Assembly: GCF_022878925.1 (NCBI RefSeq)
Contig: NZ_CP084628.1
Location: 682,001 to 746,000 of the forward strand
Source of the DNA: Caballeronia sp. TF1N1
GTDB taxonomy: Bacteria > Pseudomonadota > Gammaproteobacteria > Burkholderiales > Burkholderiaceae
Direction of reading: 5' to 3'
Length of the DNA stretch: 64,000 bases
The position numbers and the translations under genes are program-made. Shown here one piece after another: positions 1 to 64,000 of the stretch. The notes below the pieces were generated by a model. It did not search any database and was not told where the DNA came from. It worked only from the letters and a program-made list of their open reading frames with translations. The stretch's first letter is position 1. Each line of letters opens with the position of its first letter.

Positions 1-134
<134 letters not shown>

Positions 135-824
135 TTGTTCGCGATGCCGCTCGATAGCGCCGATCTCCAGGCCATCACGCTGACGCTCGAACTGGCGTCG
201 CTGGCGACGGCGCTTCTGCTCGTCATCGGCACGCCTGTCGCGTGGTGGCTATCGCGCACGCGCTCGCGGGCGAAGGGTGTCGTCGGCGCGGTGGTGGCGT
301 TGCCGCTCGTGCTGCCGCCTACCGTCATCGGCTTTTATCTGCTCGTGCTGATGGGGCCGAACGGCTACGTCGGCAAGCTCACGCAGGCGTCGGGCATCGG
401 CCTCTTGCCCTTCACGTTCGCGGGGCTCGTAATCGGCTCGGTCATCTATTCGATGCCGTTCGTCGTGCAGCCACTGCAGAACGCGTTTGAAGCCATCGGC
501 AGCCGTCCGCTCGAAGCCGCCGCGACCTTGCGCGCGGGACCGTGGGACACGTTCTTCACTGTCGTGTTGCCGCTTGCGCGGCCGGGCATCGTCACGGCGA
601 CGATCCTCGGTTTTGCGCACACGGTCGGCGAATTCGGCGTCGTGCTGATGATAGGCGGCAATATTCCCGGGCGCACGCGCGTGGTCTCCGTGCAGATCTT
701 CGATCACGTCGAAGCGCTCGAATACGCGCAGGCGCACTGGCTCGCGGGCGGCATGGTGCTGTTCTCGTTCATCGTGCTGTTGCTGCTCTATTCGAGCCGT
801 CGATCGGCGGCGGTGCATGCCTGA
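135..824 (+). CDS. modB: ModB, molybdate ABC transporter permease
   Basis: Inner-membrane permease of the molybdate importer; 229 aa, the usual ModB length. About five hydrophobic segments are visible, and the cytoplasmic EAA loop that docks on the ATPase is recognisable around [15 protein letters not shown]. The TTG at 135 directly abuts the modA stop; an in-frame ATG at 144 is the alternative start. The end overlaps modC by 8 bases, which suggests translational coupling. Expression is presumably governed from a promoter upstream of modA outside the window, so no Mo-box can be checked for this operon here. Confidence 0.95.
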
Positions 825-1929
825 AATCTCATCGACCGGTCAAGCCATCGAGGCGCGCTTTCTCGTCGAACAAGGCCGCTTCACGCTCGATGTCGATCTG
901 CGCTTGCCGGGACGCGGCGTGACCGCGCTCTTCGGCCATTCGGGTTCCGGCAAGACCACGCTGCTGCGCTGTCTCGCGGGACTCGCACGGCCGCGCGCGG
1001 GAAGGCTCGTCGTCAATGGCGACGTGTGGCTCGATACCGACCGCAACGTTTTTCTGCCGACGCACAAGCGTCCGCTCGGCTACGTTTTTCAGGAAGCCAG
1101 TCTTTTCGCGCACTTGAGCGTGCGCAAGAATCTTCGCTATGGGCTCGATCGCGTGGCGGCAAGCGAGCGACGCGTCGACCTGGAACAGGCGGCGGAACTG
1201 CTTGGCATCGGGCATCTGCTGGAGCGCGATCCAGGCGGATTGTCGGGCGGCGAACGCCAGCGCGTGGGCATTGCGCGGGCGCTGTTGACGAGTCCGCGTC
1301 TCTTGCTTCTCGACGAACCGCTCGCCGCGCTCGATCAGAAACGCAAGCTCGAAATCCTGCCGTATCTCGAACGTCTGCACGACGAGCTCGATATCCCCGT
1401 GCTGTACGTGACCCACGCGCCCGAGGAAGTCGCGCGCCTCGCGGATCACCTCGTTCTGCTCGAAGCCGGCCGCGCGCTGGCGAGCGGCGCAATTGCCGAT
1501 ACGCTCGCGCGGCTCGATCTGCCGCTCGCGCTCGCCGACGATGCATCGGTGGTGCTGGAAGGCATCGTCGCCGATCACGATGCGCGTTATGGTTTGCTGT
1601 CGCTCGCGCTGCCGGGCGGGCGCGCCTCGCTCACCGTCGTGCATGCGCCAGTCGAACGAGGCCGCGCGATGCGTGTCGCCGTGAAAGCGCGCGACGTAAG
1701 CCTGATCGCCGGCAATGAACCGCACACGTCGAGCAGCGTTCTCAATCTGCTGCCCGCAGTCGTGTCCGACATCGCCGACGATGCCGACCCCGCGCAAGTC
1801 GTCGTGCGCCTCGACGTGGACGGCTCGCCGCTCCTCGCGCGCATCACGCGTTATTCGCTGGACCGGCTAGGGATTGTCGCGGGCGTGCGGGTCTGGGCGC
1901 AGGTAAAGGCCGTCTCGCTGCTCGCCTGA
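817..1929 (+). CDS. modC: ModC, molybdate ABC transporter ATP-binding protein
   Basis: Cytoplasmic ATPase of the molybdate importer, 370 aa. Walker [10 protein letters not shown] lies at residues 40-48, followed by the Q-loop, the signature LSGGERQR and Walker [13 protein letters not shown]. The C-terminal ~80 residues form a TOBE (molybdate/tungstate-binding) domain, which distinguishes ModC from other importer ATPases. The start overlaps modB by 8 bases. The 3' end converges with and overlaps nudK by 79 bases, so the two transcripts are mutually antisense at their ends. Confidence 0.95.
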
Positions 1930-2513
1930 TCGCGGCGCTCTTTCAGCGCGGCGTATTGCAGCAGCATGATGGTCTTGCCGTCGGCGATTTCTCCGCTGTC
2001 GATCATGGCCAGCGCTTTCTCCAACGGCACCTCGATCACTTCGATTTCCTCGCCTTCGTCCTCCACGCCGCCGCCGTCACTGACGCGCATGGAGCCGTCG
2101 TATTCGCCGAGATAAAAGTAGAGTTTCTCCGTCACCGATCCGGGGCTCATGAACGCCTCGAAGATCTTTTCGACGTGCTGCACGCGATACCCGGTTTCCT
2201 CCTCGACTTCGGCGCGAATGCGCTCTTCCGGCGTCGAGTTGTCGAGCAGGCCACCAGGCGCTTCGATCAACATGCCGTCGTGGCCGTTGACGAAAGCCGG
2301 CATGCGAAATTGGCGCGTCAGGAGCACGTGGCCGTTATGCCGGTTACGCAGCAAGATGGTCGCGCCGTTGCCGCGATCGTAGGTCTCACGGCTCTGGCGC
2401 TGCCACGTGCCGTCGCGGCGCAGAAAGTCGAAAGTGACCTTTCTCAGCACGTACCAGTCGTCGGATAAAACAGCGGTATCGAGCACGCGTACTCGTTCCT
2501 TGGTCTCAGTCAT
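1851..2513 (-). CDS. nudK: NudK-type Nudix hydrolase (GDP-mannose/ADP-sugar pyrophosphatase)
   Basis: Nudix hydrolase of about 220 aa resembling E. coli NudK across its length: shared stretches include [15 protein letters not shown]...VNG, GLLDN...[25 protein letters not shown] and DGKT. The Nudix box is atypical, as in NudK, with Ala and Ser where many Nudix proteins have Arg and Glu, but the metal-binding EExxEE core is kept. Family members cleave nucleotide sugars such as GDP-mannose or ADP-ribose. ATG 2513 is chosen over an upstream start because a GGAAG ribosome site precedes it and it matches the family N-terminus. The C-terminal tail overlapping modC is probably not conserved. Confidence 0.85.
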
Positions 2514-2551
2514 TGCAGTCTTCCATGGCGTGGTGGTGCCTTCCATGGTAA

Positions 2552-2588
2552 CGTGCAGTTTCGTGCAATTACAAGCAAATTCGTGCAA
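2552..2588. promoter_or_regulatory. Direct-repeat operator upstream of the DeoR-type gene
   Basis: CGTGCA occurs at 2552, 2562 and 2582, that is at 10- and 20-base intervals (one and two helical turns); the last two sit inside identical TTCGTGCAA copies. The array ends 5 bases before the DeoR-type start codon and also lies in the nudK leader. DeoR/GlpR proteins commonly bind direct repeats, so autoregulation, and possibly control of divergent nudK, is inferred. A separate repeat, TTCCATGG at 2521 and 2541, lies just upstream. Confidence 0.5.
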
Positions 2589-2593
2589 CGATC

Positions 2594-3349
2594 ATGCTCA
2601 CGAGTCAACGCAAGAAAACAATCCTCGACGCCCTCGCGCGTGACGGTCAGGTGCTCGCCAGCGAGTTGAGCGCGAGTTTCGGCGTGTCGGAAGACACGGT
2701 GCGCCGCGATCTACGCGAGTTGGCTGCGGAAGGTCTGCTGCAACGCGTGCACGGCGGCGCCCTGCCCGCCTCTCCGGCCGTGGCGCCGTTTGCGCGTCGG
2801 CAGGAAATGGAATCGGAGGCGAAGCGCCGTATCGCGCGGCGCGCCGTGGAGATGATCGAACCGGGGCAAATCGTGATAGTCGATGGCGGCACGACTTCGG
2901 CCTTGCTCGTACAGCAACTTCCCGCGAGCCTCGCGGTTACGATCGTCACGCATAGTCCGAGCGTGGCCGTCGCGCTCGCCGAACACGCGACGGTGGAAGT
3001 CGTGCTGATCGGCGGCAAGCTTTTCAAGCATTCCATCGTCACGGTCGGCGCGGCGGCCGTCGAAGCGATGTCGCATATCCACGCCGATCTGTATTTCATG
3101 GGCGTCACGGGCGTTCATCCCACTGCCGGGCTGACCACCGGCGATTTCGAGGAAGCGCATATCAAACGCGCGCTCGCGGCGCGCGCGGCGGAGACCGTCG
3201 TGCTCGCGTCTGCCGCCAAGCTCAACGCGGCATCGCCATACCGTATCGGCGATATCGAGCTTGCGCAGACGGTCATCGTCGAAAGTGCGACGGATGCACG
3301 TCTCACCGATCCCATCGAACAAGCAGGCGTGACCATCCTTCGCGCCTGA
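2594..3349 (+). CDS. DeoR/GlpR-family transcriptional regulator
   Basis: 251 aa. The N-terminal helix-turn-helix (about residues 5-57) contains the family pattern R...I...L...G.V....L...F.VSEDTVRRDLREL...GLLQRVHGGA. The C-terminal sugar-phosphate sensor half has the DGGTTSALL phosphate-binding loop and a typical VTHSPSVAVALAEH segment. Such proteins repress carbohydrate or nucleoside operons and are released by phosphorylated intermediates. No sugar operon is adjacent; the gene is divergent from nudK and its leader carries a repeat array (2552-2588), so nudK and the gene itself are the likeliest local targets. The effector cannot be deduced. Confidence 0.85.
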   Translation: MLTSQRKKTILDALARDGQVLASELSASFGVSEDTVRRDLRELAAEGLLQRVHGGALPASPAVAPFARRQEMESEAKRRIARRAVEMIEPGQIVIVDGGTTSALLVQQLPASLAVTIVTHSPSVAVALAEHATVEVVLIGGKLFKHSIVTVGAAAVEAMSHIHADLYFMGVTGVHPTAGLTTGDFEEAHIKRALAARAAETVVLASAAKLNAASPYRIGDIELAQTVIVESATDARLTDPIEQAGVTILRA

Positions 3350-3521
3350 TCGATGCCGCAACTTGTTACGGGGTAACGCGCCGAAAGAATCATCGGGAGA
3401 GCCGTAATTGAATTTCCTCCGCAACTGGAATAGCGTAGAAAAATACGCCAAACGCGGTCCGGGCAGGAATTCTCCATGCTGTACGGGTAACGGGTCAGGC
3501 GATAATTTTTGGAGAAATGTC

Positions 3522-3872
3522 GTGAATCGCGTGAAGGCTCTCATCGCGTTGTCGGCGCTTGCCGCGGCGGGTTTCGCCGCCACGGCGCACGCGGGCGGTC
3601 ACGTCGGCGTGTTTATCGGCGGGCCGCTGTACTACCCGTATCCGGTGGCGCCCGTGCCGTACTACTATGCGCCGCCGCAGGTCATCGTTCCGGCGCCCGC
3701 CGCGCCGACCACTTATGTCGAGCAAGGCCAGCCCGACCAATCACAGGCTCAGGCTCAGTCGGGCGGCACTTGGTATTACTGCGAGGGATCGCGCACGTAC
3801 TACCCGTATGTCAAGCAGTGTCCCGGTGGATGGCGCGAAGTTCCGGCGCAACCCCCGCCGCCATCGAATTGA
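3522..3872 (+). CDS. Small exported Tyr/Pro-rich protein
   Basis: 116 aa. GTG 3522 is chosen because GGAG at 3511-3514 lies 7 bases ahead and the product then begins with a normal signal peptide (VNRVKALIALSALAAAGF, cleavage after AHA). The mature part is rich in Tyr, Pro and Gln (PLYYPYPVAPVPYYY) and holds a WYYCEGSRTYYPYVKQC segment with two Cys that could form a disulfide, followed by GGWREVPAQ. This resembles a group of short periplasmic or surface proteins common in Burkholderiales with no known function. It is followed after 16 bases by a lipoprotein gene and probably cotranscribed with it. Confidence 0.75.
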   Translation: MNRVKALIALSALAAAGFAATAHAGGHVGVFIGGPLYYPYPVAPVPYYYAPPQVIVPAPAAPTTYVEQGQPDQSQAQAQSGGTWYYCEGSRTYYPYVKQCPGGWREVPAQPPPPSN

Positions 3873-3888
3873 ATCGAAGCTGGCTTTT

Positions 3889-4413
3889 ATGAATACTCGC
3901 AGGCTCGTTATTTTTCTCGCGCTCTCAGGCTTGGGTCTGTCCGCGTGCACGGTCATGCCGACCGGACCCAGCGTGATGGCGCTGCCCGGCACCGGCAAGA
4001 CCTTCGACCAGTTCCGCGCGGACGACGCATCGTGCCGTCAGTTCGCGTTTCAGCAAACGGGCGGCGTCACCGCAGATCAGGCTGCGACGAACAGCGCGGT
4101 GGGGAGCGCCGTGGTTGGGACCGCCATCGGTGCGGCAGCGGGCGCGGCGTTCGGCGGCGGCACGGGTGCGGCTATCGGCGCGGGCGCGGGATTGTTGACC
4201 GGCAGCGCGGTCGGCATGGGCGCGGCGCAAACGTCGGGCTACGGCGTGCAGCGCCGCTACGACTACGCGTATCTGCAGTGCATGTACGCAGCGGGCGATC
4301 GTGTTCCGGTCGCAGGTCCGTTGCGCACCGCGCCACCGAACGGCGCGGCGTATTACGCGCCGCCACCGCCGCCTCCGCCGGGCATGCCACCGCCTCCTCC
4401 GCCTTCGAGCTGA
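3889..4413 (+). CDS. Glycine-zipper outer-membrane lipoprotein
   Basis: 174 aa. The N-terminus MNTRRLVIFLALSGLGL followed by SAC is a lipoprotein signal with a lipobox cysteine at about residue 20. A central Ala/Gly-rich stretch (VVGTAIGAAAGAAFGGG... GAGAGLLTGS) is a glycine-zipper segment like those of small envelope lipoproteins, and is followed by YDYAYLQCMYAAGDRVP and a poly-Pro tail. Role unknown; glycine-zipper lipoproteins are generally placed in the outer membrane or periplasm. ATG 3889 is preferred to a long upstream extension because it starts the lipoprotein signal exactly. A strong terminator follows at 4423. Confidence 0.75.
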   Translation: MNTRRLVIFLALSGLGLSACTVMPTGPSVMALPGTGKTFDQFRADDASCRQFAFQQTGGVTADQAATNSAVGSAVVGTAIGAAAGAAFGGGTGAAIGAGAGLLTGSAVGMGAAQTSGYGVQRRYDYAYLQCMYAAGDRVPVAGPLRTAPPNGAAYYAPPPPPPPGMPPPPPPSS

Positions 4414-4422
4414 CATCGACAC

Positions 4423-4457
4423 GCGCCGCTTGAGCCTTCCTCAGCGGCGCTTTTTTT
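4423..4457 (+). terminator. Rho-independent terminator after the lipoprotein gene
   Basis: Stem GCGCCGCT (4423-4430) pairs with AGCGGCGC (4443-4450) around a 12-base loop, followed by seven T at 4451-4457. It ends the 3522-4413 pair. Confidence 0.85.
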
Positions 4458-4473
4458 ACGAAGGCATCGCAGC

Positions 4474-5304
4474 TCAGAGACGCGGTTTCCATTGATCATC
4501 GTCGGGGCGCGCCAGTGCCGGCGCCACGATTCCCGGCGCCACGAGCAGTCCGGTCACCCAGCCGATATAAAACCGCAGATCGCTGAAGAACTCGGCTGTG
4601 TCGTAAAGGCGAAACGACTGCACGTGCGCGAGCCATAGCACGCATTGCACCGCGCCCGAGAGCACGAGCCACGCAAGCGCGATCACCGCGAGTGCCCGTG
4701 CGCAGCGGCGAAACGTGTCCGCATCCCACTGTTCGCGCACGATGATGCATCCCGAGATCAGCACGAGAATCGCCGGAATCACGCTCGTGACCAGCACGTG
4801 CGTCTGCCATTCGAAGAGCACGCCGGTCAGGTAGCTGAAGATCACGGCGAGCCCGGCTGCGGTCCACATCATCCAGACTGCCCCGCGCGCCGACATCCAC
4901 GCAATCGTGATGACGAACGGGATCGCCGCCCATTGCAGCGCCTGTCCCACCGCCTTCGCGAGGTTCTCGCTGGCCTGTTCGTTCGAATGGCTCGCCGCTA
5001 CATACACGGTGATCGCTTCGTGCACGCACACCGCGACGACCGCGAAGCTCAACGCTTCGCACGCGGCGAAGGCGGGCGATTTCTCCGCGCGATGCACGTG
5101 TCCCTGCAACCCGCGCAAGCGCTCCAGCAGCGGCTCGACGAAGAACGCGAGAATCGCGCCGATGAGCAACGCGGCGGCGGCATCCCTGAAAGAGAAATGT
5201 CCGAAGAGCGAGAACAGCCCTTGCCAGAGAAACTCGGGCGCGGCGGCGCACACCGCCACCCACAGCGCAAAAAAGAAACCGTTCGAAGCGAGTCTGAACG
5301 GCAT
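4474..5304 (-). CDS. Multi-spanning inner-membrane protein of unknown function
   Basis: 276 aa with about seven hydrophobic segments (for example WVAVCAAAPEFLWQGLFSLF, AAAALLIGAILAFFVEPLL, VLVTSVIPAILVLISGCIIV). No catalytic motif or known family was recognised. ATG 5304 is preceded by a GAGGTC ribosome-binding site at good spacing. It lies directly downstream (29-base gap) of the lipoate-ligase-like gene on the same strand and may be the last member of the transcript coming from the acetoin region, but nothing in the sequence ties it to acetoin metabolism. Confidence 0.7.
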   Translation of the reverse strand: MPFRLASNGFFFALWVAVCAAAPEFLWQGLFSLFGHFSFRDAAAALLIGAILAFFVEPLLERLRGLQGHVHRAEKSPAFAACEALSFAVVAVCVHEAITVYVAASHSNEQASENLAKAVGQALQWAAIPFVITIAWMSARGAVWMMWTAAGLAVIFSYLTGVLFEWQTHVLVTSVIPAILVLISGCIIVREQWDADTFRRCARALAVIALAWLVLSGAVQCVLWLAHVQSFRLYDTAEFFSDLRFYIGWVTGLLVAPGIVAPALARPDDDQWKPRL

Positions 5305-5333
5305 GATGACCTCGATGGTCGATGAGCGCTGCG

Positions 5334-6125
5334 TTAGAGAGGAGCTTGCGGCAAATCGGCGGCCACGACGCGCGCCGCGATGGCATTTCGCACGCGCTCG
5401 CGCAGCCCGGGCGGCATGCCGAAACCTTCGTAGGCGAGCGCTTGCGCCACGGTCACGACCTTCATCTCTTCATAGCGCCGCCCGCTGCCGATGAGCGCCT
5501 CGAACGCATTCGCGCGCTCGTTGATCTCGATGGGATCGGCATCGACGAGCAGAACGGCGTGAGCCAGCACGGCATGGCGCGGTTGCTCGTCGAGGGACGA
5601 CGACACGCGCCGCCAGTATTGCGCCGTGCCGGCGATCTTGCGCGCATCGTGGCCGGGACCCCAGGCGAGATTGAAGCGGCCATCGCAGAACGAACCTTCT
5701 ACCGCTTGCCAGTGCGTGAGCACGCCGAGGGTGTTGAGCGCATCCGCGATGATGCCGCACAGATGCAGATAGACCGGCTCGGCAAGCGCGCCCATCGGCG
5801 CGTGCACGGGATACGCGAGACTCAGATTGAGAATGCCGGGACCTTGTGGAACCAGCCCGCCGCCCGACAAACGCAGCCAGACGGGACAGCCGCGTCGCGC
5901 GAAATCATCGCGAGCATCGGCCAAAGGCGCATAACGCTGATAACTGCGCGGCACGATCAGCGAGCGCGGCGCTTCCCACAGATGCGCCACCGCATCGCCC
6001 GCTTTCGCGCGGTCGAGCAGCGCTTCCTCGGCTTGCAGCGGATTCCCGGGCAGCGTTTCGAAATCGAGCAATTCGAAGGGCATGGAGTGGATGTCAGGAC
6101 GCGCGGTGACAGCGACATCGCACAT
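5334..6125 (-). CDS. Lipoate--protein ligase A family protein (BPL/LplA/LipB fold)
   Basis: Up to 263 aa. Recognised by the LplA/LipB-fold pattern: RRGCPVWLRLSGGGLVPQGPGILNLSL (the RRxSGGGAVyHd region), VEGSFCDGRFNL, and GPGHDARKIAGTAQ with the conserved Lys of the ligase active site. The family attaches lipoate or octanoate to lipoyl domains. Its place 72 bases downstream of acoC, whose product needs a lipoyl group on Lys45, makes AcoC modification a reasonable inference. The His usually following SGGG in LplA is replaced (VPQG), so it could belong to the octanoyl-transferase/amidotransferase branch. ATG 6125 or ATG 6083 are both possible; neither has a good ribosome site. Confidence 0.75.
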   Translation of the reverse strand: MCDVAVTARPDIHSMPFELLDFETLPGNPLQAEEALLDRAKAGDAVAHLWEAPRSLIVPRSYQRYAPLADARDDFARRGCPVWLRLSGGGLVPQGPGILNLSLAYPVHAPMGALAEPVYLHLCGIIADALNTLGVLTHWQAVEGSFCDGRFNLAWGPGHDARKIAGTAQYWRRVSSSLDEQPRHAVLAHAVLLVDADPIEINERANAFEALIGSGRRYEEMKVVTVAQALAYEGFGMPPGLRERVRNAIAARVVAADLPQAPL

Positions 6126-6154
6126 AGTAGCGAAGAAGCGGGCGCGCGGCTGAG

Positions 6155-6178
6155 AACGCGCCGCCGCGACGGCGCGTT
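6155..6178 (-). terminator. Hairpin between acoC and the lipoate-ligase-like gene
   Basis: Perfect 8-bp arms AACGCGCC (6155-6162) and GGCGCGTT (6171-6178) around an 8-base loop, 20 bases past the acoC stop. There is no U-tract on either strand, so this may be a processing or attenuation hairpin rather than a full terminator. Confidence 0.35.
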
Positions 6179-6197
6179 GCCTCGACCCTGCGCGCGA

Positions 6198-7325
6198 TCA
6201 GACGGTCTTGCCCACATGCTCCTTTAACAACGCGTTGACCTCGTTGGCTTTCTCCATCTGGCTCATGTGCCCGGCATCGTCGAATACGCGCACGGTCGCA
6301 TGCTTCGGCGCGTTTTCGGCATGCGCCGCCGGGATGATCTGGTCCTTCGCGCCCCAGATCACGAGCACCGGCTTGCCGCTTTCCGCAAGCTTTCTTCCGG
6401 GCTGACCGCTCTGGCTGCCACCGCCGAAGAGCGCGCCACCGAGCGCAGTCAGTGCTTCGCTCACGCCATCCAGACGCTTGTATTTGAGCAAGTCGTCGAG
6501 CATTTGGCGGCTGACGAGCTCCGGATTGGCGAACAGCAGCTCGACCACTGGCTTCAGCTCGCGACGCGATTGCGCGCTCACGAAACCCTCGGTGTACGCG
6601 TTGTTCACTTCATCGCCGAAACCGGAGGGCGACACGAGCGCGACCGATTGCACGCGCGCGGGCGCATCGACGGCGAGTTGCGCGGCGATGCCGCCGCCCA
6701 TGGAGTGCCCGACCAGATGCGCCTTTTCGATATTCACCGCGTCCATGAAGTGCGCGACGAAGCGCGCGAGATCGGCGAGCGTCGTGCCCGGCACCTTGGG
6801 CGTCGATTGCCCGTGGCCCGGCAAATCGAGCGCGAACACGCGAATGTGTTCGGCGAGCGCGTCGAGATTGAAGAGCCAGTTGTCGAGATCGCCGCCAAAA
6901 CCGTGGATGAACAGCACCGCGGACTTGCCCGCATCGTCGCCGCCGCGCGCGGCATAGCGCACGCGAATGCCGTCGACATCGACGAAGTGATATGCCGACG
7001 CCGCTTCGTCGCCCTCGCCTTCCTCGTCCGGCGGCGTTTCGTAGGACGACACGTAGGCGTCGATATCGGCGTCGCTAACCTCGGCCGGCGCGAGCACGCC
7101 GAGGAGCGCTTTCACCGGCAGCGTGTCGCCCGCCGACGCAACCCTGCGGCGCAACGTACCCGCGTCGGGCGCTTCCACCGCGTTGGCGATCTTGTCGGTT
7201 TCGACATCGAGAATCGGCATGCCGACGGCGATCTGCGCGCCCTCTTCCACGAGCCACTCGTTTACCGTGCCTTCCTTCATCGACAAGCCCCATTTGGGCA
7301 TGACGATCGGTGTGATTGCGGGCAT
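6198..7325 (-). CDS. acoC: AcoC, E2 component of the acetoin dehydrogenase complex
   Basis: 375 aa dihydrolipoyl acetyltransferase component. An N-terminal lipoyl domain (residues 1-80) has the lipoylated lysine at residue 45 (DVETDKIAN), and the catalytic part (from about 125) is an alpha/beta-hydrolase fold with nucleophile elbow GHSMGGG, the architecture specific to acetoin-system E2 proteins. It moves the acetyl group formed from acetoin by AcoAB to CoA. The start codon overlaps the acoB stop by one base (TGATG). The operon has no E3 gene; the E3-like gene at 38.9-40.8 kb is a candidate supplier. Confidence 0.93.
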   Translation of the reverse strand: MPAITPIVMPKWGLSMKEGTVNEWLVEEGAQIAVGMPILDVETDKIANAVEAPDAGTLRRRVASAGDTLPVKALLGVLAPAEVSDADIDAYVSSYETPPDEEGEGDEAASAYHFVDVDGIRVRYAARGGDDAGKSAVLFIHGFGGDLDNWLFNLDALAEHIRVFALDLPGHGQSTPKVPGTTLADLARFVAHFMDAVNIEKAHLVGHSMGGGIAAQLAVDAPARVQSVALVSPSGFGDEVNNAYTEGFVSAQSRRELKPVVELLFANPELVSRQMLDDLLKYKRLDGVSEALTALGGALFGGGSQSGQPGRKLAESGKPVLVIWGAKDQIIPAAHAENAPKHATVRVFDDAGHMSQMEKANEVNALLKEHVGKTV

Positions 7326-8341
7326 CAGTGCTTTCCTCCTTTCATCGTTTTACGCGCGGCGTCGGCGATTTGTGCAGCGCTCGGAATGTACAGATCTTCG
7401 AGCGTTGGCGAGAACGGCACGGGGGTGTGCGGCGGCGCGACCATTTCGATGGCTGCTTTCAGCGCGCCGAACGCTCGCTGCGCGACTTGCGCCGAGATAT
7501 CCGTGGCGATGTTGCAGCGCGGACTCGCTTCATCGACGACGACGAGTCTTCCCGTGTTCTCGACCGTTTCGAGCACGGTGTCCATATCGAGCGGCGACAG
7601 CGAGCGCAGATCGACGATCTCGGCTTCGATGCCTTCCTTCGCGAGCGTCGCGGCCGCCTCCAGCGCGCGGTGCACCATCAACCCGTAAGTGACGATGGAC
7701 ACATCCTTGCCGTCGCGCACGATGTTGGCCTCGCCGAACGGAATGGCATACGAGTTCTCGGGCACTTCGCCTTCGAAACCGTAAAGGTTCTTGTGCTCGC
7801 AGAAGATGACCGGGTCGTTGTCGCGAATCGCCTGAATCAAGAGGCCCTTGGTGTCGTAAGGCGTGGACGGACAGACGACCTTGAGACCGGGAATATGCGT
7901 GAAAAGCGGCGTCAGCATCTGGCTATGCTGAGCGGCCGCGCGAAAGCCCGCGCCGACCATCGCGCGAATCACGACGGGCGTTTCGGCCTTGCCGCCGAAC
8001 ATGTAGCGGAACTTGGCGGCCTGATTGAAGATCTGGTCGAAACACACGCCCATGAAGTCGATGAACATCAATTCCGCGATCGGCCGCATGCCGCACGCCG
8101 CCGCGCCGATTGCCGCGCCCACGTACGCCGATTCGGAGAGCGGCGTGTCGAGCAGCCGGTCGCCGTGCTTGGCGTACAGTCCTTTCGTGACGCCCAGCAC
8201 GCCGCCCCACGCGTCTTTCTCGCCGTCCGCGCCGGCGCCGCCGACGATATCCTCGCCAAGCAGAATCACGCTCGGATCGCGGGTCATTTCCTGGTCGATG
8301 GCTTCGTTGATCGCCATCTTCATGCTCAGTTTTCGGGCCAT
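7325..8341 (-). CDS. acoB: AcoB, acetoin dehydrogenase E1 beta subunit
   Basis: 338 aa, a normal E1-beta length. ATG 8341 begins MARKLSMKMAINEAIDQEM, the conserved beginning of E1 beta subunits, so the longer open frame upstream is rejected. Family hallmarks include LLGEDIVGGAGADGEKDAWGG, DTPLSESAYVGAAIGAA, MFIDFMGVCFDQIFNQAAK and EAEIVDLRSLSPLD. With AcoA it forms the thiamine-diphosphate enzyme that cleaves acetoin to acetaldehyde and an acetyl group bound for AcoC. It lies 35 bases after acoA and overlaps acoC by one base. Confidence 0.95.
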   Translation of the reverse strand: MARKLSMKMAINEAIDQEMTRDPSVILLGEDIVGGAGADGEKDAWGGVLGVTKGLYAKHGDRLLDTPLSESAYVGAAIGAAACGMRPIAELMFIDFMGVCFDQIFNQAAKFRYMFGGKAETPVVIRAMVGAGFRAAAQHSQMLTPLFTHIPGLKVVCPSTPYDTKGLLIQAIRDNDPVIFCEHKNLYGFEGEVPENSYAIPFGEANIVRDGKDVSIVTYGLMVHRALEAAATLAKEGIEAEIVDLRSLSPLDMDTVLETVENTGRLVVVDEASPRCNIATDISAQVAQRAFGALKAAIEMVAPPHTPVPFSPTLEDLYIPSAAQIADAARKTMKGGKH

Positions 8342-8376
8342 GATGATTTGTCTCGCTAAGTGTTTTGAATGGGCGA

Positions 8377-9381
8377 TCAATACTTCACGTACACGTCGGT
8401 GAGCAGGTCGGCCGCGGCCGGCAGTGGCGCGTCCTTCGCTTCCTGCACGGCGCGGTCGATCAGCGCGGCGACTTCGCGGTCGATGGCATCGAGTTCGCCG
8501 GGAGAGATCACGTCGGCTTGCGTCACGGCATGCGCGAACTTCTTCAGGCAATCCTTGTTCGAGCGGATATCGTCGAGTTCGCCGGGCGCGCGGTACGTCT
8601 GCGCATCGCCTTCGAAGTGGCCGTAGAAGCGGATCATCTTGCATTCGAGCAGCGCCGGGCCGCCGCCTTCACGCGCTCGGCGGATCACTTCGCCCGCTGC
8701 TTCGTGCACCGCGAAGAAGTCGGTGCCATCCACCGTCACGCCGGGAATGCCGAAGCCCGCCGCGCGATCCACGTAGCTATCCACCGCCGTGCCGTAATCG
8801 CGCGCGGTCGATTCCGCGTAGCCGTTGTTCTCGATCACGAAGATCACCGGCAGATTCCACACCGCCGCGAGATTCAGGCTTTCGAGAAAGGTGCCCTGGT
8901 TCGACGCGCCATCGCCCGCGAAGGTGATGCCCACTTCGCCCTTGCCGCGAAACTTCGCCGCGAGCGCCGCGCCGCAGATCAATGGCGCGCCCGCACCGAG
9001 AATGCCGTTCGCGCCCATCATCCCTTTGGACAGGTCGGCGATATGCATGGAGCCGCCCTTGCCGTTGCACGAGCCGCCCTTTCTGCCGTAGATCTCTTTC
9101 ATCATGGCGACGGGATCGACGCCTTTCGCGATGCAGTGCCCATGTCCGCGATGCGTGCTCGCAATGCGGTCGCCGTCGTTCAGGTGATGCATGATGCCGA
9201 CGCCCGCCGCCTCTTCGCCCGCATAGAGATGGACGAAACCGGGGATGTCGCCGCGACCGAAATCGACGTGCAGACGCTCTTCGAAATCGCGGATCGTGCG
9301 CATCTTGCGGTAGACACTCAGCAGTTCTTCTTTCGATAACGGCAAGCCTCCCGCATGCTGCGGGGTTTGCGACGATGTCAT
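8377..9381 (-). CDS. acoA: AcoA, acetoin dehydrogenase E1 alpha subunit
   Basis: 334 aa. The thiamine-diphosphate motif GDGASNQGTFLESLNLA...VIENN (GDG...NN) is intact, and the RGHGHCIAKG and GRKGGSCNGKGGSMHI segments are characteristic of acetoin-type E1 alpha. ATG 9381 is preceded by an excellent AAGGAGACAGAC ribosome site; upstream in-frame codons lack family similarity. It catalyses acetoin cleavage together with AcoB. It lies 20 bases downstream of acoX and is expressed with it, probably from the sigma-54 promoter at 10541-10557. Confidence 0.95.
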   Translation of the reverse strand: MTSSQTPQHAGGLPLSKEELLSVYRKMRTIRDFEERLHVDFGRGDIPGFVHLYAGEEAAGVGIMHHLNDGDRIASTHRGHGHCIAKGVDPVAMMKEIYGRKGGSCNGKGGSMHIADLSKGMMGANGILGAGAPLICGAALAAKFRGKGEVGITFAGDGASNQGTFLESLNLAAVWNLPVIFVIENNGYAESTARDYGTAVDSYVDRAAGFGIPGVTVDGTDFFAVHEAAGEVIRRAREGGGPALLECKMIRFYGHFEGDAQTYRAPGELDDIRSNKDCLKKFAHAVTQADVISPGELDAIDREVAALIDRAVQEAKDAPLPAAADLLTDVYVKY

Positions 9382-9401
9382 GTCTGTCTCCTTCGATCGG
9401 G

Positions 9402-10466
9402 TTAAACGACGGTGCTGGCAGTGTTGCCGGATAAGCGCATGAGTCCGGCGCGCGCGGCATAGCGCATGCACGCGGCGACATCGATGCTGCGAAACGCGTT
9501 CTCACGCAAGGTGATGGTCACTTCGTCGCCGGGGCCGAAAGCAAGCTCGCGCTCGCCGTCCAGCGCGACGATGCCCGCGCGCTGCTTGACGTGTTGCGGC
9601 ACACCGTCGGCCAGGCGCTGCCAGCTTGCGATCGGCACGCGCTCCATCAAGCCCGGCGCAATGGGCGCGCAAAGTTCGAATTCGCCCTTGCCCGTTGCGG
9701 CCAGTTCGACGGCGAGGCCGCCCGGCTCGTGACGGCCGATTGGTTCGAGCAAGCCCGCGATGGCCGACATGCCGATGGCCTGCGGATCGGCATAAGACAC
9801 GTAGACGGCCGCGAGCGTGTCGATCTTCCAGAGCGCGCGTGCGCCGACGAATTTTTCGTGCGAGATGACGGCATCGACGAGCGCGATGTCATGGCGCACG
9901 GCGCCGTTCTGATCGCGTATGTCGATGTCGAGGCGCTTGTTCGACATGAGCGCCTGCGCAGCCGGAATGCGGCCGGTGGCATAAAGACCCGTGGCAAGCC
10001 CGGAGATGGTCGGCTCGCGCATTTCCGGGTAGGCGTTGTTCGTGCCCGTCGATAAGCCCGCGAGCGGCACCGCGCCGCACTCGCGCACCACCGCGCGATG
10101 CGTGCCGTCGCCGCCCAGCACGATGAGCGCCGCCGCGCCCGCGTCCTGCATCATGCGCGCCGCGCGAAAGGTGTCGTCGACCCGCGCGGTCACGGGCATA
10201 TCGAGGAATTCGACGCTCGCGAGATCCGCGTCGTGCCCGTGCTTGCGCGCGAGATGACGCGCGAGCATGACCTTGAGCCCTTCGCGATCCGGCATCATCA
10301 GGACGCGCTCGACGCCGCACGCCGCAAGCGACGACAAGAGCCGCAGCACGATATTCACGCGATCCGCGAGTTGCAGGCTGTTCGCGTTGGCGATCACGCG
10401 CCGGATGTCGCGCGCCGAAACCGGATTGGCGATGATGCCGACGAGCGGCTCGACGCTGTCACGCAT
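9402..10466 (-). CDS. acoX: AcoX, ATP-NAD kinase-like protein of the acetoin operon
   Basis: 354 aa. It has the NAD-kinase family signature LGGDGTHRAV and the downstream STGTNNAYP loop, after an N-terminal VGIIANPVSARDIRRV segment. AcoX is found at the head of many acoXABC operons; its biochemical role in acetoin breakdown is unsettled, and it is not required in all systems. The ATG at 10466 has a GGAGACACC ribosome site. It is first in the operon, with a 226-base leader that carries a sigma-54 promoter and two palindromes. Confidence 0.92.
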   Translation of the reverse strand: MRDSVEPLVGIIANPVSARDIRRVIANANSLQLADRVNIVLRLLSSLAACGVERVLMMPDREGLKVMLARHLARKHGHDADLASVEFLDMPVTARVDDTFRAARMMQDAGAAALIVLGGDGTHRAVVRECGAVPLAGLSTGTNNAYPEMREPTISGLATGLYATGRIPAAQALMSNKRLDIDIRDQNGAVRHDIALVDAVISHEKFVGARALWKIDTLAAVYVSYADPQAIGMSAIAGLLEPIGRHEPGGLAVELAATGKGEFELCAPIAPGLMERVPIASWQRLADGVPQHVKQRAGIVALDGERELAFGPGDEVTITLRENAFRSIDVAACMRYAARAGLMRLSGNTASTVV

Positions 10467-10540
10467 GCTGGTGTCTCCGTTGGCCCTGGCCGAAAGAAAG
10501 ACGCTTCGTCGGGCGTTGGAACGGTTGTGAGGCGAGTAAA

Positions 10541-10557
10541 GGCAAGCGCTATGCCAA
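10541..10557 (-). promoter_or_regulatory. Sigma-54 (-24/-12) promoter of acoXABC
   Basis: Read on the minus strand the site is TTGGCATAGCGCTTGCC: GG and GC doublets exactly 10 bases apart, close to consensus TGGCAC N5 TTGCA. It lies 75 bases before the acoX start, pointing into it, and upstream sits acoR, an enhancer-binding activator. This is the expected control layout for acetoin operons. Confidence 0.8.
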
Positions 10558-10607
10558 TTGGAATAGCGAGGGATTACCCGGAAATAACGGGTGTTTTACG
10601 AGAGGTA

Positions 10608-10644
10608 GTGCACGTTGCACGCGTGCCGCCGTGACAGGTGTCAC
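10608..10644. promoter_or_regulatory. Candidate AcoR upstream activating sites (two palindromes)
   Basis: Two perfect inverted repeats lie 50-100 bases upstream of the sigma-54 promoter: GTGCA CGT TGCAC at 10608-10620 and GTGACA GG TGTCAC at 10631-10644. A further half-site, GGTGTCTCA, follows at 10652. Position and symmetry fit enhancer sites for AcoR; the AcoR consensus for this genus was not checked. Confidence 0.5.
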
Positions 10645-10692
10645 AGCGGCAGGTGTCTCATGGAGTACAGGCGTATCGCGAAATGCGGATGC

Positions 10693-12696
10693 TCAACGTT
10701 CGCCCGCGTCACGCTGATTCGGCGAACGAATGCCATAGCGCGCCATGCGCCGATACAGCGTCATGCGGCTCACGCCGATCTGCCGCGCCACGGCGCTCAG
10801 ATTCCAGCTCGCCGCGCGCAGATACTGCATCAGCAACATGCCCTCGGGCGGCAGGCGATGTGTATCGAACGCTTCGTCGGCCACATGTGCATGCGGCGGT
10901 TGCGGCGCTGCGTCGCGCGCGGTGGATTCGACAAATCCATCCGGAAGATCGTCGACCTCGATCACGCCATCCGCGCACACCGCGCGCGCGTAGCGCAGCA
11001 CGTTGTTGAGCTCGCGCAAATTTCCCGGCCACTCATGCCGATGCAAACAAACCCGCGCCGCCGGCGACAACGCGACGGGACCATGCGCGGTATCGGCATC
11101 GAGGAACTTGCGGATCAGCCAGTCGAGATCGGATCGTTCGCGCAGCGGCGGCAACGCGAAGCGCGCGCCGTTCAGACGGTAGTACAGGTCTTCGCGAAAA
11201 CGGCCGTCCTGCATCAGCGCGTCGAGCGAATGATGCGTCGCGGAAATCACGCGCACATCCACGGAAACCGGACGCGACGCGCCTATCGACAGAACTTCGC
11301 CTTCGGCCAGCACGCGCAAGAGACGGGATTGCAACTCACGCGGCATGTCGCCGATTTCATCGAGGAAAAGCGTGCCGCCATCGGCTTCCTGAATCAGGCC
11401 GCGTTTTGCTTTTGGACCCGCGCCGGAAAAACTGTTCGGCAGATGCCCGAACAATTCGCTTTCGATGAGCGTCTCCGGTATCGCCGCGCAGTTCACCGCG
11501 ACGAACGGACCCGCGCTCCGCGCACTCGCGCGATGCAGCGCCTTCGCGAAGAATTCCTTGCCGCTGCCGGTTTCGCCGTTCACGAGCAGATTGATCGGCG
11601 AATCGACGAGTTTGGCGGCGCGTTCGAGTTGCCGCGCAAGCGCGGAATCGCCGCCGCCGAGGGCCGCCAGCGGCGCGGGAATGCCGGGCGCGCCTGCGGA
11701 TTTTTCTTGCGTCGATGGCGCGAAACATGGCGCGGGCGGCATCACGCTCAGATAAAGCAGCGCGCCGCTGCGCGCAAGCGGCAGCGCGCGCAGTTCGCTC
11801 GGCCGCGAATAGACGAAACGGCTCAAATCTTCCAGACGCGCTTCGAAGAGCGCATCGAAACGCATGCCGAGAATCGACGCCGCCGTTTCTCCCGGCGCGA
11901 TAGGCTTCCCGATCTCGGCCGCCAGCATTTCGTGCGCGCGCCGGTTATGTCCGACGATGCGCCCGCCCTCATCGAGCGCGATCAGATATTCAGGATCGAC
12001 ATCGACGAATTCGGGCGATGTGTTGAGCTTGAGAATCCAGTCCTGCCGATGCGTGCGCAGAAAAATCGCGTTCTCGATATGCCGCACGTAGATTCGCACG
12101 AGTTGCAGCGCGAGGTTCTGGCTGTCGCGCGCTTGCGGTGAAGTCAGCGCGGAGATGTCGAGGATCGCGGTGAGCGCGCCGCGCGAATCGAAGAGCGGCG
12201 CGGCCGTGCAAGTGAGCGGAATATGCGTGGCGTCGAAGTGATCGATCTGATGCACGGTCAGTGCCTGCCCCGTCGCGAGCGCAGTGCCGACCGCACACGT
12301 GCCCGCGCCGTCCTCGCTCCATTCCGCGCCGAGATAGAGCCCGGCGCGACGCAAGGCCGTATCGGTGTTGGCGTCGCCAATGTAATCGACCGTCACGCCG
12401 AGCGCGTCCGTCAGCAGCACGACGTAACCCATCCCCGCGACCTGCTCGTGAAGTGTTTCCAGTCCATGTCGAGCGATGCGCGCGAAATCGTCGATCCGTT
12501 GCTGATGCTCGCGCAAGCGCGTCTGCGTCAGGATGCGCGCTTCCTGCATGCGCGACGGATCGAGCCCGTATTGATGAACGCAACGACGCCATGAAGTCTG
12601 AATGATGCTTTCTTGCGTGCGCGCAGGGGCCAGAATCTGCGCGCGCGTCGTCGCCGCGACGACTGCCTCGATGTGCTCGCGTTGCCGCATGTCCAT
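10693..12696 (-). CDS. acoR: AcoR, sigma-54-dependent activator of acetoin catabolism
   Basis: 667 aa from ATG 12696, which has an AGGAGAG ribosome site; the upstream open frame is rejected. Order of domains: N-terminal AcoR-type sensory region with a GAF-like part (about 60-190) and a PAS-like part (about 200-300), AAA+ domain with Walker A GETGSGKE and Walker [12 protein letters not shown], and a C-terminal Fis-type helix-turn-helix ([15 protein letters not shown]). It should bind enhancer sites upstream of acoX and activate sigma-54 RNA polymerase when acetoin or acetaldehyde is sensed. The loop contacting sigma-54, normally GAFTGA, reads NSFSGA here, keeping the Phe and a hydroxyl residue at the Thr position. 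Confidence 0.92.
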
Positions 12697-12893
12697 GCGT
12701 GCTCTCCTGGGTGTCTCGTGCCCGGACGCTCGTTGGTTGGCGTCTTTGTCGCTCGCGCACGGTCGTGCGACCGCGGGTAAACCGCTCCGCGCGCGGCGTC
12801 GTTCAGGCCATATGATGCTCGAATCGGCAGGACGCGTCATGCGGCGCACTGGTTGCGCCGCAGCAATCAACGTGGAAAAACAGGAGACGAGCG

Positions 12894-13124
12894 ATGGCAA
12901 AAATCGCCTACGAAGACTTCGAGCGGCAAGTCGTGCAGCATCACCTGATCAAAGGCAACGTGTATGAGAACGGCGCGACGCTGGTCGAGCGCGCGAACCG
13001 GTGGATCGAGGAAAACGGTGTGGATGTACTGAACGTCGAGAGCCTCTCGACGTTCGGCGCGGGCGACGATACCAGCGTCAGCCATTGGTACTCGGGCATT
13101 CGCGTCTGGTATCGCACCACATGA
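12894..13124 (+). CDS. Small conserved-looking cytoplasmic protein, function unknown
   Basis: 76 aa, starting MAKIAYEDFERQVVQHHLIK with an AGGAGACGAGCG ribosome site. No signal peptide, membrane segment or known motif. The mixture of charged and aromatic residues and the clean ribosome site argue for a real gene. It is divergent from acoR (197-base gap) and converges on the SDR gene, 18 bases away. No function is proposed. Confidence 0.7.
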   Translation: MAKIAYEDFERQVVQHHLIKGNVYENGATLVERANRWIEENGVDVLNVESLSTFGAGDDTSVSHWYSGIRVWYRTT

Positions 13125-13142
13125 AAGGCGCGTTCGACTGAA

Positions 13143-13910
13143 TCAGCCGCGACCGACGAACGGCATCTTGGTCGCCATCACGGTATGGAACAGTACGTTG
13201 GCTTCGAGCGGCAGATTCGCCATGTAAAGCACCGACTGGCCGACAATCTTCACGTCCATCATCGGTTCGATGGCGGTCTCGCCGTTCGCCTGCGGCACGC
13301 CGCGGGACATGCGCTCGGACAGATCCGTCAGTGCGTTGCCGACGTCCACTTGACCGACCGCGATGTCGTACTTGCGGCCATCGAGCGATGCGGATTTCGT
13401 CAGTCCACCGACCGCGTGCTTGGTCGCCGTGTAGGCGGCCGAATTCGGACGCGGCGCGCTCGCCGAAATGGAACCGTTATTGATGATGCGGCCGCCTCGC
13501 GGTGTTTGTGCGCGCATCGTCCGGAACGCCTGTTGCAGGCAATAGAACATGCCGTTCAGATTGACGTTCACCACGCCTTGCCATTGCTCGGGCGTCCATT
13601 CCTCGAACGGTCCCGGCGGATTGCTCACGCCCGCGTTGTTGAACAGCAAATCGACGCGTCCGAAGCGCTCGACTGCCGCCGCAAAGAGCTTTTCGACCGA
13701 TTGCGGATCGGAGACGTCCGTTGGAACGGCAAGCGCGCGTTCGCTTGCGTCGGCTTCGCCGATGACCGCTTCGAGCGGCGCCGCGCGTCGGCCCGCGAGC
13801 ACGACCGACCAGCCGTCGCCGAGTAGAGCAAGCGCCGCCGCACGGCCGATGCCGCTCCCCGCTCCGGTGACGATGGCAATGCGCTTCTGCTGATTCACTG
13901 CGTCGGACAT
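13143..13910 (-). CDS. Short-chain dehydrogenase/reductase (SDR)
   Basis: 255 aa classical SDR. The Rossmann motif TGAGSGIG lies at residues 15-22, NNAG follows near residue 90, and the catalytic Ser and YTATK (Tyr and Lys of YxxxK) are in the [20 protein letters not shown] region. ATG 13910 is preceded by AGGAGAACGCC. Substrate cannot be read from sequence; the C-terminal [16 protein letters not shown] segment is shared with a common beta-proteobacterial SDR subgroup of unknown substrate. No neighbouring pathway genes help. Confidence 0.88.
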
Positions 13911-14032
13911 GTCGGCGTTCTCCTGTTGTGGTGCGCGCGCACCCTTGTGAGTGCATCGCGCGATTGGAAGAACATTATCGACGAATGCGGAGACAAGCGC
14001 GGCGCTTTTCAGCGAGCGCTTTCAAAGACGTT

Positions 14033-14530
14033 TCAACGATTACTCGATGCTTCCGTCGCCACCGTGCGCGCGGTGTTGCGCATGTTGCTGCCATCGCAGA
14101 AGACGACGGTCATCATCATCGGCACGACTTCATGGACGATTGCGTTGCTGCCGGACTCGCGCACGCGATCCTCGACCGTATCTTTCGCGCCGAGCACGAC
14201 TACGCCGTAAGCCGAGTCGTTGATCGGACGACCGTTGCCCTGCTTGAACATGGCATCGCCCTGTTCGTAGCCGAGCACGGCATATACGCGAAACCCGTAG
14301 GCCGTGAGTTCGCTGCCTTGAGTCGGCTTGAACGCGTTGACCGAGTTGGCTTCGACGCGCATCGGCGCAGCGTCGATCGAGCGGTCGTCGCGCAGTGGCG
14401 CGATGAAGCGATGCGCGCTGGATTGGCAGTCGAGCTGGCTTTCGAGCGGACGGGCAGTCGAGAGGCCGGGTATCAGCGTGCCGGCGAGAGCGGCAAGGAC
14501 GGTAAGCGTCGCGAAAGGGACGGTTTTCAT
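14033..14530 (-). CDS. Exported hypothetical protein
   Basis: 165 aa with a signal peptide (MKTVPFATLTVLAALAGTL, likely cleaved near LSTARP). The mature part contains two Cys (DCQSS near residue 35 and VFCDGS near 148), possibly a disulfide pair, and a GFRVYAVLGYEQGDAMFK segment. No family was recognised. It stands alone between the SDR gene (same strand) and a long intergenic region. The ribosome site before ATG 14530 is weak. Confidence 0.65.
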   Translation of the reverse strand: MKTVPFATLTVLAALAGTLIPGLSTARPLESQLDCQSSAHRFIAPLRDDRSIDAAPMRVEANSVNAFKPTQGSELTAYGFRVYAVLGYEQGDAMFKQGNGRPINDSAYGVVVLGAKDTVEDRVRESGSNAIVHEVVPMMMTVVFCDGSNMRNTARTVATEASSNR

Positions 14531-14930
14531 GGCAGCAGCAATTCAACGGTTGGTTGATCGACACGACATGGACTACGTTTTGTGTAATGCAATAAGCAAG
14601 CCAAATTCTTAGCTTGTCTTTGTTTGCGGCTGCCTGGGGCGGTAAATCGTGACGGTGGTTTGCGCTAACTGCTTGTCTTCGCTGTGGTTTTTACAATTGC
14701 GCGTGTAGTTGATCGTGCGGTTTTGTAGGCGCGATCGAATTGCTTCGATACCCGAGGTGTTTGAGTTTGGACGACAAAGTTGCATGTGCAACGACAGTCG
14801 GCCCGAGTGCGCGTCGGCGAAACAACGGGGCCTTTGGATAGAATTAATCGCAAGCGCCCAGGCCAGCTAATGATGCGAGCTGTCGATTACCATCGGCTAT
14901 ATTGAGCAATTCTTTTCTTCTGGAACCAGC
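14531..14930. other. Intergenic region with two small palindromes
   Basis: A 400-base stretch with lower GC than its surroundings and no convincing gene. It contains the inverted repeats ATCGAA TTGC TTCGAT (14734-14749) and GTTGCA TG TGCAAC (14780-14793), possible operators for the GST gene that starts at 14931. Confidence 0.5.
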
Positions 14931-15635
14931 ATGACTTCTTTAGTCGATTTTCCGATCACCCAGAAGTGGCCAGCACAACACCCCGAACGCATTCAGCTTT
15001 ACTCGCTACCGACGCCCAATGGCGTGAAGGTGTCGATCATGCTGGAAGAGACAGGGCTGCTTTACGAGCCGCATCTCGTGCGATTCGATACCAGCGATCA
15101 AATGTCGCCCGAATTCCTGTCGCTGAATCCGAACAATAAGATTCCTGCGATCATCGATCCGAACGGTCCGAACGGCCAACCGCTGCCGCTTTTCGAATCC
15201 GGGGCGATTCTGCTTTATCTCGCCGATAAAAGCGGCCAATTCGTTCCGGCAGACCCGGCGCAACGCTACGAAGCCATTCAATGGCTGATGTTCCAGATGG
15301 GCGGTGTCGGCCCAATGTTCGGTCAGGTCGGATTCTTCAATAAATTTGCCGGCAAGGAATACGAGGACAAGCGTCCGCGCGATCGCTACGTCGCCGAAGC
15401 GAAGCGCCTGCTCGCAGTCCTCGACAAACACCTCGCCGGCCGCGACTGGATTTCGGGGAATGAGTACAGCATCGCCGATATCGCGACGTTTCCGTGGTTT
15501 CGCAATCTAGTCGGATTTTATGAAGCACGCGATCTCGTCGGTTTCGACGATTTTGCGAACGTAAAGCGCGTGCTCGATGTGTTCCTCGCGCGCCCGGCGG
15601 TTCAACGTGGACTAGAGATTCCGAAGCGCGTGTGA
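14931..15635 (+). CDS. Glutathione S-transferase, YfcG/nu-class
   Basis: 234 aa. It follows E. coli YfcG closely: APTPNG-like LPTPNGVKVSIMLEE, PEFL...NPNNKIPAI, LFESGAILLYLA, QWLMFQMGGVGPMFGQ and YSIADIA..PW. Nu-class enzymes bind two glutathiones and act as disulfide-bond reductases or peroxidases; the Thr-Pro-Asn (TPNG) loop near the N-terminus is the nu-class active-site signature. It has a ribosome site (TTCTGGAACC) of moderate quality. The neighbours are unrelated, so its stress role is inferred from the family alone. Confidence 0.9.
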   Translation: MTSLVDFPITQKWPAQHPERIQLYSLPTPNGVKVSIMLEETGLLYEPHLVRFDTSDQMSPEFLSLNPNNKIPAIIDPNGPNGQPLPLFESGAILLYLADKSGQFVPADPAQRYEAIQWLMFQMGGVGPMFGQVGFFNKFAGKEYEDKRPRDRYVAEAKRLLAVLDKHLAGRDWISGNEYSIADIATFPWFRNLVGFYEARDLVGFDDFANVKRVLDVFLARPAVQRGLEIPKRV

Positions 15636-15843
15636 TCGTTGGATTTTTGCTTGATCAACCGTCGCTGACGATATTGCCGAAATCGTGCGGAAACAGTTAA
15701 GGGCGAACGCGCGCGCCAGCCGCAGCTTTTTGACACGTTAGACGCGTTCGCTGGGACAGGTCCACAATGTGGGGCATCGCGCGAAAATCAGACGTCGGGT
15801 TTAAAGCCTTTCGCATCAATAGTTTGCCCCGGCGTTGCTCAGG

Positions 15844-15878
15844 ATATCCACAAGCTTGTCCAGTGCGGCTGTGGATAA
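15844..15878. promoter_or_regulatory. Pair of DnaA boxes
   Basis: A perfect DnaA box, TTATCCACA, is present on the minus strand at 15870-15878, and a one-mismatch box, ATATCCACA, on the plus strand at 15844-15852, 17 bases apart and facing each other. They lie in a gene-free 291-base region (15636-15926) about 3 kb from the rep/par genes. They may be DnaA titration or regulatory sites. Confidence 0.5.
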
Positions 15879-15926
15879 AAGCAAACCGCGCCTTTTCAAT
15901 GCAACCGTTTCGGGAGCCGGCAACCC

Positions 15927-16280
15927 ATGAATGTTATTTCCTGTTCCCAAACCGCGACGCGGCCCGGCCGCCGATTCGCCGTTGCCGTGTTTGCGTTGAT
16001 TTGCGTGGTCGCTCATGCGGAAACGCAGTGTCCGGGTTACGTCGAAACCGGCGCCGGCAGCGCGTTCGATCTCGCTGGCATCATCAAGGACACCGGGTCG
16101 CCGCAACTTGCACTGGATCGGGTGCGCAAAGCGGTATCGAAAATCGATGCGGGCGGCGGCTGCTCGATATTCGCCAACACTCGCGCGTGTGAGGAAACGC
16201 TTAACCTTGCGCATAAGGCAATCGACGCGTTGCAGACGTGTTCATCGACGTCGGCGCCGAAAGGCACATCGCACGGTTGA
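15927..16280 (+). CDS. Small exported protein, function unknown
   Basis: 117 aa with a signal peptide (RRFAVAVFALICVVAHAET, cleavage after AHA). The mature ~85 residues contain Cys at positions typical for two disulfides (TQCPGY, GGCSIF, RACEE, LQTCSS) and the helical segment ALDRVRKAVSKID. GGGAG precedes the ATG by about 10 bases. No family recognised. It converges on rpoD, and a bidirectional terminator lies between them. Confidence 0.65.
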   Translation: MNVISCSQTATRPGRRFAVAVFALICVVAHAETQCPGYVETGAGSAFDLAGIIKDTGSPQLALDRVRKAVSKIDAGGGCSIFANTRACEETLNLAHKAIDALQTCSSTSAPKGTSHG

Positions 16281-16288
16281 GAAAATCG

Positions 16289-16325
16289 CGGACGAAAAGA
16301 AAAGCGCCGCCAAAACTGGCGGCGC
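16289..16325 (-). terminator. Terminator of rpoD (possibly bidirectional)
   Basis: Stem GCGCCGCC (16304-16311) and GGCGGCGC (16318-16325) around a 6-base loop. The A-rich side at 16289-16303 gives TTTTCTTTTC on the minus strand, directly downstream of rpoD. Confidence 0.8.
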
Positions 16326-16355
16326 GTTTCGATGCCTCAACAGCCCTTAAAACGA

Positions 16356-18359
16356 TCAGCGATCCAGGAAAGGACGCAGCTTGTCCGCGCGGCTCGGATG
16401 CATGAGCTTGCGCATTGCCTTGCTTTCGATCTGGCGAATACGCTCGCGCGTCACATCGAACTGCTTGCCCAATTCTTCGAGCGTGTAGTCGGACGCCGTA
16501 TCGATACCAAAGCGCATGCGCAGAACTTTCGCTTCGCGCGGCGAAAGCGCGTTGAGCGCATCGTCGATTGCGGCGCGCATGTTCGCGTGCACGGCCGCAT
16601 CCGCCGGCGATGCCGCGCCTTGGTCCTCGATCATGTCACCGAGCGTCGCGTCGGCATCTTCACCGACCGGCGTTTCGAGCGACACAGGTTGCTTCGCAAT
16701 CTTCAGGATGCCGCGAATCTTCTCTTCCGGCATTTCCATGCGTTCCGCGAGCACCGACGGATGCGCTTCCTGTCCCGTCTGCTGCAGGATTTCACGCGAA
16801 ATGCGGTTCAGCTTGTTGATCGTTTCGATCATGTGAACCGGCACGCGAATCGTGCGCGCCTGATCGGCAAGCGAACGCGTCACCGCCTGACGAACCCACC
16901 AGGTTGCGTACGTCGAAAACTTCCAGCCACGACGATATTCGAACTTGTCCACTGCCTTCATCAAGCCGATATTGCCTTCCTGAATCAAGTCGAGAAACTG
17001 CATGCCGCGGTTGACGTACTTCTTCGCAATCGAAATCACAAGACGCAGATTTGCCTCGATCATTTCACGCTTGGCCTGACGCATCTTCAACTCGGCAGCC
17101 GTCATCTGACGATTGATCTGCTTGAGCTGCTTGAGCGGCAAGGCAACACGCGCTTCGATGTCGATGAGCTTTTGCTGTTCGGCCTGAATGGCCGGCAAAC
17201 TGCGCTCGAGCGACGCGCCGTATTGACGCGAAGCCGCCGCCGTGCGCGCCGTCCATTCGAGATCGGTCTCGTTGCCCGGGAACGATTCGACGAACTTGTC
17301 GCGCGGCATGCCGCAACGATCTACCGCGATTTGCAGCACGCGACGCTCGATCTCACGAACTTGCGCTACCTGCTGCTGGACGTCCGCGCACAAACGGTCG
17401 ATGGTCTTCGCCGTGAAGCGAATGGAACCGAGCTCGCGTTGAATCTCCGCGCGTGCCCGTTCGACGGCCTTCGAAGCCGCGGCGCCTGAACTCTTCGGAC
17501 TGCTTGCTTGCTCGGCAAGCTCGCTCACGCGCGCGAAAACTTCCAGGCAATCCGCTTTGAGTTGCTTCAAACGCGCTTCATTCGATGCAGCGGAATCGCC
17601 GCCTTCGAGGTCGTCTTCGGAGTCTTCATCGTCGCCGGATTCGTCGGTGTCCGTATCAATCTCGGACGTGTCTGATGTATCGGATGCCGAAATATCTTCT
17701 TCTACCGTATCGTCTTCCTTCAGACCGTCGACGAGTTCGTCGATTTTGATCTCGCCCGATTCGACTTGAGCCGCGTCCGCCAGAATGGTGGCGACCGTGG
17801 ACGGGCACGCGGCGATGGCCTGAATCATTTCATGCAAGCCATCTTCAATGCGCTTCGCAATGGCGATTTCGCCAGCGCGCGTCAACAGCTCGGTTGCGCC
17901 CATTTCACGCATATACATGCGAACGGGGTCCGTCGTGCGGCCGAACTCGGAATCGACGGTTTGCAGCGCGTTCTCGGCTTCTTCTTCCGACTGTTCATCG
18001 GCGACTACAGCAGGCGCGTTATCGCTCAAGAGCAGCGTTTCAGCATCGGGCGCTTGCTCATACACCGCGACGCCCATGTCGTTGAACGTGCTGACAATGG
18101 TTTCCATCGCCGCCGTTTGCGCGAAGTTGTCCGGCAAGTGGTCATTGATTTCGGCGTGGGTCAAATACCCCCGCTCCTTGCCCAACTGAATGAGCGCGCG
18201 CATTTGGCGCTGACGCTCCTCTTCCTGCTCCGCCGTCGTGGGGACGTCGGGCTGCATCGTGCCGGTCTGGCCCTTACCCTTCCCTGCCCGTCGACCCGCG
18301 GACCTGCGCGCCGGCGCGACAATATCCAGCTCCGAATCTTCCCGATCAAAACTTGCCAT
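16356..18359 (-). CDS. rpoD: RpoD-type primary sigma factor (sigma-70)
   Basis: 667 aa from ATG 18359, which has a GAGGAGAAAG ribosome site; in-frame codons upstream are rejected. Region 1.1 ([20 protein letters not shown]), the non-conserved region with a very acidic Asp/Ser/Thr run, region 2 ([32 protein letters not shown]), region 3 and region 4 ([32 protein letters not shown]) are complete. It would direct transcription from housekeeping promoters. Unlike the usual rpsU-dnaG-rpoD setting, it stands alone downstream of the rep gene, so it may be a second copy on a secondary replicon; whether another rpoD exists cannot be seen here. Confidence 0.95.
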
Positions 18360-18608
18360 ACTTTCTCCTCGACAGGTTTGCTCGACGATGACAGGTCCGT
18401 GCGCGAGCGAAAAGGCTCGCTGACTTTGGTAAGCATTCGGCGCACGCTTTTCGCTGCCGAAACTACTGACTCTATATGGACGGGTGGCTGAAAATCGCTT
18501 CGAGCAAAATGCACAGTCCCGTCTAGTTCGACGTACTGCACCTTCCATTCGCCCTAGCGGGCGCAACCTTAGACTATATCAGCATTCGTTACGGTGTGGG
18601 CTGTTTTT

Positions 18609-19949
18609 TCAATATGCCGGCTTGGGCTCTAACATAGCCAGTGTCGGCGACGAGGCTCGAGATTCGCCTATGCGCTGACACTTGCGATGCTCGCCTTTTT
18701 TGCTGACGGACGCACTGTTCAACGCTCTTGGCAGTCCATTTGGCCCGTCGGCCTGTTTAGCAAGTATGAGCAACTTCAGCGCTTTCAAGCGCGACTGCGC
18801 CGCGTGTGAGCATGTCGACGTCTTCAGTTCATGTGTGTCATCGATTTGAGGTTTGGAGCGCGATGCTTGCGCTGGCGGCGCATCAGACGTGTGCGGAACG
18901 ATCTTCCCGGCTTTGATGGCCGCGAGGAAGTCGGTCGCCCAGGCGCCTGCCCTAGTGCGGGGGTGTCGCTCGTCGCGATGATGCGTCGTGACGGATTTCG
19001 CGTCCTCAGAAACGAGGAATGTTCTTGCTCCGTCATGGCTCACAAAAGATTGACCGGCGAGTTCGGCAGAAACTTTTTGCAGTTCGATGTCGCGAGCTAT
19101 TCGAGTTTGCGTCTCAACGTTTCCTTCGTGAATGGTCCGCACGCGGTATGTAAAGTCGACAGGGGCACGAAGGAGTGCCCGCAGATAGCTGATCGGATGC
19201 TTCGCCCGTTGGAGGTGTTTCCAGGAGGCTTCGACCACATCGGACAGACGCTTGGCGTGTTCGGACGCTTCGCGCATGAGCCGGAATATCAGGAAATGAC
19301 GAAAGCCCAGACCGCGCAGGCGTTCGAGGTCCGCTGGAAGCTTTCCTGGTTGTCTCTTTTGATTAGTAGGGTATAGATCCTTATATATAGTGCGGTCTGC
19401 CACCGTGGCAGACGGCGAAACCAAAGAAGAAGGTTGCTCGCGGTTTGATTTCCGTTCGTTTGGATTTTGAGCATTAGTTGTCGTATCGCTACCTGACTCA
19501 ACAAGACCTAGAAGGGTAACGACCTTTGGCGTGAGATGTAGGTAGGCACGTCCGAACAGCCCAGCGGCGCCGTAGCGAGTCTGCGGAGGGCGTGTAATTA
19601 AGGCTTCCTTCTCCAAATCCTCAAGGCTTCGATAGAACGTACGCATCGACTGCATTGCGCGGCCGGTTAGCAATTCACGGCGAGCGAAGATTGCCGCGTA
19701 GGGACGACGTGCGTCGACAGTGCGAGCCAGAGCGGCGAGTAAGGCTCGAGCGCGGGCAGGTAGCGCGGCGAGATGATTCGCTCGGTGAGCGGCTCGAAAG
19801 ATGACCCAGGGAAGATTGGATCGATCGCAAGCGTAATCATCGAGCGCTTGTTGGTCCGCAAAGTTCTCGGATGATTCGTGTTTTTCGAGGCGAGAAAAGT
19901 CCTCGCCTGCAACGGAAAGTTGCGCGATATGCATGTCAAGTACATCCAT
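18609..19949 (-). CDS. Putative plasmid/chromid replication initiator (winged-helix Rep)
   Basis: 446 aa. No named family was matched with certainty. The N-terminal half has a winged-helix-like stretch (RRELLTGRAMQSMRTFYRSLEDLEKEALITRPPQ), as in plasmid Rep proteins that combine a helix-turn-helix with a wing; the C-terminal half is basic. Its position downstream of parA-parB, with a candidate antisense RNA in its leader and a hairpin over its start codon, is what makes replication initiation the best reading. ATG 19949 is used; ATG 19934 is an alternative. No strong Shine-Dalgarno is visible, which fits tight translational control. Confidence 0.65.
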   Translation of the reverse strand: MDVLDMHIAQLSVAGEDFSRLEKHESSENFADQQALDDYACDRSNLPWVIFRAAHRANHLAALPARARALLAALARTVDARRPYAAIFARRELLTGRAMQSMRTFYRSLEDLEKEALITRPPQTRYGAAGLFGRAYLHLTPKVVTLLGLVESGSDTTTNAQNPNERKSNREQPSSLVSPSATVADRTIYKDLYPTNQKRQPGKLPADLERLRGLGFRHFLIFRLMREASEHAKRLSDVVEASWKHLQRAKHPISYLRALLRAPVDFTYRVRTIHEGNVETQTRIARDIELQKVSAELAGQSFVSHDGARTFLVSEDAKSVTTHHRDERHPRTRAGAWATDFLAAIKAGKIVPHTSDAPPAQASRSKPQIDDTHELKTSTCSHAAQSRLKALKLLILAKQADGPNGLPRALNSASVSKKGEHRKCQRIGESRASSPTLAMLEPKPAY

Positions 19950-19962
19950 TTTTGAAAATGGA
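19945..19962. promoter_or_regulatory. Inverted repeat covering the rep start codon
   Basis: TCCATTTT (19945-19952) and AAAATGGA (19955-19962) form a perfect 8-bp-arm repeat with a 2-base spacer. The rep start codon (19947-19949 on the minus strand) lies inside it. It may be a Rep operator or an RNA hairpin that hides the start codon. Confidence 0.5.
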
Positions 19963-19972
19963 GGACAAACGC

Positions 19973-20000
19973 TTGACTGCCGATCGCGATCCGCTAAACT
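19973..20000 (+). promoter_or_regulatory. Sigma-70 promoter facing away from rep
   Basis: TTGACT (19973-19978) and TAAACT (19995-20000) are separated by 16 bases, a near-consensus promoter on the plus strand. The predicted start is about 20007. The only thing downstream is the 20007-20108 element with a strong terminator; there is no plus-strand gene. Confidence 0.6.
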
Positions 20001-20006
20001 TCGATC

Positions 20007-20108
20007 TGTGTACTTCGTGACCCGATTGGCGTCGGGAAGCGGACCGGGCGAGCAGCAGTTGAGCCCGAATTCAAAAGCCTTCGGTTGGCGCCGAAGGCTT
20101 TTGTCTTT
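20007..20108 (+). ncRNA. Candidate antisense (counter-transcribed) RNA controlling rep
   Basis: A predicted ~100-base transcript bounded by the promoter at 19973-20000 and the terminator at 20073-20102, opposite in direction to rep and overlapping any rep leader that starts upstream of 20108. It contains two stem-loops, CCCGA/TCGGG (20021-20036) and the terminator hairpin, and both carry the identical loop TTGGCG, which includes a YUNR (UUGG) turn motif known from antisense RNA loops of plasmid copy-control systems. This is inference from layout; no expression evidence. Confidence 0.5.
20073..20108 (+). terminator. Strong symmetric terminator between parB and rep
   Basis: Perfect 12-bp stem AAAAGCCTTCGG (20073-20084) with CCGAAGGCTTTT (20091-20102), loop TTGGCG, then TTGTCTTTC. 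It ends the candidate small RNA and, being symmetric, may also stop parAB transcription from the other side. Confidence 0.8.
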
Positions 20109-20250
20109 CTAACGCAAATTACTTACATCGTTGCCTCGCGTTTATATTTTTCAAGTGATTGATTATTAACGAGTTTCTAGTAGGCTCATCGGTTGGCGTC
20201 ATCTGGGCTACAAGTAACTCGTTGATTTAAAAGTAAAACCTTCTAGAGTC
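20109..20250. promoter_or_regulatory. AT-rich leader with a long-range inverted repeat, upstream of rep
   Basis: This AT-rich stretch between the terminator and the parB stop holds AACGAGTT (20168-20175) and AACTCGTT (20216-20223), an 8-bp inverted repeat enclosing 40 bases that include a third copy of TTGGCG (20193-20198). It is a plausible site for the rep promoter and part of an origin. No clear iterons were found. Confidence 0.4.
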
Positions 20251-21222
20251 TCAATTTCTTTCGGTTTCGGTCAACGTCTTGTTGATGAAGTCCGCAATTC
20301 GTTGCCCCCATTGCTCGGCGTCACTTGCGTCGTTCTCAAAGAATCGAACTCCGACTACGCCGTTCCTCGTTGAGACCTCGCAGACCTTTCTCCGTCCCGC
20401 GCGAACAACAGTAGTGCTAGGCGCGATCGCCTTAGGCTTCTCCGCCGCCAGCGCCACTGCTTTGTCTTGCGTGAAATTTTCGTCATCAATCAATCGACGA
20501 ATTGCTTCAACGACCTTTTCCGCTTTGCCTGCTTCCGTTAAAGCGGCGAGCTTTTGCGCAGCATTGCTGCCGAGTCTTTCCGGTTTTTCCGCAAGCGCCG
20601 CTTTCGCAGCCTCCGGCAGAGCGTCGAACGAAAAAATGCGGGTAACGTGGCTTTTGCTAAGTCCCGCGCTTTCCGAAATTTCGGTGCGCGAAAGCCCGCT
20701 CAGCTCCTGCAGGCGTTTGAAATTCCAATACTTCTCGAAGTCGGTCAGAGAAGGTGAAAGCAGGTTCGAGAAGAACGCCGCAAATTCAATTTCACCTTCT
20801 TCGATCGACGCCACGTTAGCGCGGATGGTGTTGCGACCAAGCTCGCGATATGCGGCCACACGATTGTGACCAGCCACGATTTCATAACGCCCATCGGTAA
20901 GCGTGCGCACCAAAATTGGCGTCGCAAGAGCGTGCTGGGAAAGGTTGCTCTTCAGTTCCTGGAACTGCTCGCTGGTCAGCTTCCGCCGACGCCCGCTGAC
21001 CTCGATCAATGCGTCGAGCGGTACTTCCAAGGCGGCCCGCTCTTCGAGTTGCGTTTCCAATTCCTTGATGCGTGCCTGCGCCGTGTTGATGCGATGCTGC
21101 GCGTCCATCAACCTTCCGGGTGACGTCCGCGCCTCCGTGCTCGTGACACGCGGCTGATTTGGCTCGGCCGGCTTGGTTCCGATGTTTGCAGTTTTTGCCA
21201 GCAGTCTGTCGCCGATACCCAT
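20251..21222 (-). CDS. parB: ParB/Spo0J-family partition protein
   Basis: 323 aa. The N-terminal CTPase/ParB domain has the box-II-like motif YEIVAGHNRVAAYREL, followed by a helix-turn-helix (GLSRTEISESAGLSKSHVTRIF, about 165-190) for parS binding and a C-terminal dimerisation region. Residues 40-60 look coiled-coil (QHRINTAQARIKELETQLEE). It loads at parS and works with ParA to segregate the replicon. The start ATG 21222 follows the parA stop directly, with the ribosome site GGAGG inside the end of parA, so the two are translationally linked. Confidence 0.92.
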   Translation of the reverse strand: MGIGDRLLAKTANIGTKPAEPNQPRVTSTEARTSPGRLMDAQHRINTAQARIKELETQLEERAALEVPLDALIEVSGRRRKLTSEQFQELKSNLSQHALATPILVRTLTDGRYEIVAGHNRVAAYRELGRNTIRANVASIEEGEIEFAAFFSNLLSPSLTDFEKYWNFKRLQELSGLSRTEISESAGLSKSHVTRIFSFDALPEAAKAALAEKPERLGSNAAQKLAALTEAGKAEKVVEAIRRLIDDENFTQDKAVALAAEKPKAIAPSTTVVRAGRRKVCEVSTRNGVVGVRFFENDASDAEQWGQRIADFINKTLTETERN

Positions 21223-22416
21223 TTAAGCCTCCGATTGATTCCAGGCGCGGACGAACTGCGCGTCGAGATGTTCGGCGAGCCGATCGAGCGGCTCTTTGAA
21301 CCGGTTGTACGCGGCAGTGCTTCCGTCGGGCTTCGACAAGTCATAGACCGTGGACAGCTGAGCAGAAGCGCCCTTCGGTACCGTCGACTCGGGAATCTCG
21401 AACGGAAGGACGCGATCGCCATAAGCTTTCTGAAGCCAGCCGCGCACGACGCGCGACACATCGTCGGACTTTGCCTTGGTCAGAATCACATTGACGAAGT
21501 CGAAGCGCTTCTGTTCGAGCACGCCGGGCAGCTTCTTCGCGATGTCCGCGAACAGATGCCAGAATTGAGTCGAGCTGGCAAAGTCGAGTGCCTCGGGCGG
21601 GCAGGGCAGCAAGATTGCGTCGGAAGCGAGCAGGGCGTTGATCGTGAGGTAACTAAGCGCAGGCGGCGTGTCGATGACAACGGCGTCATACTCCGCCGTC
21701 AGCGGCAACAGGCCTTTGCGCAAAATCTCCCAAAACTCGAACGTGCTGTCGTTGAGAACCTTGGCCGGAATCTCGAACTCGGCGTCAAACAAGGACGATG
21801 ACGCTGGGACGAGATCCAGGTTGTGCCAATAGGTTTCCTGCACCGCGTAGTGCAGCGTTTGCTGATCGCCGTATATAAGTGGAAGCAGCGTCTGATCGTC
21901 GGAGATCTCCGCATCCGGTGCCCAGCCGCAAAGCTGCGTAGTCGTGCCTTGCGGGTCGCAATCGATTACCAGCACGCGCCGGCCGAGCAGAGTGAGCGCT
22001 TGGGCGGCGGATACTGCAGTAGTGGTTTTCGCAACACCACCTTTGAAGTTCGCGACAGTAACGATACGTCCGCGTTTACCCTCGGGTCTTCGCGCGCGCT
22101 CTTTGGTCGCCCGAATCCACGTCAACGTTTCTTCAAGCGTGAACTCCTTGCTCCGGCCGGCGCCTTTCGACGTTCCAGCGGGAAGTTCACCCTTGGTCGT
22201 GAGGTACTGAAACCGCTGCTTATCGACTCCGCAAAGCGAGGCCACCTGAGCACTCGTGAAAGTCGGCGCGCTTTTGCGGGGATACGGCTCCAGCATTGCG
22301 TCGCGGATTTGATTAAGAATGTCAGTGGCTTGGGCGGCCACTCCCAAGAGCGTCTCGATTGAGACGGATTGATCGACTTCGGGAAGCCGAGCGCTTAGCA
22401 TTGAATTCGCGGTCAC
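21223..22416 (-). CDS. parA: ParA-family partition ATPase (type Ia, with N-terminal DNA-binding region)
   Basis: 397 aa. The deviant Walker A FKGGVAKTT (Lys125 and Lys130) marks the ParA/MinD superfamily; Walker A' VLVIDCDPQGTTT and Walker B AVVIDTPPALSY follow. The ~110-residue N-terminal extension (VASLCGVDKQRFQYLTTKGELP... FTLEETLTWIR) is a MerR-like DNA-binding region typical of type Ia plasmid ParA, which repress their own operon. Inverted repeats at 22440-22479, just upstream, are the probable operator or parS. It forms an operon with parB (no gap). Confidence 0.93.
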   Translation of the reverse strand: MTANSMLSARLPEVDQSVSIETLLGVAAQATDILNQIRDAMLEPYPRKSAPTFTSAQVASLCGVDKQRFQYLTTKGELPAGTSKGAGRSKEFTLEETLTWIRATKERARRPEGKRGRIVTVANFKGGVAKTTTAVSAAQALTLLGRRVLVIDCDPQGTTTQLCGWAPDAEISDDQTLLPLIYGDQQTLHYAVQETYWHNLDLVPASSSLFDAEFEIPAKVLNDSTFEFWEILRKGLLPLTAEYDAVVIDTPPALSYLTINALLASDAILLPCPPEALDFASSTQFWHLFADIAKKLPGVLEQKRFDFVNVILTKAKSDDVSRVVRGWLQKAYGDRVLPFEIPESTVPKGASAQLSTVYDLSKPDGSTAAYNRFKEPLDRLAEHLDAQFVRAWNQSEA

Positions 22417-22439
22417 TGGCGGGCCTGAGTAAGCTATAG

Positions 22440-22479
22440 ATTCTTCGGTTTGTGGAAAACATGCTGCAAACCGAAGAAT
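22440..22479. promoter_or_regulatory. 13-bp inverted repeat upstream of parA (operator or parS) with a DnaA-like box
   Basis: ATTCTTCGGTTTG (22440-22452) and CAAACCGAAGAAT (22467-22479) are perfect inverted arms around 14 bases. The left junction and spacer contain TGTGGAAAA (22451-22459), whose complement TTTTCCACA fits the relaxed DnaA box TTWTNCACA. The repeat is 24 bases from the parA start, a position suited to ParA/ParB autoregulation or to a centromere. Confidence 0.6.
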
Positions 22480-22499
22480 AAACGGCTAACCGATAAACC

Positions 22500-22564
22500 T
22501 CAAGTAAACTCTGAAGTTGTTTTATCCCGAAATCGGGCGTTTTTACAACACGACGTTTACTTGA
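22500..22564. repeat. Nested inverted repeats at the recombinase/parA junction
   Basis: Outer arms TCAAGTAAAC (22500-22509) and GTTTACTTGA (22555-22564) enclose GTTGT/ACAAC and an inner CCCGA/TCGGG hairpin (22526-22537). The right outer arm covers the recombinase stop codon. There is no U-tract, so this is not a standard terminator. It may be a recombination, partition or origin element. Confidence 0.5.
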
Positions 22565-24533
22565 CGGGCAGCGAATCAGTCGACAAGGGCCCTTGAGCAG
22601 CCAATGTTGCCCTGCGAATCAATCGTTCGACGCCTAGTAGTTTGGACGAATCCTGATTTTCCAGGTAAACCTTCGTCGTCGAAAGTTTCGAATGACCCAA
22701 GTTAGCGCTGACCTCCGGTAACGCAGCGCCGTGCGTGAGCGCATGAACGGAGTGCGTGTGTCGAATCCAATGAGTGCTGGCCTGTGCGAGGCGCTTCCCG
22801 GAGCCGGGAACATGACCCTCGGCGAGAGCGGCCGCGTTTGCGAACACCCGCTTGAACAGTTTGCCGATGCCATCCGGCCCAAGGGCGTTGCCGCCGCGAG
22901 TCTGCGCGAGAATCGGCGTGCCTTCTGGACAGGCCAAGGGATCAGACAAACCGCGAAGCGCCAGATTTTCGATCAGCGCTTCCGCAACGGCCGGCGGCAA
23001 AAACACTGTTCTTGGTTCGCCGCGCTGACGCGCGACGCTTACTCGCCAGATCGGACCGGCAACGCCGGAAAGCCGTCCGACCGATAGCGCGTCCGTGGTC
23101 GCTGCGGCTAGTTCTCCCCGACGCATGCCGGTGGCATACGCCAAAAGCAGCGCCAAGCGGTCACGATGCTCGGCGAAACCATAGACATCGCGCGATACCG
23201 ACTGCAGCACAATCTGCCACTGATCCGTATCGAGCGAGCGGTCCACGGCGTCGAAGACCGGCGGCTCGGCCACACGCGTCTGTCCAATAAATGGGTTTGT
23301 CGCCAGATACCCCTGCGCCTCTAGCCACGCGCCCATCGCGCTTAAAATTGCGCGCGCGGATTCCCGGCTTCGATCAGAAAGTGGCCCGGCAAAAGGCCGC
23401 CAGCTCGAAAGGCATCGATCGACGCGACCTTTTGCCACCCAGCGCGCGGAAGGCTGCGGATTCGGTAAAAAAGCCGTGATGTACTCGTTGCAGTCGGCCT
23501 CGTCCAAAGACGACATCGGCTTGTGTTTTTCCACCAAGGCCCAGAGCAGCAACCGTTCTGCTTCCCGGCGATAAGCCCTTTGCGTGTGCGCGCTGGCCGA
23601 TCGCGCTGCAAGCCACGCGTGGATCGCCTGCAGATCCGTGCCAAATTCTGACGGCCGTCGATTCGTCCCCTTCGATCCATCGAGCGCCGCAGGAACTCGC
23701 AGCGCTTCGAGCGGGGCAATCCGAAGCGTCTCGTCCCGCGACCCGGTCCATTCAGAACCTCGTGCCGATGCGTCACCCGGCCAATCGCGCCGCGGCACAA
23801 GAGCCAACGGTGAAAAAGTATGGCGAAGCGCGTGCGCGTGAAGCTGCAACCAGTCCACGATTCGCTGCGCGCCTTTAGGCCCGAGTCGCGGAACCACCGT
23901 GTACCAGCGCTGGCGCCGGGTTTCGATCAGCGAAACGACGTCCCCGACGGTGGAAAGCCCGGCCGCCGCGAGCCGCGCGGTCACAGCCGGTTCGAACCAG
24001 CCGTCCAGTGGGTGATCCGGCCGTGGCTCTTGCGCGAGACTTGCCTCCATTCGCGAAAGCGCGTCGGTCTGCCGCCGTCGCAGCCGGAGATTGCGAGAAG
24101 CCCGCCGATCCAGCGCCGGTGTGGCTCCGGGCGGATATTCTTCCTCGTAGAGCGCTAGTAATTCGGCTTCGCGATAGACGCCGTCGGGGTCGATCCGCTC
24201 ACGGTATTCATCGAGCGATGGCGTGTCCTGCGTTTGTGGCGGCTCGAAAAGCGGGATACTGCCCGGCCGCAACCGTAAAAGATAAGCGGCGTCGGTGTCG
24301 TGCGCGCGTCGGGCCAGCACGGAAAGCGTGTCGCGCAACGTGACGATAAGCCGACGCGTGGTACGGACATCCGTACCGGCATCGCCGTAAGACGCGTGAA
24401 GTTTCGCTTCGGAGACGCCATCTAAATAGCCGCGATACAGCGCAAAGTGTTGGCGAGTCAGGCGGCGCGTGGGCGAAAAGCGGGGCGTGTCCGCAGCCGG
24501 ATTGGTTATACTCGCCGGGTTAGCTGTTGCCAT
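22557..24533 (-). CDS. Large tyrosine recombinase (DUF3701-type N-domain plus phage-integrase domain)
   Basis: About 658 aa. The N-terminal half contains a helix-hairpin-helix-like DUF3701 segment (GLSTVGDVVSLIETRRQRWY... RLGPKGAQRIVDWLQ). A SAM-like core-binding domain follows (TQRAYRREAERLLLWAL), and the C-terminal catalytic domain shows the Arg of TGMRRGEL, HWIRHTHS (HxxR) and the nucleophile Tyr in LGHSKLSTTKVYLE. Active tyrosine recombinases have these residues. It is leftward, just upstream of parA, so replicon dimer resolution is plausible; an integrase of a mobile element is the alternative, but no element ends were seen. ATG 24533 or TTG 24581 are both possible starts. Confidence 0.82.
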   Translation of the reverse strand: MATANPASITNPAADTPRFSPTRRLTRQHFALYRGYLDGVSEAKLHASYGDAGTDVRTTRRLIVTLRDTLSVLARRAHDTDAAYLLRLRPGSIPLFEPPQTQDTPSLDEYRERIDPDGVYREAELLALYEEEYPPGATPALDRRASRNLRLRRRQTDALSRMEASLAQEPRPDHPLDGWFEPAVTARLAAAGLSTVGDVVSLIETRRQRWYTVVPRLGPKGAQRIVDWLQLHAHALRHTFSPLALVPRRDWPGDASARGSEWTGSRDETLRIAPLEALRVPAALDGSKGTNRRPSEFGTDLQAIHAWLAARSASAHTQRAYRREAERLLLWALVEKHKPMSSLDEADCNEYITAFLPNPQPSARWVAKGRVDRCLSSWRPFAGPLSDRSRESARAILSAMGAWLEAQGYLATNPFIGQTRVAEPPVFDAVDRSLDTDQWQIVLQSVSRDVYGFAEHRDRLALLLAYATGMRRGELAAATTDALSVGRLSGVAGPIWRVSVARQRGEPRTVFLPPAVAEALIENLALRGLSDPLACPEGTPILAQTRGGNALGPDGIGKLFKRVFANAAALAEGHVPGSGKRLAQASTHWIRHTHSVHALTHGAALPEVSANLGHSKLSTTKVYLENQDSSKLLGVERLIRRATLAAQGPLSTDSLPVK

Positions 24534-24604
24534 CCTGCTTGATTTCCCTTTGTATTCAACTATTTGCGGAAAGGTTATCAACCAGCTTCGAATTTGACAA
24601 GGAA

Positions 24605-24646
24605 AATCGCACAGTCTGATAAGTGGATTTATCAGACTGTGCGATT
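24605..24646. repeat. Perfect 18-bp-arm inverted repeat with 6-bp spacer (dif-like core site candidate)
   Basis: AATCGCACAGTCTGATAA (24605-24622) and TTATCAGACTGTGCGATT (24629-24646) flank the spacer GTGGAT. The inner ends read ATAA N6 TTAT, the same as the inner part of XerCD dif sites (CATAA N6 TTATG). It sits 71 bases from the recombinase ATG, in the divergent region shared with mntH, so it is not a terminator. A metal-responsive operator of mntH is the main alternative. Confidence 0.6.
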
Positions 24647-24744
24647 CGAAGGCCGACGTCGAACGAACCGTCAGCTTGAATGTTCAATTCGCAAAGCGCA
24701 TATTTCCAGCACGTTCATATCGGACTTTCAGGAGAGACGTGCCG

Positions 24745-26088
24745 ATGCGCGAACCCAGACGCCCCGAGTTGAAGCAATCGGGAGAGGACGACGCTCCCCG
24801 CCCGAGTCTTCCGGAGGTCTTCGCGTCGGTGCGCGTGCCGGTGGGCGGATGGTGGTTCAGGCGCTTTCTCGCTTTCGCCGGGCCAGGCTACATGATCTCC
24901 GTCGGCTATATGGATCCGGGCAACTGGGCGACGGACATCGCGGGGGGATCGCGCTTCGGCTATACACTGCTCGCCGTCATCCTTCTTTCCAATCTGATGG
25001 CGATTCTTCTGCAATCGCTTGCCGTGCGCCTCGGCGTCGCGACCGGCCGCGATCTAGCGCAGGCGTGCCGCGATCATTATTCGAAACCGGTGAATCTCGC
25101 ACTTTGGCTCGCCTGTGAGGCGGCGATCATCGCGTGCGATCTGGCCGAAGTCATCGGCACGGCCATCGCGTTGAAGTTGCTGTTCGGTATTCCGTTGATC
25201 GCCGGCGCGCTCGTCACCGCGCTCGATGCTTTCCTGCTGCTCTTCCTGATCAACAAGGGTTTTCGCCTGCTCGAAGCGTTCGTCATCGTGTTGCTCGTCG
25301 TGATAGCAGGCTGCTTTGCCTTGCAGATCGCCGCAGCCGCGCCACCTTGGGGCGAGGTCATGCGCGGCTTCGTGCCATCGACGGAAATCGTGACGAATCG
25401 CGAAATGCTGTACGTGGCCATTGGCATCCTCGGCGCGACGGTCATGCCGCACAACCTGTATCTGCATTCGTCGGTGGTGCAGACGCGCGCGTTCGGCGAT
25501 TCGATTCCCGCCCGCCGCGAGGCGATCCGTTTCGCGACCATCGACAGCACGATCGCGCTGACCCTCGCGCTCTTCGTCAACGCGGCGATTCTGATCGTGG
25601 CCGCCGCCGTGTTCCACGCGAAGGGCCATTTCGAAGTCGTCGAGATCGAGGAAGCGTTCCGGCTCTTGTCGCCGCTTTTGGGTTTCGGCATTGCATCGAC
25701 CTTGTTCGCGGTCGCGCTGCTCGCGTCGGGTCTGAACTCGACCGTCACCGCGACGCTCGCCGGCCAAATCGTCATGGAAGGTTTTCTGCGATTGCGCATT
25801 CCGAACTGGGCGCGACGGCTCATCACGCGAGGTCTTGCTATCGTGCCGGTCATTGTCGTTACCGCGCTATATGGAGAGAAGGGCACGACGCATCTGCTCG
25901 TCCTGAGTCAGGTGATCCTGTCGATGCAATTGCCTTTTGCCGTCATCCCGCTCGTCCGATTCGTTTCGGACCGACGCAAATTAGGTGTTTTCGTCGTTTC
26001 GCGCTGGACCGCCGCGTTGGCGTGGCTAGTTGCGGCGGTGATCGTCGTGCTCAACGTGAAACTGCTCGTCGATACCTTCTTCGTTTGA
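24745..26088 (+). CDS. mntH: MntH, Nramp-family divalent metal (Mn2+) transporter
   Basis: About 447 aa with 11 predicted membrane segments. The metal-binding motifs are intact: DPGNW in the first helix and MPHNLYLHS in the sixth; the Met of this motif selects transition metals. Proton-coupled Mn2+ or Fe2+ uptake is the family role. ATG 24745 or GTG 24739 share an AGGAG site at 24730; a longer TTG start has no support. It is divergent from the recombinase. The 42-base inverted repeat 99 bases upstream could be its operator, though it does not resemble a MntR or Fur box that I recall. Confidence 0.93.
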
Positions 26089-26361
26089 ACGCGCCACGTC
26101 CTCTATATAGATAGATCGGCAGAGTCGTCGAAATGGCTTAAGGACGGAGTGATGGCACAAAGCCTTCCGACGACCATCCATCAGAGACGAAGTCCCTGAA
26201 AACGCCGACGCGATAGATTTTTCAGCATGCTTTGCTTAAATGAAACCCGTGCACTAACCTGACCTTTGCACCGTGGTAGCAGGTGAGTCGGTCGTTGGCG
26301 TGCGTGCAACTCTCCGCATCCGCGCCAGGAAAAACGAAACAGTCGGGGCGTCGGAAAAAAC

Positions 26362-30000
<3,639 letters not shown>

Positions 30001-30080
30001 GCGCTCGTTGAAACCTGTTCGCTCGCGTGACTCCATGGATACTATTGGAGACTAAAAGAGCACGAACACAGGAGACGAAG

Positions 30081-32396
30081 ATGAGCAGCGCGCCGCAATG
30101 CCCCCTGCACGACGATGCCTCTCTCGCCCCGAACGGCTGCCCTGTCAGCTCGCGCGCGGCCAGTTTCGATCCCTTCGGCGACGGCTATCAGCAAGATCCG
30201 CCCGAATATGTTCGCTGGGCGCGCGAGCAGGAGCCCGTCTTTTATAGTCCGAAGCTCGGCTACTGGATCGTCACGCGCTACGACGACATCAAGGCGATCT
30301 TCCGCGACAACCTCACGTTCAGTCCGTCGATCGCGCTCGAAAAGATCACGCCCACGGGTCCCGAAGCCAACGCCGTCCTCGCGTCCTACGGGTTTGCGCT
30401 CAACCGCACGCTCGTCAACGAAGACGAGCCCGCGCACATGCCGCGCCGCCGCGCGCTGATGGAGCCCTTCACGCCCGACGAGCTCGCGCATCACGCGCCG
30501 ATGGTCCGCGCGCTCACGCGCAGCTACGTCGATCGCTTTATCGACGATGGCCGCGCCGATCTCGTCGATCAGATGCTCTGGGAAGTGCCGCTCACCGTCG
30601 CGCTGCATTTTCTCGGCGTGCCCGAGGAAGACATGGACACGTTGCGCCGCTACTCGATCGCGCATACGGTCAATACATGGGGTCGTCCGAAGCCCGAAGA
30701 GCAGGTCGCCGTGGCGCACGCGGTCGGCAATTTTTGGCAGTACGCTGGCAAGGTGCTCGACAAGATGCGCGAAGATCCGTCCGGTCCCGGCTGGATGCAG
30801 TACGGCATCCGCAAGCAAAAGGAGCACCCCGAGGTCGTCACCGACTCCTATCTGCATTCGATGATGATGGCGGGTATCGTCGCCGCGCACGAAACCACCG
30901 CAAACGCGACCGCCAACGCCATGAAGCTGCTGCTGCAACATCCCGACGCGTGGCGCGACATCTGCGACGACCCGAGCCTCATTCCCAACGCGGTCGAGGA
31001 ATGCCTGCGCCACAACGGTTCGGTCGCGGCGTGGCGGCGGCTCGCGACGAAGGACGTGGTCATCGGCGGCATGGCGATACCGGCGGGCTCGAAGCTGTTG
31101 ATCGTGACCTCATCGGCGAATCACGATCAGCATCAGTTCGCCGACGCCGACCTCTTCGACATCCGCCGCGAAAACGCCAGCGATCAACTGACTTTCGGCT
31201 ACGGCGCGCATCAATGCATGGGCAAGAATCTCGCGCGCATGGAGATGCAGATTTTCCTCGACGAACTCACGCGCCGTTTGCCGCACATGAAGCTCGCGGA
31301 GCAGCGCTTTACCTATGTGCCGAACACATCGTTTCGCGGACCCGAGCACGTGTTCGTGGAATGGGACCCGGCGATGAACCCGGAGCGCGCGGACGCGTCG
31401 GTGCGCGAGGCGCGCGAAGTGGTGCGGATCGGCGAGCCGTCGGCGCATGCGGTGAGCCGGCCGGTGATCGTCGAAAGCGTGGAGGCGTGCGCGGATCGCG
31501 TCGTGCGCGTGCGTCTCGCTTCCGCCGATGGCCGCGCGCTGCCGCGCTGGACGGCGGGTTCGCATATCGATGTCGTCTGCGGCGACACGGGACTATCGCG
31601 GCAGTATTCGCTGTGCGGCGACCCGGACGAGCGCGGCGTGTTCGAGATCGCCGTGCTGGGCGAAACGGAGAGTCGCGGCGGCTCGGCATGGGTGCACGGC
31701 AATGTGAAGCCCGGCGCGCATTGGCGCATTCGCGGGCCGCGCAATCACTTCCGGCTCGACGAGACCGCTGACAGGCTCGTGCTGATCGCGGGCGGTATCG
31801 GCATTACGCCGATCGGTGCGATGGCGCGGCGCGCGCGCGCCGTTGGCATCGAATACGAAGTGCACTACAGCGGCCGCTCGCGCGCGTCGATGGCGTTCGT
31901 CGATGAACTCACCGCGCTTCATGGCGACCGTCTGCGTGTGTATGTGTCGGCGGAAGGCGAGCGCATCGACTTCGCGTCGCTGCACGTCGATGGCGGCACG
32001 CAAGTCTATGCATGCGGTCCCGCGCGCATGCTCGATGCGCTCGCCGCAGTCAGCGACGCGTGGCCGGAAGACGCGCTCACCACGGAACATTTCGAATCGA
32101 CACTCAGTGCACTCGATCCTGGCAGCGAGCACGCGTTCGAAGTGGAACTGAAGGACTCCGGCTTCACGCTGACGGTTGGAGCGGGGGAGACTTTGCTTGC
32201 GACACTGAGGCGCGCAAACGTCGATGTGCAAAGCGATTGCGAAGAAGGTTTATGCGGCTCTTGCGAAGTGCGCGTGCTCGAAGGAGAAATCGATCATCGC
32301 GATGTGGTCCTGACTAGAGCAGAGCGGCAATCGAATCGACGCATGATGACATGCTGCTCACGCGCGAAAGGACCGCGGCTCGTTTTGGAGCTTTGA
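30081..32396 (+). CDS. Self-sufficient cytochrome P450 fused to phthalate-dioxygenase-type reductase (CYP116B-like)
   Basis: 771 aa from ATG 30081 with AGGAGACGAAG. The P450 half (to about 440) has the I-helix AGIVAAHETTANAT, the ExxR region and the haem loop FGYGAHQCMGKNLAR with Cys379. It is followed by an FMN-binding reductase domain (RQYSLCGD), an NADH domain (LIAGGIGITPIGAMARRA) and a plant-type 2Fe-2S domain with Cys720, Cys725, Cys728 and Cys758. All electron-transfer parts are in one chain, so it can hydroxylate substrates with NAD(P)H alone. Family members act on aromatics, thiocarbamates or alkanes; the natural substrate here is unknown and no pathway genes adjoin. Confidence 0.93.
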   Translation: MSSAPQCPLHDDASLAPNGCPVSSRAASFDPFGDGYQQDPPEYVRWAREQEPVFYSPKLGYWIVTRYDDIKAIFRDNLTFSPSIALEKITPTGPEANAVLASYGFALNRTLVNEDEPAHMPRRRALMEPFTPDELAHHAPMVRALTRSYVDRFIDDGRADLVDQMLWEVPLTVALHFLGVPEEDMDTLRRYSIAHTVNTWGRPKPEEQVAVAHAVGNFWQYAGKVLDKMREDPSGPGWMQYGIRKQKEHPEVVTDSYLHSMMMAGIVAAHETTANATANAMKLLLQHPDAWRDICDDPSLIPNAVEECLRHNGSVAAWRRLATKDVVIGGMAIPAGSKLLIVTSSANHDQHQFADADLFDIRRENASDQLTFGYGAHQCMGKNLARMEMQIFLDELTRRLPHMKLAEQRFTYVPNTSFRGPEHVFVEWDPAMNPERADASVREAREVVRIGEPSAHAVSRPVIVESVEACADRVVRVRLASADGRALPRWTAGSHIDVVCGDTGLSRQYSLCGDPDERGVFEIAVLGETESRGGSAWVHGNVKPGAHWRIRGPRNHFRLDETADRLVLIAGGIGITPIGAMARRARAVGIEYEVHYSGRSRASMAFVDELTALHGDRLRVYVSAEGERIDFASLHVDGGTQVYACGPARMLDALAAVSDAWPEDALTTEHFESTLSALDPGSEHAFEVELKDSGFTLTVGAGETLLATLRRANVDVQSDCEEGLCGSCEVRVLEGEIDHRDVVLTRAERQSNRRMMTCCSRAKGPRLVLEL

Positions 32397-32617
32397 TAAT
32401 CGGCTGGGGCGAACTTTCTGTGCGGCGCTCGAGCGCATTTAAAAGGTCGTTCATACGCCCGATCTTTATCAATCGTAAAGCCGATTAACCCGAAGGTGAA
32501 ATGTTGATATTCCGCTCCGTCATCGTTCGTATAAGTTTTCGGAATGTTTTGTGATAACCAAAGCATATTTGTAACGATCCAAATAGTGAGTTGTGATCAC
32601 ACTTCTTATCTGCAGAT

Positions 32618-32639
32618 ACCCGTCCATATACGGACGGGT
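32618..32639. promoter_or_regulatory. Perfect 8-bp-arm inverted repeat
   Basis: ACCCGTCC (32618-32625) and GGACGGGT (32632-32639) with a 6-base spacer ATATAC. There is no T-run on either side, so an operator is more likely than a terminator. Confidence 0.5.
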
Positions 32640-32956
32640 TAATGTCATGCAAGATTTTGACTGAATAAGATGATTAATGAACGGCCGTGCGGTCCTTTAG
32701 ACAATGCATCTGCTGCAATTCAAAGGACTTTTTACTCCAACTAGGGTTATTACCTAGTAATATGTAATTTATTGTCCACCTTTGTCGTTTAAAATCAGTC
32801 TCAATTGGTGCGACGCACAAGCAACATTCATCGAACAACTTCACGTCTCCGTTTGCGCATTCGCACGATATCCGTGCGACGGAGTCGCTCGCTCGCGATT
32901 CTTGCACAGCCGGAGGTACGCGAGGGCAAACGCTGAACCTGAGAGATTTTCAATAA

Positions 32957-32973
32957 GGTCCATTAAATGGACC
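32957..32973. promoter_or_regulatory. 17-bp perfect palindrome upstream of phaB
   Basis: GGTCCATT A AATGGACC, 255 bases before the phaB start. Its GGTC...GACC ends recall operators of FadR-class GntR regulators, but no such gene is in the window. Confidence 0.5.
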
Positions 32974-33228
32974 ACTCGATTTTTGCAAGCTATTTGGTGC
33001 AAAACTTCCTCAATCGACATTACTGAATTTGTCGTTGCGTCGACCGAATGCATAGGCGCAACGCGCTAAAGGCTGCATCGTCGCGAACTGGAGGATGCTT
33101 TCTGAACATTTCGGGCAAGCATGCTTTTGCATGACATCTTCGCGCCGCGAGACTGCAAACCAAAAGTGCGGCGCGAGAAGCAGTTGAACATCATCAATCT
33201 GAGAGAAACGTAACGAGGGCTATCATCA

Positions 33229-33972
33229 ATGACCAAGCGAATTGCAGTGGTAACGGGCGGCATGGGCGGACTGGGCGAAGCCATCAGCATCAAATTGCAC
33301 GATGCGGGTTTCGCTGTCGTCGTGACGCATTCGCCGGGAAACGCGTCGGCGTCCGAATGGCTCGCGAACATGGATCGTCAGGGCCGCGCCTTTCGCGCCT
33401 ACGAAGTGGATGTCGCCGATTACGATTCCAGCCAGCACTGCGTCGCGAAAATCCAGCATGAAGTCGGTCCCGTCGATATCCTCGTGAATAATGCGGGCAT
33501 CACGCAGGACACGACTTTCAAGAAGATGAGCAAGGTGAACTGGGATTCCGTCCTGCGCACGAACCTCGATTCCGTCTTCAATATGACGAAGCCGGTTTGC
33601 GAGGAGATGGTCTCGCGCGGCTGGGGCCGCATCGTCAATATCTCGTCGGTCAATGGATCGAAGGGGCAAGTCGGGCAGACCAATTATTCGGCGGCGAAGG
33701 CGGGCATGCATGGCTTCACCAAGTCGCTCGCGCTCGAAGTGGCGAAAAAGGGCGTGACGGTCAACACGATCTCGCCGGGCTATCTCGCCACCAAGATGGT
33801 GACCGCGATTCCGCAAGACATTCTCGACTCGAAGATCCTTCCGCAGATTCCAGCCGGGCGACTTGGCAAGCCGGAAGAAGTCGCGGCGCTCGTCGCGTTC
33901 CTGTGCTCGGAAGACGCGGGCTTCGTGACTGGCTCGAATATCGCCATCAACGGCGGCCAGCACATGCATTGA
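33229..33972 (+). CDS. phaB: PhaB, acetoacetyl-CoA reductase
   Basis: 247 aa SDR matching PhaB/PhbB: TGGMGGLGEAI Rossmann motif, NNAGITQDTTFKKM, a NISSVNGSKGQVGQTNYSAAKAG segment with catalytic Ser and YxxxK, and SPGYLATKMV. It reduces acetoacetyl-CoA to (R)-3-hydroxybutyryl-CoA for polyhydroxybutyrate synthesis, normally using NADPH. It stands alone, without phaA or phaC, so it is probably an additional copy. The ribosome site (GAGGG) is modest and the long upstream region suggests complex control. Confidence 0.92.
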   Translation: MTKRIAVVTGGMGGLGEAISIKLHDAGFAVVVTHSPGNASASEWLANMDRQGRAFRAYEVDVADYDSSQHCVAKIQHEVGPVDILVNNAGITQDTTFKKMSKVNWDSVLRTNLDSVFNMTKPVCEEMVSRGWGRIVNISSVNGSKGQVGQTNYSAAKAGMHGFTKSLALEVAKKGVTVNTISPGYLATKMVTAIPQDILDSKILPQIPAGRLGKPEEVAALVAFLCSEDAGFVTGSNIAINGGQHMH

Positions 33973-34051
33973 TGAGCAAGGAGCGACGCGTCATGCGTTC
34001 AAGCGCGCGTGGCGCGTCGATGACGTCCGACATGTCGATACGGGTGAGTCC

Positions 34052-34270
34052 ATGAACCAACTCAGCGCGGATGCCGCCGTCTACAACATCGGTCATCTCG
34101 ATTCCGCGATCGAGCATCTCGAACAGGTGCTGAATCTCGAAGGCGCGAATTCGCTTTTTTCGAAGACTTACTGGCGCAACCGCGTCGTGCAGGCGCTATC
34201 GACGCCGGGACTCGCGCCGAGTCAGCATACGCGGCTTCAGCGGCTGCTCGATCGCATCGCGCAATCCTGA
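34052..34270 (+). CDS. Small helical protein, function unknown
   Basis: 72 aa (MNQLSADAAVYNIGHLDSAI...), predicted mostly helical, with no signal peptide or membrane segment. A GGGTGAG stretch 6 bases before the ATG can serve as a ribosome site. It follows phaB by 79 bases on the same strand and may be cotranscribed. The composition is normal for the genome and the reading frame is clean, but no family is recognised. Confidence 0.6.
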   Translation: MNQLSADAAVYNIGHLDSAIEHLEQVLNLEGANSLFSKTYWRNRVVQALSTPGLAPSQHTRLQRLLDRIAQS

Positions 34271-34363
34271 AGCGCAGGCGCTTTGTTTCCTCTGACCCGT
34301 GAAGAAAATCGCGGGCGCTTGTAATATGCGGGCCGTACATCAATCACGGCTCATTTCAAGCGT

Positions 34364-34690
34364 ATGTCTTTACCATTCTTCACACTCGCGCGTCTGTGCG
34401 GCGCGCTCGCGTTCGCTCTTTCACTCACCGCGTGCGGGACCACGAGCGAAGTCACGGCCGGCTCGCAGCCAGATGTCTACACCGTGACCGGCAAGGCGAC
34501 CGGCACTCGCATGTCCTGGTCGACCGCGCGCAGTGCCGCAATGGACGCCGCCAACGATTACTGCAAGCAACGCGATCAACGCGTGTCGATCCGATCCGAA
34601 GCGACGAGCGGTATACGCTCGCTCGAAGAACAGACCTCGACGGTATCGTTCAGTTGCGTGGCGCGCGCGGAGCAAGCGGCGCGCGATTAA
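34364..34690 (+). CDS. Small lipoprotein
   Basis: 108 aa with a lipoprotein signal peptide ending in LSLTACG (lipobox LTAC, Cys about residue 24). The mature ~85 residues contain VYTVTGKATGTRMSWSTARSAAMDAANDYCKQR and FSCVA, with two further Cys that may pair. The TAR-SAAMDAANDYC pattern recalls small envelope lipoproteins of the YecR/RcsF-like size class, though no firm family is assigned. A hairpin terminator follows at 34692. Confidence 0.72.
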   Translation: MSLPFFTLARLCGALAFALSLTACGTTSEVTAGSQPDVYTVTGKATGTRMSWSTARSAAMDAANDYCKQRDQRVSIRSEATSGIRSLEEQTSTVSFSCVARAEQAARD

Positions 34691-34691
34691 A

Positions 34692-34715
34692 CTCCCGCAC
34701 CCGAAGGCGCGGGAG
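34692..34715. terminator. Hairpin between two convergent genes
   Basis: CTCCCGC (34692-34698) and GCGGGAG (34709-34715) around a 10-base loop, followed by CTTCAC; short U content, but placed exactly between the convergent stops at 34690 and 34728. Confidence 0.6.
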
Positions 34716-34727
34716 CTTCACAGCGAC

Positions 34728-35027
34728 TTACTGGCTGGCGCCTTGCCCGATGCCCGCTTTCTTCTGAGCGTTCTGGACGTCTTGCGGATACGTGGAATCA
34801 TCGCGCTTCGCGGGGTTGTAGCCCGCGTCTTCGAGCTTCTTCAGCTCGGCATTCTTCTTCGCGCGTGCCTGCTTGCGGGCGGCTTTACGTTGCGCCTTGG
34901 TCGACGGTGCGGCTTGAGTCGCGTCCGTCGTGCTGCTGGTCTGAGCAAAAGACAGCGGCGCGACGGAAACACCGAATGCAGCCACGATGACGGAAACGAC
35001 GAGCTTACTGGCAAGCGTTGCTTTCAT
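34728..35027 (-). CDS. Exported DUF4148-like small protein
   Basis: 99 aa: a signal peptide (MKATLASKLVVSVIVAAFGV, cleaved after SFA), a very basic middle (KAQRKAARKQARAKKNAEL) and the C-terminal motif LKKLEDAGYNPAKRDDSTYPQDVQNAQKK, which matches the AGYNPA...YP.DIQ.AE pattern of DUF4148 proteins common in Burkholderiales. These are periplasmic and of unknown role. AGGATAT-like sequence (GGAGAGGATAT) lies at the ribosome-site position before ATG 35027. Confidence 0.75.
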   Translation of the reverse strand: MKATLASKLVVSVIVAAFGVSVAPLSFAQTSSTTDATQAAPSTKAQRKAARKQARAKKNAELKKLEDAGYNPAKRDDSTYPQDVQNAQKKAGIGQGASQ

Positions 35028-35464
35028 ATCCTCTCCAAAAGTCGATTGATTCGTGCGGCCGGGACCGGCCGCCGAGGTCGGTTATAAGCACAGTCACAAT
35101 CAGAAGCACCAGCGAACAGCCAAAGCGAAGCGACCGGCGTGCGCTCACCATTTGGATTGCGCCGCCCGCCGCTGCCGTGCATTGTAAGGTGGTCCGCGCA
35201 ATTGTTCAGCAAAGTGAAAGAGCGCGAACGGACGTGCCGGTTTGGGCAACGTCGCGGGTCGAAAGGCGTGTTCGTATTGGGCGATGCCATCAAGCGCCAA
35301 TCAAGCGCCTTCAAGCGCCGTCAAGCGTTTCCAAGCGCCGACCGGTTATGATTCGCACCGGCCTGATTTGAAAAAAATCTTCACATGCGCGTCGGCCGAA
35401 GCGCGCAAATACGTGCGCCGCGTACCGAGCGTCATTCACGAAACCATATCCATCGGAGTTGTCC
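35028..35464. other. Intergenic region upstream of the hybrid kinase
   Basis: 437 bases between divergent genes with no credible gene. Its notable content is the decamer array at 35291-35340, listed separately. Confidence 0.6.
35291..35340. repeat. Five helically phased CAAGCG decamers
   Basis: CAAGCG starts at 35291, 35302, 35312, 35322 and 35332, mostly as TCAAGCGCC, so copies fall on the same face of the helix. The array ends 125 bases before the hybrid kinase start. Such phased repeats usually bind a cooperative regulator; a simple slippage array is the alternative. Confidence 0.6.
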
Positions 35465-38400
35465 ATGCCATTGCGGTCCGGTGTCGATGAAACCACGTTT
35501 CGTCGCATTCTCTTGCGAAATATCGCGCTGCCGTTGGGGACGGGTATCGTCACCGCGGTCGCGTTCGTCGCTCTCGTGTTGTATCTGCTCTCAGGCATCG
35601 ACTGGGTCGAGCACTCGGAACGCGTGATCGGCAATACGCAGGAAATCGGGCGGCTCGTCGGCGAGAAGGAAAGCGCGGTACGCGGCTATCTGCTCACCGG
35701 CGACGAGAGCTTCCTCGCGCCTTACGAGACCGCCAAACCCAAGCTCACCGCCGATATCGATACGCTCGCCGCGCTCGTCTCGGACAACACGCCGCAAGTG
35801 GACCGCATGATCCGCATCCGCGCGTTGCAGACACAATGGGACAAGGTCGCCGATGCCGTGATCGCCGAGCGTCGCGCCAACGGCAATGCGCTCGCGCAGA
35901 TGCGTGCCGGAGGCGGTGCGGCGGAACGCGCCGAGACGGTGCGCGAGCTGGACGCGTTTCTCAACATCGAGCAGACGCTGCGGATTCAGCGCGTGGAGTC
36001 GGCGAAGGAACTGACGACCATCACCGTCATCGTGTTTCTCGTGCTGAGCCTGTCGCTTTCAGTGATTCTGGCGGTCTTCGGCCGCCGCGAACTCTTGCAG
36101 CTTTCGAACGCGTATGGCCTGGCACTCAGCGAACACGAGAAGCAGACGCGCGCGTTGCAGGAGCAGGCGTGGCTGCGCGAGGGGCAGACGCTGCTCGCGG
36201 CGCAGGTGATCGGCAGGCAGTCGCTCGACCAGTTGTGCCAGACGGTGCTCGACTTTCTGGCCGACTACCTCAAGGTATCGATAGGCGCGTTCTACGTCGT
36301 CGATGTCGACGGCGCGCTCCGGCGCACCGCGAGCTTCGGCTTCGATCCGGACAGCGAGACGTCGCCGCAGACGCTCGCGGGCGTAAAGAGTCTCGTCGGG
36401 CAGGCCGTGCATTCGAAGCGCCTGACGAACGTGGACGAAGTGCCGGCCGGCTATTGGAAGGTCACCTCTTCGCTCGGCTCGGCCACGCCGACGAGCCTCG
36501 TCGTCGTCCCGATCGAAAACGAGGGCGAGGCAAACGGCGCCATCGAACTCGGCGCGATGCACGCGCTCACGGAACGCGAGCGCCAGTTCATGTTGTCGGT
36601 GGCGGGGAATATCGGCGACTTCGTGGAGGCGGCGCAGTATCGCGAGCGCTTGCAGCAAGTGCTCGAAGAGACGCAGCAGTTGAACGAAGAGTTGCAGACG
36701 CAACAGGAAGAACTGCGCACGACCAACGAGGAACTGGAGCAACAGACCAACGCGCTGTCGCAGGCGCAGGTGTATCTCGCGAACCAGAAGGCCGAGCTCG
36801 AACAGACCAACGATCAACTCGCGGAACAGGCGCGCGTGCTCGACGAACGCAACGCGGCGCTGAACTCGGCGCAGGAAGTGCTGGAGCAGCGCGCCGAGGC
36901 CTTGCAGCGCGCAAGCCGCTACAAGTCCGAGTTCCTGGCGAACATGTCGCACGAGTTGCGCACGCCGCTCAATAGCTCGCTGATTCTCGCGAGACTGCTC
37001 TCGGAGAACAAGCACGGCAATCTCACGCAGGATCAGATCAAGTACGCGCAGACGATCTATTCGGCGGGCAACGATCTGCTCAATCTGATCAACGACATTC
37101 TCGACTTGTCCAAGGTGGAAGCGGGCAAGCTCGATCTGCACATCGAGCATGTGCCCGTGCAGCGCATCGTGGATACGCTTTCGCGCACCTTCGAGCCGCT
37201 CGCGCGCCAGAAGAAGCTGAAGCTCGAACTGCGCAACGACATCGAGCAATATCCGACGCTCACGACCGACTTCCGCCGGCTCGAGCAGATACTCAAGAAC
37301 CTGCTCGCCAACGCGGTGAAGTTCACCGACTCGGGCACGGTCTCGCTCACGCTGAAGAACGCGGGCAAGGACGCGGTGCAGTTCGTCGTGACGGATACGG
37401 GCATCGGCATTGCGCCGGATCAGCAGGAAGCGATTTTCGAAGCGTTCCAGCAAGCCGATGGCACCACGAGCCGTCACTACGGCGGCACGGGTCTGGGCTT
37501 GTCGATCTCGCGCAGTCTCGCGCATCTGCTCGGCGGGTCGATTGCGTTACAGAGCACGCCGGGTATGGGCAGCACGTTTACGCTCACGATGCCGGTCATC
37601 TATGACGCCCTCACGCCGCCCGTGCAAAACGCGCTCGAACTCGTGGCGCCCGTGCCTGCACCCGCGCCCGTTCCGGCGGAGACGCCCAGTGCGCCACTCG
37701 ATGACGTGGCCGCGTTGGTCACACCGACGCCCGTGATCGACGACGACCGGCTCGACGCCGCAGCCGCCGGCCGGCGCCTCGTGCTCGTCATCGAAGACGA
37801 AGCGAGCTTCGCCCAAGTGCTGCTCGATCTGGCCCACGAGCTGGGTTATCGCTGCATCGTGAGCGGCACGGCGGGCGAAGCGCTGCGGCTGGCGCAAGAA
37901 CGTTCGCCGAGCGCGATTCTGCTCGATATCGGCTTGCCGGATCGCTCGGGGCTCGTCGTGCTGCAAGAGTTGAAGGCGAACCCGAAGACGCGGCATATTC
38001 CCGTGCATGTCGTGTCGGCGTCGGACAGAAGCGAGGCCGCGCTGCACCTCGGCGCGATCGGCCACGCGGTCAAGCCGACCACGCGCGAACAACTCATGGG
38101 CATCTTCCAGCGGCTCGCCGACAAGAGCAGTCAGAAGATCAAGCGCGTGCTGCTGGTCGAGGACGATGCGCGGCAGCGGCAAAGCATCGTCGAGCTCATC
38201 AGCGATCAGGACGTGGAAATCACGCCTGTCGAGTTCGGCAAGGACGCGCTGGAGTTGCTGAAGACGACCATCTTCGACTGCATGATCATCGACCTGAAGC
38301 TGCCCGACATGCAAGGTGGCGATCTGCTGCGGCAGATGGCGTCGACGGATGCCTTGTCGTTTCCGCCGGTGATCGTCTACACGGGCCGCAATCTGACTCA

Positions 38401-38950
38401 CGACGAAGAAGCGGAACTCATGCGTTATTCGCAGTCGATCATCATCAAGGGTGCGCGTTCGCCGGAACGTCTGCTCGATGAAGTCACGCTCTTCCTGCAC
38501 AAGGTCGAATCCGACCTGTCGGCGGATCGCCAGGCGATGCTGCACGTCTCGCGTTCGCGCGACCGCGTGCTCGACGGACGCCGCGTGCTGCTGGTGGACG
38601 ACGACATCCGCAACATCTTTTCGTTATCGAGCGCGCTGGAGCATCAGGGTTTGAAAGTGGCGATCGGCCGCAATGGTTTCGAGGCCATCGAGGCGCTCGA
38701 CCGGCACGCGGACATCGACGTCGTACTGATGGACGTGATGATGCCCGGCATGGATGGACTGGAAGCGACGCGACGCATCCGCGAAGATGCGCGCTTCAAG
38801 AAGCTCCCGATCATCGCGATCACCGCGAAGGCGATGAAGGACGATCAGGAGCAATGCCTCGCCGCGGGCGCGAGCGATTATCTGGCGAAGCCGATCGATG
38901 TGGATCGGCTGTATTCGCTATTGCGGGTGTGGATGCCGCGGCGAGTCTGA
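35465..38950 (+). CDS. Hybrid sensor histidine kinase with CHASE3, GAF and three receiver domains
   Basis: 1161 aa from ATG 35465 (GGAG 6 bases upstream). Order: TM1 (about 20-43), CHASE3-type extracellular sensor (about 45-185, with [18 protein letters not shown]), TM2 (about 187-207), GAF (about 235-390), a Gln/Glu-rich coiled coil (395-485), HisKA with His496 ([14 protein letters not shown]), HATPase ([25 protein letters not shown]), then three receivers with acceptor Asp821, Asp943 and Asp1090. No output domain or HPt is present, so phosphate must pass to separate partners. This matches large beta-proteobacterial stress/biofilm-type hybrid kinases; stimulus unknown. A lone receiver gene exists at 59.7 kb but pairing is unproven. 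Confidence 0.92.
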
Positions 38951-38956
38951 GCGGCT

Positions 38957-40756
38957 TTAGATGTTGAGCGCGCGCTTGTTCACCGCAAGCGCCGCTTCCC
39001 GCATCACCTCCGACAGCGACGGATGCGGGTGCGAGATCATGCCGATGTCTTCCGACGCCGCCTTGAACTCCATCGCCACCACGGCTTCGGCAATCAGATC
39101 CGACGCGTTTGCCGAGACAATATGCACGCCGAGAATCTCGTCGGTTTTCGCATCGGCGATCACCTTGATGAAGCCGTCCGTTTCACCAATGCCCATCGCG
39201 CGGCCGTTGGCCATCATCGGGAACTGGCCGGCCTTGAACTCGCGGCCCTCGGCCTTCAGCGCCTGCTCGGTCTGACCGACCCATGCAATCTCCGGATGCG
39301 TGTAGATCACCCAAGGAATGAAGTTGTAATCGATGTGCGGCTTCTGACCGTTGATGATCTCCGCCACCAGCACGCCTTCGTCCTCGGCCTTGTGCGCAAG
39401 CATGGGGCCGCGCACGACGTCGCCGATGGCGTAGACGTTCGGCACCTTGGTCGCGCAATGGCCATCGACGGGGATGAAGCCGCGCTCATCGGCGGCGAGC
39501 CCGATCGAGTCGAGACCAAGATTGGCCGTATTCGGCACGCGGCCGATGGAGACGATCAGACGGTCCGCATCCAGCGTCGCCGCGTTGCCGTCCTTGTCCT
39601 TGTAAGACACGGAGACGCCCGCGTCGCTCGTCTTCACGCTGTCGATCTTCACGCCGAGGTGGATCGTCAATCCCTGTTTCTTGAATTGCTTGGCGGCTTC
39701 CTTTTGCAGCGCGGTGTCGGTCGAGCCTAGGAAGTCCGGCAGCGCTTCGAGTATGGTCACTTCCGCGCCGAGCCGCCGCCACACCGAACCGAGTTCCAGA
39801 CCGATCACGCCTGCGCCGATCACGGCGAGCTTTTTCGGCACGGAATCGAAGGCGAGCGCGCCTTCGTTGTCGGAGACGATGCGGTTATCCACGGGCACGT
39901 TCGGCAAATGACGCGCCTTCGAACCCGTCGCGATGATCACGTATTTCGCCGTATGGCTGCCGTCCTTGTCGCCGCCGCTCACTTCAATAGTGAAGTTGCC
40001 GCCAGCCTTGCCCGCGAGCTTGCCGTGGCCCTTGAGCCAGGTGATCTTGTTCTTGCGGAAAAGGAACTCGACGCCGCCCGTGATCTTCTCGACGATCGCT
40101 TCCTTGCGGCCGATCAGCTTCTTCAGATCCAAACTCACGTTCTCGACGTTCACGCCGTGATCGCCCAGATGCAGTCGCGCATTCTCGAATTCTTCCGACG
40201 ATGCGAGCAGCGCCTTCGACGGAATGCAGCCGACGTTCAAGCACGTGCCGCCGAGCTTCGGCTTGCCGGCCGGGTTGATCCACTCTTCGACGCACGCGAC
40301 CGAATAGCCGAGTTGCGCGGCGCGGATCGCGGCGATATAGCCGCCGGGACCGGAGCCGATCACGATGACGTCGTAATCGGCTTTCTCGCTGGATTCGGCT
40401 TGAGGCGCGGGCGCGGGCGCCGCGGCAGCGGCCGGTTGTTCGGCGGCGGGCTTTTCAGGCGCGGCGGCCGGCTTCTCGGCAGCCGGAGCCGGCGCGGGCG
40501 CTGCCGCGGCTTTTCCTTCCGTATCGATGGCGGCGAGGATTTCATCCGCGTGGACGATATCGCCTTCCTTCTTGAGAAGCTCGCCTAGCACACCGGACGA
40601 CGGCGCGGGAACTTCCAGCACGACTTTGTCGGTTTCCAGTTCGACGAGGATTTCGTCTTGCGTCACCGGGTCGCCCGCTTTCTTTTTCCAGGGCAACAGC
40701 GTTGCCTCGGTGACGGACTCGGAAAGCTGCGGAACCTTGACTTCAACCCTTGCCAT
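38957..40756 (-). CDS. lpdA: Dihydrolipoyl dehydrogenase (E3) with N-terminal OGDH-type lipoyl domain
   Basis: 599 aa. Residues 1-75 are a lipoyl domain (lipoyl Lys44 in [12 protein letters not shown]) followed by an Ala/Pro/Glu-rich linker (75-125). The E3 body has FAD motif [12 protein letters not shown], redox disulfide [13 protein letters not shown], the NAD-binding [19 protein letters not shown] and the C-terminal HPHPSLSE with the catalytic His. The lipoyl part ([19 protein letters not shown]) resembles the 2-oxoglutarate dehydrogenase E2 rather than the pyruvate dehydrogenase-type lipoyl domain usual for Burkholderiales E3. It stands alone, without sucAB or pdh genes. ATG 40756 has AAGGAGAATC. 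It could reoxidise AcoC, whose operon lacks an E3. Confidence 0.92.
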
Positions 40757-40824
40757 TCAGATTCTCCTTGTGAGCATGCTTGTGCGATGGAAACCGTGCG
40801 GCGGCGAAGGGCGGGGCGCTTGCC

Positions 40825-40857
40825 TCCGTTTGCATCTGTTTGCATCCGTTTTGTCCG
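40825..40857. repeat. Short 10-bp-period repeat upstream of lpdA
   Basis: TCCGTTTGCA, TCTGTTTGCA and TCCGTTTTGT follow each other at 10-base spacing in the divergent region between lpdA and the DUF2325 gene. It may be a phased regulatory site. Confidence 0.4.
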
Positions 40858-40930
40858 TCCCGGCCGCGCAGAAGCCACAGGATACGCCGTGTGCGGCACG
40901 CTCGCCGCACTGCCGCTTGCCGGACGGCCC

Positions 40931-40956
40931 TCGCTATATTCGGTGGTATATTGCGA
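40931..40956. promoter_or_regulatory. Mo-box (ModE operator) upstream of the DUF2325 gene
   Basis: TCGCTATAT, seven bases, then TATATTGCGA. The left half is identical to the ModE consensus half-site (A)TCGCTATAT(A) and the right half differs little from TATATAACGA, with the standard spacing. It lies 49 bases before the DUF2325 ATG and 175 bases from lpdA. The consensus is from memory of E. coli and Rhodobacter Mo-boxes. Confidence 0.7.
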
Positions 40957-41004
40957 AAACAGACGCGGACCGACCATTCCCGCCCGATCGAACATGAGGT
41001 GATC

Positions 41005-42336
41005 ATGCAGGCCCCTCCGTTTCCACTTGCCCGCCCGACTCGCATCGACATGCACGCGCACACGTCCGACGCATGTTGCGAGCCGCAGCCGCAACGAGTC
41101 GCGGCCGTGGCTGCCGACGCGCGCGGCGCGAGGAAGCGCGTGCGGCTCTCCGAGCTGGATTCGCATCTGCATTGCTCGATCATCGGTACTTGTCTCTCCA
41201 CCAACGAGTTGCGCAAGCTGGTGCCGAAGTTCACTAACCTGGACCGTCATCACGCGAGCGATCTCGACATTCACCACGCGGCGGTCGAACTGGCGATTGC
41301 GGGCGGCGCGGGCGCGAAGGCGCTCAACAAGGCGCTCGACGAACGTTATTCAGGCGCGCTCCGCCGTTTCGATGCCGCGCGCAGCAGCGACGCACTGCTC
41401 GACCTTTGGTCCGATGCGCTCAAGTCCGGCGACATCCCGCCCGCCTACTGGGCGCTGATGACGCACCCGCACGCGAATATCGAAGTGAGGCAGTCGGCGT
41501 TTGGCGAGCTGCACATGCTCTCGCATCTCGTGGGCGCGGCGAATCGCGCGGATATCCGGCGTCTCGTGGCGCTCGAAAAAGAGAACGCGGAGCTGCGCGA
41601 CAAGATCGAACGGCAGCAGGCGCGTCTGCTGGAAGTGAGCGGCGAGCGCGACGCGTCGCTGCGCCAGTTGAGCGAGTTGGCGGCGCAAGGCGAACGCAAG
41701 CCGGAAACGGACCCGAGCGAACTCGAGGAAGAAGTGCGACGCCTGCGCGAAAAGGCCGAGGAAGGCGAGCGCCGTCTCGCGCTGCATACGAGCCGTCGCG
41801 AAGCCGCGGAACGGCGCGCGCAGCAGGAAAAGGACGAAGCCGAGACGCTGCGCGCGCGGCTCGCCGAGGCACAAGCGCTATTGAAAGTCGTGCAGGCGGA
41901 ATGCGCGGCGCTGGAACGCGCGACGCTCGATAACGCCGAAGCGTCCGGCACGCGTCAGCGCGCCTTTGACTGGGTGAACGGCAAACGCATCGTCTATGTG
42001 GGCGGCAGACCGAACTCGAACGCCGTGTTGAAGTCGCTCGTCGAAACGGCAGGCGGCGCGCTCACCGTGCACGATGGCGGTATCGAGGATCGCAAGGGAT
42101 TGCTCGCCGCCGCGCTGCCGAACGCGGACGTGGTGCTGTTTCCGGTGGACTGCATCGACCATGATTCGATGAACACGTTGAAGCGCGTCTGCGACCGTCA
42201 CGGCGTGGACTACGCGCCGTTGCGCACGGCGAGCGTGGCGAGTTTCGTGGAATTCGTCGCGCGGCTGGATGTCGACGAGCGCGTGACCCGCACGAGCGCG
42301 CCGCCGCGTTCGGCGTTCTGCCTGCGCCACGGTTAG
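41005..42336 (+). CDS. DUF2325 coiled-coil protein of the Mo-box cluster
   Basis: 443 aa from ATG 41005 (GAGGTGATC ribosome site). The N-terminal third holds a conserved-looking LDSHLHCSIIGTCLSTNELRK motif with His and Cys that could bind metal. Residues about 185-315 are a long charged coiled coil (EKENAELRDKIERQQARL...). The C-terminal ~90 residues are DUF2325 (GKRIVYVGGRPNSNAVLKSL ... FPVDCIDHDSMNTLKRVCDRH). Function unknown. The upstream Mo-box and the convergent modE/nifQ genes (stop codons overlap by 4 bases) suggest a role tied to molybdenum, which is inference. Confidence 0.82.
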   Translation: MQAPPFPLARPTRIDMHAHTSDACCEPQPQRVAAVAADARGARKRVRLSELDSHLHCSIIGTCLSTNELRKLVPKFTNLDRHHASDLDIHHAAVELAIAGGAGAKALNKALDERYSGALRRFDAARSSDALLDLWSDALKSGDIPPAYWALMTHPHANIEVRQSAFGELHMLSHLVGAANRADIRRLVALEKENAELRDKIERQQARLLEVSGERDASLRQLSELAAQGERKPETDPSELEEEVRRLREKAEEGERRLALHTSRREAAERRAQQEKDEAETLRARLAEAQALLKVVQAECAALERATLDNAEASGTRQRAFDWVNGKRIVYVGGRPNSNAVLKSLVETAGGALTVHDGGIEDRKGLLAAALPNADVVLFPVDCIDHDSMNTLKRVCDRHGVDYAPLRTASVASFVEFVARLDVDERVTRTSAPPRSAFCLRHG

Positions 42337-42722
42337 GACTTGAGGAGCTTCGTCAGTGCGCCGATGTGTCCGGCGCACGCGGCGTGCGCTTCGGTTTCGA
42401 TATCGCGGTAAAGCTGCACGATGCGTTCGCCCACGGGCGTCAACACGCAGCCGCCGCCGCTCTGGCCGCCTTGCTCCGAGACGGTCGCGGGCGACTTCAG
42501 CGAGCGGTTCAATTCGTCGATGAGCAGCCACGCGCGCCGATACGACATGCCGAGACTACGCGCCGCCGCCGAGATCGAACCGTGTTCGCGCACGGCTTCG
42601 AGAAGCACCACTTTGCCCGGCCCGAGCGCGATTGCTTCACCTTTGCGGATGCGCATGCGAAAGCGCACTTCGACGGCTTCTTGGGCCGTCGCCGCAGGTT
42701 TCGTTTTGAGGGATGTGGCCAT
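42333..42722 (-). CDS. modE: ModE-type winged-helix regulator lacking the molybdate-binding domain
   Basis: 129 aa. The whole protein corresponds to the N-terminal DNA-binding half of Mod[50 protein letters not shown], then GGQSGGGCVLTPVGERIV. The C-terminal tandem TOBE (Mop) domains that bind molybdate in E. coli ModE are absent and no second part follows. It probably binds the Mo-boxes at 40931 and 43807. Without TOBE, molybdate sensing must come from a partner or from control of its amount. It follows nifQ by 35 bases and is the last gene of that operon. Confidence 0.88.
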   Translation of the reverse strand: MATSLKTKPAATAQEAVEVRFRMRIRKGEAIALGPGKVVLLEAVREHGSISAAARSLGMSYRRAWLLIDELNRSLKSPATVSEQGGQSGGGCVLTPVGERIVQLYRDIETEAHAACAGHIGALTKLLKS

Positions 42723-42757
42723 GCCCGAGAGAATACACGAACGAGACCCTCCGAACG

Positions 42758-43306
42758 CTACTGGCGAAACGGATAGCAGAAGCGGTAATCCTCGCAACCC
42801 GGACAGCCCGGCGCGCAGGTCGGCGCAACGCCGTTTGCGCTCGCCACCTCGTACGCGAGGAACTTCTTCCAGCGCATTTCGTCGACGTTGCGCGCGGCGA
42901 GCGCGGGGTAATGGCGTTCGAGCATGGCGCTGACATCGGCGCGGCCATCGAGTCCGAGATCGCGCCATAAATGGTCGGGACGCAGGCACGCCGTGGCGAT
43001 GATCATCGCGAGACAATGCGCGTCGTCGGGAGAATGTGTCAGCGTCACGTCATGGCGCATCAGAAGCGCATGAAGATCGTGTACGAAGACGCGGTGCGGC
43101 GTCCACGGCGGCGTATGATCGCCGTCGATCGTCTGCGTGAAATGGCGCGTGGTCAGGGCATCGAGTTCCGGCTTGTTAAGACCGAGCAGCAATACATCGC
43201 CGGCTTCCATGCGCGCGCCGATCAACCGCGCGAACAACACCGTATCGGGCACGGCTGCATGGGCCGCGCGAGCGAGAAGGGCGCGCGCCGCCGCGTTCAC
43301 GTTCAT
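42758..43306 (-). CDS. nifQ: NifQ-family protein (molybdenum donor)
   Basis: 182 aa. Recognised by LGLNKPELDALTTRHF, a central DDAHCLAMIIATACLRPDHLWRDLGL and the C-terminal MRWKKFLAYEVASANG... CAPGCPGCEDYRFC. The four Cys (164, 168, 171, 177) have spacing x3-x2-x5, one residue shorter in the first gap than the CX4CX2CX5C I recall for NifQ. NifQ carries a Mo-Fe-S cluster and supplies Mo for FeMo-cofactor in nitrogen fixers. No nif genes occur here. ATG 43306 overlaps the previous stop (ATGA), showing translational coupling to the molybdopterin-fold gene. Confidence 0.85.
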   Translation of the reverse strand: MNVNAAARALLARAAHAAVPDTVLFARLIGARMEAGDVLLLGLNKPELDALTTRHFTQTIDGDHTPPWTPHRVFVHDLHALLMRHDVTLTHSPDDAHCLAMIIATACLRPDHLWRDLGLDGRADVSAMLERHYPALAARNVDEMRWKKFLAYEVASANGVAPTCAPGCPGCEDYRFCYPFRQ

Positions 43307-43788
43307 GGCGAGTGGCCGCTGCCGAGCACGTGGGCATCCACGCGTACCAGCCGCTTCAGGTGGCGCGGCGCGTGCACCGTATCCGCGCCGGACACCAGCA
43401 CCGGCAGGCCATCTTCGACGCCGAGTTCGCGGTCCGCACACGCATACGCCACGATCACTTGCTCGCCCACGGGCGTGTTGAAAAGCTCATGCCAGGAAAA
43501 CGTCACTGCATAGCCATCGTGCGCATGCGCGAGAAACACGGTGCGCTTGAAATCCGTGCTGCCGGGACGGCGCACGCCAGCGGCGTCGAGCAGCACGCGC
43601 AACTGCACGCCCTGATATCGTTCCACTGGTCGAATATAACGTCCGGTCGAAAAGCAGACGAGATCGAAGGGAGCGATGCTCGCGCTCGCAAACTCGCGCA
43701 AGGCGGCGACATCGAGCACGAGCGGACGTTCGACCGCGCCGCCAATCTGAACGACAGGTGAAAGGCTGAGCGAATGCGCGTGATTCAT
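43303..43788 (-). CDS. Small molybdopterin-dependent oxidoreductase domain protein (sulfite-oxidase fold)
   Basis: 161 aa. It resembles the oxidoreductase-molybdopterin-binding domain: an initial QIGGAVERPLVLDVAALREF, a FDLVCFSTGRYIRPVERYQGV segment with Cys45 at the place of the Mo-ligand Cys in this fold, LRVLLDAAGV, then DGYAVTFSWHELF and DGLPVLVSGAD. It is shorter than complete sulfite-oxidase-type enzymes and has no signal peptide, so it is a minimal cytoplasmic version; a catalytic role is uncertain. It heads an operon with nifQ and modE, and a Mo-box-like site lies 19-44 bases upstream. The ribosome site before ATG 43788 is weak. Confidence 0.75.
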   Translation of the reverse strand: MNHAHSLSLSPVVQIGGAVERPLVLDVAALREFASASIAPFDLVCFSTGRYIRPVERYQGVQLRVLLDAAGVRRPGSTDFKRTVFLAHAHDGYAVTFSWHELFNTPVGEQVIVAYACADRELGVEDGLPVLVSGADTVHAPRHLKRLVRVDAHVLGSGHSP

Positions 43789-43806
43789 GGCGATGACCGG
43801 GCAGAT

Positions 43807-43832
43807 GCGATGTATCGCTGAATATATTACGG
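43807..43832. promoter_or_regulatory. Second Mo-box-like site, upstream of the molybdopterin-nifQ-modE operon
   Basis: CGATGTAT (43808-43815), seven bases, then TATATTACG (43823-43831): the half-site order and spacing of a Mo-box with two mismatches in the left half. It lies 19 bases before the first gene of the operon, a position suited to repression by ModE. Confidence 0.5.
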
Positions 43833-43923
43833 CAGATTGTACGATGCCATGCCTTTCGCGGCATGATGATCATGGATGCGGCATTATTCACAACTATCGT
43901 TTCCGGCCAACGGGAGAGCCTTC

Positions 43924-44841
43924 ATGAGTCGTCGTCCTGCGTGGATCGCGATTTTGGCGTTCGTCACCGCCGCATGCACTTCGGGCGGAGGCTCGGTCAG
44001 CGCGCCGCAGACGGTCCAGCTTTCCGGCTCGCCGAACGGCGTCGCGGTGCGCGCGTCGGATGGCGCGGTGTTCGTCACCGACGACAAGACCAACAGCATC
44101 GTGATGACCTCGAGTCTCGACGCTGCATCGCCCGACTTTTCGCTCTACGCGCGCATTCCCGCGCAGGAAGGCGAGCGCGGCGCGCTCAGTCAGATTGCGT
44201 TTGCGCCGAACGGACATCTGCTCGTCGAGCGCTTCGGCTTCGGCAAGAACAGCGCGGTGTTCGACATCGCCGCGAGCGGACAAGTGGCACTTGCCGCCGA
44301 TGCAAACCCGTCGCGACGCCGCCTCGGGCTCGTCGTGCTGGACAGCGGCACGTTTCTGTCGAGCTGGTTCGGCAAGGAAGGCGATGCGCCGTCGATGGGC
44401 GGCGTTAGCCTGATCACGCGTGGCGCGACGCCGGGCAGCGTGACCGAGCGCGATCTCGTCATCGGCCTGAAGAAGCCGGTGGGCCTCGCGGTCGTCGGCG
44501 ACACGCTGTTCATCAGCGATCAGGCGGCGAACCGCATCTTCAAGGTCGATCTGCAGGACGCGCGCACGGCGGGCGGCCCGGTGCAGGCCACCAATGTGTT
44601 CGCCACCGTCGATGCGCCCGATCTCATGGCCGCATCGCCCGATGGCACGCTCTACACGAAATGCGGCGCGCACGCGTTGTGCAGTGTGTCGAAGCGCGGT
44701 ACGGCGGCGGTCATCGCCAGCGACTTCGACGCGCCTCGCGGCGTGGCCGTCGATGTCGCGCGCAAGCGGCTGATCGCGGTGGATCGCGCGGGTGCGTCGT
44801 CGGGCAAGACGAGCGCGCTGCGCGTGTTGCCGATCAGATGA
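43924..44841 (+). CDS. Lipoprotein with NHL/SMP-30-like beta-propeller
   Basis: 305 aa. ATG 43924 has a GGGAGAG ribosome site and begins a lipoprotein signal (AFVTAACTSGG, lipobox TAAC). Repeated motifs such as SPNGVAVRASDGAVFVTDDKTN, QIAFAPNGHLLVERF, KKPVGLAVVGDTLFISDQAANRIFKVDL and APRGVAVDVARKRLIAVD are blades of a six-bladed NHL/SMP-30-type propeller. Enzymatic or binding role unknown. It is divergent from the molybdopterin operon, and the promoter region is short and shared, so the Mo-box at 43807 might also affect it. Confidence 0.78.
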   Translation: MSRRPAWIAILAFVTAACTSGGGSVSAPQTVQLSGSPNGVAVRASDGAVFVTDDKTNSIVMTSSLDAASPDFSLYARIPAQEGERGALSQIAFAPNGHLLVERFGFGKNSAVFDIAASGQVALAADANPSRRRLGLVVLDSGTFLSSWFGKEGDAPSMGGVSLITRGATPGSVTERDLVIGLKKPVGLAVVGDTLFISDQAANRIFKVDLQDARTAGGPVQATNVFATVDAPDLMAASPDGTLYTKCGAHALCSVSKRGTAAVIASDFDAPRGVAVDVARKRLIAVDRAGASSGKTSALRVLPIR

Positions 44842-44860
44842 GCGAGCCCAAGGTCGACCC

Positions 44861-44894
44861 AAAAAAAGAAGGCGACGCATTCGCCGCCTTCTTT
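44861..44894 (-). terminator. Terminator of the sugar ABC operon
   Basis: GAAGGCG (44868-44874) pairs with CGCCTTC (44885-44891); seven A at 44861-44867 give a U-tract on the minus strand after the binding-protein gene. On the plus strand TTTC follows, so it may work weakly for the propeller gene too. Confidence 0.8.
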
Positions 44895-44916
44895 CGCGCC
44901 TACGTCACGTCGAACC

Positions 44917-45867
44917 TCAACGCGGCGACGACCAGCCCTTGTAATTCGCCACGTTTTCGCGCGTGACGAGCGTCGACGGCATGAGGATCATCGTGCTGCT
45001 CGGCTTCTTGCCGTTCATCAAGTCGTAACCGACGCTCACCGCCTGCTGCGCCATCGACCACGGGTCCTGACTCGCGGAAGCCTGAATCTGCGTATCGGTC
45101 TTGAGCGCGTTTTCGATATCCGGCGCACCATCCACCGACGTGATCACGATATTGTTGCGACGCAGTTGCTTCGCCGCGAGATCGCTGCCGATGGCTTGCG
45201 GATCGTTGATCGCGAAGAGGCCGTCGAGCTTCGGAAACCGCGTGAGATAACCTTGCATCGCGTTCATGCCGCCTTCGCGCGAACCCTTCGCGTCCTGGTC
45301 GTCGGATAGCACCTTGATGCCCGGATTCTTCGCCAGTTCCGCCTTGCAACCCTTCACGCGATCCGTCACGGCCGAAACCTGCGGCCCGTTCTCGATCACC
45401 ACGTTGCCCTTGCCGTTGAGCTTCTTCGCGAGGAAATCGCACGCGAGTTCGCCCGCCTGCACGTTGTTGGTCTGCACGGTGGCGTCCGTTCCGGCAGCGG
45501 CCACGTCGACCGCGACCACCACGATGCCCGCCGCCTTCGCCTTCTTCACGGCGGGTTCGATCGCCTTCGGATCGACCGCGTTGAGCAGGATCATGTCGAC
45601 GTGCGCGGAGATGAAGTTGTCGATCTGCGTGAACTGCTTGTTCATGTCGTAATCCGACGATACCGCCGTGACCTTGACGCTCGGATTGATCTGCTTGGCC
45701 TTGGCTTCCGCGCCGCGCGAGATGGTCACGAAGTACGGATTGCCGAGCGAGCCGACCGTGATGCCGACCGACTTCAGTTGCTTGTCGGCGGCCTGCGCGG
45801 CGGGCAGCGCCGCGCAAAAACCGACTGCGAGTGCGACGCTGGCGAAAAGCTTGTTGTGTTTGCGCAT
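44917..45867 (-). CDS. Sugar ABC transporter periplasmic binding protein (RbsB-like)
   Basis: 316 aa from ATG 45867 with GGAGACAAC. A signal peptide (SVALAVGFCAALPAAQA) precedes a periplasmic-binding-protein type I fold: VGSLGNPYFVTISRGAEAKAK, NAVDPKAIEPAVKKAKAAGIVVVAVD, GLFAINDPQAIGS and ITSVDGAPD. It would capture a pentose or related sugar and hand it to the permease encoded upstream. It is the last gene of the operon ROK-ATPase-permease-binding protein. The exact sugar is not readable; no catabolic enzymes adjoin. Confidence 0.9.
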   Translation of the reverse strand: MRKHNKLFASVALAVGFCAALPAAQAADKQLKSVGITVGSLGNPYFVTISRGAEAKAKQINPSVKVTAVSSDYDMNKQFTQIDNFISAHVDMILLNAVDPKAIEPAVKKAKAAGIVVVAVDVAAAGTDATVQTNNVQAGELACDFLAKKLNGKGNVVIENGPQVSAVTDRVKGCKAELAKNPGIKVLSDDQDAKGSREGGMNAMQGYLTRFPKLDGLFAINDPQAIGSDLAAKQLRRNNIVITSVDGAPDIENALKTDTQIQASASQDPWSMAQQAVSVGYDLMNGKKPSSTMILMPSTLVTRENVANYKGWSSPR

Positions 45868-45947
45868 GTTGTTGTCTCCAGTGGGTCCATTCGAGTTGGA
45901 CGGGCGCAGGCGGACCTGCATGCGCCCGGTGTTTTCAAAGCGAAACT

Positions 45948-46964
45948 TCAGGTTCGGGCCGAACCGCGCTGGCGGTAACGGTCGAGCGCCACCGCGCCGA
46001 TGATGACGAGACCCTTGATGATGTACTGCCAGATATCCGACACGCCGAGCAGCACGAGTCCATTCGACAGCACGGCGATGATCAGCGCCCCGACCAGCGT
46101 CCCGACGATCGACCCCACGCCGCCCACGAAACTCGTGCCGCCGAGAATGACCGCGGCGATGGCATCGAGTTCATACGATTGGCCGAGTTGCAGACCGTTC
46201 GCCGCATAGAGCCGCGCCGCCGACATCACCGCGCCGAGACCGGCGAGCAGTCCCGACATCGCGTAGACGAAAAGCTGGATGCCCCACACCTTGATGCCCG
46301 AGAGCCGCGCCGCCTCCGGATTGCCGCCGACCGAATAGATGCGCAGGCCGAGCACCGTGCGGCGCAGAATGAACCACGAAATGGCGACGACCGCGAGCGC
46401 GATGATCACGAGCCACGGCACGCCGAGCACCGTGTCGTTGCCGATGAACGCGAACGACAGCTGCGGGTTGAAGATGGTCGTATCGTTACCGATGAGCCGC
46501 GCAATGCCGCGCACCGCCGTGAGCGAACCGAGCGTCACGATGAACGGCGGCAGTTTGAGCAGCGAGATCAGCAGCCCGTTGACCACGCCGAAGCCGAGAC
46601 CGACGGCAAGCGCGGCCGGAATGCCGAGCCAGCCGAGATGCGGCAGGTTCGACGCGAGCAGCGCGGTGACAGCCGCCGCGGACAGGATCGAGCCGACCGA
46701 CAAGTCGATGCCGCCCGTGAGAATGACGAAGGTCATGCCCGCCGCGAGCACGATGTTGATCGACGCCTGCTGCGTGACGATCGACATGTTCTGCAGGCTG
46801 AAGAAGCCATCGGTGACGATGCCGAAGCCGATGCACAGCAGAATCAGCACCGGCAACATGCCGGCGGTGCGCATCAGGACCTGCATGCGCTCGCGATGTT
46901 CGATGCGCGTCTGCCGTTCCGCCGCGCCTGGCCCGACGTTGTCCTGCTTGGTGGTGTTAGCCAT
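45948..46964 (-). CDS. Sugar ABC transporter permease (RbsC/XylH type)
   Basis: 338 aa from ATG 46964 (GGAGAGAGAC). About eight to ten membrane segments and the family motif GMTFVILTGGIDLSVGSILS, with EAA-type loop VYSVGGNPEAARLSGIKV and LGGTSFVGGVGSIVGTLVGA. It forms the membrane channel for the sugar bound by the neighbouring binding protein. Spacing to the flanking genes is 19 and 80 bases, consistent with one operon. Confidence 0.92.
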   Translation of the reverse strand: MANTTKQDNVGPGAAERQTRIEHRERMQVLMRTAGMLPVLILLCIGFGIVTDGFFSLQNMSIVTQQASINIVLAAGMTFVILTGGIDLSVGSILSAAAVTALLASNLPHLGWLGIPAALAVGLGFGVVNGLLISLLKLPPFIVTLGSLTAVRGIARLIGNDTTIFNPQLSFAFIGNDTVLGVPWLVIIALAVVAISWFILRRTVLGLRIYSVGGNPEAARLSGIKVWGIQLFVYAMSGLLAGLGAVMSAARLYAANGLQLGQSYELDAIAAVILGGTSFVGGVGSIVGTLVGALIIAVLSNGLVLLGVSDIWQYIIKGLVIIGAVALDRYRQRGSART

Positions 46965-46983
46965 GTCTCTCTCCAATGTGCTT

Positions 46984-48532
<1,549 letters not shown>

Positions 48533-48543
<11 letters not shown>

Positions 48544-49774
48544 GGTTCACCTCTTGCGTTTTGATGCCCGCGTGGCGAAAGCCGGCGCGCGGGGAGAAGT
48601 TGTAGAACATGGGCAACGTGGCGGCGCCGATCGCGCCCGCATCCGGGCCGAAGGTGCCGCGCACGAGCGCGGGCGTGCCGCGTGCCTCGGGCGCGTTGGC
48701 GGTCATCGTGGTCCGGAGGCGCGCGACGAGCCGGTCGAGCAGGCCGCCGTCGATGTCGGAATCGATCACGACCATCGGCACGTCGAGCACGCACAAGGTT
48801 GCGCGCAACGCGGGCGCGAGGGCTTCGATGCAATCCTCGATCCATTCGTCGACGGCGGGCAGGCGTTGTTCGATGCACGCCTGCAAGTCGACGCGGTTGT
48901 CCGCCGCCGCGCCGCTGTAGTGCAGATGCCGCACGAGCGCATTGAGCGAGGCGCGCGACAGCAAAATGTCCCACTGCCCAACGGGTTGCGGGGCGGACGG
49001 CAGGCGGCTTGGCGGCACGGGAATCACGCCGATATCGCCCGCGTTGCCGGATGCGCCGCGCAGACAATCGCCGTCGATGGCAATGCCGCCGCCGATCGCC
49101 GAGCCCAGGAACAGGTAGATGAAGTCGTCGCACGTGCGGCCGTGACCGTAGAACAGTTCTGCGGTGGCGGCGGCGTTGCCGTCGTTTTCGCTGAAGACGG
49201 GCAGGTTGAGCGCGCGCGATAGGGCGTCGGGGAAATCGGTTTCGTCCCAGGCGCGGAAGTTTTCGGCGGGCAGGCCGAGCTCGCGCAGCCAGCTGCCGAG
49301 ATTGAACGGCTGCGCGATGCCGATGCCCGCGAGCCGTTCACGTTCGGACGCGCTAAGCAGCGCGAGCATCTGTTCGACATCGCGCCGCACGATTTCGAGC
49401 ACGACCGACGGATGCGGCAGCACCATGTCGATGGCGCTGCGCCCGAGCACGTCGCCCGCGAAATTGACGAGCACCGTCTCGATGCCGGTGCGGTCCAGCC
49501 GCACGCCGATACCGAACGCGCCGCGTGGATCGAGCCGGATGAGCGCGGCCGGCTGACCGCGCTGGCCTTCGATCCGGCGTCCGGTGTACTCGATGAGCCC
49601 GGCCTTGCCGAGCGACTCGATGATGCTGCCAACCGCCGTGCTCGTCAGATTCGCGTGACGCGCGAGATCGGCCTTCGATGCGGGCTCGGTGCGCCGCAGC
49701 GCCTGCAACAGCAGGCGTTCGTTGTAGCGCCGGACGTTCGCGGAGTTGCTGCCTCTGCCGCTTGCTGGTTTCAC
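48533..49774 (-). CDS. ROK-family transcriptional regulator of the sugar ABC operon
   Basis: 413 aa from GTG 49774 with GGAGACAGGC. An N-terminal winged helix ([46 protein letters not shown]) precedes a ROK sugar-kinase-like domain ([51 protein letters not shown]). The ROK consensus zinc-binding CXCGXXGC is not present. It is the first gene of the operon and overlaps the ATPase gene, so it probably regulates its own operon in response to the transported sugar, through the palindrome at 49844-49870. Confidence 0.9.
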
Positions 49775-49843
49775 GCGCCTGTCTCCTGTCGAGTCAGCGC
49801 ATGAAGCGCTGCTCGTTGTCTCGTGTCGCCCTCATGCGGGGCA

Positions 49844-49870
49844 TTAATTAAATCAAGTTGATTTATTTAA
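49844..49870. promoter_or_regulatory. Near-perfect palindromic operator upstream of the ROK operon
   Basis: Core TAAATCAA G TTGATTTA (49849-49865) is a perfect 8-bp palindrome; after one mismatch on each side TTAA and TTAA extend it to 27 bases. It is AT-rich in a GC-rich setting, 70 bases before the ROK start, and is the probable operator of that regulator. Confidence 0.7.
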
Positions 49871-50102
49871 AGACGGCGGCGCGTTCTTGTAAAGAGAGGG
49901 AATTCCCCAAGCCTGCTTTTAAGCAGCGAATGAAAACCATCCGTGGCATGCGTTGCAAGCAACGCTCCCGACGAATGTGCGCCTTTCACACTAGGCGATA
50001 GACCCTGCAGTTCCAAGTTTCGGGCGTCCGTGCCTTTGCCTGCGTGGCGATGAGCGTTGTGCTATCGTCGGCGACACTTTTCGACATTGCGGTTGCGCCA
50101 TC

Positions 50103-50609
50103 ATGTTTTCGATCTCTCAGTCGGCCCACGCGAGTAAAACTGCCCAGTACGACGATCTGCTTCAACAGGTGCGCTCGCTGCTGGCGGACGAAAGCGATTT
50201 CATCGCCAACGCGGCTAACTTTTCGGCGCTGGTTTTTCACTCGCTGCCTGATTTGAATTGGGCGGGCTTTTATCTTTTCGACGGCGCCGAGCTCGTCGTC
50301 GGGCCGTTTCAAGGCAAGCCGGCGTGCGTGCGAATTGCGCTTGGACGCGGCGTGTGCGGCACGGCGGCACGCGACCGGCGCACGCAAGTCGTGCCGGACG
50401 TCGAGGCGTTTCCGGGTCATATCACGTGCGACTCGGCGTCGCGTTCGGAGATCGTCGTGCCGCTCGTCGATGCCGCTGGCGTTCTGATCGGCGTATGGGA
50501 TGTGGATAGCCCGATTCCCGGCCGCTTCGACGATGAAGACGCCACGGGCATGGAGGCGCTGTGCACGGCGTTCGTAGCGATTGCGTGGAGCAAGCGCGCG
50601 AAGGGCTGA
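50103..50609 (+). CDS. msrC: Free methionine-(R)-sulfoxide reductase (fRMsr, GAF fold)
   Basis: 168 aa GAF-domain enzyme. The family motifs VRIALGRGVCGTAA, HITCDSASRSEIVVPL and IGVWDVDSPIPGRF are complete, and the three redox cysteines are Cys75, Cys85 and Cys109, each nine positions before the E. coli Cys84, Cys94 and Cys118. It reduces free methionine-R-sulfoxide using thioredoxin. It is a single gene, followed by a repeat-rich intergenic region; regulation is not evident. Confidence 0.93.
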   Translation: MFSISQSAHASKTAQYDDLLQQVRSLLADESDFIANAANFSALVFHSLPDLNWAGFYLFDGAELVVGPFQGKPACVRIALGRGVCGTAARDRRTQVVPDVEAFPGHITCDSASRSEIVVPLVDAAGVLIGVWDVDSPIPGRFDDEDATGMEALCTAFVAIAWSKRAKG

Positions 50610-50673
50610 TGGCCGTTTCTTTGAAGCGCGCGGTTTTGCAATCGGCGCGGTATGCGCTTGCAGTTCCCGTTTA

Positions 50674-50854
50674 GCTCGACGCGAGACACGCTCCGGTCGA
50701 GATCACGCGGTAGTTCGCTGGGCGCTTGCGGCTCTACTCCGCTCAACGCGTCTCACGCAGTGGGAGCAATCCCGCAATAGTTCGCTGGCCGTGCGCGGCA
50801 TCACTCCGCTCAACGCAATCCATCCGTCGAACGTGGCCACGCGGTAGTTCGCTG
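50674..50854. repeat. Imperfect 67-bp tandem repeats between msrC and a binding-protein gene
   Basis: TAGTTCGCTG occurs at 50711, 50778 and 50845, exactly 67 bases apart, each preceded by a GCGG or GCAA and followed (first two copies) by a longer shared part ending in ACTCCGCTCAACGC. A partial, more divergent copy precedes the first (from about 50674). No coding function; it lies in a 309-base gap with no gene. Confidence 0.8.
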
Positions 50855-50918
50855 CGTTTCGGCAAGCGTCTTCCCCGCCTGCGGCTACAATGGGGCGACC
50901 CTAACGCCCTCCATTCCG

Positions 50919-51896
50919 ATGCCGAGCCTTGCCCGCCGCCGTCTGCTTGCCGCGTGCGCCCTGAGCGCGAGCGGCCTGGTTCGTGTTCGCGATGCGCGCG
51001 CCGCCGATGGCCGCGCTACCATCGCGCTCGTGATGAAGTCGGTGAACGATCCTTTCGTCGTGTCCATGATCGACGGCGCAAACAACTACCAGCGCCATTT
51101 CGCGTCGCAACTGGATTTGATCGCGCGCGGCACGCAGGGCGACAACGACGTCGCCGCGCAAATTCAAATCGTCGAGTCTTTGATCGATGCGAAGGTCCAG
51201 GCCATCGTGATCGCGCCGACGGATTCGAAAGCGCTGCTTCCCTCGGCCACGAAGGCGATACGCGCGGGCATCATCGTGATCGCCATCGACAACGCATTCG
51301 ACGACGACGCCGACGACCCGGCGTTCACCATTCCCTTCGTTGGTCCGGACAGCCGCCGTGGCGCGCGGCTCGTCGGCAATTATCTCGGCTCGAAGCTGAA
51401 AGCAGGCGATGAAGTCGGCATCATCGGAGGACCGGCGAACGACCGCAACGCGCAGCAGCGCGCCATCGGCTTCAGGGATGCGATGAACGCGGCGAACGTG
51501 CGCGTCGCGGCCGCCGACGCGGGCGACTGGAGTCTCGCGAGCGGCAAGTCCATTGCGCTGCAGATGCTCTACACGCGCCCGACCTTGCGCGGCATGTTGT
51601 GCGCGAACGATACCCTCGCGATGGGCGCGATCGATGCCATTCGCATCGCCGGGAAAAAAGGCCGCGTGCTGGTCACGGGCTATAACAACATCGACGCCGT
51701 GCAACCGATGCTGGAAGACGGGCGCCTGCTTGCGACGGTCGAGCAGTTCGGTGCGCGTCAGGCGGTATTCGGCGTGGATGTCGCCGTGAAGGCGCTACTG
51801 GAGAAACGGCGACAGCGGGATTTGTCGCCGTACATGGAGACGCCGGTGCAGGTGGTGGCGAAGGGGATGAAGCGCCCGCCGAGGCTGGGCGCGTGA
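50919..51896 (+). CDS. Orphan sugar ABC periplasmic binding protein
   Basis: 325 aa. The N-terminus MPSLARRRLLAACALSASG is a signal peptide with consecutive Arg, possibly Tat-type. The fold is that of RbsB-like binding proteins: MKSVNDPFVVSMIDGANNY, VIAPTDSKALLPSATKAIRAGIIVIAIDNAF, GIIGGPANDRNAQQRAIGF, MLCANDTLAMGAIDAI and VTGYNNID. No ATPase or permease follows; the closest are the opposite-strand operon at 45-48 kb, so it may serve that transporter or one elsewhere. The tandem repeats upstream occupy its promoter region. Confidence 0.85.
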   Translation: MPSLARRRLLAACALSASGLVRVRDARAADGRATIALVMKSVNDPFVVSMIDGANNYQRHFASQLDLIARGTQGDNDVAAQIQIVESLIDAKVQAIVIAPTDSKALLPSATKAIRAGIIVIAIDNAFDDDADDPAFTIPFVGPDSRRGARLVGNYLGSKLKAGDEVGIIGGPANDRNAQQRAIGFRDAMNAANVRVAAADAGDWSLASGKSIALQMLYTRPTLRGMLCANDTLAMGAIDAIRIAGKKGRVLVTGYNNIDAVQPMLEDGRLLATVEQFGARQAVFGVDVAVKALLEKRRQRDLSPYMETPVQVVAKGMKRPPRLGA

Positions 51897-51979
51897 TCGT
51901 AATGCCTGCTGTCGCTCGATGACCTGCGCGTCGCCAGATGGGCCATGCGCGCAGACTGAAGTTCAGCCGATCCTCTCGC

Positions 51980-53167
51980 TCAACCCACCGCCCCACCCAA
52001 CAACCCACGCGCCGCCAGACTCCGATACAACGCGCGCACCCCAAACGTCCAGGGCTCGACTTCCGTCGAAAGCTGCACCGTGTTCACGAGTGCGCCCAGA
52101 CTCGGCGTGGCAATCGTCACCACGTCGCCGAGATGATGCGTAAAGCCGCCGCCCGGCGTGTCGCGGTCCTTGATCGGCGAGAACATCGTCCCGAGGAACA
52201 GCATGAAGCCGTCTGGGTATTGGTGATGCGCGCCATGCGTCTGCTTGACGAGGTCGGCGGGATCGCGGCTGATCTCGCTCATATGGCTCACGCCTTCGAG
52301 CACGAAATCGTCGTCCGCGCCTTCGATGCGCAGCGACAAAGTCGTGCCGCGCACCGTGTCCAACGTGAAGCGCTCGTCGAACAGGCGCACGAACGGGCCG
52401 ATCGCGCACGAAGCGTTATTGTCCTTCGCCTTGCCGAGCAACAACGCGCTACGGCCTTCGATATCGCGCAGATTCACGTCGTTGCCAAGCGTGGCGCCAA
52501 CGATCTCTCCGCGCGCGTTCACCGCCAGCACGATCTCCGGCTCCGGGTTGTTCCATTGCGATGTCGGATAAAGCCCCACGTCCGCGCCAAAGCCCACCGA
52601 CGACATCGGCTGCGACTTCGAAAACACTTCCGCGTCCGGCCCAATGCCCACTTCCATGTATTGCGACCACGCGCCGCGCCGCTCCAGCTCCGCCTTCAAC
52701 TTGGCCGCGCTCTCCGAACCGGGCTTGATCTTCGAAAGATCCGCGCCGATCAACTTGTTGATGGTCTCGCGAACTTCCTTCGCCTTCGTCGCATCGCCGC
52801 CCGCCTGTTCCTCGATCACGCGTTCCAGCAAGCTCACCGCGAAGGTGACGCCGCACGCCTTCACCGCCTGCACGTCGCAGGGCGCGAGCAGGCGTGGACT
52901 GTCGGTTGCGGCATCGAGCGTGGCTTGCAGCAAATCTTCCACGGTGCCGAGGCGTTCGCCTTCAGCCGTGCGCGCGATGTTCACGGCGTCGGGATTGTCG
53001 AAGAGATCGGCTGTGGTCGGCGCGGCGCGCGTAATGTCGAACACTTCGCCCCGGCGCACGGCAACGACCGCCGGGCCGTTCACCGGCGCGGGACGCCATA
53101 CGCGGCCGATCAGCAAGGCATCGGCAAAGTCTTCGGGCAGATACGCGGAAAGGGAAACGGGCTGCAT
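51980..53167 (-). CDS. FAH-family dehydratase, XylX-like (2-keto-3-deoxy-pentonate dehydratase)
   Basis: 395 aa, fumarylacetoacetate-hydrolase fold. It resembles Caulobacter XylX, the 2-keto-3-deoxy-D-xylonate dehydratase of the Weimberg pathway, along most of its length as I recall it (KACGVTFAVSLLERVIEE, GSESAAKLKAELERRGAWSQYMEVGIGPDAEVF, WNNPEPEIVLAV, GNDVNLRDIEGRSALLLGKAKDNNASCAIGPF, MFSPIKDRDTPGGGFTH). It would act on 2-keto-3-deoxy-xylonate or -arabonate; which is undecided. The partner aldose dehydrogenase and aldonate dehydratase are not in the window. It is divergent from an IclR regulator, with a palindrome between them. Confidence 0.82.
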   Translation of the reverse strand: MQPVSLSAYLPEDFADALLIGRVWRPAPVNGPAVVAVRRGEVFDITRAAPTTADLFDNPDAVNIARTAEGERLGTVEDLLQATLDAATDSPRLLAPCDVQAVKACGVTFAVSLLERVIEEQAGGDATKAKEVRETINKLIGADLSKIKPGSESAAKLKAELERRGAWSQYMEVGIGPDAEVFSKSQPMSSVGFGADVGLYPTSQWNNPEPEIVLAVNARGEIVGATLGNDVNLRDIEGRSALLLGKAKDNNASCAIGPFVRLFDERFTLDTVRGTTLSLRIEGADDDFVLEGVSHMSEISRDPADLVKQTHGAHHQYPDGFMLFLGTMFSPIKDRDTPGGGFTHHLGDVVTIATPSLGALVNTVQLSTEVEPWTFGVRALYRSLAARGLLGGAVG

Positions 53168-53247
53168 GAGTGGGATCACCGTGCACGGGAAAAGGGAAAA
53201 CGATCGTAGCCCGCACGTGCGTTAGTGTCCATTGGGTTGCATGTTTA

Positions 53248-53261
53248 TCCAACCTGTTGGA
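53248..53261. promoter_or_regulatory. Palindrome between the XylX-like gene and the IclR regulator
   Basis: TCCAAC CT GTTGGA, a perfect inverted repeat in the 147-base region shared by the two divergent genes. It is a likely IclR operator. Confidence 0.55.
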
Positions 53262-53314
53262 ATATGCGCGGTCTCAATCTCGCTTCCGATTTAGTAATAA
53301 CCGCGACCATCGAC

Positions 53315-54061
53315 ATGGATAAAGCCTACGACGTGCCCGCGCTGCGCCGCGCGGGCGACATTCTTCAGACGCTCGCCGACGCCTCCAAGCCCGTGCGCGC
53401 CGCCACGCTCGCCGAAACCACCGGGTTGTCGCGCAGCACGCTCTATTTGCTGCTGGAGACGCTTGCGCGCATGCAGTGGATCGAGAAGCGCGACGATGGC
53501 TACGTGGTCGGCGTCGGCCTGTTCGAGCTCGGCAACGCGTATGTGCGTCACGACAAGCTGCAGGCGGCGTTTCGCGAGGGCGCGGGCGCGTTCATCAACA
53601 CGCATAACGAGGTCGTGCAGCTTGCCGTGCTGGATGGCGTGCAGGTCGTGTATGTCGCGCGCGAGGACGCGCATCGGCCGGTGCGGCTCGTATCGGATCT
53701 CGGTTCGCGGCTGCCCGCGCATTGCTGCGCGCTCGGCAAGGCGCTGCTGGCCGGTCTCACAGACGATGCCGTCAGCGAACGCCTGCCCGAGCGTCTCGAA
53801 GCGGTAACGCCGCGCACCATCACGCGGCGCGCGGCGCTGTTGCGCGAGCTCGCGTCCATTCGCACGAGCGGTCTCGCGCTCGAACGCGAGGAAGTGACAG
53901 AAGGGCTTGCGTGTTTCGCGGCTTATGTCGGCATGACGCCGGCGGGCAAGCGCGTGGCGGTATCGACGAGCGTGCCCATCGGAAGACTCGATGCAAAGCG
54001 CGAAAAGCAGATTTCGATGGGCATCGTTCAGCTTGCGGCGTTGTTGCGCGGGGCGCTGTGA
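53315..54061 (+). CDS. IclR-family regulator of the XylX-like gene
   Basis: 248 aa from ATG 53315. The N-terminal winged helix (AGDILQTLADASKPVRAATLAETTGLSRSTLYLLLETL) and the C-terminal effector domain (EVVQLAVLDGVQVVYVARED, RLPAHCCALGKALLAGL, GLACFAAYVGM) are typical IclR. IclR proteins bind small organic acids or sugar acids and control adjacent catabolic genes, so a 2-keto-3-deoxy sugar acid or an aldonate is a reasonable effector. Starts at 53225 (GTG) or 53264 (ATG) are possible; the family normally begins close to MDKAYDVPALRR. Confidence 0.88.
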   Translation: MDKAYDVPALRRAGDILQTLADASKPVRAATLAETTGLSRSTLYLLLETLARMQWIEKRDDGYVVGVGLFELGNAYVRHDKLQAAFREGAGAFINTHNEVVQLAVLDGVQVVYVAREDAHRPVRLVSDLGSRLPAHCCALGKALLAGLTDDAVSERLPERLEAVTPRTITRRAALLRELASIRTSGLALEREEVTEGLACFAAYVGMTPAGKRVAVSTSVPIGRLDAKREKQISMGIVQLAALLRGAL

Positions 54062-54561
54062 GCTTGTGTGAAGCGCGCTTCGATCGCCTGCATTTCGCCC
54101 GTATCGAACACGTGCCCCACGCCATGCGATGCAATCAGAACGTCGCATGCCGTATGCGTGCAGATCACGTCGCGCATGCGCGCTTCGCCAAATCTCCAGC
54201 CGGTTTCCGCTTCGCCGCCTAAAACGATTAGGTCCGCGCCGATCTCGCTTGCGACATCGGCAATTGCCTCGCCGATGCTCACGCCATGCAGCGGCAGCGT
54301 GATGCTACGCGCGACGCCATCGATGCCCGCGCGCTCGATCATCCGGGCGCTATAGCGCGTGACGGCGCGCGCGTGATCGTCGATGACCGCGGCGGTCTCC
54401 GCGAAATTGCACTCGGCGGTGACGACAGCCCACCACGGCGTCTGATCGACCACATGCAGCGCGGTGAGGCGTGCGTTGCAGTCGCGGGCGCGCGAGATGG
54501 CAGTGGTCAGGGCGCTTTCGCTGAGACTCGTGCTGACCGCGACGAGAATGTGCTTGTACAT
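54028..54561 (-). CDS. Universal stress protein (UspA family)
   Basis: 177 aa from ATG 54561 (GGAGGCCATC). It starts MYKHILVAVSTSLSESAL, the usual Usp strand-helix, and has SRARDCNARLTALHVVDQ and the nucleotide-loop-like EIGADLIVLGGEAETGWRFGEARMRDVICTH followed by CDVLIAS. The GxSGxxK-like loop of ATP-binding Usp is altered (GGEAETGWR), so nucleotide binding is uncertain. The 3' end overlaps that of the convergent IclR gene by 34 bases. Confidence 0.85.
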   Translation of the reverse strand: MYKHILVAVSTSLSESALTTAISRARDCNARLTALHVVDQTPWWAVVTAECNFAETAAVIDDHARAVTRYSARMIERAGIDGVARSITLPLHGVSIGEAIADVASEIGADLIVLGGEAETGWRFGEARMRDVICTHTACDVLIASHGVGHVFDTGEMQAIEARFTQAHSAPRNNAAS

Positions 54562-54900
54562 GATGGCCTCCGTTGCAGGGTTTCGATTCGATGAAACGCA
54601 TGATCGGCGCACAAAGTTAGGAGCGAATGAGCGGCGTGGAAACTTCTACAACGCGCATTTAAAAGCTTCCGGCCGTCGCACTTACGCGGCAGGCGCAAAT
54701 TCATGCCAACCCGCCCGCACGTTCGCGCCAGGCCGACAAATGCCATCGCGGAACACGATTTGCTTGTTGCCTGCCCTCGGATGATTCCGCTCGGGCGCCC
54801 CGGATACGCGGCTTCGATTGCGCGTGGTCCATCCGCAGGTCCAGAACCCGAGGTTCCACCCGGCGCATCGTCCGGGTTTCAACCTGACAAGTGAGCGGCG
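54562..54900. other. Intergenic region between usp and the efflux operon
   Basis: 339 bases with divergent genes on both sides; no gene and no obvious palindrome were found. It must contain the promoters of both. Confidence 0.5.
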
Positions 54901-56070
54901 ATGCCAGATCAACACGACTCCGAAGCCCAAGACGACGACCGCGACGACGACCGCAAGCGCGACGACGAAGGCGAGAAAGAAAAAGACAGCAAGGACAGTA
55001 AAGACGGTAAGGACGATAAGGGCGAAAAGAAGGGGCCTGGCAAGAAACCCCTGATCATCCTTGGCGTCGTCGTGGTCGTGCTGGCTATCGGCGCCTTCAT
55101 CTGGTGGTTCATGACGCGCAACGAGATCAGCACCGACGACGCGTACACGGATGGCGACGCCGTGACCATCGCGCCGAAGGTGTCGGGCTATGTCGTGACG
55201 ATGAACATCGACGACAACCGCTTCGTGCATAAGGACGATCTGCTCATCAAGATCGATCCGCGCGACTATCAGGCGCAACTCGATCAAGCCAACGCGCAGC
55301 TCGGGCTTGCCCAGGCGCAGTTGCATGCGCAGGAAACGCAGCTCGAAGTGGCGCGTGTGCAGTATCCGGCGCAGCTCGCGCAGGCACAGGCGCAGGAGCA
55401 GAACGCGCGGGCGAATCTCGCGCAGGCGAGCGCGGCGTATCAGCGTCAGCAATCAGTCGATATCCGCGCGACGTCGCAGCAAAACATCGATACCGCGACC
55501 GCGCAGCAAAAGAGCGCTGCGGCGAACGTCGCGCAGGCGCGTGCGCAAGTGCGCACGGCGAGCCTCGTGCCGCAACAGATAGCCACCGTGATCGCGGCCG
55601 TCGAAGAGAAGCGCCAGCAAGTGCGTCAGGCACAGGCGCAAGTCGAAGCCGCGCAACTGAATCTCTCGTACACGGAACTGCGCGCGCCCGCCGACGGCTG
55701 GATCACGCGGCGCAACGTGCAATACGGCACCTTCCTGCAAGCTGGAACGTCGATTCTCACGCTCGTCACCACGCGCGTCTGGGTCACGGCGAACTTCAAG
55801 GAGTCGCAACTCGACCGCATGCGTCCCGGCGACAAGGTGAAGCTCGAAGTCGATGCCTATCCGGGCCTCGACCTGCACGGTCACGTCGACAGCGTTCAAC
55901 TCGGCAGCGGCTCGCGTTTCTCCGCGTTCCCGGCGGAGAACGCCACGGGCAACTTCGTGAAGATCGTGCAGCGCGTGCCCGTGAAAATCGTCATCGACGA
56001 TGGCATGAAGCCGGGCACGTCGCTGCCGCTCGGGCTGTCGGTCGTGCCGACCGTGATGCTCACGCACTGA
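54901..56070 (+). CDS. emrA: EmrA-type periplasmic adaptor (HlyD family)
   Basis: 389 aa. A ~48-residue cytoplasmic segment made almost only of Asp, Glu, Lys, Ser and Arg precedes a single membrane anchor (PLIILGVVVVVLAIGAFIWW). The adaptor body has the lipoyl-like half (TDDAYTDGDAVTIAPKVSGYV), a Gln/Ala-rich helical hairpin (AQLDQANAQLGLAQAQLHAQ) and the second half with LNLSYTELRAPADGWITRR. It connects the EmrB pump to an outer-membrane channel. The operon order emrA-emrB-OMF with 10- and 1-base gaps supports this. The charged N-terminus is unusually long. Confidence 0.92.
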   Translation: MPDQHDSEAQDDDRDDDRKRDDEGEKEKDSKDSKDGKDDKGEKKGPGKKPLIILGVVVVVLAIGAFIWWFMTRNEISTDDAYTDGDAVTIAPKVSGYVVTMNIDDNRFVHKDDLLIKIDPRDYQAQLDQANAQLGLAQAQLHAQETQLEVARVQYPAQLAQAQAQEQNARANLAQASAAYQRQQSVDIRATSQQNIDTATAQQKSAAANVAQARAQVRTASLVPQQIATVIAAVEEKRQQVRQAQAQVEAAQLNLSYTELRAPADGWITRRNVQYGTFLQAGTSILTLVTTRVWVTANFKESQLDRMRPGDKVKLEVDAYPGLDLHGHVDSVQLGSGSRFSAFPAENATGNFVKIVQRVPVKIVIDDGMKPGTSLPLGLSVVPTVMLTH

Positions 56071-56080
56071 GAACCGAGCC

Positions 56081-57664
56081 ATGAGCGATACCGCCGCGCA
56101 CGATCACAGCAACTGGAAGCCGAAGTCGAACCCGTGGTTGATCGCCGTCGTGGTGACGCTCGCGGCATTCATGGAAGTGCTCGATACGACCATCGTTAAC
56201 GTCGCGCTGCCGCACATCTCCGGCACCATGTCCGCGAGCTACGACGAAGCCACGTGGACGCTCACGTCCTATCTCGTCGCGAACGGCATCGTGCTGCCGC
56301 TGTCCGCCTACTTCTCGAAGATCCTCGGGCGCAAGCGCTACTTCCTGATCTGCATCGCGGCGTTCACCGTGTGTTCGTTTCTGTGCGGCATCGCGACGAA
56401 TCTCGGGCAGCTCATCATCTTCCGCATTCTGCAGGGCTTTTTCGGCGGCGGTTTGCAGCCGAGCCAGCAGTCGATCATTCTCGATACCTTCCCGCCCGAG
56501 CAGCGCGGCCGCGCGTTTTCGATCTCGGCGGTGGCGATCGTCGTGGCGCCCGTTCTCGGGCCGACGCTCGGCGGCTGGATCACCGACAACTTCACCTGGC
56601 GCTGGGTCTTTCTGCTCAACGTGCCGGTTGGCGTGCTGACGACCATCGCGGTCATGCAGTTCGTCGAAGATCCGCCGTGGGAAAAGAAGCAGAGCCACAA
56701 GGACGTGGGTATCGACGGCGTGGGCATCGGCCTGATCGCGCTCGGACTCGGCTGTCTGCAAGTGTTTCTCGATCGCGGCGAGGACGACGACTGGTTCCAT
56801 TCGAACTTCATCATCACGTTCGCGGTGCTGGCGGCGGTCGGCATCGTCGGTGCGACATTCTGGCTGTTGTACGCGAAGCGACCCGTGGTCGACCTGCGCG
56901 TGCTCAAAGACCGCAACTTCGCGCTGGGGTCGGCGGCCATCGTCGGCTTCGCGTCGGTGCTGTACGGCAGCGCGGTGCTGATACCGCAACTCGCGCAGCA
57001 GCAGCTCGGTTACACGGCCACGCTTGCCGGTCTCGTGCTGTCGCCGGGCGCGTTGTTGATCGTGTTCCTGATACCAGTCGTCAGCAAGTTGATGAGCTAC
57101 GTGCAGACGCGTTATCTGGTCGGCTTCGGCTTCTTTCTGATGGGCGTCGCGCTGCTCTACTCGCATCGACTGGTGCCGAACATCGACTATAGAACGTTGA
57201 CGATGATGCGCAGCGCGCAGTCGGCCGCCATCGGTTTTCTGTTCGTGCCGGTGACGACGCTCGCCTATCTCTCGCTGCCGAAGTCGATGAACAACGACGC
57301 CTCCGCGCTCTTCACCATGTTTCGCAACGTGGCGGGTTCCATCGGCATCTCGCTTGCGACCGCGATGATCCGCGAGCGCACGCAGGCGAACATGGCGCAT
57401 ATGGTCGAGCATCTGACGCCGCTCAACCAGCCGTACAACGACGCGGTGCAGCGCATTGCGCGCACGCTGATGGACACGGGCCAGACCATGTCGCAGGCGA
57501 TGACGGCCGCAACGGGTCAAATGTACAAGACGCTCGTTTCGCAAGCGACGATCCTCGCCTATCTCGATGTCTTCGCCGCATGCGCGATCTTTTCGTTCAT
57601 GTTCATTCCGCTCACGTTTTTCTTCTCGCCGGTAAAAGCCGCCGGCGGTGCGGGAGGCCATTGA
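56081..57664 (+). CDS. emrB: EmrB-type multidrug efflux transporter (MFS DHA2 family)
   Basis: 527 aa with about 14 membrane segments. Signature features include LDTTIVNVALPHISG (motif D1), GRKRYFLICIAAFTVCS (motif A) and the helix-5 motif C (ISAVAIVVAPVLGPTLGGWIT). It exports hydrophobic drugs or fatty-acid-like compounds through the AcrAB-independent EmrA-OMF route. It starts 10 bases after emrA and the next gene starts 1 base after its stop. Substrate range is unknown, and no dedicated regulator is next to the operon. Confidence 0.93.
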   Translation: MSDTAAHDHSNWKPKSNPWLIAVVVTLAAFMEVLDTTIVNVALPHISGTMSASYDEATWTLTSYLVANGIVLPLSAYFSKILGRKRYFLICIAAFTVCSFLCGIATNLGQLIIFRILQGFFGGGLQPSQQSIILDTFPPEQRGRAFSISAVAIVVAPVLGPTLGGWITDNFTWRWVFLLNVPVGVLTTIAVMQFVEDPPWEKKQSHKDVGIDGVGIGLIALGLGCLQVFLDRGEDDDWFHSNFIITFAVLAAVGIVGATFWLLYAKRPVVDLRVLKDRNFALGSAAIVGFASVLYGSAVLIPQLAQQQLGYTATLAGLVLSPGALLIVFLIPVVSKLMSYVQTRYLVGFGFFLMGVALLYSHRLVPNIDYRTLTMMRSAQSAAIGFLFVPVTTLAYLSLPKSMNNDASALFTMFRNVAGSIGISLATAMIRERTQANMAHMVEHLTPLNQPYNDAVQRIARTLMDTGQTMSQAMTAATGQMYKTLVSQATILAYLDVFAACAIFSFMFIPLTFFFSPVKAAGGAGGH

Positions 57665-57665
57665 G

Positions 57666-59222
57666 ATGAAGCCGCGTCTTTCCATTCTGATGCTCGCCTT
57701 GCTGACGAGCGCGTGTACCGTCGGACCCGATTACAAGGCGCCGAGCGCCGATGTCCCCGAGGTCTGGAGCGACACGCAGCGCTCGCAGAATCCGCAGAAC
57801 GATCCGCGCGTGCCGCATGCGGATGCGCCATCGGTCGTGCAGACTGCCGCCGATCCCGATCCGCGCTGGTGGAAGCAGTTCAACGATCCGATGCTCGACT
57901 CGCTGATCGACCGCGCGGCGGCGGGCAACCTGAACTTGCAGCAAGCCGTGTTGCGGATAGCGCAGGCGCGCGAACAGAGCGTGTCGGCAGCGGCGCAGGG
58001 TTTGCCGCAGGTCAACGCGAGCGCCAGCGTGATGCGCGAGCAACTCGGGCTCAAGGGCATCCTCCAGTCGCAAGGCGTCTATAACCAGATCGATCAGCTT
58101 GGCGCGCAAGGCGCGACGCTGCGTCAGGGTCTCGATTCGGCCACCGGGCCGGCGACGATCTATCAAGATGGCTTCGATGCATCGTGGGAACTCGATCTGT
58201 TCGGGCGCGTGCGGCGTTCGGTGGAGTCCGCCAATGCGCAGGCCGAGGCAGAGATGGAAAGCCGCAACGACGCGCTCGTCTCGCTCGAATCGGAAGTGGC
58301 GCGCACGTATGCGCAGTTGCGCGGCGCACAGTCCATCAAGCAGATCACGCTCGCCGAGATCGAAGCGGAGCAGCAAATTCTCGATCTCACGCGCGAGCAG
58401 GCGCGCGTGGGCCTGACGAGCCAGCAGGACGTGCAAAGCGCGAGTGCGCAAGTCGGCACGCTGCAGGCGCAATTGCCGGCGCTCGACGCGCAAATCGCGC
58501 AGGCGCTGAATGGGCTCGCCGTGCTGATAGGCAGTCCGCCCGGTACGCTCGATGCCGAGTTGTCCGATGCGCGCGCCGTGCCGCCCGTTCCGCCGATGGT
58601 GCCGATCGGGCTTCCCTCGACGCTCGCGCGGCGTCGCCCCGACATCCGTCGCGCCGAAGCGCAGTTGCATGCCGCGACCGCGGAAGTGGGCGTGGCCGTC
58701 GCGCAGTTGTATCCGGATATCTCGCTGACGGGTCAGGTCGGCACGCGCGCGTTGAAGGCGAACTATCTTGCACGCTGGTCGAGTCTGTTCTGGTCGGTCG
58801 GGCCGAGTATCTCGCTGCCGATCTTCGAAGGCGGGGCGCTGCGCGCCAACATACGCATTTCGAAAGCCGAGGCCGCGCAAGCGGGGCTGGCTTATCGGCA
58901 GACCGTGCTCAATGCGTTGCAGGACGTGGATAACGCGCTGGTTTCGTATCGCACGGAACAGGACCGGCGTGCGGCGCTCGTGCGGACTGTCGATGCCAAT
59001 GAGATCAGCCTGCAACTCGCGACCGATGCTTATCGCAAGGGCATCACCGCATTCGTTACGGTGCTCGATGCGGAGCGCCAGCTTGCGCAGACCCGTGAGC
59101 AGCTTGCGCAATCGACGGTGAATGTGACGACCGATCTCATCGCGGTCTATAAGTCACTGGGCGGCGGATGGCAGGACGACGATCCGAACGTGGCCCAGGC
59201 GCAGAAGGACGCACGTTCGTAA
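57666..59222 (+). CDS. Outer-membrane efflux lipoprotein (NodT family)
   Basis: 518 aa from ATG 57666. A lipoprotein signal (LLTSACTVGPDYKAPSADVP) is followed by two internally repeated outer-membrane-factor domains (WWKQFNDPMLDSLIDRA, ARTYAQLRGAQ, LARRRPDIRRAEAQLHAATAEVGVA, ARLYPDISLTG). It forms the TolC-like exit duct for EmrAB. The alternative longer start at 57648 only adds six residues without improving the signal peptide. Confidence 0.92.
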   Translation: MKPRLSILMLALLTSACTVGPDYKAPSADVPEVWSDTQRSQNPQNDPRVPHADAPSVVQTAADPDPRWWKQFNDPMLDSLIDRAAAGNLNLQQAVLRIAQAREQSVSAAAQGLPQVNASASVMREQLGLKGILQSQGVYNQIDQLGAQGATLRQGLDSATGPATIYQDGFDASWELDLFGRVRRSVESANAQAEAEMESRNDALVSLESEVARTYAQLRGAQSIKQITLAEIEAEQQILDLTREQARVGLTSQQDVQSASAQVGTLQAQLPALDAQIAQALNGLAVLIGSPPGTLDAELSDARAVPPVPPMVPIGLPSTLARRRPDIRRAEAQLHAATAEVGVAVAQLYPDISLTGQVGTRALKANYLARWSSLFWSVGPSISLPIFEGGALRANIRISKAEAAQAGLAYRQTVLNALQDVDNALVSYRTEQDRRAALVRTVDANEISLQLATDAYRKGITAFVTVLDAERQLAQTREQLAQSTVNVTTDLIAVYKSLGGGWQDDDPNVAQAQKDARS

Positions 59223-59232
59223 CGCGCAAGGC

Positions 59233-59475
59233 TTAGCGTCGACGTTTCTTCCATGCGTAATCGGCGGGTGGATCGGCGACTCCGGCTTTGCCAACGGACT
59301 GCGGATTCTCGCTGCACAAAGTAACGAACGCGATGTCCTCGCCTTGCGCCTGTCGGCGGCGAAGTGCTTCGGCGTAGTGCAGCGCATCCGCGAGCGCGGT
59401 GGGATCGAACCTTCGGTGTTCGGCCTGGGGCGTTGCCTCGTTCAATGTGCCGCTTAGCCAGTAGACGACGAACAT
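59233..59475 (-). CDS. Small hypothetical protein
   Basis: 80 aa (MFVVYWLSGTLNEATPQAEH...). No signal peptide or membrane segment; two Cys-free thirds and a basic tail (YAWKKRRR). The FDPTALADALHYAEALRRRQAQGEDIAFVTLCSENPQSVGKAG stretch looks like a compact alpha/beta fold and recalls small proteins found in Burkholderia without known function. It converges with the efflux operon (10-base gap). Confidence 0.6.
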   Translation of the reverse strand: MFVVYWLSGTLNEATPQAEHRRFDPTALADALHYAEALRRRQAQGEDIAFVTLCSENPQSVGKAGVADPPADYAWKKRRR

Positions 59476-59703
59476 CGTGTGAACCTCGGGTTGTGCGGCG
59501 ACGTCATCGACGCGCCAATGTCGGGAGCGAAGGCGTCACGGCGGTGCAAAAAACGCTCGACGTGTCGCCTGACGGCGGGTGTCATGGGCATCGGGTAATC
59601 CCCGAGTGTAATCGCCGTGAGCCATATGCTGTCTGAGGACAGCCAATTGCTCCAAACAGGGAACGCGGGTTGCTTTCGTCCTTGCTTCCTTGAGGGCAAC
59701 GAC

Positions 59704-60141
59704 ATGCAACGACTTGACCGTCTCACCGATGAAGCCGTTTGGCAGATGCCCGAACGCTCGGCCGACAGCGGCGAACCACGCGTGCTGATTGCCGACGACG
59801 ACATGAACGCGACACGCGCCATTTGTCTCGCGCTCGAGGACGCCGATTTAACCGTGCGCGCCGCCCATACCGGGCTCGATGCCGTGACGGCCGTGCGCAA
59901 GTGGCGTCCTGGCGTGGTGCTGCTCGATCTGATGATGCCGCTCGGCGATGGCTGGGAAGTCGCCGAAGTCATCCGCGCCGCCGATCCCGCCATGCTGCTG
60001 ATTGCGCACACGAGCCGCACGAGCCTGGAAGATCAAACGCGCGCGCGGCTGAAGGGCTTCAATGGATACTTCGTCAAGCCGACCGAACTCGACCGGCTGA
60101 TCGCCGTGCTGCATGAGTATTATTCGATGCGCCAGGCATGA
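59704..60141 (+). CDS. Single-domain response regulator
   Basis: 145 aa, only a receiver domain (from about residue 25: RVLIADDDMNATRAICLAL, phospho-acceptor Asp in VLLDLMMPLGDG, Thr/Ser switch in LIAHTSRTS, and Lys in GYFVKPTELDRL). No output domain, so it works through protein contacts or as a phosphate sink. GAGGG precedes ATG 59704. It could receive phosphate from a multi-receiver kinase such as the one at 35-39 kb, but that is only a suggestion. Upstream codons in the longer frame (from 59617) are not receiver-like. Confidence 0.85.
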   Translation: MQRLDRLTDEAVWQMPERSADSGEPRVLIADDDMNATRAICLALEDADLTVRAAHTGLDAVTAVRKWRPGVVLLDLMMPLGDGWEVAEVIRAADPAMLLIAHTSRTSLEDQTRARLKGFNGYFVKPTELDRLIAVLHEYYSMRQA

Positions 60142-60147
60142 GCCTCT

Positions 60148-60558
60148 TCAATGCTCCAGAACCGTGTTGCGCAGAGCGTCCTGCCGCAGGCGCTTCGTTG
60201 CGATGCCCGAAGATTTGATCGGCCGTTCCACGGTCTCGGTCTGACGCGCCGGCAGGGTCCGCTGCAATCCCGCGCTATACCCTTTTCTGAAGGCACGGCG
60301 GTACGTCCTGCGATACGCTTCGTCGGATGAAAACTCGCCTGCGTGGTCGCCGAGCGCGGCGGTCAGCGCGAGTTGCTCGTGCGTGAGCGTGCGCAAAAGC
60401 GCCATGAGCGACCGCTGTGTGGAACTGTCGGCGGCCGCGACGCTATCGGCGAGCGCGGCAATGGCCTGCGCGATATGGTTGCAGCGCTGTTCTATCGATT
60501 CCGAATGGCCGATGACGGGATGCCCGTCATTGTCGACCGTGACCTTTACTTCATCCAT
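60148..60558 (-). CDS. Small protein of a two-member paralogous family (with 61688-62080)
   Basis: 136 aa from ATG 60558 (AAGGAACAAACG). It starts MDEVKVTVDNDGHPVIGHSE and continues through helical segments (QRCNHIAQAIAALADSVAAAD, ALLRTLTHEQLALTAALGDH) to a basic C-terminus. The first 30 residues line up with those of the gene at 61688-62080 (VTVD..G...V.HS..I...C), and both have a similar helical middle. Function unknown. It converges with the receiver gene and follows the gene at 60737 on the same strand. Confidence 0.7.
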   Translation of the reverse strand: MDEVKVTVDNDGHPVIGHSESIEQRCNHIAQAIAALADSVAAADSSTQRSLMALLRTLTHEQLALTAALGDHAGEFSSDEAYRRTYRRAFRKGYSAGLQRTLPARQTETVERPIKSSGIATKRLRQDALRNTVLEH

Positions 60559-60736
60559 CGTTTGTTCCTTTACCTTGAAACTCGGGCTGAGCACGCCGAT
60601 GCAGTGCGACGCGGCATGCCTTTCGAGCACGGCAAGGAAGCATTCCTCAAGGGTGATCGACTGCCGCGGGCGAGCGCGCGAGTGTGCCCGAGTTGCCCCT
60701 GCGCCGCAACCTGACGCTGTCGAGGCTCGCGGCGGC

Positions 60737-61195
60737 TCACAGGTTCGCGCTCTTGCGCTGCAATCCATTGAGTTCGATGCTCAGTCTGTCGATGTCGCGC
60801 TGCACGTGCTGTTTGAGCACGTCTTCCCAGTACTGACAATAGCCGGCCCAGAAGGGCATCTGGGTTTTGGCGCAGGCATCCGCCGGTAGCGGATGCGGTA
60901 ACAGACGGCTCAGACGTCCGATTTCCTCATGCTTCCAGCGAAGCAGCGTGCGTCTCGAACCGCGTTGCGGCGGACACAATTCGTCCATGCGCGCCACCGC
61001 GAACCACAGACCTTCGGCGGGACGCGAGGCCATCTTGGTGAGGATGGATGTGTTGGGACGCGGCCCATGGTCGTGACAGATTACGGCACCGATCTGCCCG
61101 AGGATATACATGGCTTGCTCGACTGGTTGTTCGGCCTGGTTCTGCATGGCGCCTCTGTCTTTTGTGCGGATGGGAATGATATTGCTGGCGCTCAA
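60737..61195 (-). CDS. Hypothetical cytoplasmic protein
   Basis: 152 aa with TTG 61195 (GAGAGG site) or 136 aa with ATG 61147 (AGAGG site); the downstream start is equally supported. The sequence has MYILGQIGAVICHDHGP, GLWFAVARMDELCPPQRGSRRTLLRWKHEE and a Trp/Tyr-rich end (FWAGYCQYWEDVLKQHVQRDID). No family recognised. It lies between the two paralogous small genes on the same strand and ahead of the repeat-rich non-coding stretch. Confidence 0.6.
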   Translation of the reverse strand: MSASNIIPIRTKDRGAMQNQAEQPVEQAMYILGQIGAVICHDHGPRPNTSILTKMASRPAEGLWFAVARMDELCPPQRGSRRTLLRWKHEEIGRLSRLLPHPLPADACAKTQMPFWAGYCQYWEDVLKQHVQRDIDRLSIELNGLQRKSANL

Positions 61196-61360
61196 AAGTG
61201 CCTCTCAGCATGATTTTTCGATGAAGTACGCGGCTTCGTCGTTCTTTATATTGCTAACGTGTTGCTAGCAGGGATTACGATACCGTATCGAAATTTATGT
61301 GCAGCATGTGCCGACAAAATAATACAAAGTGACGGTGCGCTGAAAACGGACTCGAAAATG

Positions 61361-61392
61361 AAAAAAGCCCCTGCTGGCTTAGGGCAGGGGCT
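61361..61392 (-). terminator. Terminator of a minus-strand transcript in a gene-free region
   Basis: AGCCCCTGC (61366-61374) pairs with GCAGGGGCT (61384-61392); six A at 61361-61366 become a U-tract on the minus strand. No gene ends nearby on that strand before 61688, so it closes either the long 3' leader-less tail of the 61688 gene or a small RNA. Confidence 0.8.
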
Positions 61393-61401
61393 CGGGTACT
61401 G

Positions 61402-61600
61402 CTGACTTTCTCGTACTGCGTTTTGCTACGGGTGCTGCTTTGCTTCTGATACTGCTTCACTTTCTCGTACGGCGGATACTGCGGGTGCTTCAGACTACTG
61501 GTACTGCGTTGCTACAGTTACTGCTCACTTCTCGTACTGCTGCTGCTTTACTTCCGACACTACTCGACTACCGCGTACTGCGGATGCGACCGGTGCTTCA
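61402..61600 (-). repeat. Degenerate tandem repeats (about 54-66 bp) of TACTGC-rich sequence
   Basis: CTTTCTCGTAC or CTTCTCGTAC recurs at 61406, 61460 and 61526 (54 and 66 bases apart) within a stretch rich in TACTGC and GGGTGCTT. On the minus strand the units read like GTACGAGAAAGT followed by AGCAGTA and end exactly at the terminator 61361-61392. Open frames here are short and low-complexity. A non-coding RNA or 3' untranslated repeat is possible. Confidence 0.6.
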
Positions 61601-61687
61601 AAATGCTAGTACCGGTTCACATCCGATGCCACCTCAACTGCTTCAACGATCCATCCTTCCATTTGCAACTAGGACAACACTGCCTTA

Positions 61688-62080
61688 TTAATGCCGAACT
61701 TCTTCGAAAGCCGGCATTGAAATGTGCGGGTAGTCCGTTGATTCGACCGGCGGCGGTTCAGCGATTTCCGCTTGTTGCTGACGACTGCGATGCTCGAGCG
61801 CCGCATTCACGCCCTTCTCGTAATAAACCTGCGCCGTGTGTTTTTCGAGCGCCTCGACGAGCGGCATTTGCTCTTCCGCAAGCGAGTGCATGAGATGCAG
61901 AAGATCGCGCTGCATGACGTCCGAAAACATTGCGAATTGCTCGTAGGCACCGGGCGCGGCAATCATCTCGACCAGCGATGCAAGCAAACGCACGCGGCTC
62001 TTGCAGTGCTCGCTGATAGGTGTCGAATGGGAAACAATCGTGTTGCCTTGCGCATCTACCGTGACTTGAGGGGCTTTCAT
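61688..62080 (-). CDS. Small protein paralogous to 60148-60558
   Basis: 130 aa from ATG 62080 (AAGGTCAGCG). It starts MKAPQVTVDAQGNTIVSHST and has helical segments (CKSRVRLLASLVEMIAAPGAYEQFAMF, QRDLLHLMHSLAEEQMPLVEALEKHT) and a tail ending FEEVRH. The N-terminal third lines up with the gene at 60148. Function unknown, soluble. Downstream on the same strand lies the repeat tract that runs to the terminator at 61361. Confidence 0.7.
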   Translation of the reverse strand: MKAPQVTVDAQGNTIVSHSTPISEHCKSRVRLLASLVEMIAAPGAYEQFAMFSDVMQRDLLHLMHSLAEEQMPLVEALEKHTAQVYYEKGVNAALEHRSRQQQAEIAEPPPVESTDYPHISMPAFEEVRH

Positions 62081-62494
62081 CGCTGACCTTGTTTGCTTGG
62101 GATGAGTGTCATTAAACTCGATCGGGCTTAAGAATCTAATGAGACACATCCGAGTATCCGAATCGCTCGATGCAACGGAGCGAATTGTCGAAAGAGCGGG
62201 TGAAACATGCGCGATCCGGCTTCGACCAACGGACTGCTCATGATGTCGCCGTCGCTTCGACGCGTTCGACGAGTTCGCGAATCCCTCGTACTAAATAAAA
62301 TTAGCACATGAAAAACGGGACGGTAAGAAGCTGGCCATCGACTTTCGAGGCGACTAGCAACAAAGCCAAGCACACGCACGGCTGGCTGAAACGTGTTACA
62401 CATGGAAGACAAAACGCGTTTCAAAAGCCTGCACCGAGGCATGTCTATTGCACGTTTGCGAACTTAAACCTTACTCAGCGAGCCCGACTCTGCC
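62081..62494. other. Intergenic region upstream of the UbiB-like gene
   Basis: 414 bases between divergent genes. No gene, clear promoter or palindrome was recognised. Confidence 0.5.
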
Positions 62495-63910
62495 ATGCGA
62501 CGACTCGCCACCCTTTGGCGCCTAGGCCGTGCATTCATACGGGAAAGTCACCATAGCGAGGATGGTGCCTCGATGCAGCGTGTCGCCCGCTTCTTCGCGC
62601 TACATGGAGCGCGTGCCGCGCCGCTCGCGTCGAGCTTGCCCGTGCTGCGGCAGTTGCCGCGCGTCCTGAACGCGACGTCCGGCGCGCTCGCACGTCATCC
62701 CGCGCTGGCGGAAACGGCGGTGCGCGTTGCGCTGACCGAAATGGACGGGCTTTTCACGCCGTACGATGCCACGCAGTTCCGCGATGTGTCCGCCGCCGCT
62801 CTTCGCGCGCAAGGTGTTGCGCTGACGCAGGTGAGCGCCGCGCCGCTGCGCTCGGGCATCGCGGAGCAGACGCATGCGGCGCGCATCGGCGAAATGGCGG
62901 TGCGCGTCACGCTCCTGCGTCCGGATGCACGCCAGGAACTCGCGGATGATCTCGATCTCGCGCTCGCCGCCGCGCGTTTTGCGGAACGCCGTTCGGCCAA
63001 GGCGCGCGACATGCATCCGTCCGAATGGGTGCGTCGCGTCACCGAAACCGTCGACGCAATGATCGACCTGCGCCAGCGCGCCGCCGACCAGAGCTATTTG
63101 CGCTACCGGTTGCGTGACGATAACCGGCTCGCCGTGCCGGAAGTGCTCTGGGACTTTTGCAACGACGCCGTTCTGACCACGCGTTCCATCGCGACCATTC
63201 CTCTTTCGGACGCGCAAGCGCTCGCGCGTCACGGACTGGATCAGGCCGATCTCATTGCGACGCTCATCGAAGCGTTCTTCGAAATGGCGCTCGGCGCGGG
63301 CCTCTATCACGCCGGACTCGATGCCGCCGGCGCACGGGTGAGCATCGACCCCGACACGTTCGGCCAGATCGTCCTCGAAGCCGACAATCCGACGATGTTT
63401 TTCGCCGCGCACGAACGCGAGTTCATCGTCGGCGTGTCGGATGCGCTATTGCAGGGCGATCACAAGGCGGCTGCGCGCGTGCATCTGGAGCACGGACGGC
63501 CGGACACGCACTCCATCCATCACGAAGTACGTGTCGAGGCCACGTATCGGCGCGAGGCGGAACGTTTCTCCACGAAGCACACGCGGCATGGTGTGGGCGT
63601 GGCACATCTATTCGATGCCATCGGCAAGGCGCCCGTCGAGCACATGTACAGCGCGGCGCACGGGCGCATCGCGTCGCGGGCGATGCTGCTGTCGCGGACG
63701 ATGGAAGCGGTCGAGCACATGGCGCATGACGTTGCGCCCGACATCGACGTCTGGAAGATCGCGCGCAAGGTCATCGCTCGGCTGGCGCGCGATCAGTTCG
63801 GCTGCCATAGTCTCGCGACGCGGCTCGCGCACGAAGCCACTCATTGGCCGCATATGCTGCCGCGTTTGCCCCGGCTTATCGCGCAGCGGGCGGGTGCGGA
63901 GCAGCGGTGA
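62495..63910 (+). CDS. Degenerate UbiB/ABC1-family protein (predicted pseudokinase)
   Basis: 471 aa. The collinear match to UbiB includes FTPYDATQFRDVSAAALRAQG, the RSGIAEQTHAARI segment where UbiB has SIAQVHxA, LRPD..., VPEVLWDFCNDAVLTT, IPLSDAQAL, FFEMALGAGLYHAG, and a C-terminal AAHEREFIVGVSDALLQGDHKAAARVHLEHG plus DVWKIARKVIARLARDQFG. Catalytic residues are lost: the Lys of VVKVLRP is Arg (AVRVTLLRP), HADMHPGN reads YHAGLDAAG, and the DxG stretch is absent. It may be a non-catalytic UbiB relative acting in lipid or quinone biology. ATG 62573 is an alternative start. Confidence 0.75.
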   Translation: MRRLATLWRLGRAFIRESHHSEDGASMQRVARFFALHGARAAPLASSLPVLRQLPRVLNATSGALARHPALAETAVRVALTEMDGLFTPYDATQFRDVSAAALRAQGVALTQVSAAPLRSGIAEQTHAARIGEMAVRVTLLRPDARQELADDLDLALAAARFAERRSAKARDMHPSEWVRRVTETVDAMIDLRQRAADQSYLRYRLRDDNRLAVPEVLWDFCNDAVLTTRSIATIPLSDAQALARHGLDQADLIATLIEAFFEMALGAGLYHAGLDAAGARVSIDPDTFGQIVLEADNPTMFFAAHEREFIVGVSDALLQGDHKAAARVHLEHGRPDTHSIHHEVRVEATYRREAERFSTKHTRHGVGVAHLFDAIGKAPVEHMYSAAHGRIASRAMLLSRTMEAVEHMAHDVAPDIDVWKIARKVIARLARDQFGCHSLATRLAHEATHWPHMLPRLPRLIAQRAGAEQR

Positions 63911-64000
63911 GCGAAGCAATCCGCGTGGCGATGCGCGGGCCACGCTGACGGTCATGCGCAGGCTCGCGCGCCTCGGCACGGTGTCGCTTTTCATCGAAAC

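Follow-up and report, generated by a model that had tools for sequence, protein, structure and literature searches.

A candidate molybdenum-scarcity regulon with NifQ, a TOBE-less ModE and a long DUF2325 protein in Caballeronia sp. TF1N1

Gene content and genome setting

The window analysed here, a 64,000-nucleotide stretch of a 7.07 Mb genome, carries four genes in two units, a Mo-box-like palindrome ahead of each unit and, at its left edge, genes of a mod operon:

1-131, plus strand: 3' end of modA, whose start lies outside the window (the complete gene scores 263 bits against TIGR01256)
135-824, plus strand: modB (TIGR02141, 242.4 bits)
817-1929, plus strand: likely modC, an ATPase gene after modB, named from sequence and gene order
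40931-40956, no strand: Mo-box-like palindrome upstream of DUF2325 (48 bases from the gene start)
41005-42336, plus strand: long DUF2325 protein, 443 aa (PF10087, 54 bits, residues 328-418)
42333-42722, minus strand: short ModE, 129 aa (TIGR00637, 80.3 bits; HTH_1, 32.9 bits)
42758-43306, minus strand: stand-alone NifQ, 182 aa (PF04891, 112.5 bits)
43303-43788, minus strand: MPT, a molybdopterin-fold protein, 161 aa (PF00174, 36.9 bits)
43807-43832, no strand: Mo-box-like palindrome upstream of MPT (18 bases from the gene start)

The four genes of the preliminary description are all present, with the 4-base overlap of MPT and NifQ (43303-43306) that it reported. Its two units are likewise present and, given that the 3' ends of the ModE and DUF2325 genes overlap by 4 bases, they are convergent; the wording "divergent-facing" does not stand. 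An Rfam search of 38000-46000 gave no match at gathering thresholds.

The short ModE matches TIGR00637 with an E-value of 8.6e-23, its 80.3 bits being below the family cut-off of 98.5 bits. As proposed earlier from sequence, it is without TOBE domains, neither a TOBE nor a Mop domain being matched in profile searches, and it consists of the DNA-binding domain alone; E. coli ModE and PDB 2ijl, itself a stand-alone ModE DNA-binding domain without TOBE in a chain of 135 aa, match it over the DNA-binding part. The genome also encodes, at C2, a full-length ModE that has two TOBE domains. MPT is a small protein of the sulfite-oxidase fold (PF00174 cut-off 24 bits) whose model (pLDDT 83.0) matches SoxCD (2xts) at a Foldseek E-value of 2.4e-7; the enzymes matched by fold are about twice as large. 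PF00174 is the sole match of MPT at E 0.001, with no match to a C-terminal dimerisation domain. A cysteine aligned with the molybdenum ligand occurs in 22 of 23 MPT sequences and, in a weak profile alignment, stands in register with the molybdenum ligand of plant sulfite oxidase. The PruR pterin-binding proteins are likewise small sulfite-oxidase-fold proteins of similar size, but an excerpt of PMC13259868 describes them as secreted and as having Trp in place of this cysteine; MPT keeps the cysteine and, judged by eye only, has no apparent signal-like stretch at the N-terminus.

Mo-box-like sites and ModE control

Molybdate-dependent repression of modABC by ModE, acting at the element named the Mo-box, is the mechanism known from E. 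coli, and the present genome resembles that system in having ModE relatives and a Mo-box-like palindrome at modA. Scored against the 16 positions of TCGNTATAT-N8-ATATANCGA, a motif written for this analysis from the window site and the Mo-box, the palindrome at 40931-40956 agrees at 15 and is the sole place in the 64 kb window scoring at least 13. The palindrome at 43807-43832 agrees at 12 of 16 and, since ten places in the window score at least 12, is by itself not above chance; its position directly before MPT and the sites ahead of MPT in relatives give it more weight. Across the whole genome, CGNTATATN8ATATNNCG matches exactly only at 40931-40956 and with one mismatch at seven further places, including 43807-43832 and the modA promoter, where the site lies about 16 bases before the modA start, outside the window (contig C3, 681264-681287).

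The comparison with relatives, in which upstream distances were counted from the start of the protein domain and not from the start codon, bears out the claim that a Mo-box-like site precedes each unit. Sites scoring at least 12 lie within 300 bases upstream of MPT in 18 of 20 ModE-bearing Burkholderiaceae loci, against a mean of 0.2 and a maximum of 2 for 40 permuted motifs. Such a site also precedes the long DUF2325 gene in 27 of 29 ModE-bearing loci from Burkholderiaceae and in 71 of 80 mostly alphaproteobacterial ones, but not in some other lineages, the 80 being the best of 570 relatives and biased to the Methylorubrum clade because a Methylorubrum protein came first in the query, with one Paraburkholderia MAG (L243) and one entry titled Mycobacterium (L191) among them. 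The spacer is 8 in all 71 sites from this best 80 of 570, a single permuted motif out of 40 reached 23 of the 80, and the DUF2325 sites occur with or without NifQ at the locus. The molybdenum link suspected for DUF2325 is supported by this comparison. The modA gene of modAB-nifQ-modE loci has an upstream site in all seven cases, and a site scoring at least 12 was found in none of 15 molbindin-nifQ operons without short ModE (300 bases scanned). No site of that score lies upstream of the long DUF2325 genes of L149, L150, L152, L156 and L170, and Mo-box control of every long DUF2325 is therefore ruled out.

As judged from sequence, a Mo-box ahead of the gene that is conserved in relatives, the mark of a ModE regulon, is present here, and the cluster is very probably part of such a regulon. 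In an excerpt of PMC7294313, the Rhodobacter capsulatus regulators MopA and MopB repress anfA with molybdate. The present case differs from these and from E. coli ModE in having a second, TOBE-less ModE and in its presumed targets, namely NifQ, MPT and DUF2325.

The long DUF2325 protein and its ModE neighbour

The DUF2325 assignment (54 bits against a PF10087 cut-off of 33.6) belongs to the end of a protein that an AlphaFold2 model (pLDDT 84.8) lays out as a helical domain, a long coiled coil and a C-terminal DUF2325 domain. Residues C57, C63, H90, H154, H170 and H174 are invariant in 31 DUF2325 sequences and could be metal ligands. Cj1384 of Campylobacter jejuni shares the DUF2325 domain, and a redox or metal role is suggested for it in the part of PMC9426514 that concerns it, but it has only 104 aa and lies beside katA in a peroxide-stress setting.

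In most Burkholderiaceae loci having both genes, and in 36 of 80 alphaproteobacterial-type loci (the best 80 of 570 relatives), DUF2325 adjoins the short ModE, and in L214, L219 and L221 the genes after it are a separate TOBE gene and one for a ModE DNA-binding domain; a further neighbour scan, of 148 of 152 picked proteins (those over 600 aa omitted), covered 46 loci, most of which have no ModE within 1.5 kb. Such adjacency, the missing TOBE domains and the invariant cysteines and histidines would suit a split molybdenum sensor, in which the TOBE-less ModE depends on DUF2325, on a separate TOBE protein, on NifQ or on MPT for its metal signal, and the role of the cluster is to sense molybdenum, not to deliver it. 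This alternative is nevertheless improbable, given that many DUF2325-ModE loci have no NifQ and that the full-length, two-TOBE ModE of the genome could sense alone. The narrower proposal that DUF2325 is a partner of ModE is somewhat less doubtful, though still tentative.

DUF2325 and short ModE occur without NifQ at nine loci (L084-L090, L092, L094), and for four of the nine NifQ was not found genome-wide either (G095, G110, G036, G038). The single joint molybdenum system envisaged at the outset consequently does not hold as a fixed unit: the parts are modular and occur apart, which rules out a fixed four-gene system, and the many DUF2325 loci without NifQ likewise rule out DUF2325 as a partner of NifQ only.

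NifQ and molybdenum handling outside nitrogen fixation

A search of the genome with PF00148 (NifDKEN) at E 0.001 returned zero matches. The ordinary nifQ of a nif cluster is thereby ruled out; the refuting case named earlier, a nif cluster elsewhere in this genome, did not occur, and the earlier separation of NifQ from nif is supported. Seven PF00142 matches were obtained (21-34 bits, 32-80 profile positions), but this profile is uninformative for NifH, since it matches in all 14 control genomes as well.

Among 150 Burkholderiaceae genomes, 38 stand-alone NifQ loci were found, 36 of them from genomes without NifDKEN. Molybdenum genes adjoin NifQ in 37 (molbindin, ModE, MPT or DUF2325 in 36, a ModA-like operon in L057), and in L062 a molybdenum gene next to nifQ is absent. 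Eight more stand-alone NifQ come from other Burkholderiales families, in genomes without PF00148; seven have the order modA-modB-ATPase-nifQ-modE and one is a NifQ-ModD fusion adjoining molbindin. In the order sample of 56 NifQ genomes, PF00148 was tested in 11, mainly low-scoring, and its status in five more (G000, G009, G011, G020, G393) comes from other searches. NifQ with molbindin or mod genes but without short ModE or DUF2325 also occurs. One genome, G151, has a nif-type NifQ and no PF00148 match. The nif genomes G311 and G325 each have a second NifQ-like match (102 and 89 bits) that lacks the C-terminal part.

The window protein belongs to PF04891 (cut-off 27 bits). C-x4-C-x2-C-x5-C is taken as the defining motif of NifQ, and nif-type proteins carry it, but the window protein does not: in the alignment its first cysteine is absent in 41 of 41 stand-alone NifQ and present in 37 of 37 nif-type sequences, counts from which L132 and L134, both wrong reading frames, were excluded. 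The window NifQ retains C-x2-C-x5-C, with another cysteine one residue after the place of the missing one, and the cysteine cluster is absent from the NifQ-like proteins of L309, L310 and L312. It shares PF04891, HLW, an NxxxxWKxF-type stretch and C-x2-C-x5-C with the diazotroph proteins of Azotobacter vinelandii and Klebsiella, and differs from them in lacking the first cluster cysteine and the KQLC cysteine and in its setting, amid Mo-homeostasis genes in a genome without NifDKEN. In diazotrophs NifQ is a molybdenum donor, and its loss is relieved by excess molybdate, according to portions of PMC11605450 and PMC6448029.

The overlap of MPT with NifQ, their adjacency in many loci and the ligand-aligned cysteine would fit MPT as a small molybdoenzyme that NifQ serves in dedicated maturation. 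That is quite unlikely, because 15 stand-alone NifQ loci have molbindin only, three have ModE, DUF2325 and molbindin with MPT absent within 3 kb, L086, L087, L089, L090 and L094 have MPT without NifQ, and MPT is of reduced size without a dimerisation-domain match. That NifQ is a relic of a lost nif cluster, drifting beside molybdenum genes, is very improbable: copies are broken in relatives (L077 in two frames, L091 a fragment), so that NifQ is dispensable in some, and its dN/dS is the highest of the four genes, but the median of 0.34 over 15 pairs (L077 excluded) is well below 1 and indicates purifying selection, the company of molybdenum genes recurs in differing arrangements, the nif genomes G055 and G112 have both NifQ types at separate loci, and in a tree that kept L134 and excluded L077 the stand-alone group is apart from nif-type NifQ (branch 1.16, support 99/97), with L046, counted as stand-alone, branching outside the main group.

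The explanation preferred overall, with a probability of about 0.6, is a molybdenum-scarcity regulon in which NifQ would be a nif-independent molybdenum carrier and DUF2325 a frequent member; the regulon reading draws on the conserved Mo-box-like sites, the modA-promoter site and the repeated company of NifQ with molybdenum genes. Molybdenum scarcity would switch the regulon on in this nitrogenase-free bacterium. ModE carrying molybdate, possibly the full-length protein, would repress the promoters until scarcity lifts repression, and modABC would then import molybdate. NifQ probably handles molybdenum outside nif, and may hold it on a Mo-Fe-S cluster at its three remaining cysteines, although a Mo-Fe-S donor as the means falls somewhat short of even odds. 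The recipient of molybdenum from NifQ would be the molybdenum-cofactor pathway or MPT in place of nitrogenase. DUF2325 would be co-regulated and act in Mo homeostasis, where it might bind metal as a partner of the TOBE-less ModE or serve it as a sensor. A wider and rather speculative reading joins these elements: NifQ might have been recruited outside nitrogen fixation to carry molybdenum in general, perhaps in two separate events (one for the molbindin/short-ModE group, one for the modAB-nifQ-modE group), its site remodelled to three cysteines or to none. Long DUF2325 would be a near-constant ModE-regulon member in the sampled Burkholderiaceae and alphaproteobacterial clades and would couple metal state to the TOBE-less ModE. 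Together they would form a molybdenum delivery or sensing branch absent from the literature searched.

NifQ is read as a nitrogen-fixation gene. Matches to NifQ of B. multivorans and Burkholderia sp. YI23 were among the homologs read as nitrogen-fixation potential in sugarcane Burkholderia (excerpt of PMC3937718), and isolates are on record whose set is limited to nifQ or nifJ plus some fix genes (passage in PMC13178297); the present analysis suggests that nifQ of such isolates may be a Mo-homeostasis gene instead. If NifQ does serve ordinary molybdoenzymes, this raises the question of how scarce molybdenum reaches the molybdenum cofactor. For DUF2325, a domain of unknown function, molybdenum scarcity is a growth condition in which to search for a phenotype. 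Of the eight nif clusters in the family sample, three (L039, L040, L044) also have a small DUF2325 gene shortly 3' of nifQ, as does L172.

The cluster and its closest relatives

By the window annotation and profile matches, 40931-43832 holds two units that face each other and converge:

40931-40956: Mo-box-like site on the promoter side of the DUF2325 gene
DUF2325 protein, 443 residues, a unit by itself
Small molybdopterin-fold protein (MPT, 161 residues), NifQ and a ModE lacking TOBE (short ModE), an operon-like row
43807-43832: Mo-box-like site on the MPT side

The DUF2325 and ModE genes overlap by four bases at their 3' ends, as do NifQ and MPT. We think, from sequence comparison, that the cluster belongs to a molybdenum-scarcity response, in which the acting ModE would be the short protein, the full-length ModE that the genome also carries, or both. 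The contig measures 1.2 Mb in an assembly of 7.07 Mb. In plasmid records, all six DUF2325 matches of 62-75% identity, each covering 99-100% of the query, come from Caballeronia; Burkholderia arboris is next at 58.7%. Caballeronia sp. Lep1P3 shares this gene order, its products being named DUF2325 protein, LysR family regulator, NifQ and molybdopterin-dependent oxidoreductase. The host is thus probably Caballeronia-like. Across genomes of this type, NifQ has a median dN/dS of 0.34 (6 genomes, 15 pairs); the medians for MPT, ModE and DUF2325 are 0.12, 0.20 and 0.19, respectively (7 genomes, 21 pairs). NifQ is split over two frames at L077 (genome G100), and at L091 (G139) NifQ and MPT survive only as fragments beside ModE and a partial DUF2325.

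Sulfite-oxidase-fold enzymes match the predicted MPT model with E values from 2.4e-7, as does PruR, which is of similar size. MPT retains a cysteine that a weak alignment places at the Mo-ligand position of plant sulfite oxidase; PruR has Trp there (PMC13259868). Elsewhere in the genome, L289:3943-5016 (contig C1) joins a ModE-like DNA-binding part (39 bits) to a PBP_like domain.

NifQ outside nif clusters

The preliminary description saw no nif genes in the window; across the genome, PF00148 (NifD, K, E and N) gives no match at E 0.001. Among 150 Burkholderiaceae genomes, 44 carry NifQ, at 46 loci. Eight loci score 144-177 bits, and the genomes that hold them are the same eight in which PF00148 exceeds the cut-off. 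Scores at the remaining 38 are 102-121 bits. Of these loci, 36 belong to genomes with no PF00148 match over the cut-off (G105 has one of 19 bits, below it), and two are in nif genomes (G055, G112), away from their nif-type NifQ. In the phylum sample (299 genomes, NifQ in 43), the genome of the window scores 112 bits and one of its genus 108; the other 41 reach at least 137 bits as best score, 40 of them with strong PF00148 and one, G151, with no match. The order sample (300 genomes) has NifQ in 56; a PF00148 check on 12 genomes, 11 of this sample (mainly low-scoring) plus G151, found it in three (G491, G678, G699) and not in nine. G151 (L147, L313) has a nif-type NifQ with all four cysteines and no PF00148 found in its 180-contig assembly; the genome is perhaps incomplete.

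At 36 of the 38 stand-alone loci, NifQ has at least one of TOBE protein, ModE, MPT and DUF2325 within 3 kb.

Arrangements beside stand-alone NifQ
Short ModE and DUF2325, with or without MPT and TOBE: 18 loci
TOBE protein alone: 15 loci
MPT alone: 2 loci
ModA-like gene, permease, nifQ, full ModE: L046

At L057 a ModA-like binding protein and two more ABC-type genes follow nifQ; L062 has none of the four within 3 kb, nor a ModA-like operon beside nifQ. Named records of Burkholderia pyrrocinia and B. multivorans show a TOBE protein, then NifQ. Of the eight PF00148-free order-sample genomes (G151 apart), seven have modA-modB-gap-nifQ-modE rows; the only gap gene scanned, that of L309, encodes an ABC ATPase. 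In the eighth, one frame combines a NifQ-like part with ModD and a double-Mop protein follows. In this frame, L312:5893-7320 (G658), the ModD part matches TIGR01334 at 239.7 bits and the NifQ-like part has no cysteine cluster; the double-Mop gene is directly 3'. Within nif clusters, small DUF2325 genes lie shortly 3' of nifQ at L039, L040, L044 and L172, and ABC-type genes and a full ModE lie downstream at L039-L041.

The putative metal site was compared by aligning 37 nif-type NifQ proteins with 41 stand-alone ones (the 38, Lep1P3, B. pyrrocinia and B. multivorans). The first cysteine of C-x4-C-x2-C-x5-C is present in 37/37 nif-type and 0/41 stand-alone proteins, and the upstream KQLC cysteine in 36/37 and 0/41; all 78 keep the final three cysteines and the histidine preceding LW. 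In five stand-alone proteins, among them that of the window, a cysteine stands one residue after the position of the missing first one. By eye, NifQ of L304-L308 keeps just the last three cysteines, and the NifQ-like proteins of L309, L310 and L312 have no cluster, the genes in the modAB-nifQ-modE rows of L309 (G571) and L310 (G449) stopping short of it. In the tree, stand-alone NifQ minus L046 forms one side of a branch of length 1.16 (support 99/97), with a misread row, L134, inside the group and a program warning of long branches.

NifQ may be a carrier, to judge by its family (PMC11605450, PMC6448029) and its molybdenum-gene company. The cysteine-free NifQ-like proteins show that a cysteine-bound cluster cannot serve every molybdenum-linked NifQ, which leaves room for a sensor reading. 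In the literature searched, with subscription journals mostly outside it, NifQ and DUF2325 were never found together, nor was stand-alone NifQ found as a molybdenum gene, which does not prove absence.

Mo-box-like sites

A 16-position palindromic motif (spacers 7-9, score at least 12) was sought in 300 bases upstream, with 40 permuted motifs as control. Sites precede the DUF2325 domain in 27 of 29 Burkholderiaceae loci with DUF2325 and ModE (permuted mean 0.5, highest 7), MPT in 18 of 20 (0.2, 2) and NifQ operons without short ModE in only three of 20 (L047, L054, L057; 0.1, 1). Mostly alphaproteobacterial DUF2325 loci have one in 71 of 80, always with spacer 8 (1.3, 23). Five long DUF2325 forms have no site. 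All seven modAB-nifQ-modE loci have a site of at least 13 before modA, as does L046 at its ModA-like gene.

Within the genome of the window, the sole exact match to CGNTATATN8ATATNNCG is the DUF2325 site. One-mismatch matches occur at seven places: modA, MPT, a porin (L284:3362-4732), the gap between a second PF00174 protein (329 residues; L286:3495-4481, contig C4) and an MFS gene, the region 5' of a LysR gene, and two further places, of which one is inside a gene. At up to two mismatches the strands give 60 and 54 matches against 35 and 42 for the reversed control, so this level is mostly noise. The porin (Pfam Porin_4 for L055 and L284, clustering for the rest) recurs beside L051, L053, L055, L069, L086 and L088, several with a Mo-box-like site. 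An orphan family near DUF2325 (L055, L060, L065, L066, L069, L076, L080, L086, L089, L094; no Pfam match for L060) has strong sites by the 5' end of several members.

DUF2325 and its neighbours

At the 80 mostly alphaproteobacterial loci, a ModE DNA-binding domain lies within 1.5 kb in 36, and ModE, TOBE or MPT in 40. Among 148 neighbouring proteins at 46 loci, mostly those lacking such genes, aldehyde dehydrogenase (11) is the most frequent family, followed by ModA-like SBP_bac_11 (8), SelR, ABC ATPase and Peripla_BP_2 (6 each) and DUF2478 (5). Methylorubrum extorquens CM4 has modCBA, alcohol dehydrogenase, Glp, a winged-helix protein and DUF2325 in a row; Aureimonas has modA close by and a winged-helix gene that overlaps DUF2325. 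No molybdenum gene was found near DUF2325 in Azospirillum brasilense or Shinella zoogloeoides; the Shinella gene has a 16/16 Mo-box-like site. The predicted DUF2325 model combines a helical and an alpha/beta domain with a long coiled coil, and C57, C63, H90, H154, H170 and H174, unchanged in 31/31 sequences, could bind metal. At L214, L219 and L221, DUF2325 is followed by two separate genes (single TOBE; ModE DNA-binding), resembling a ModE split in two.
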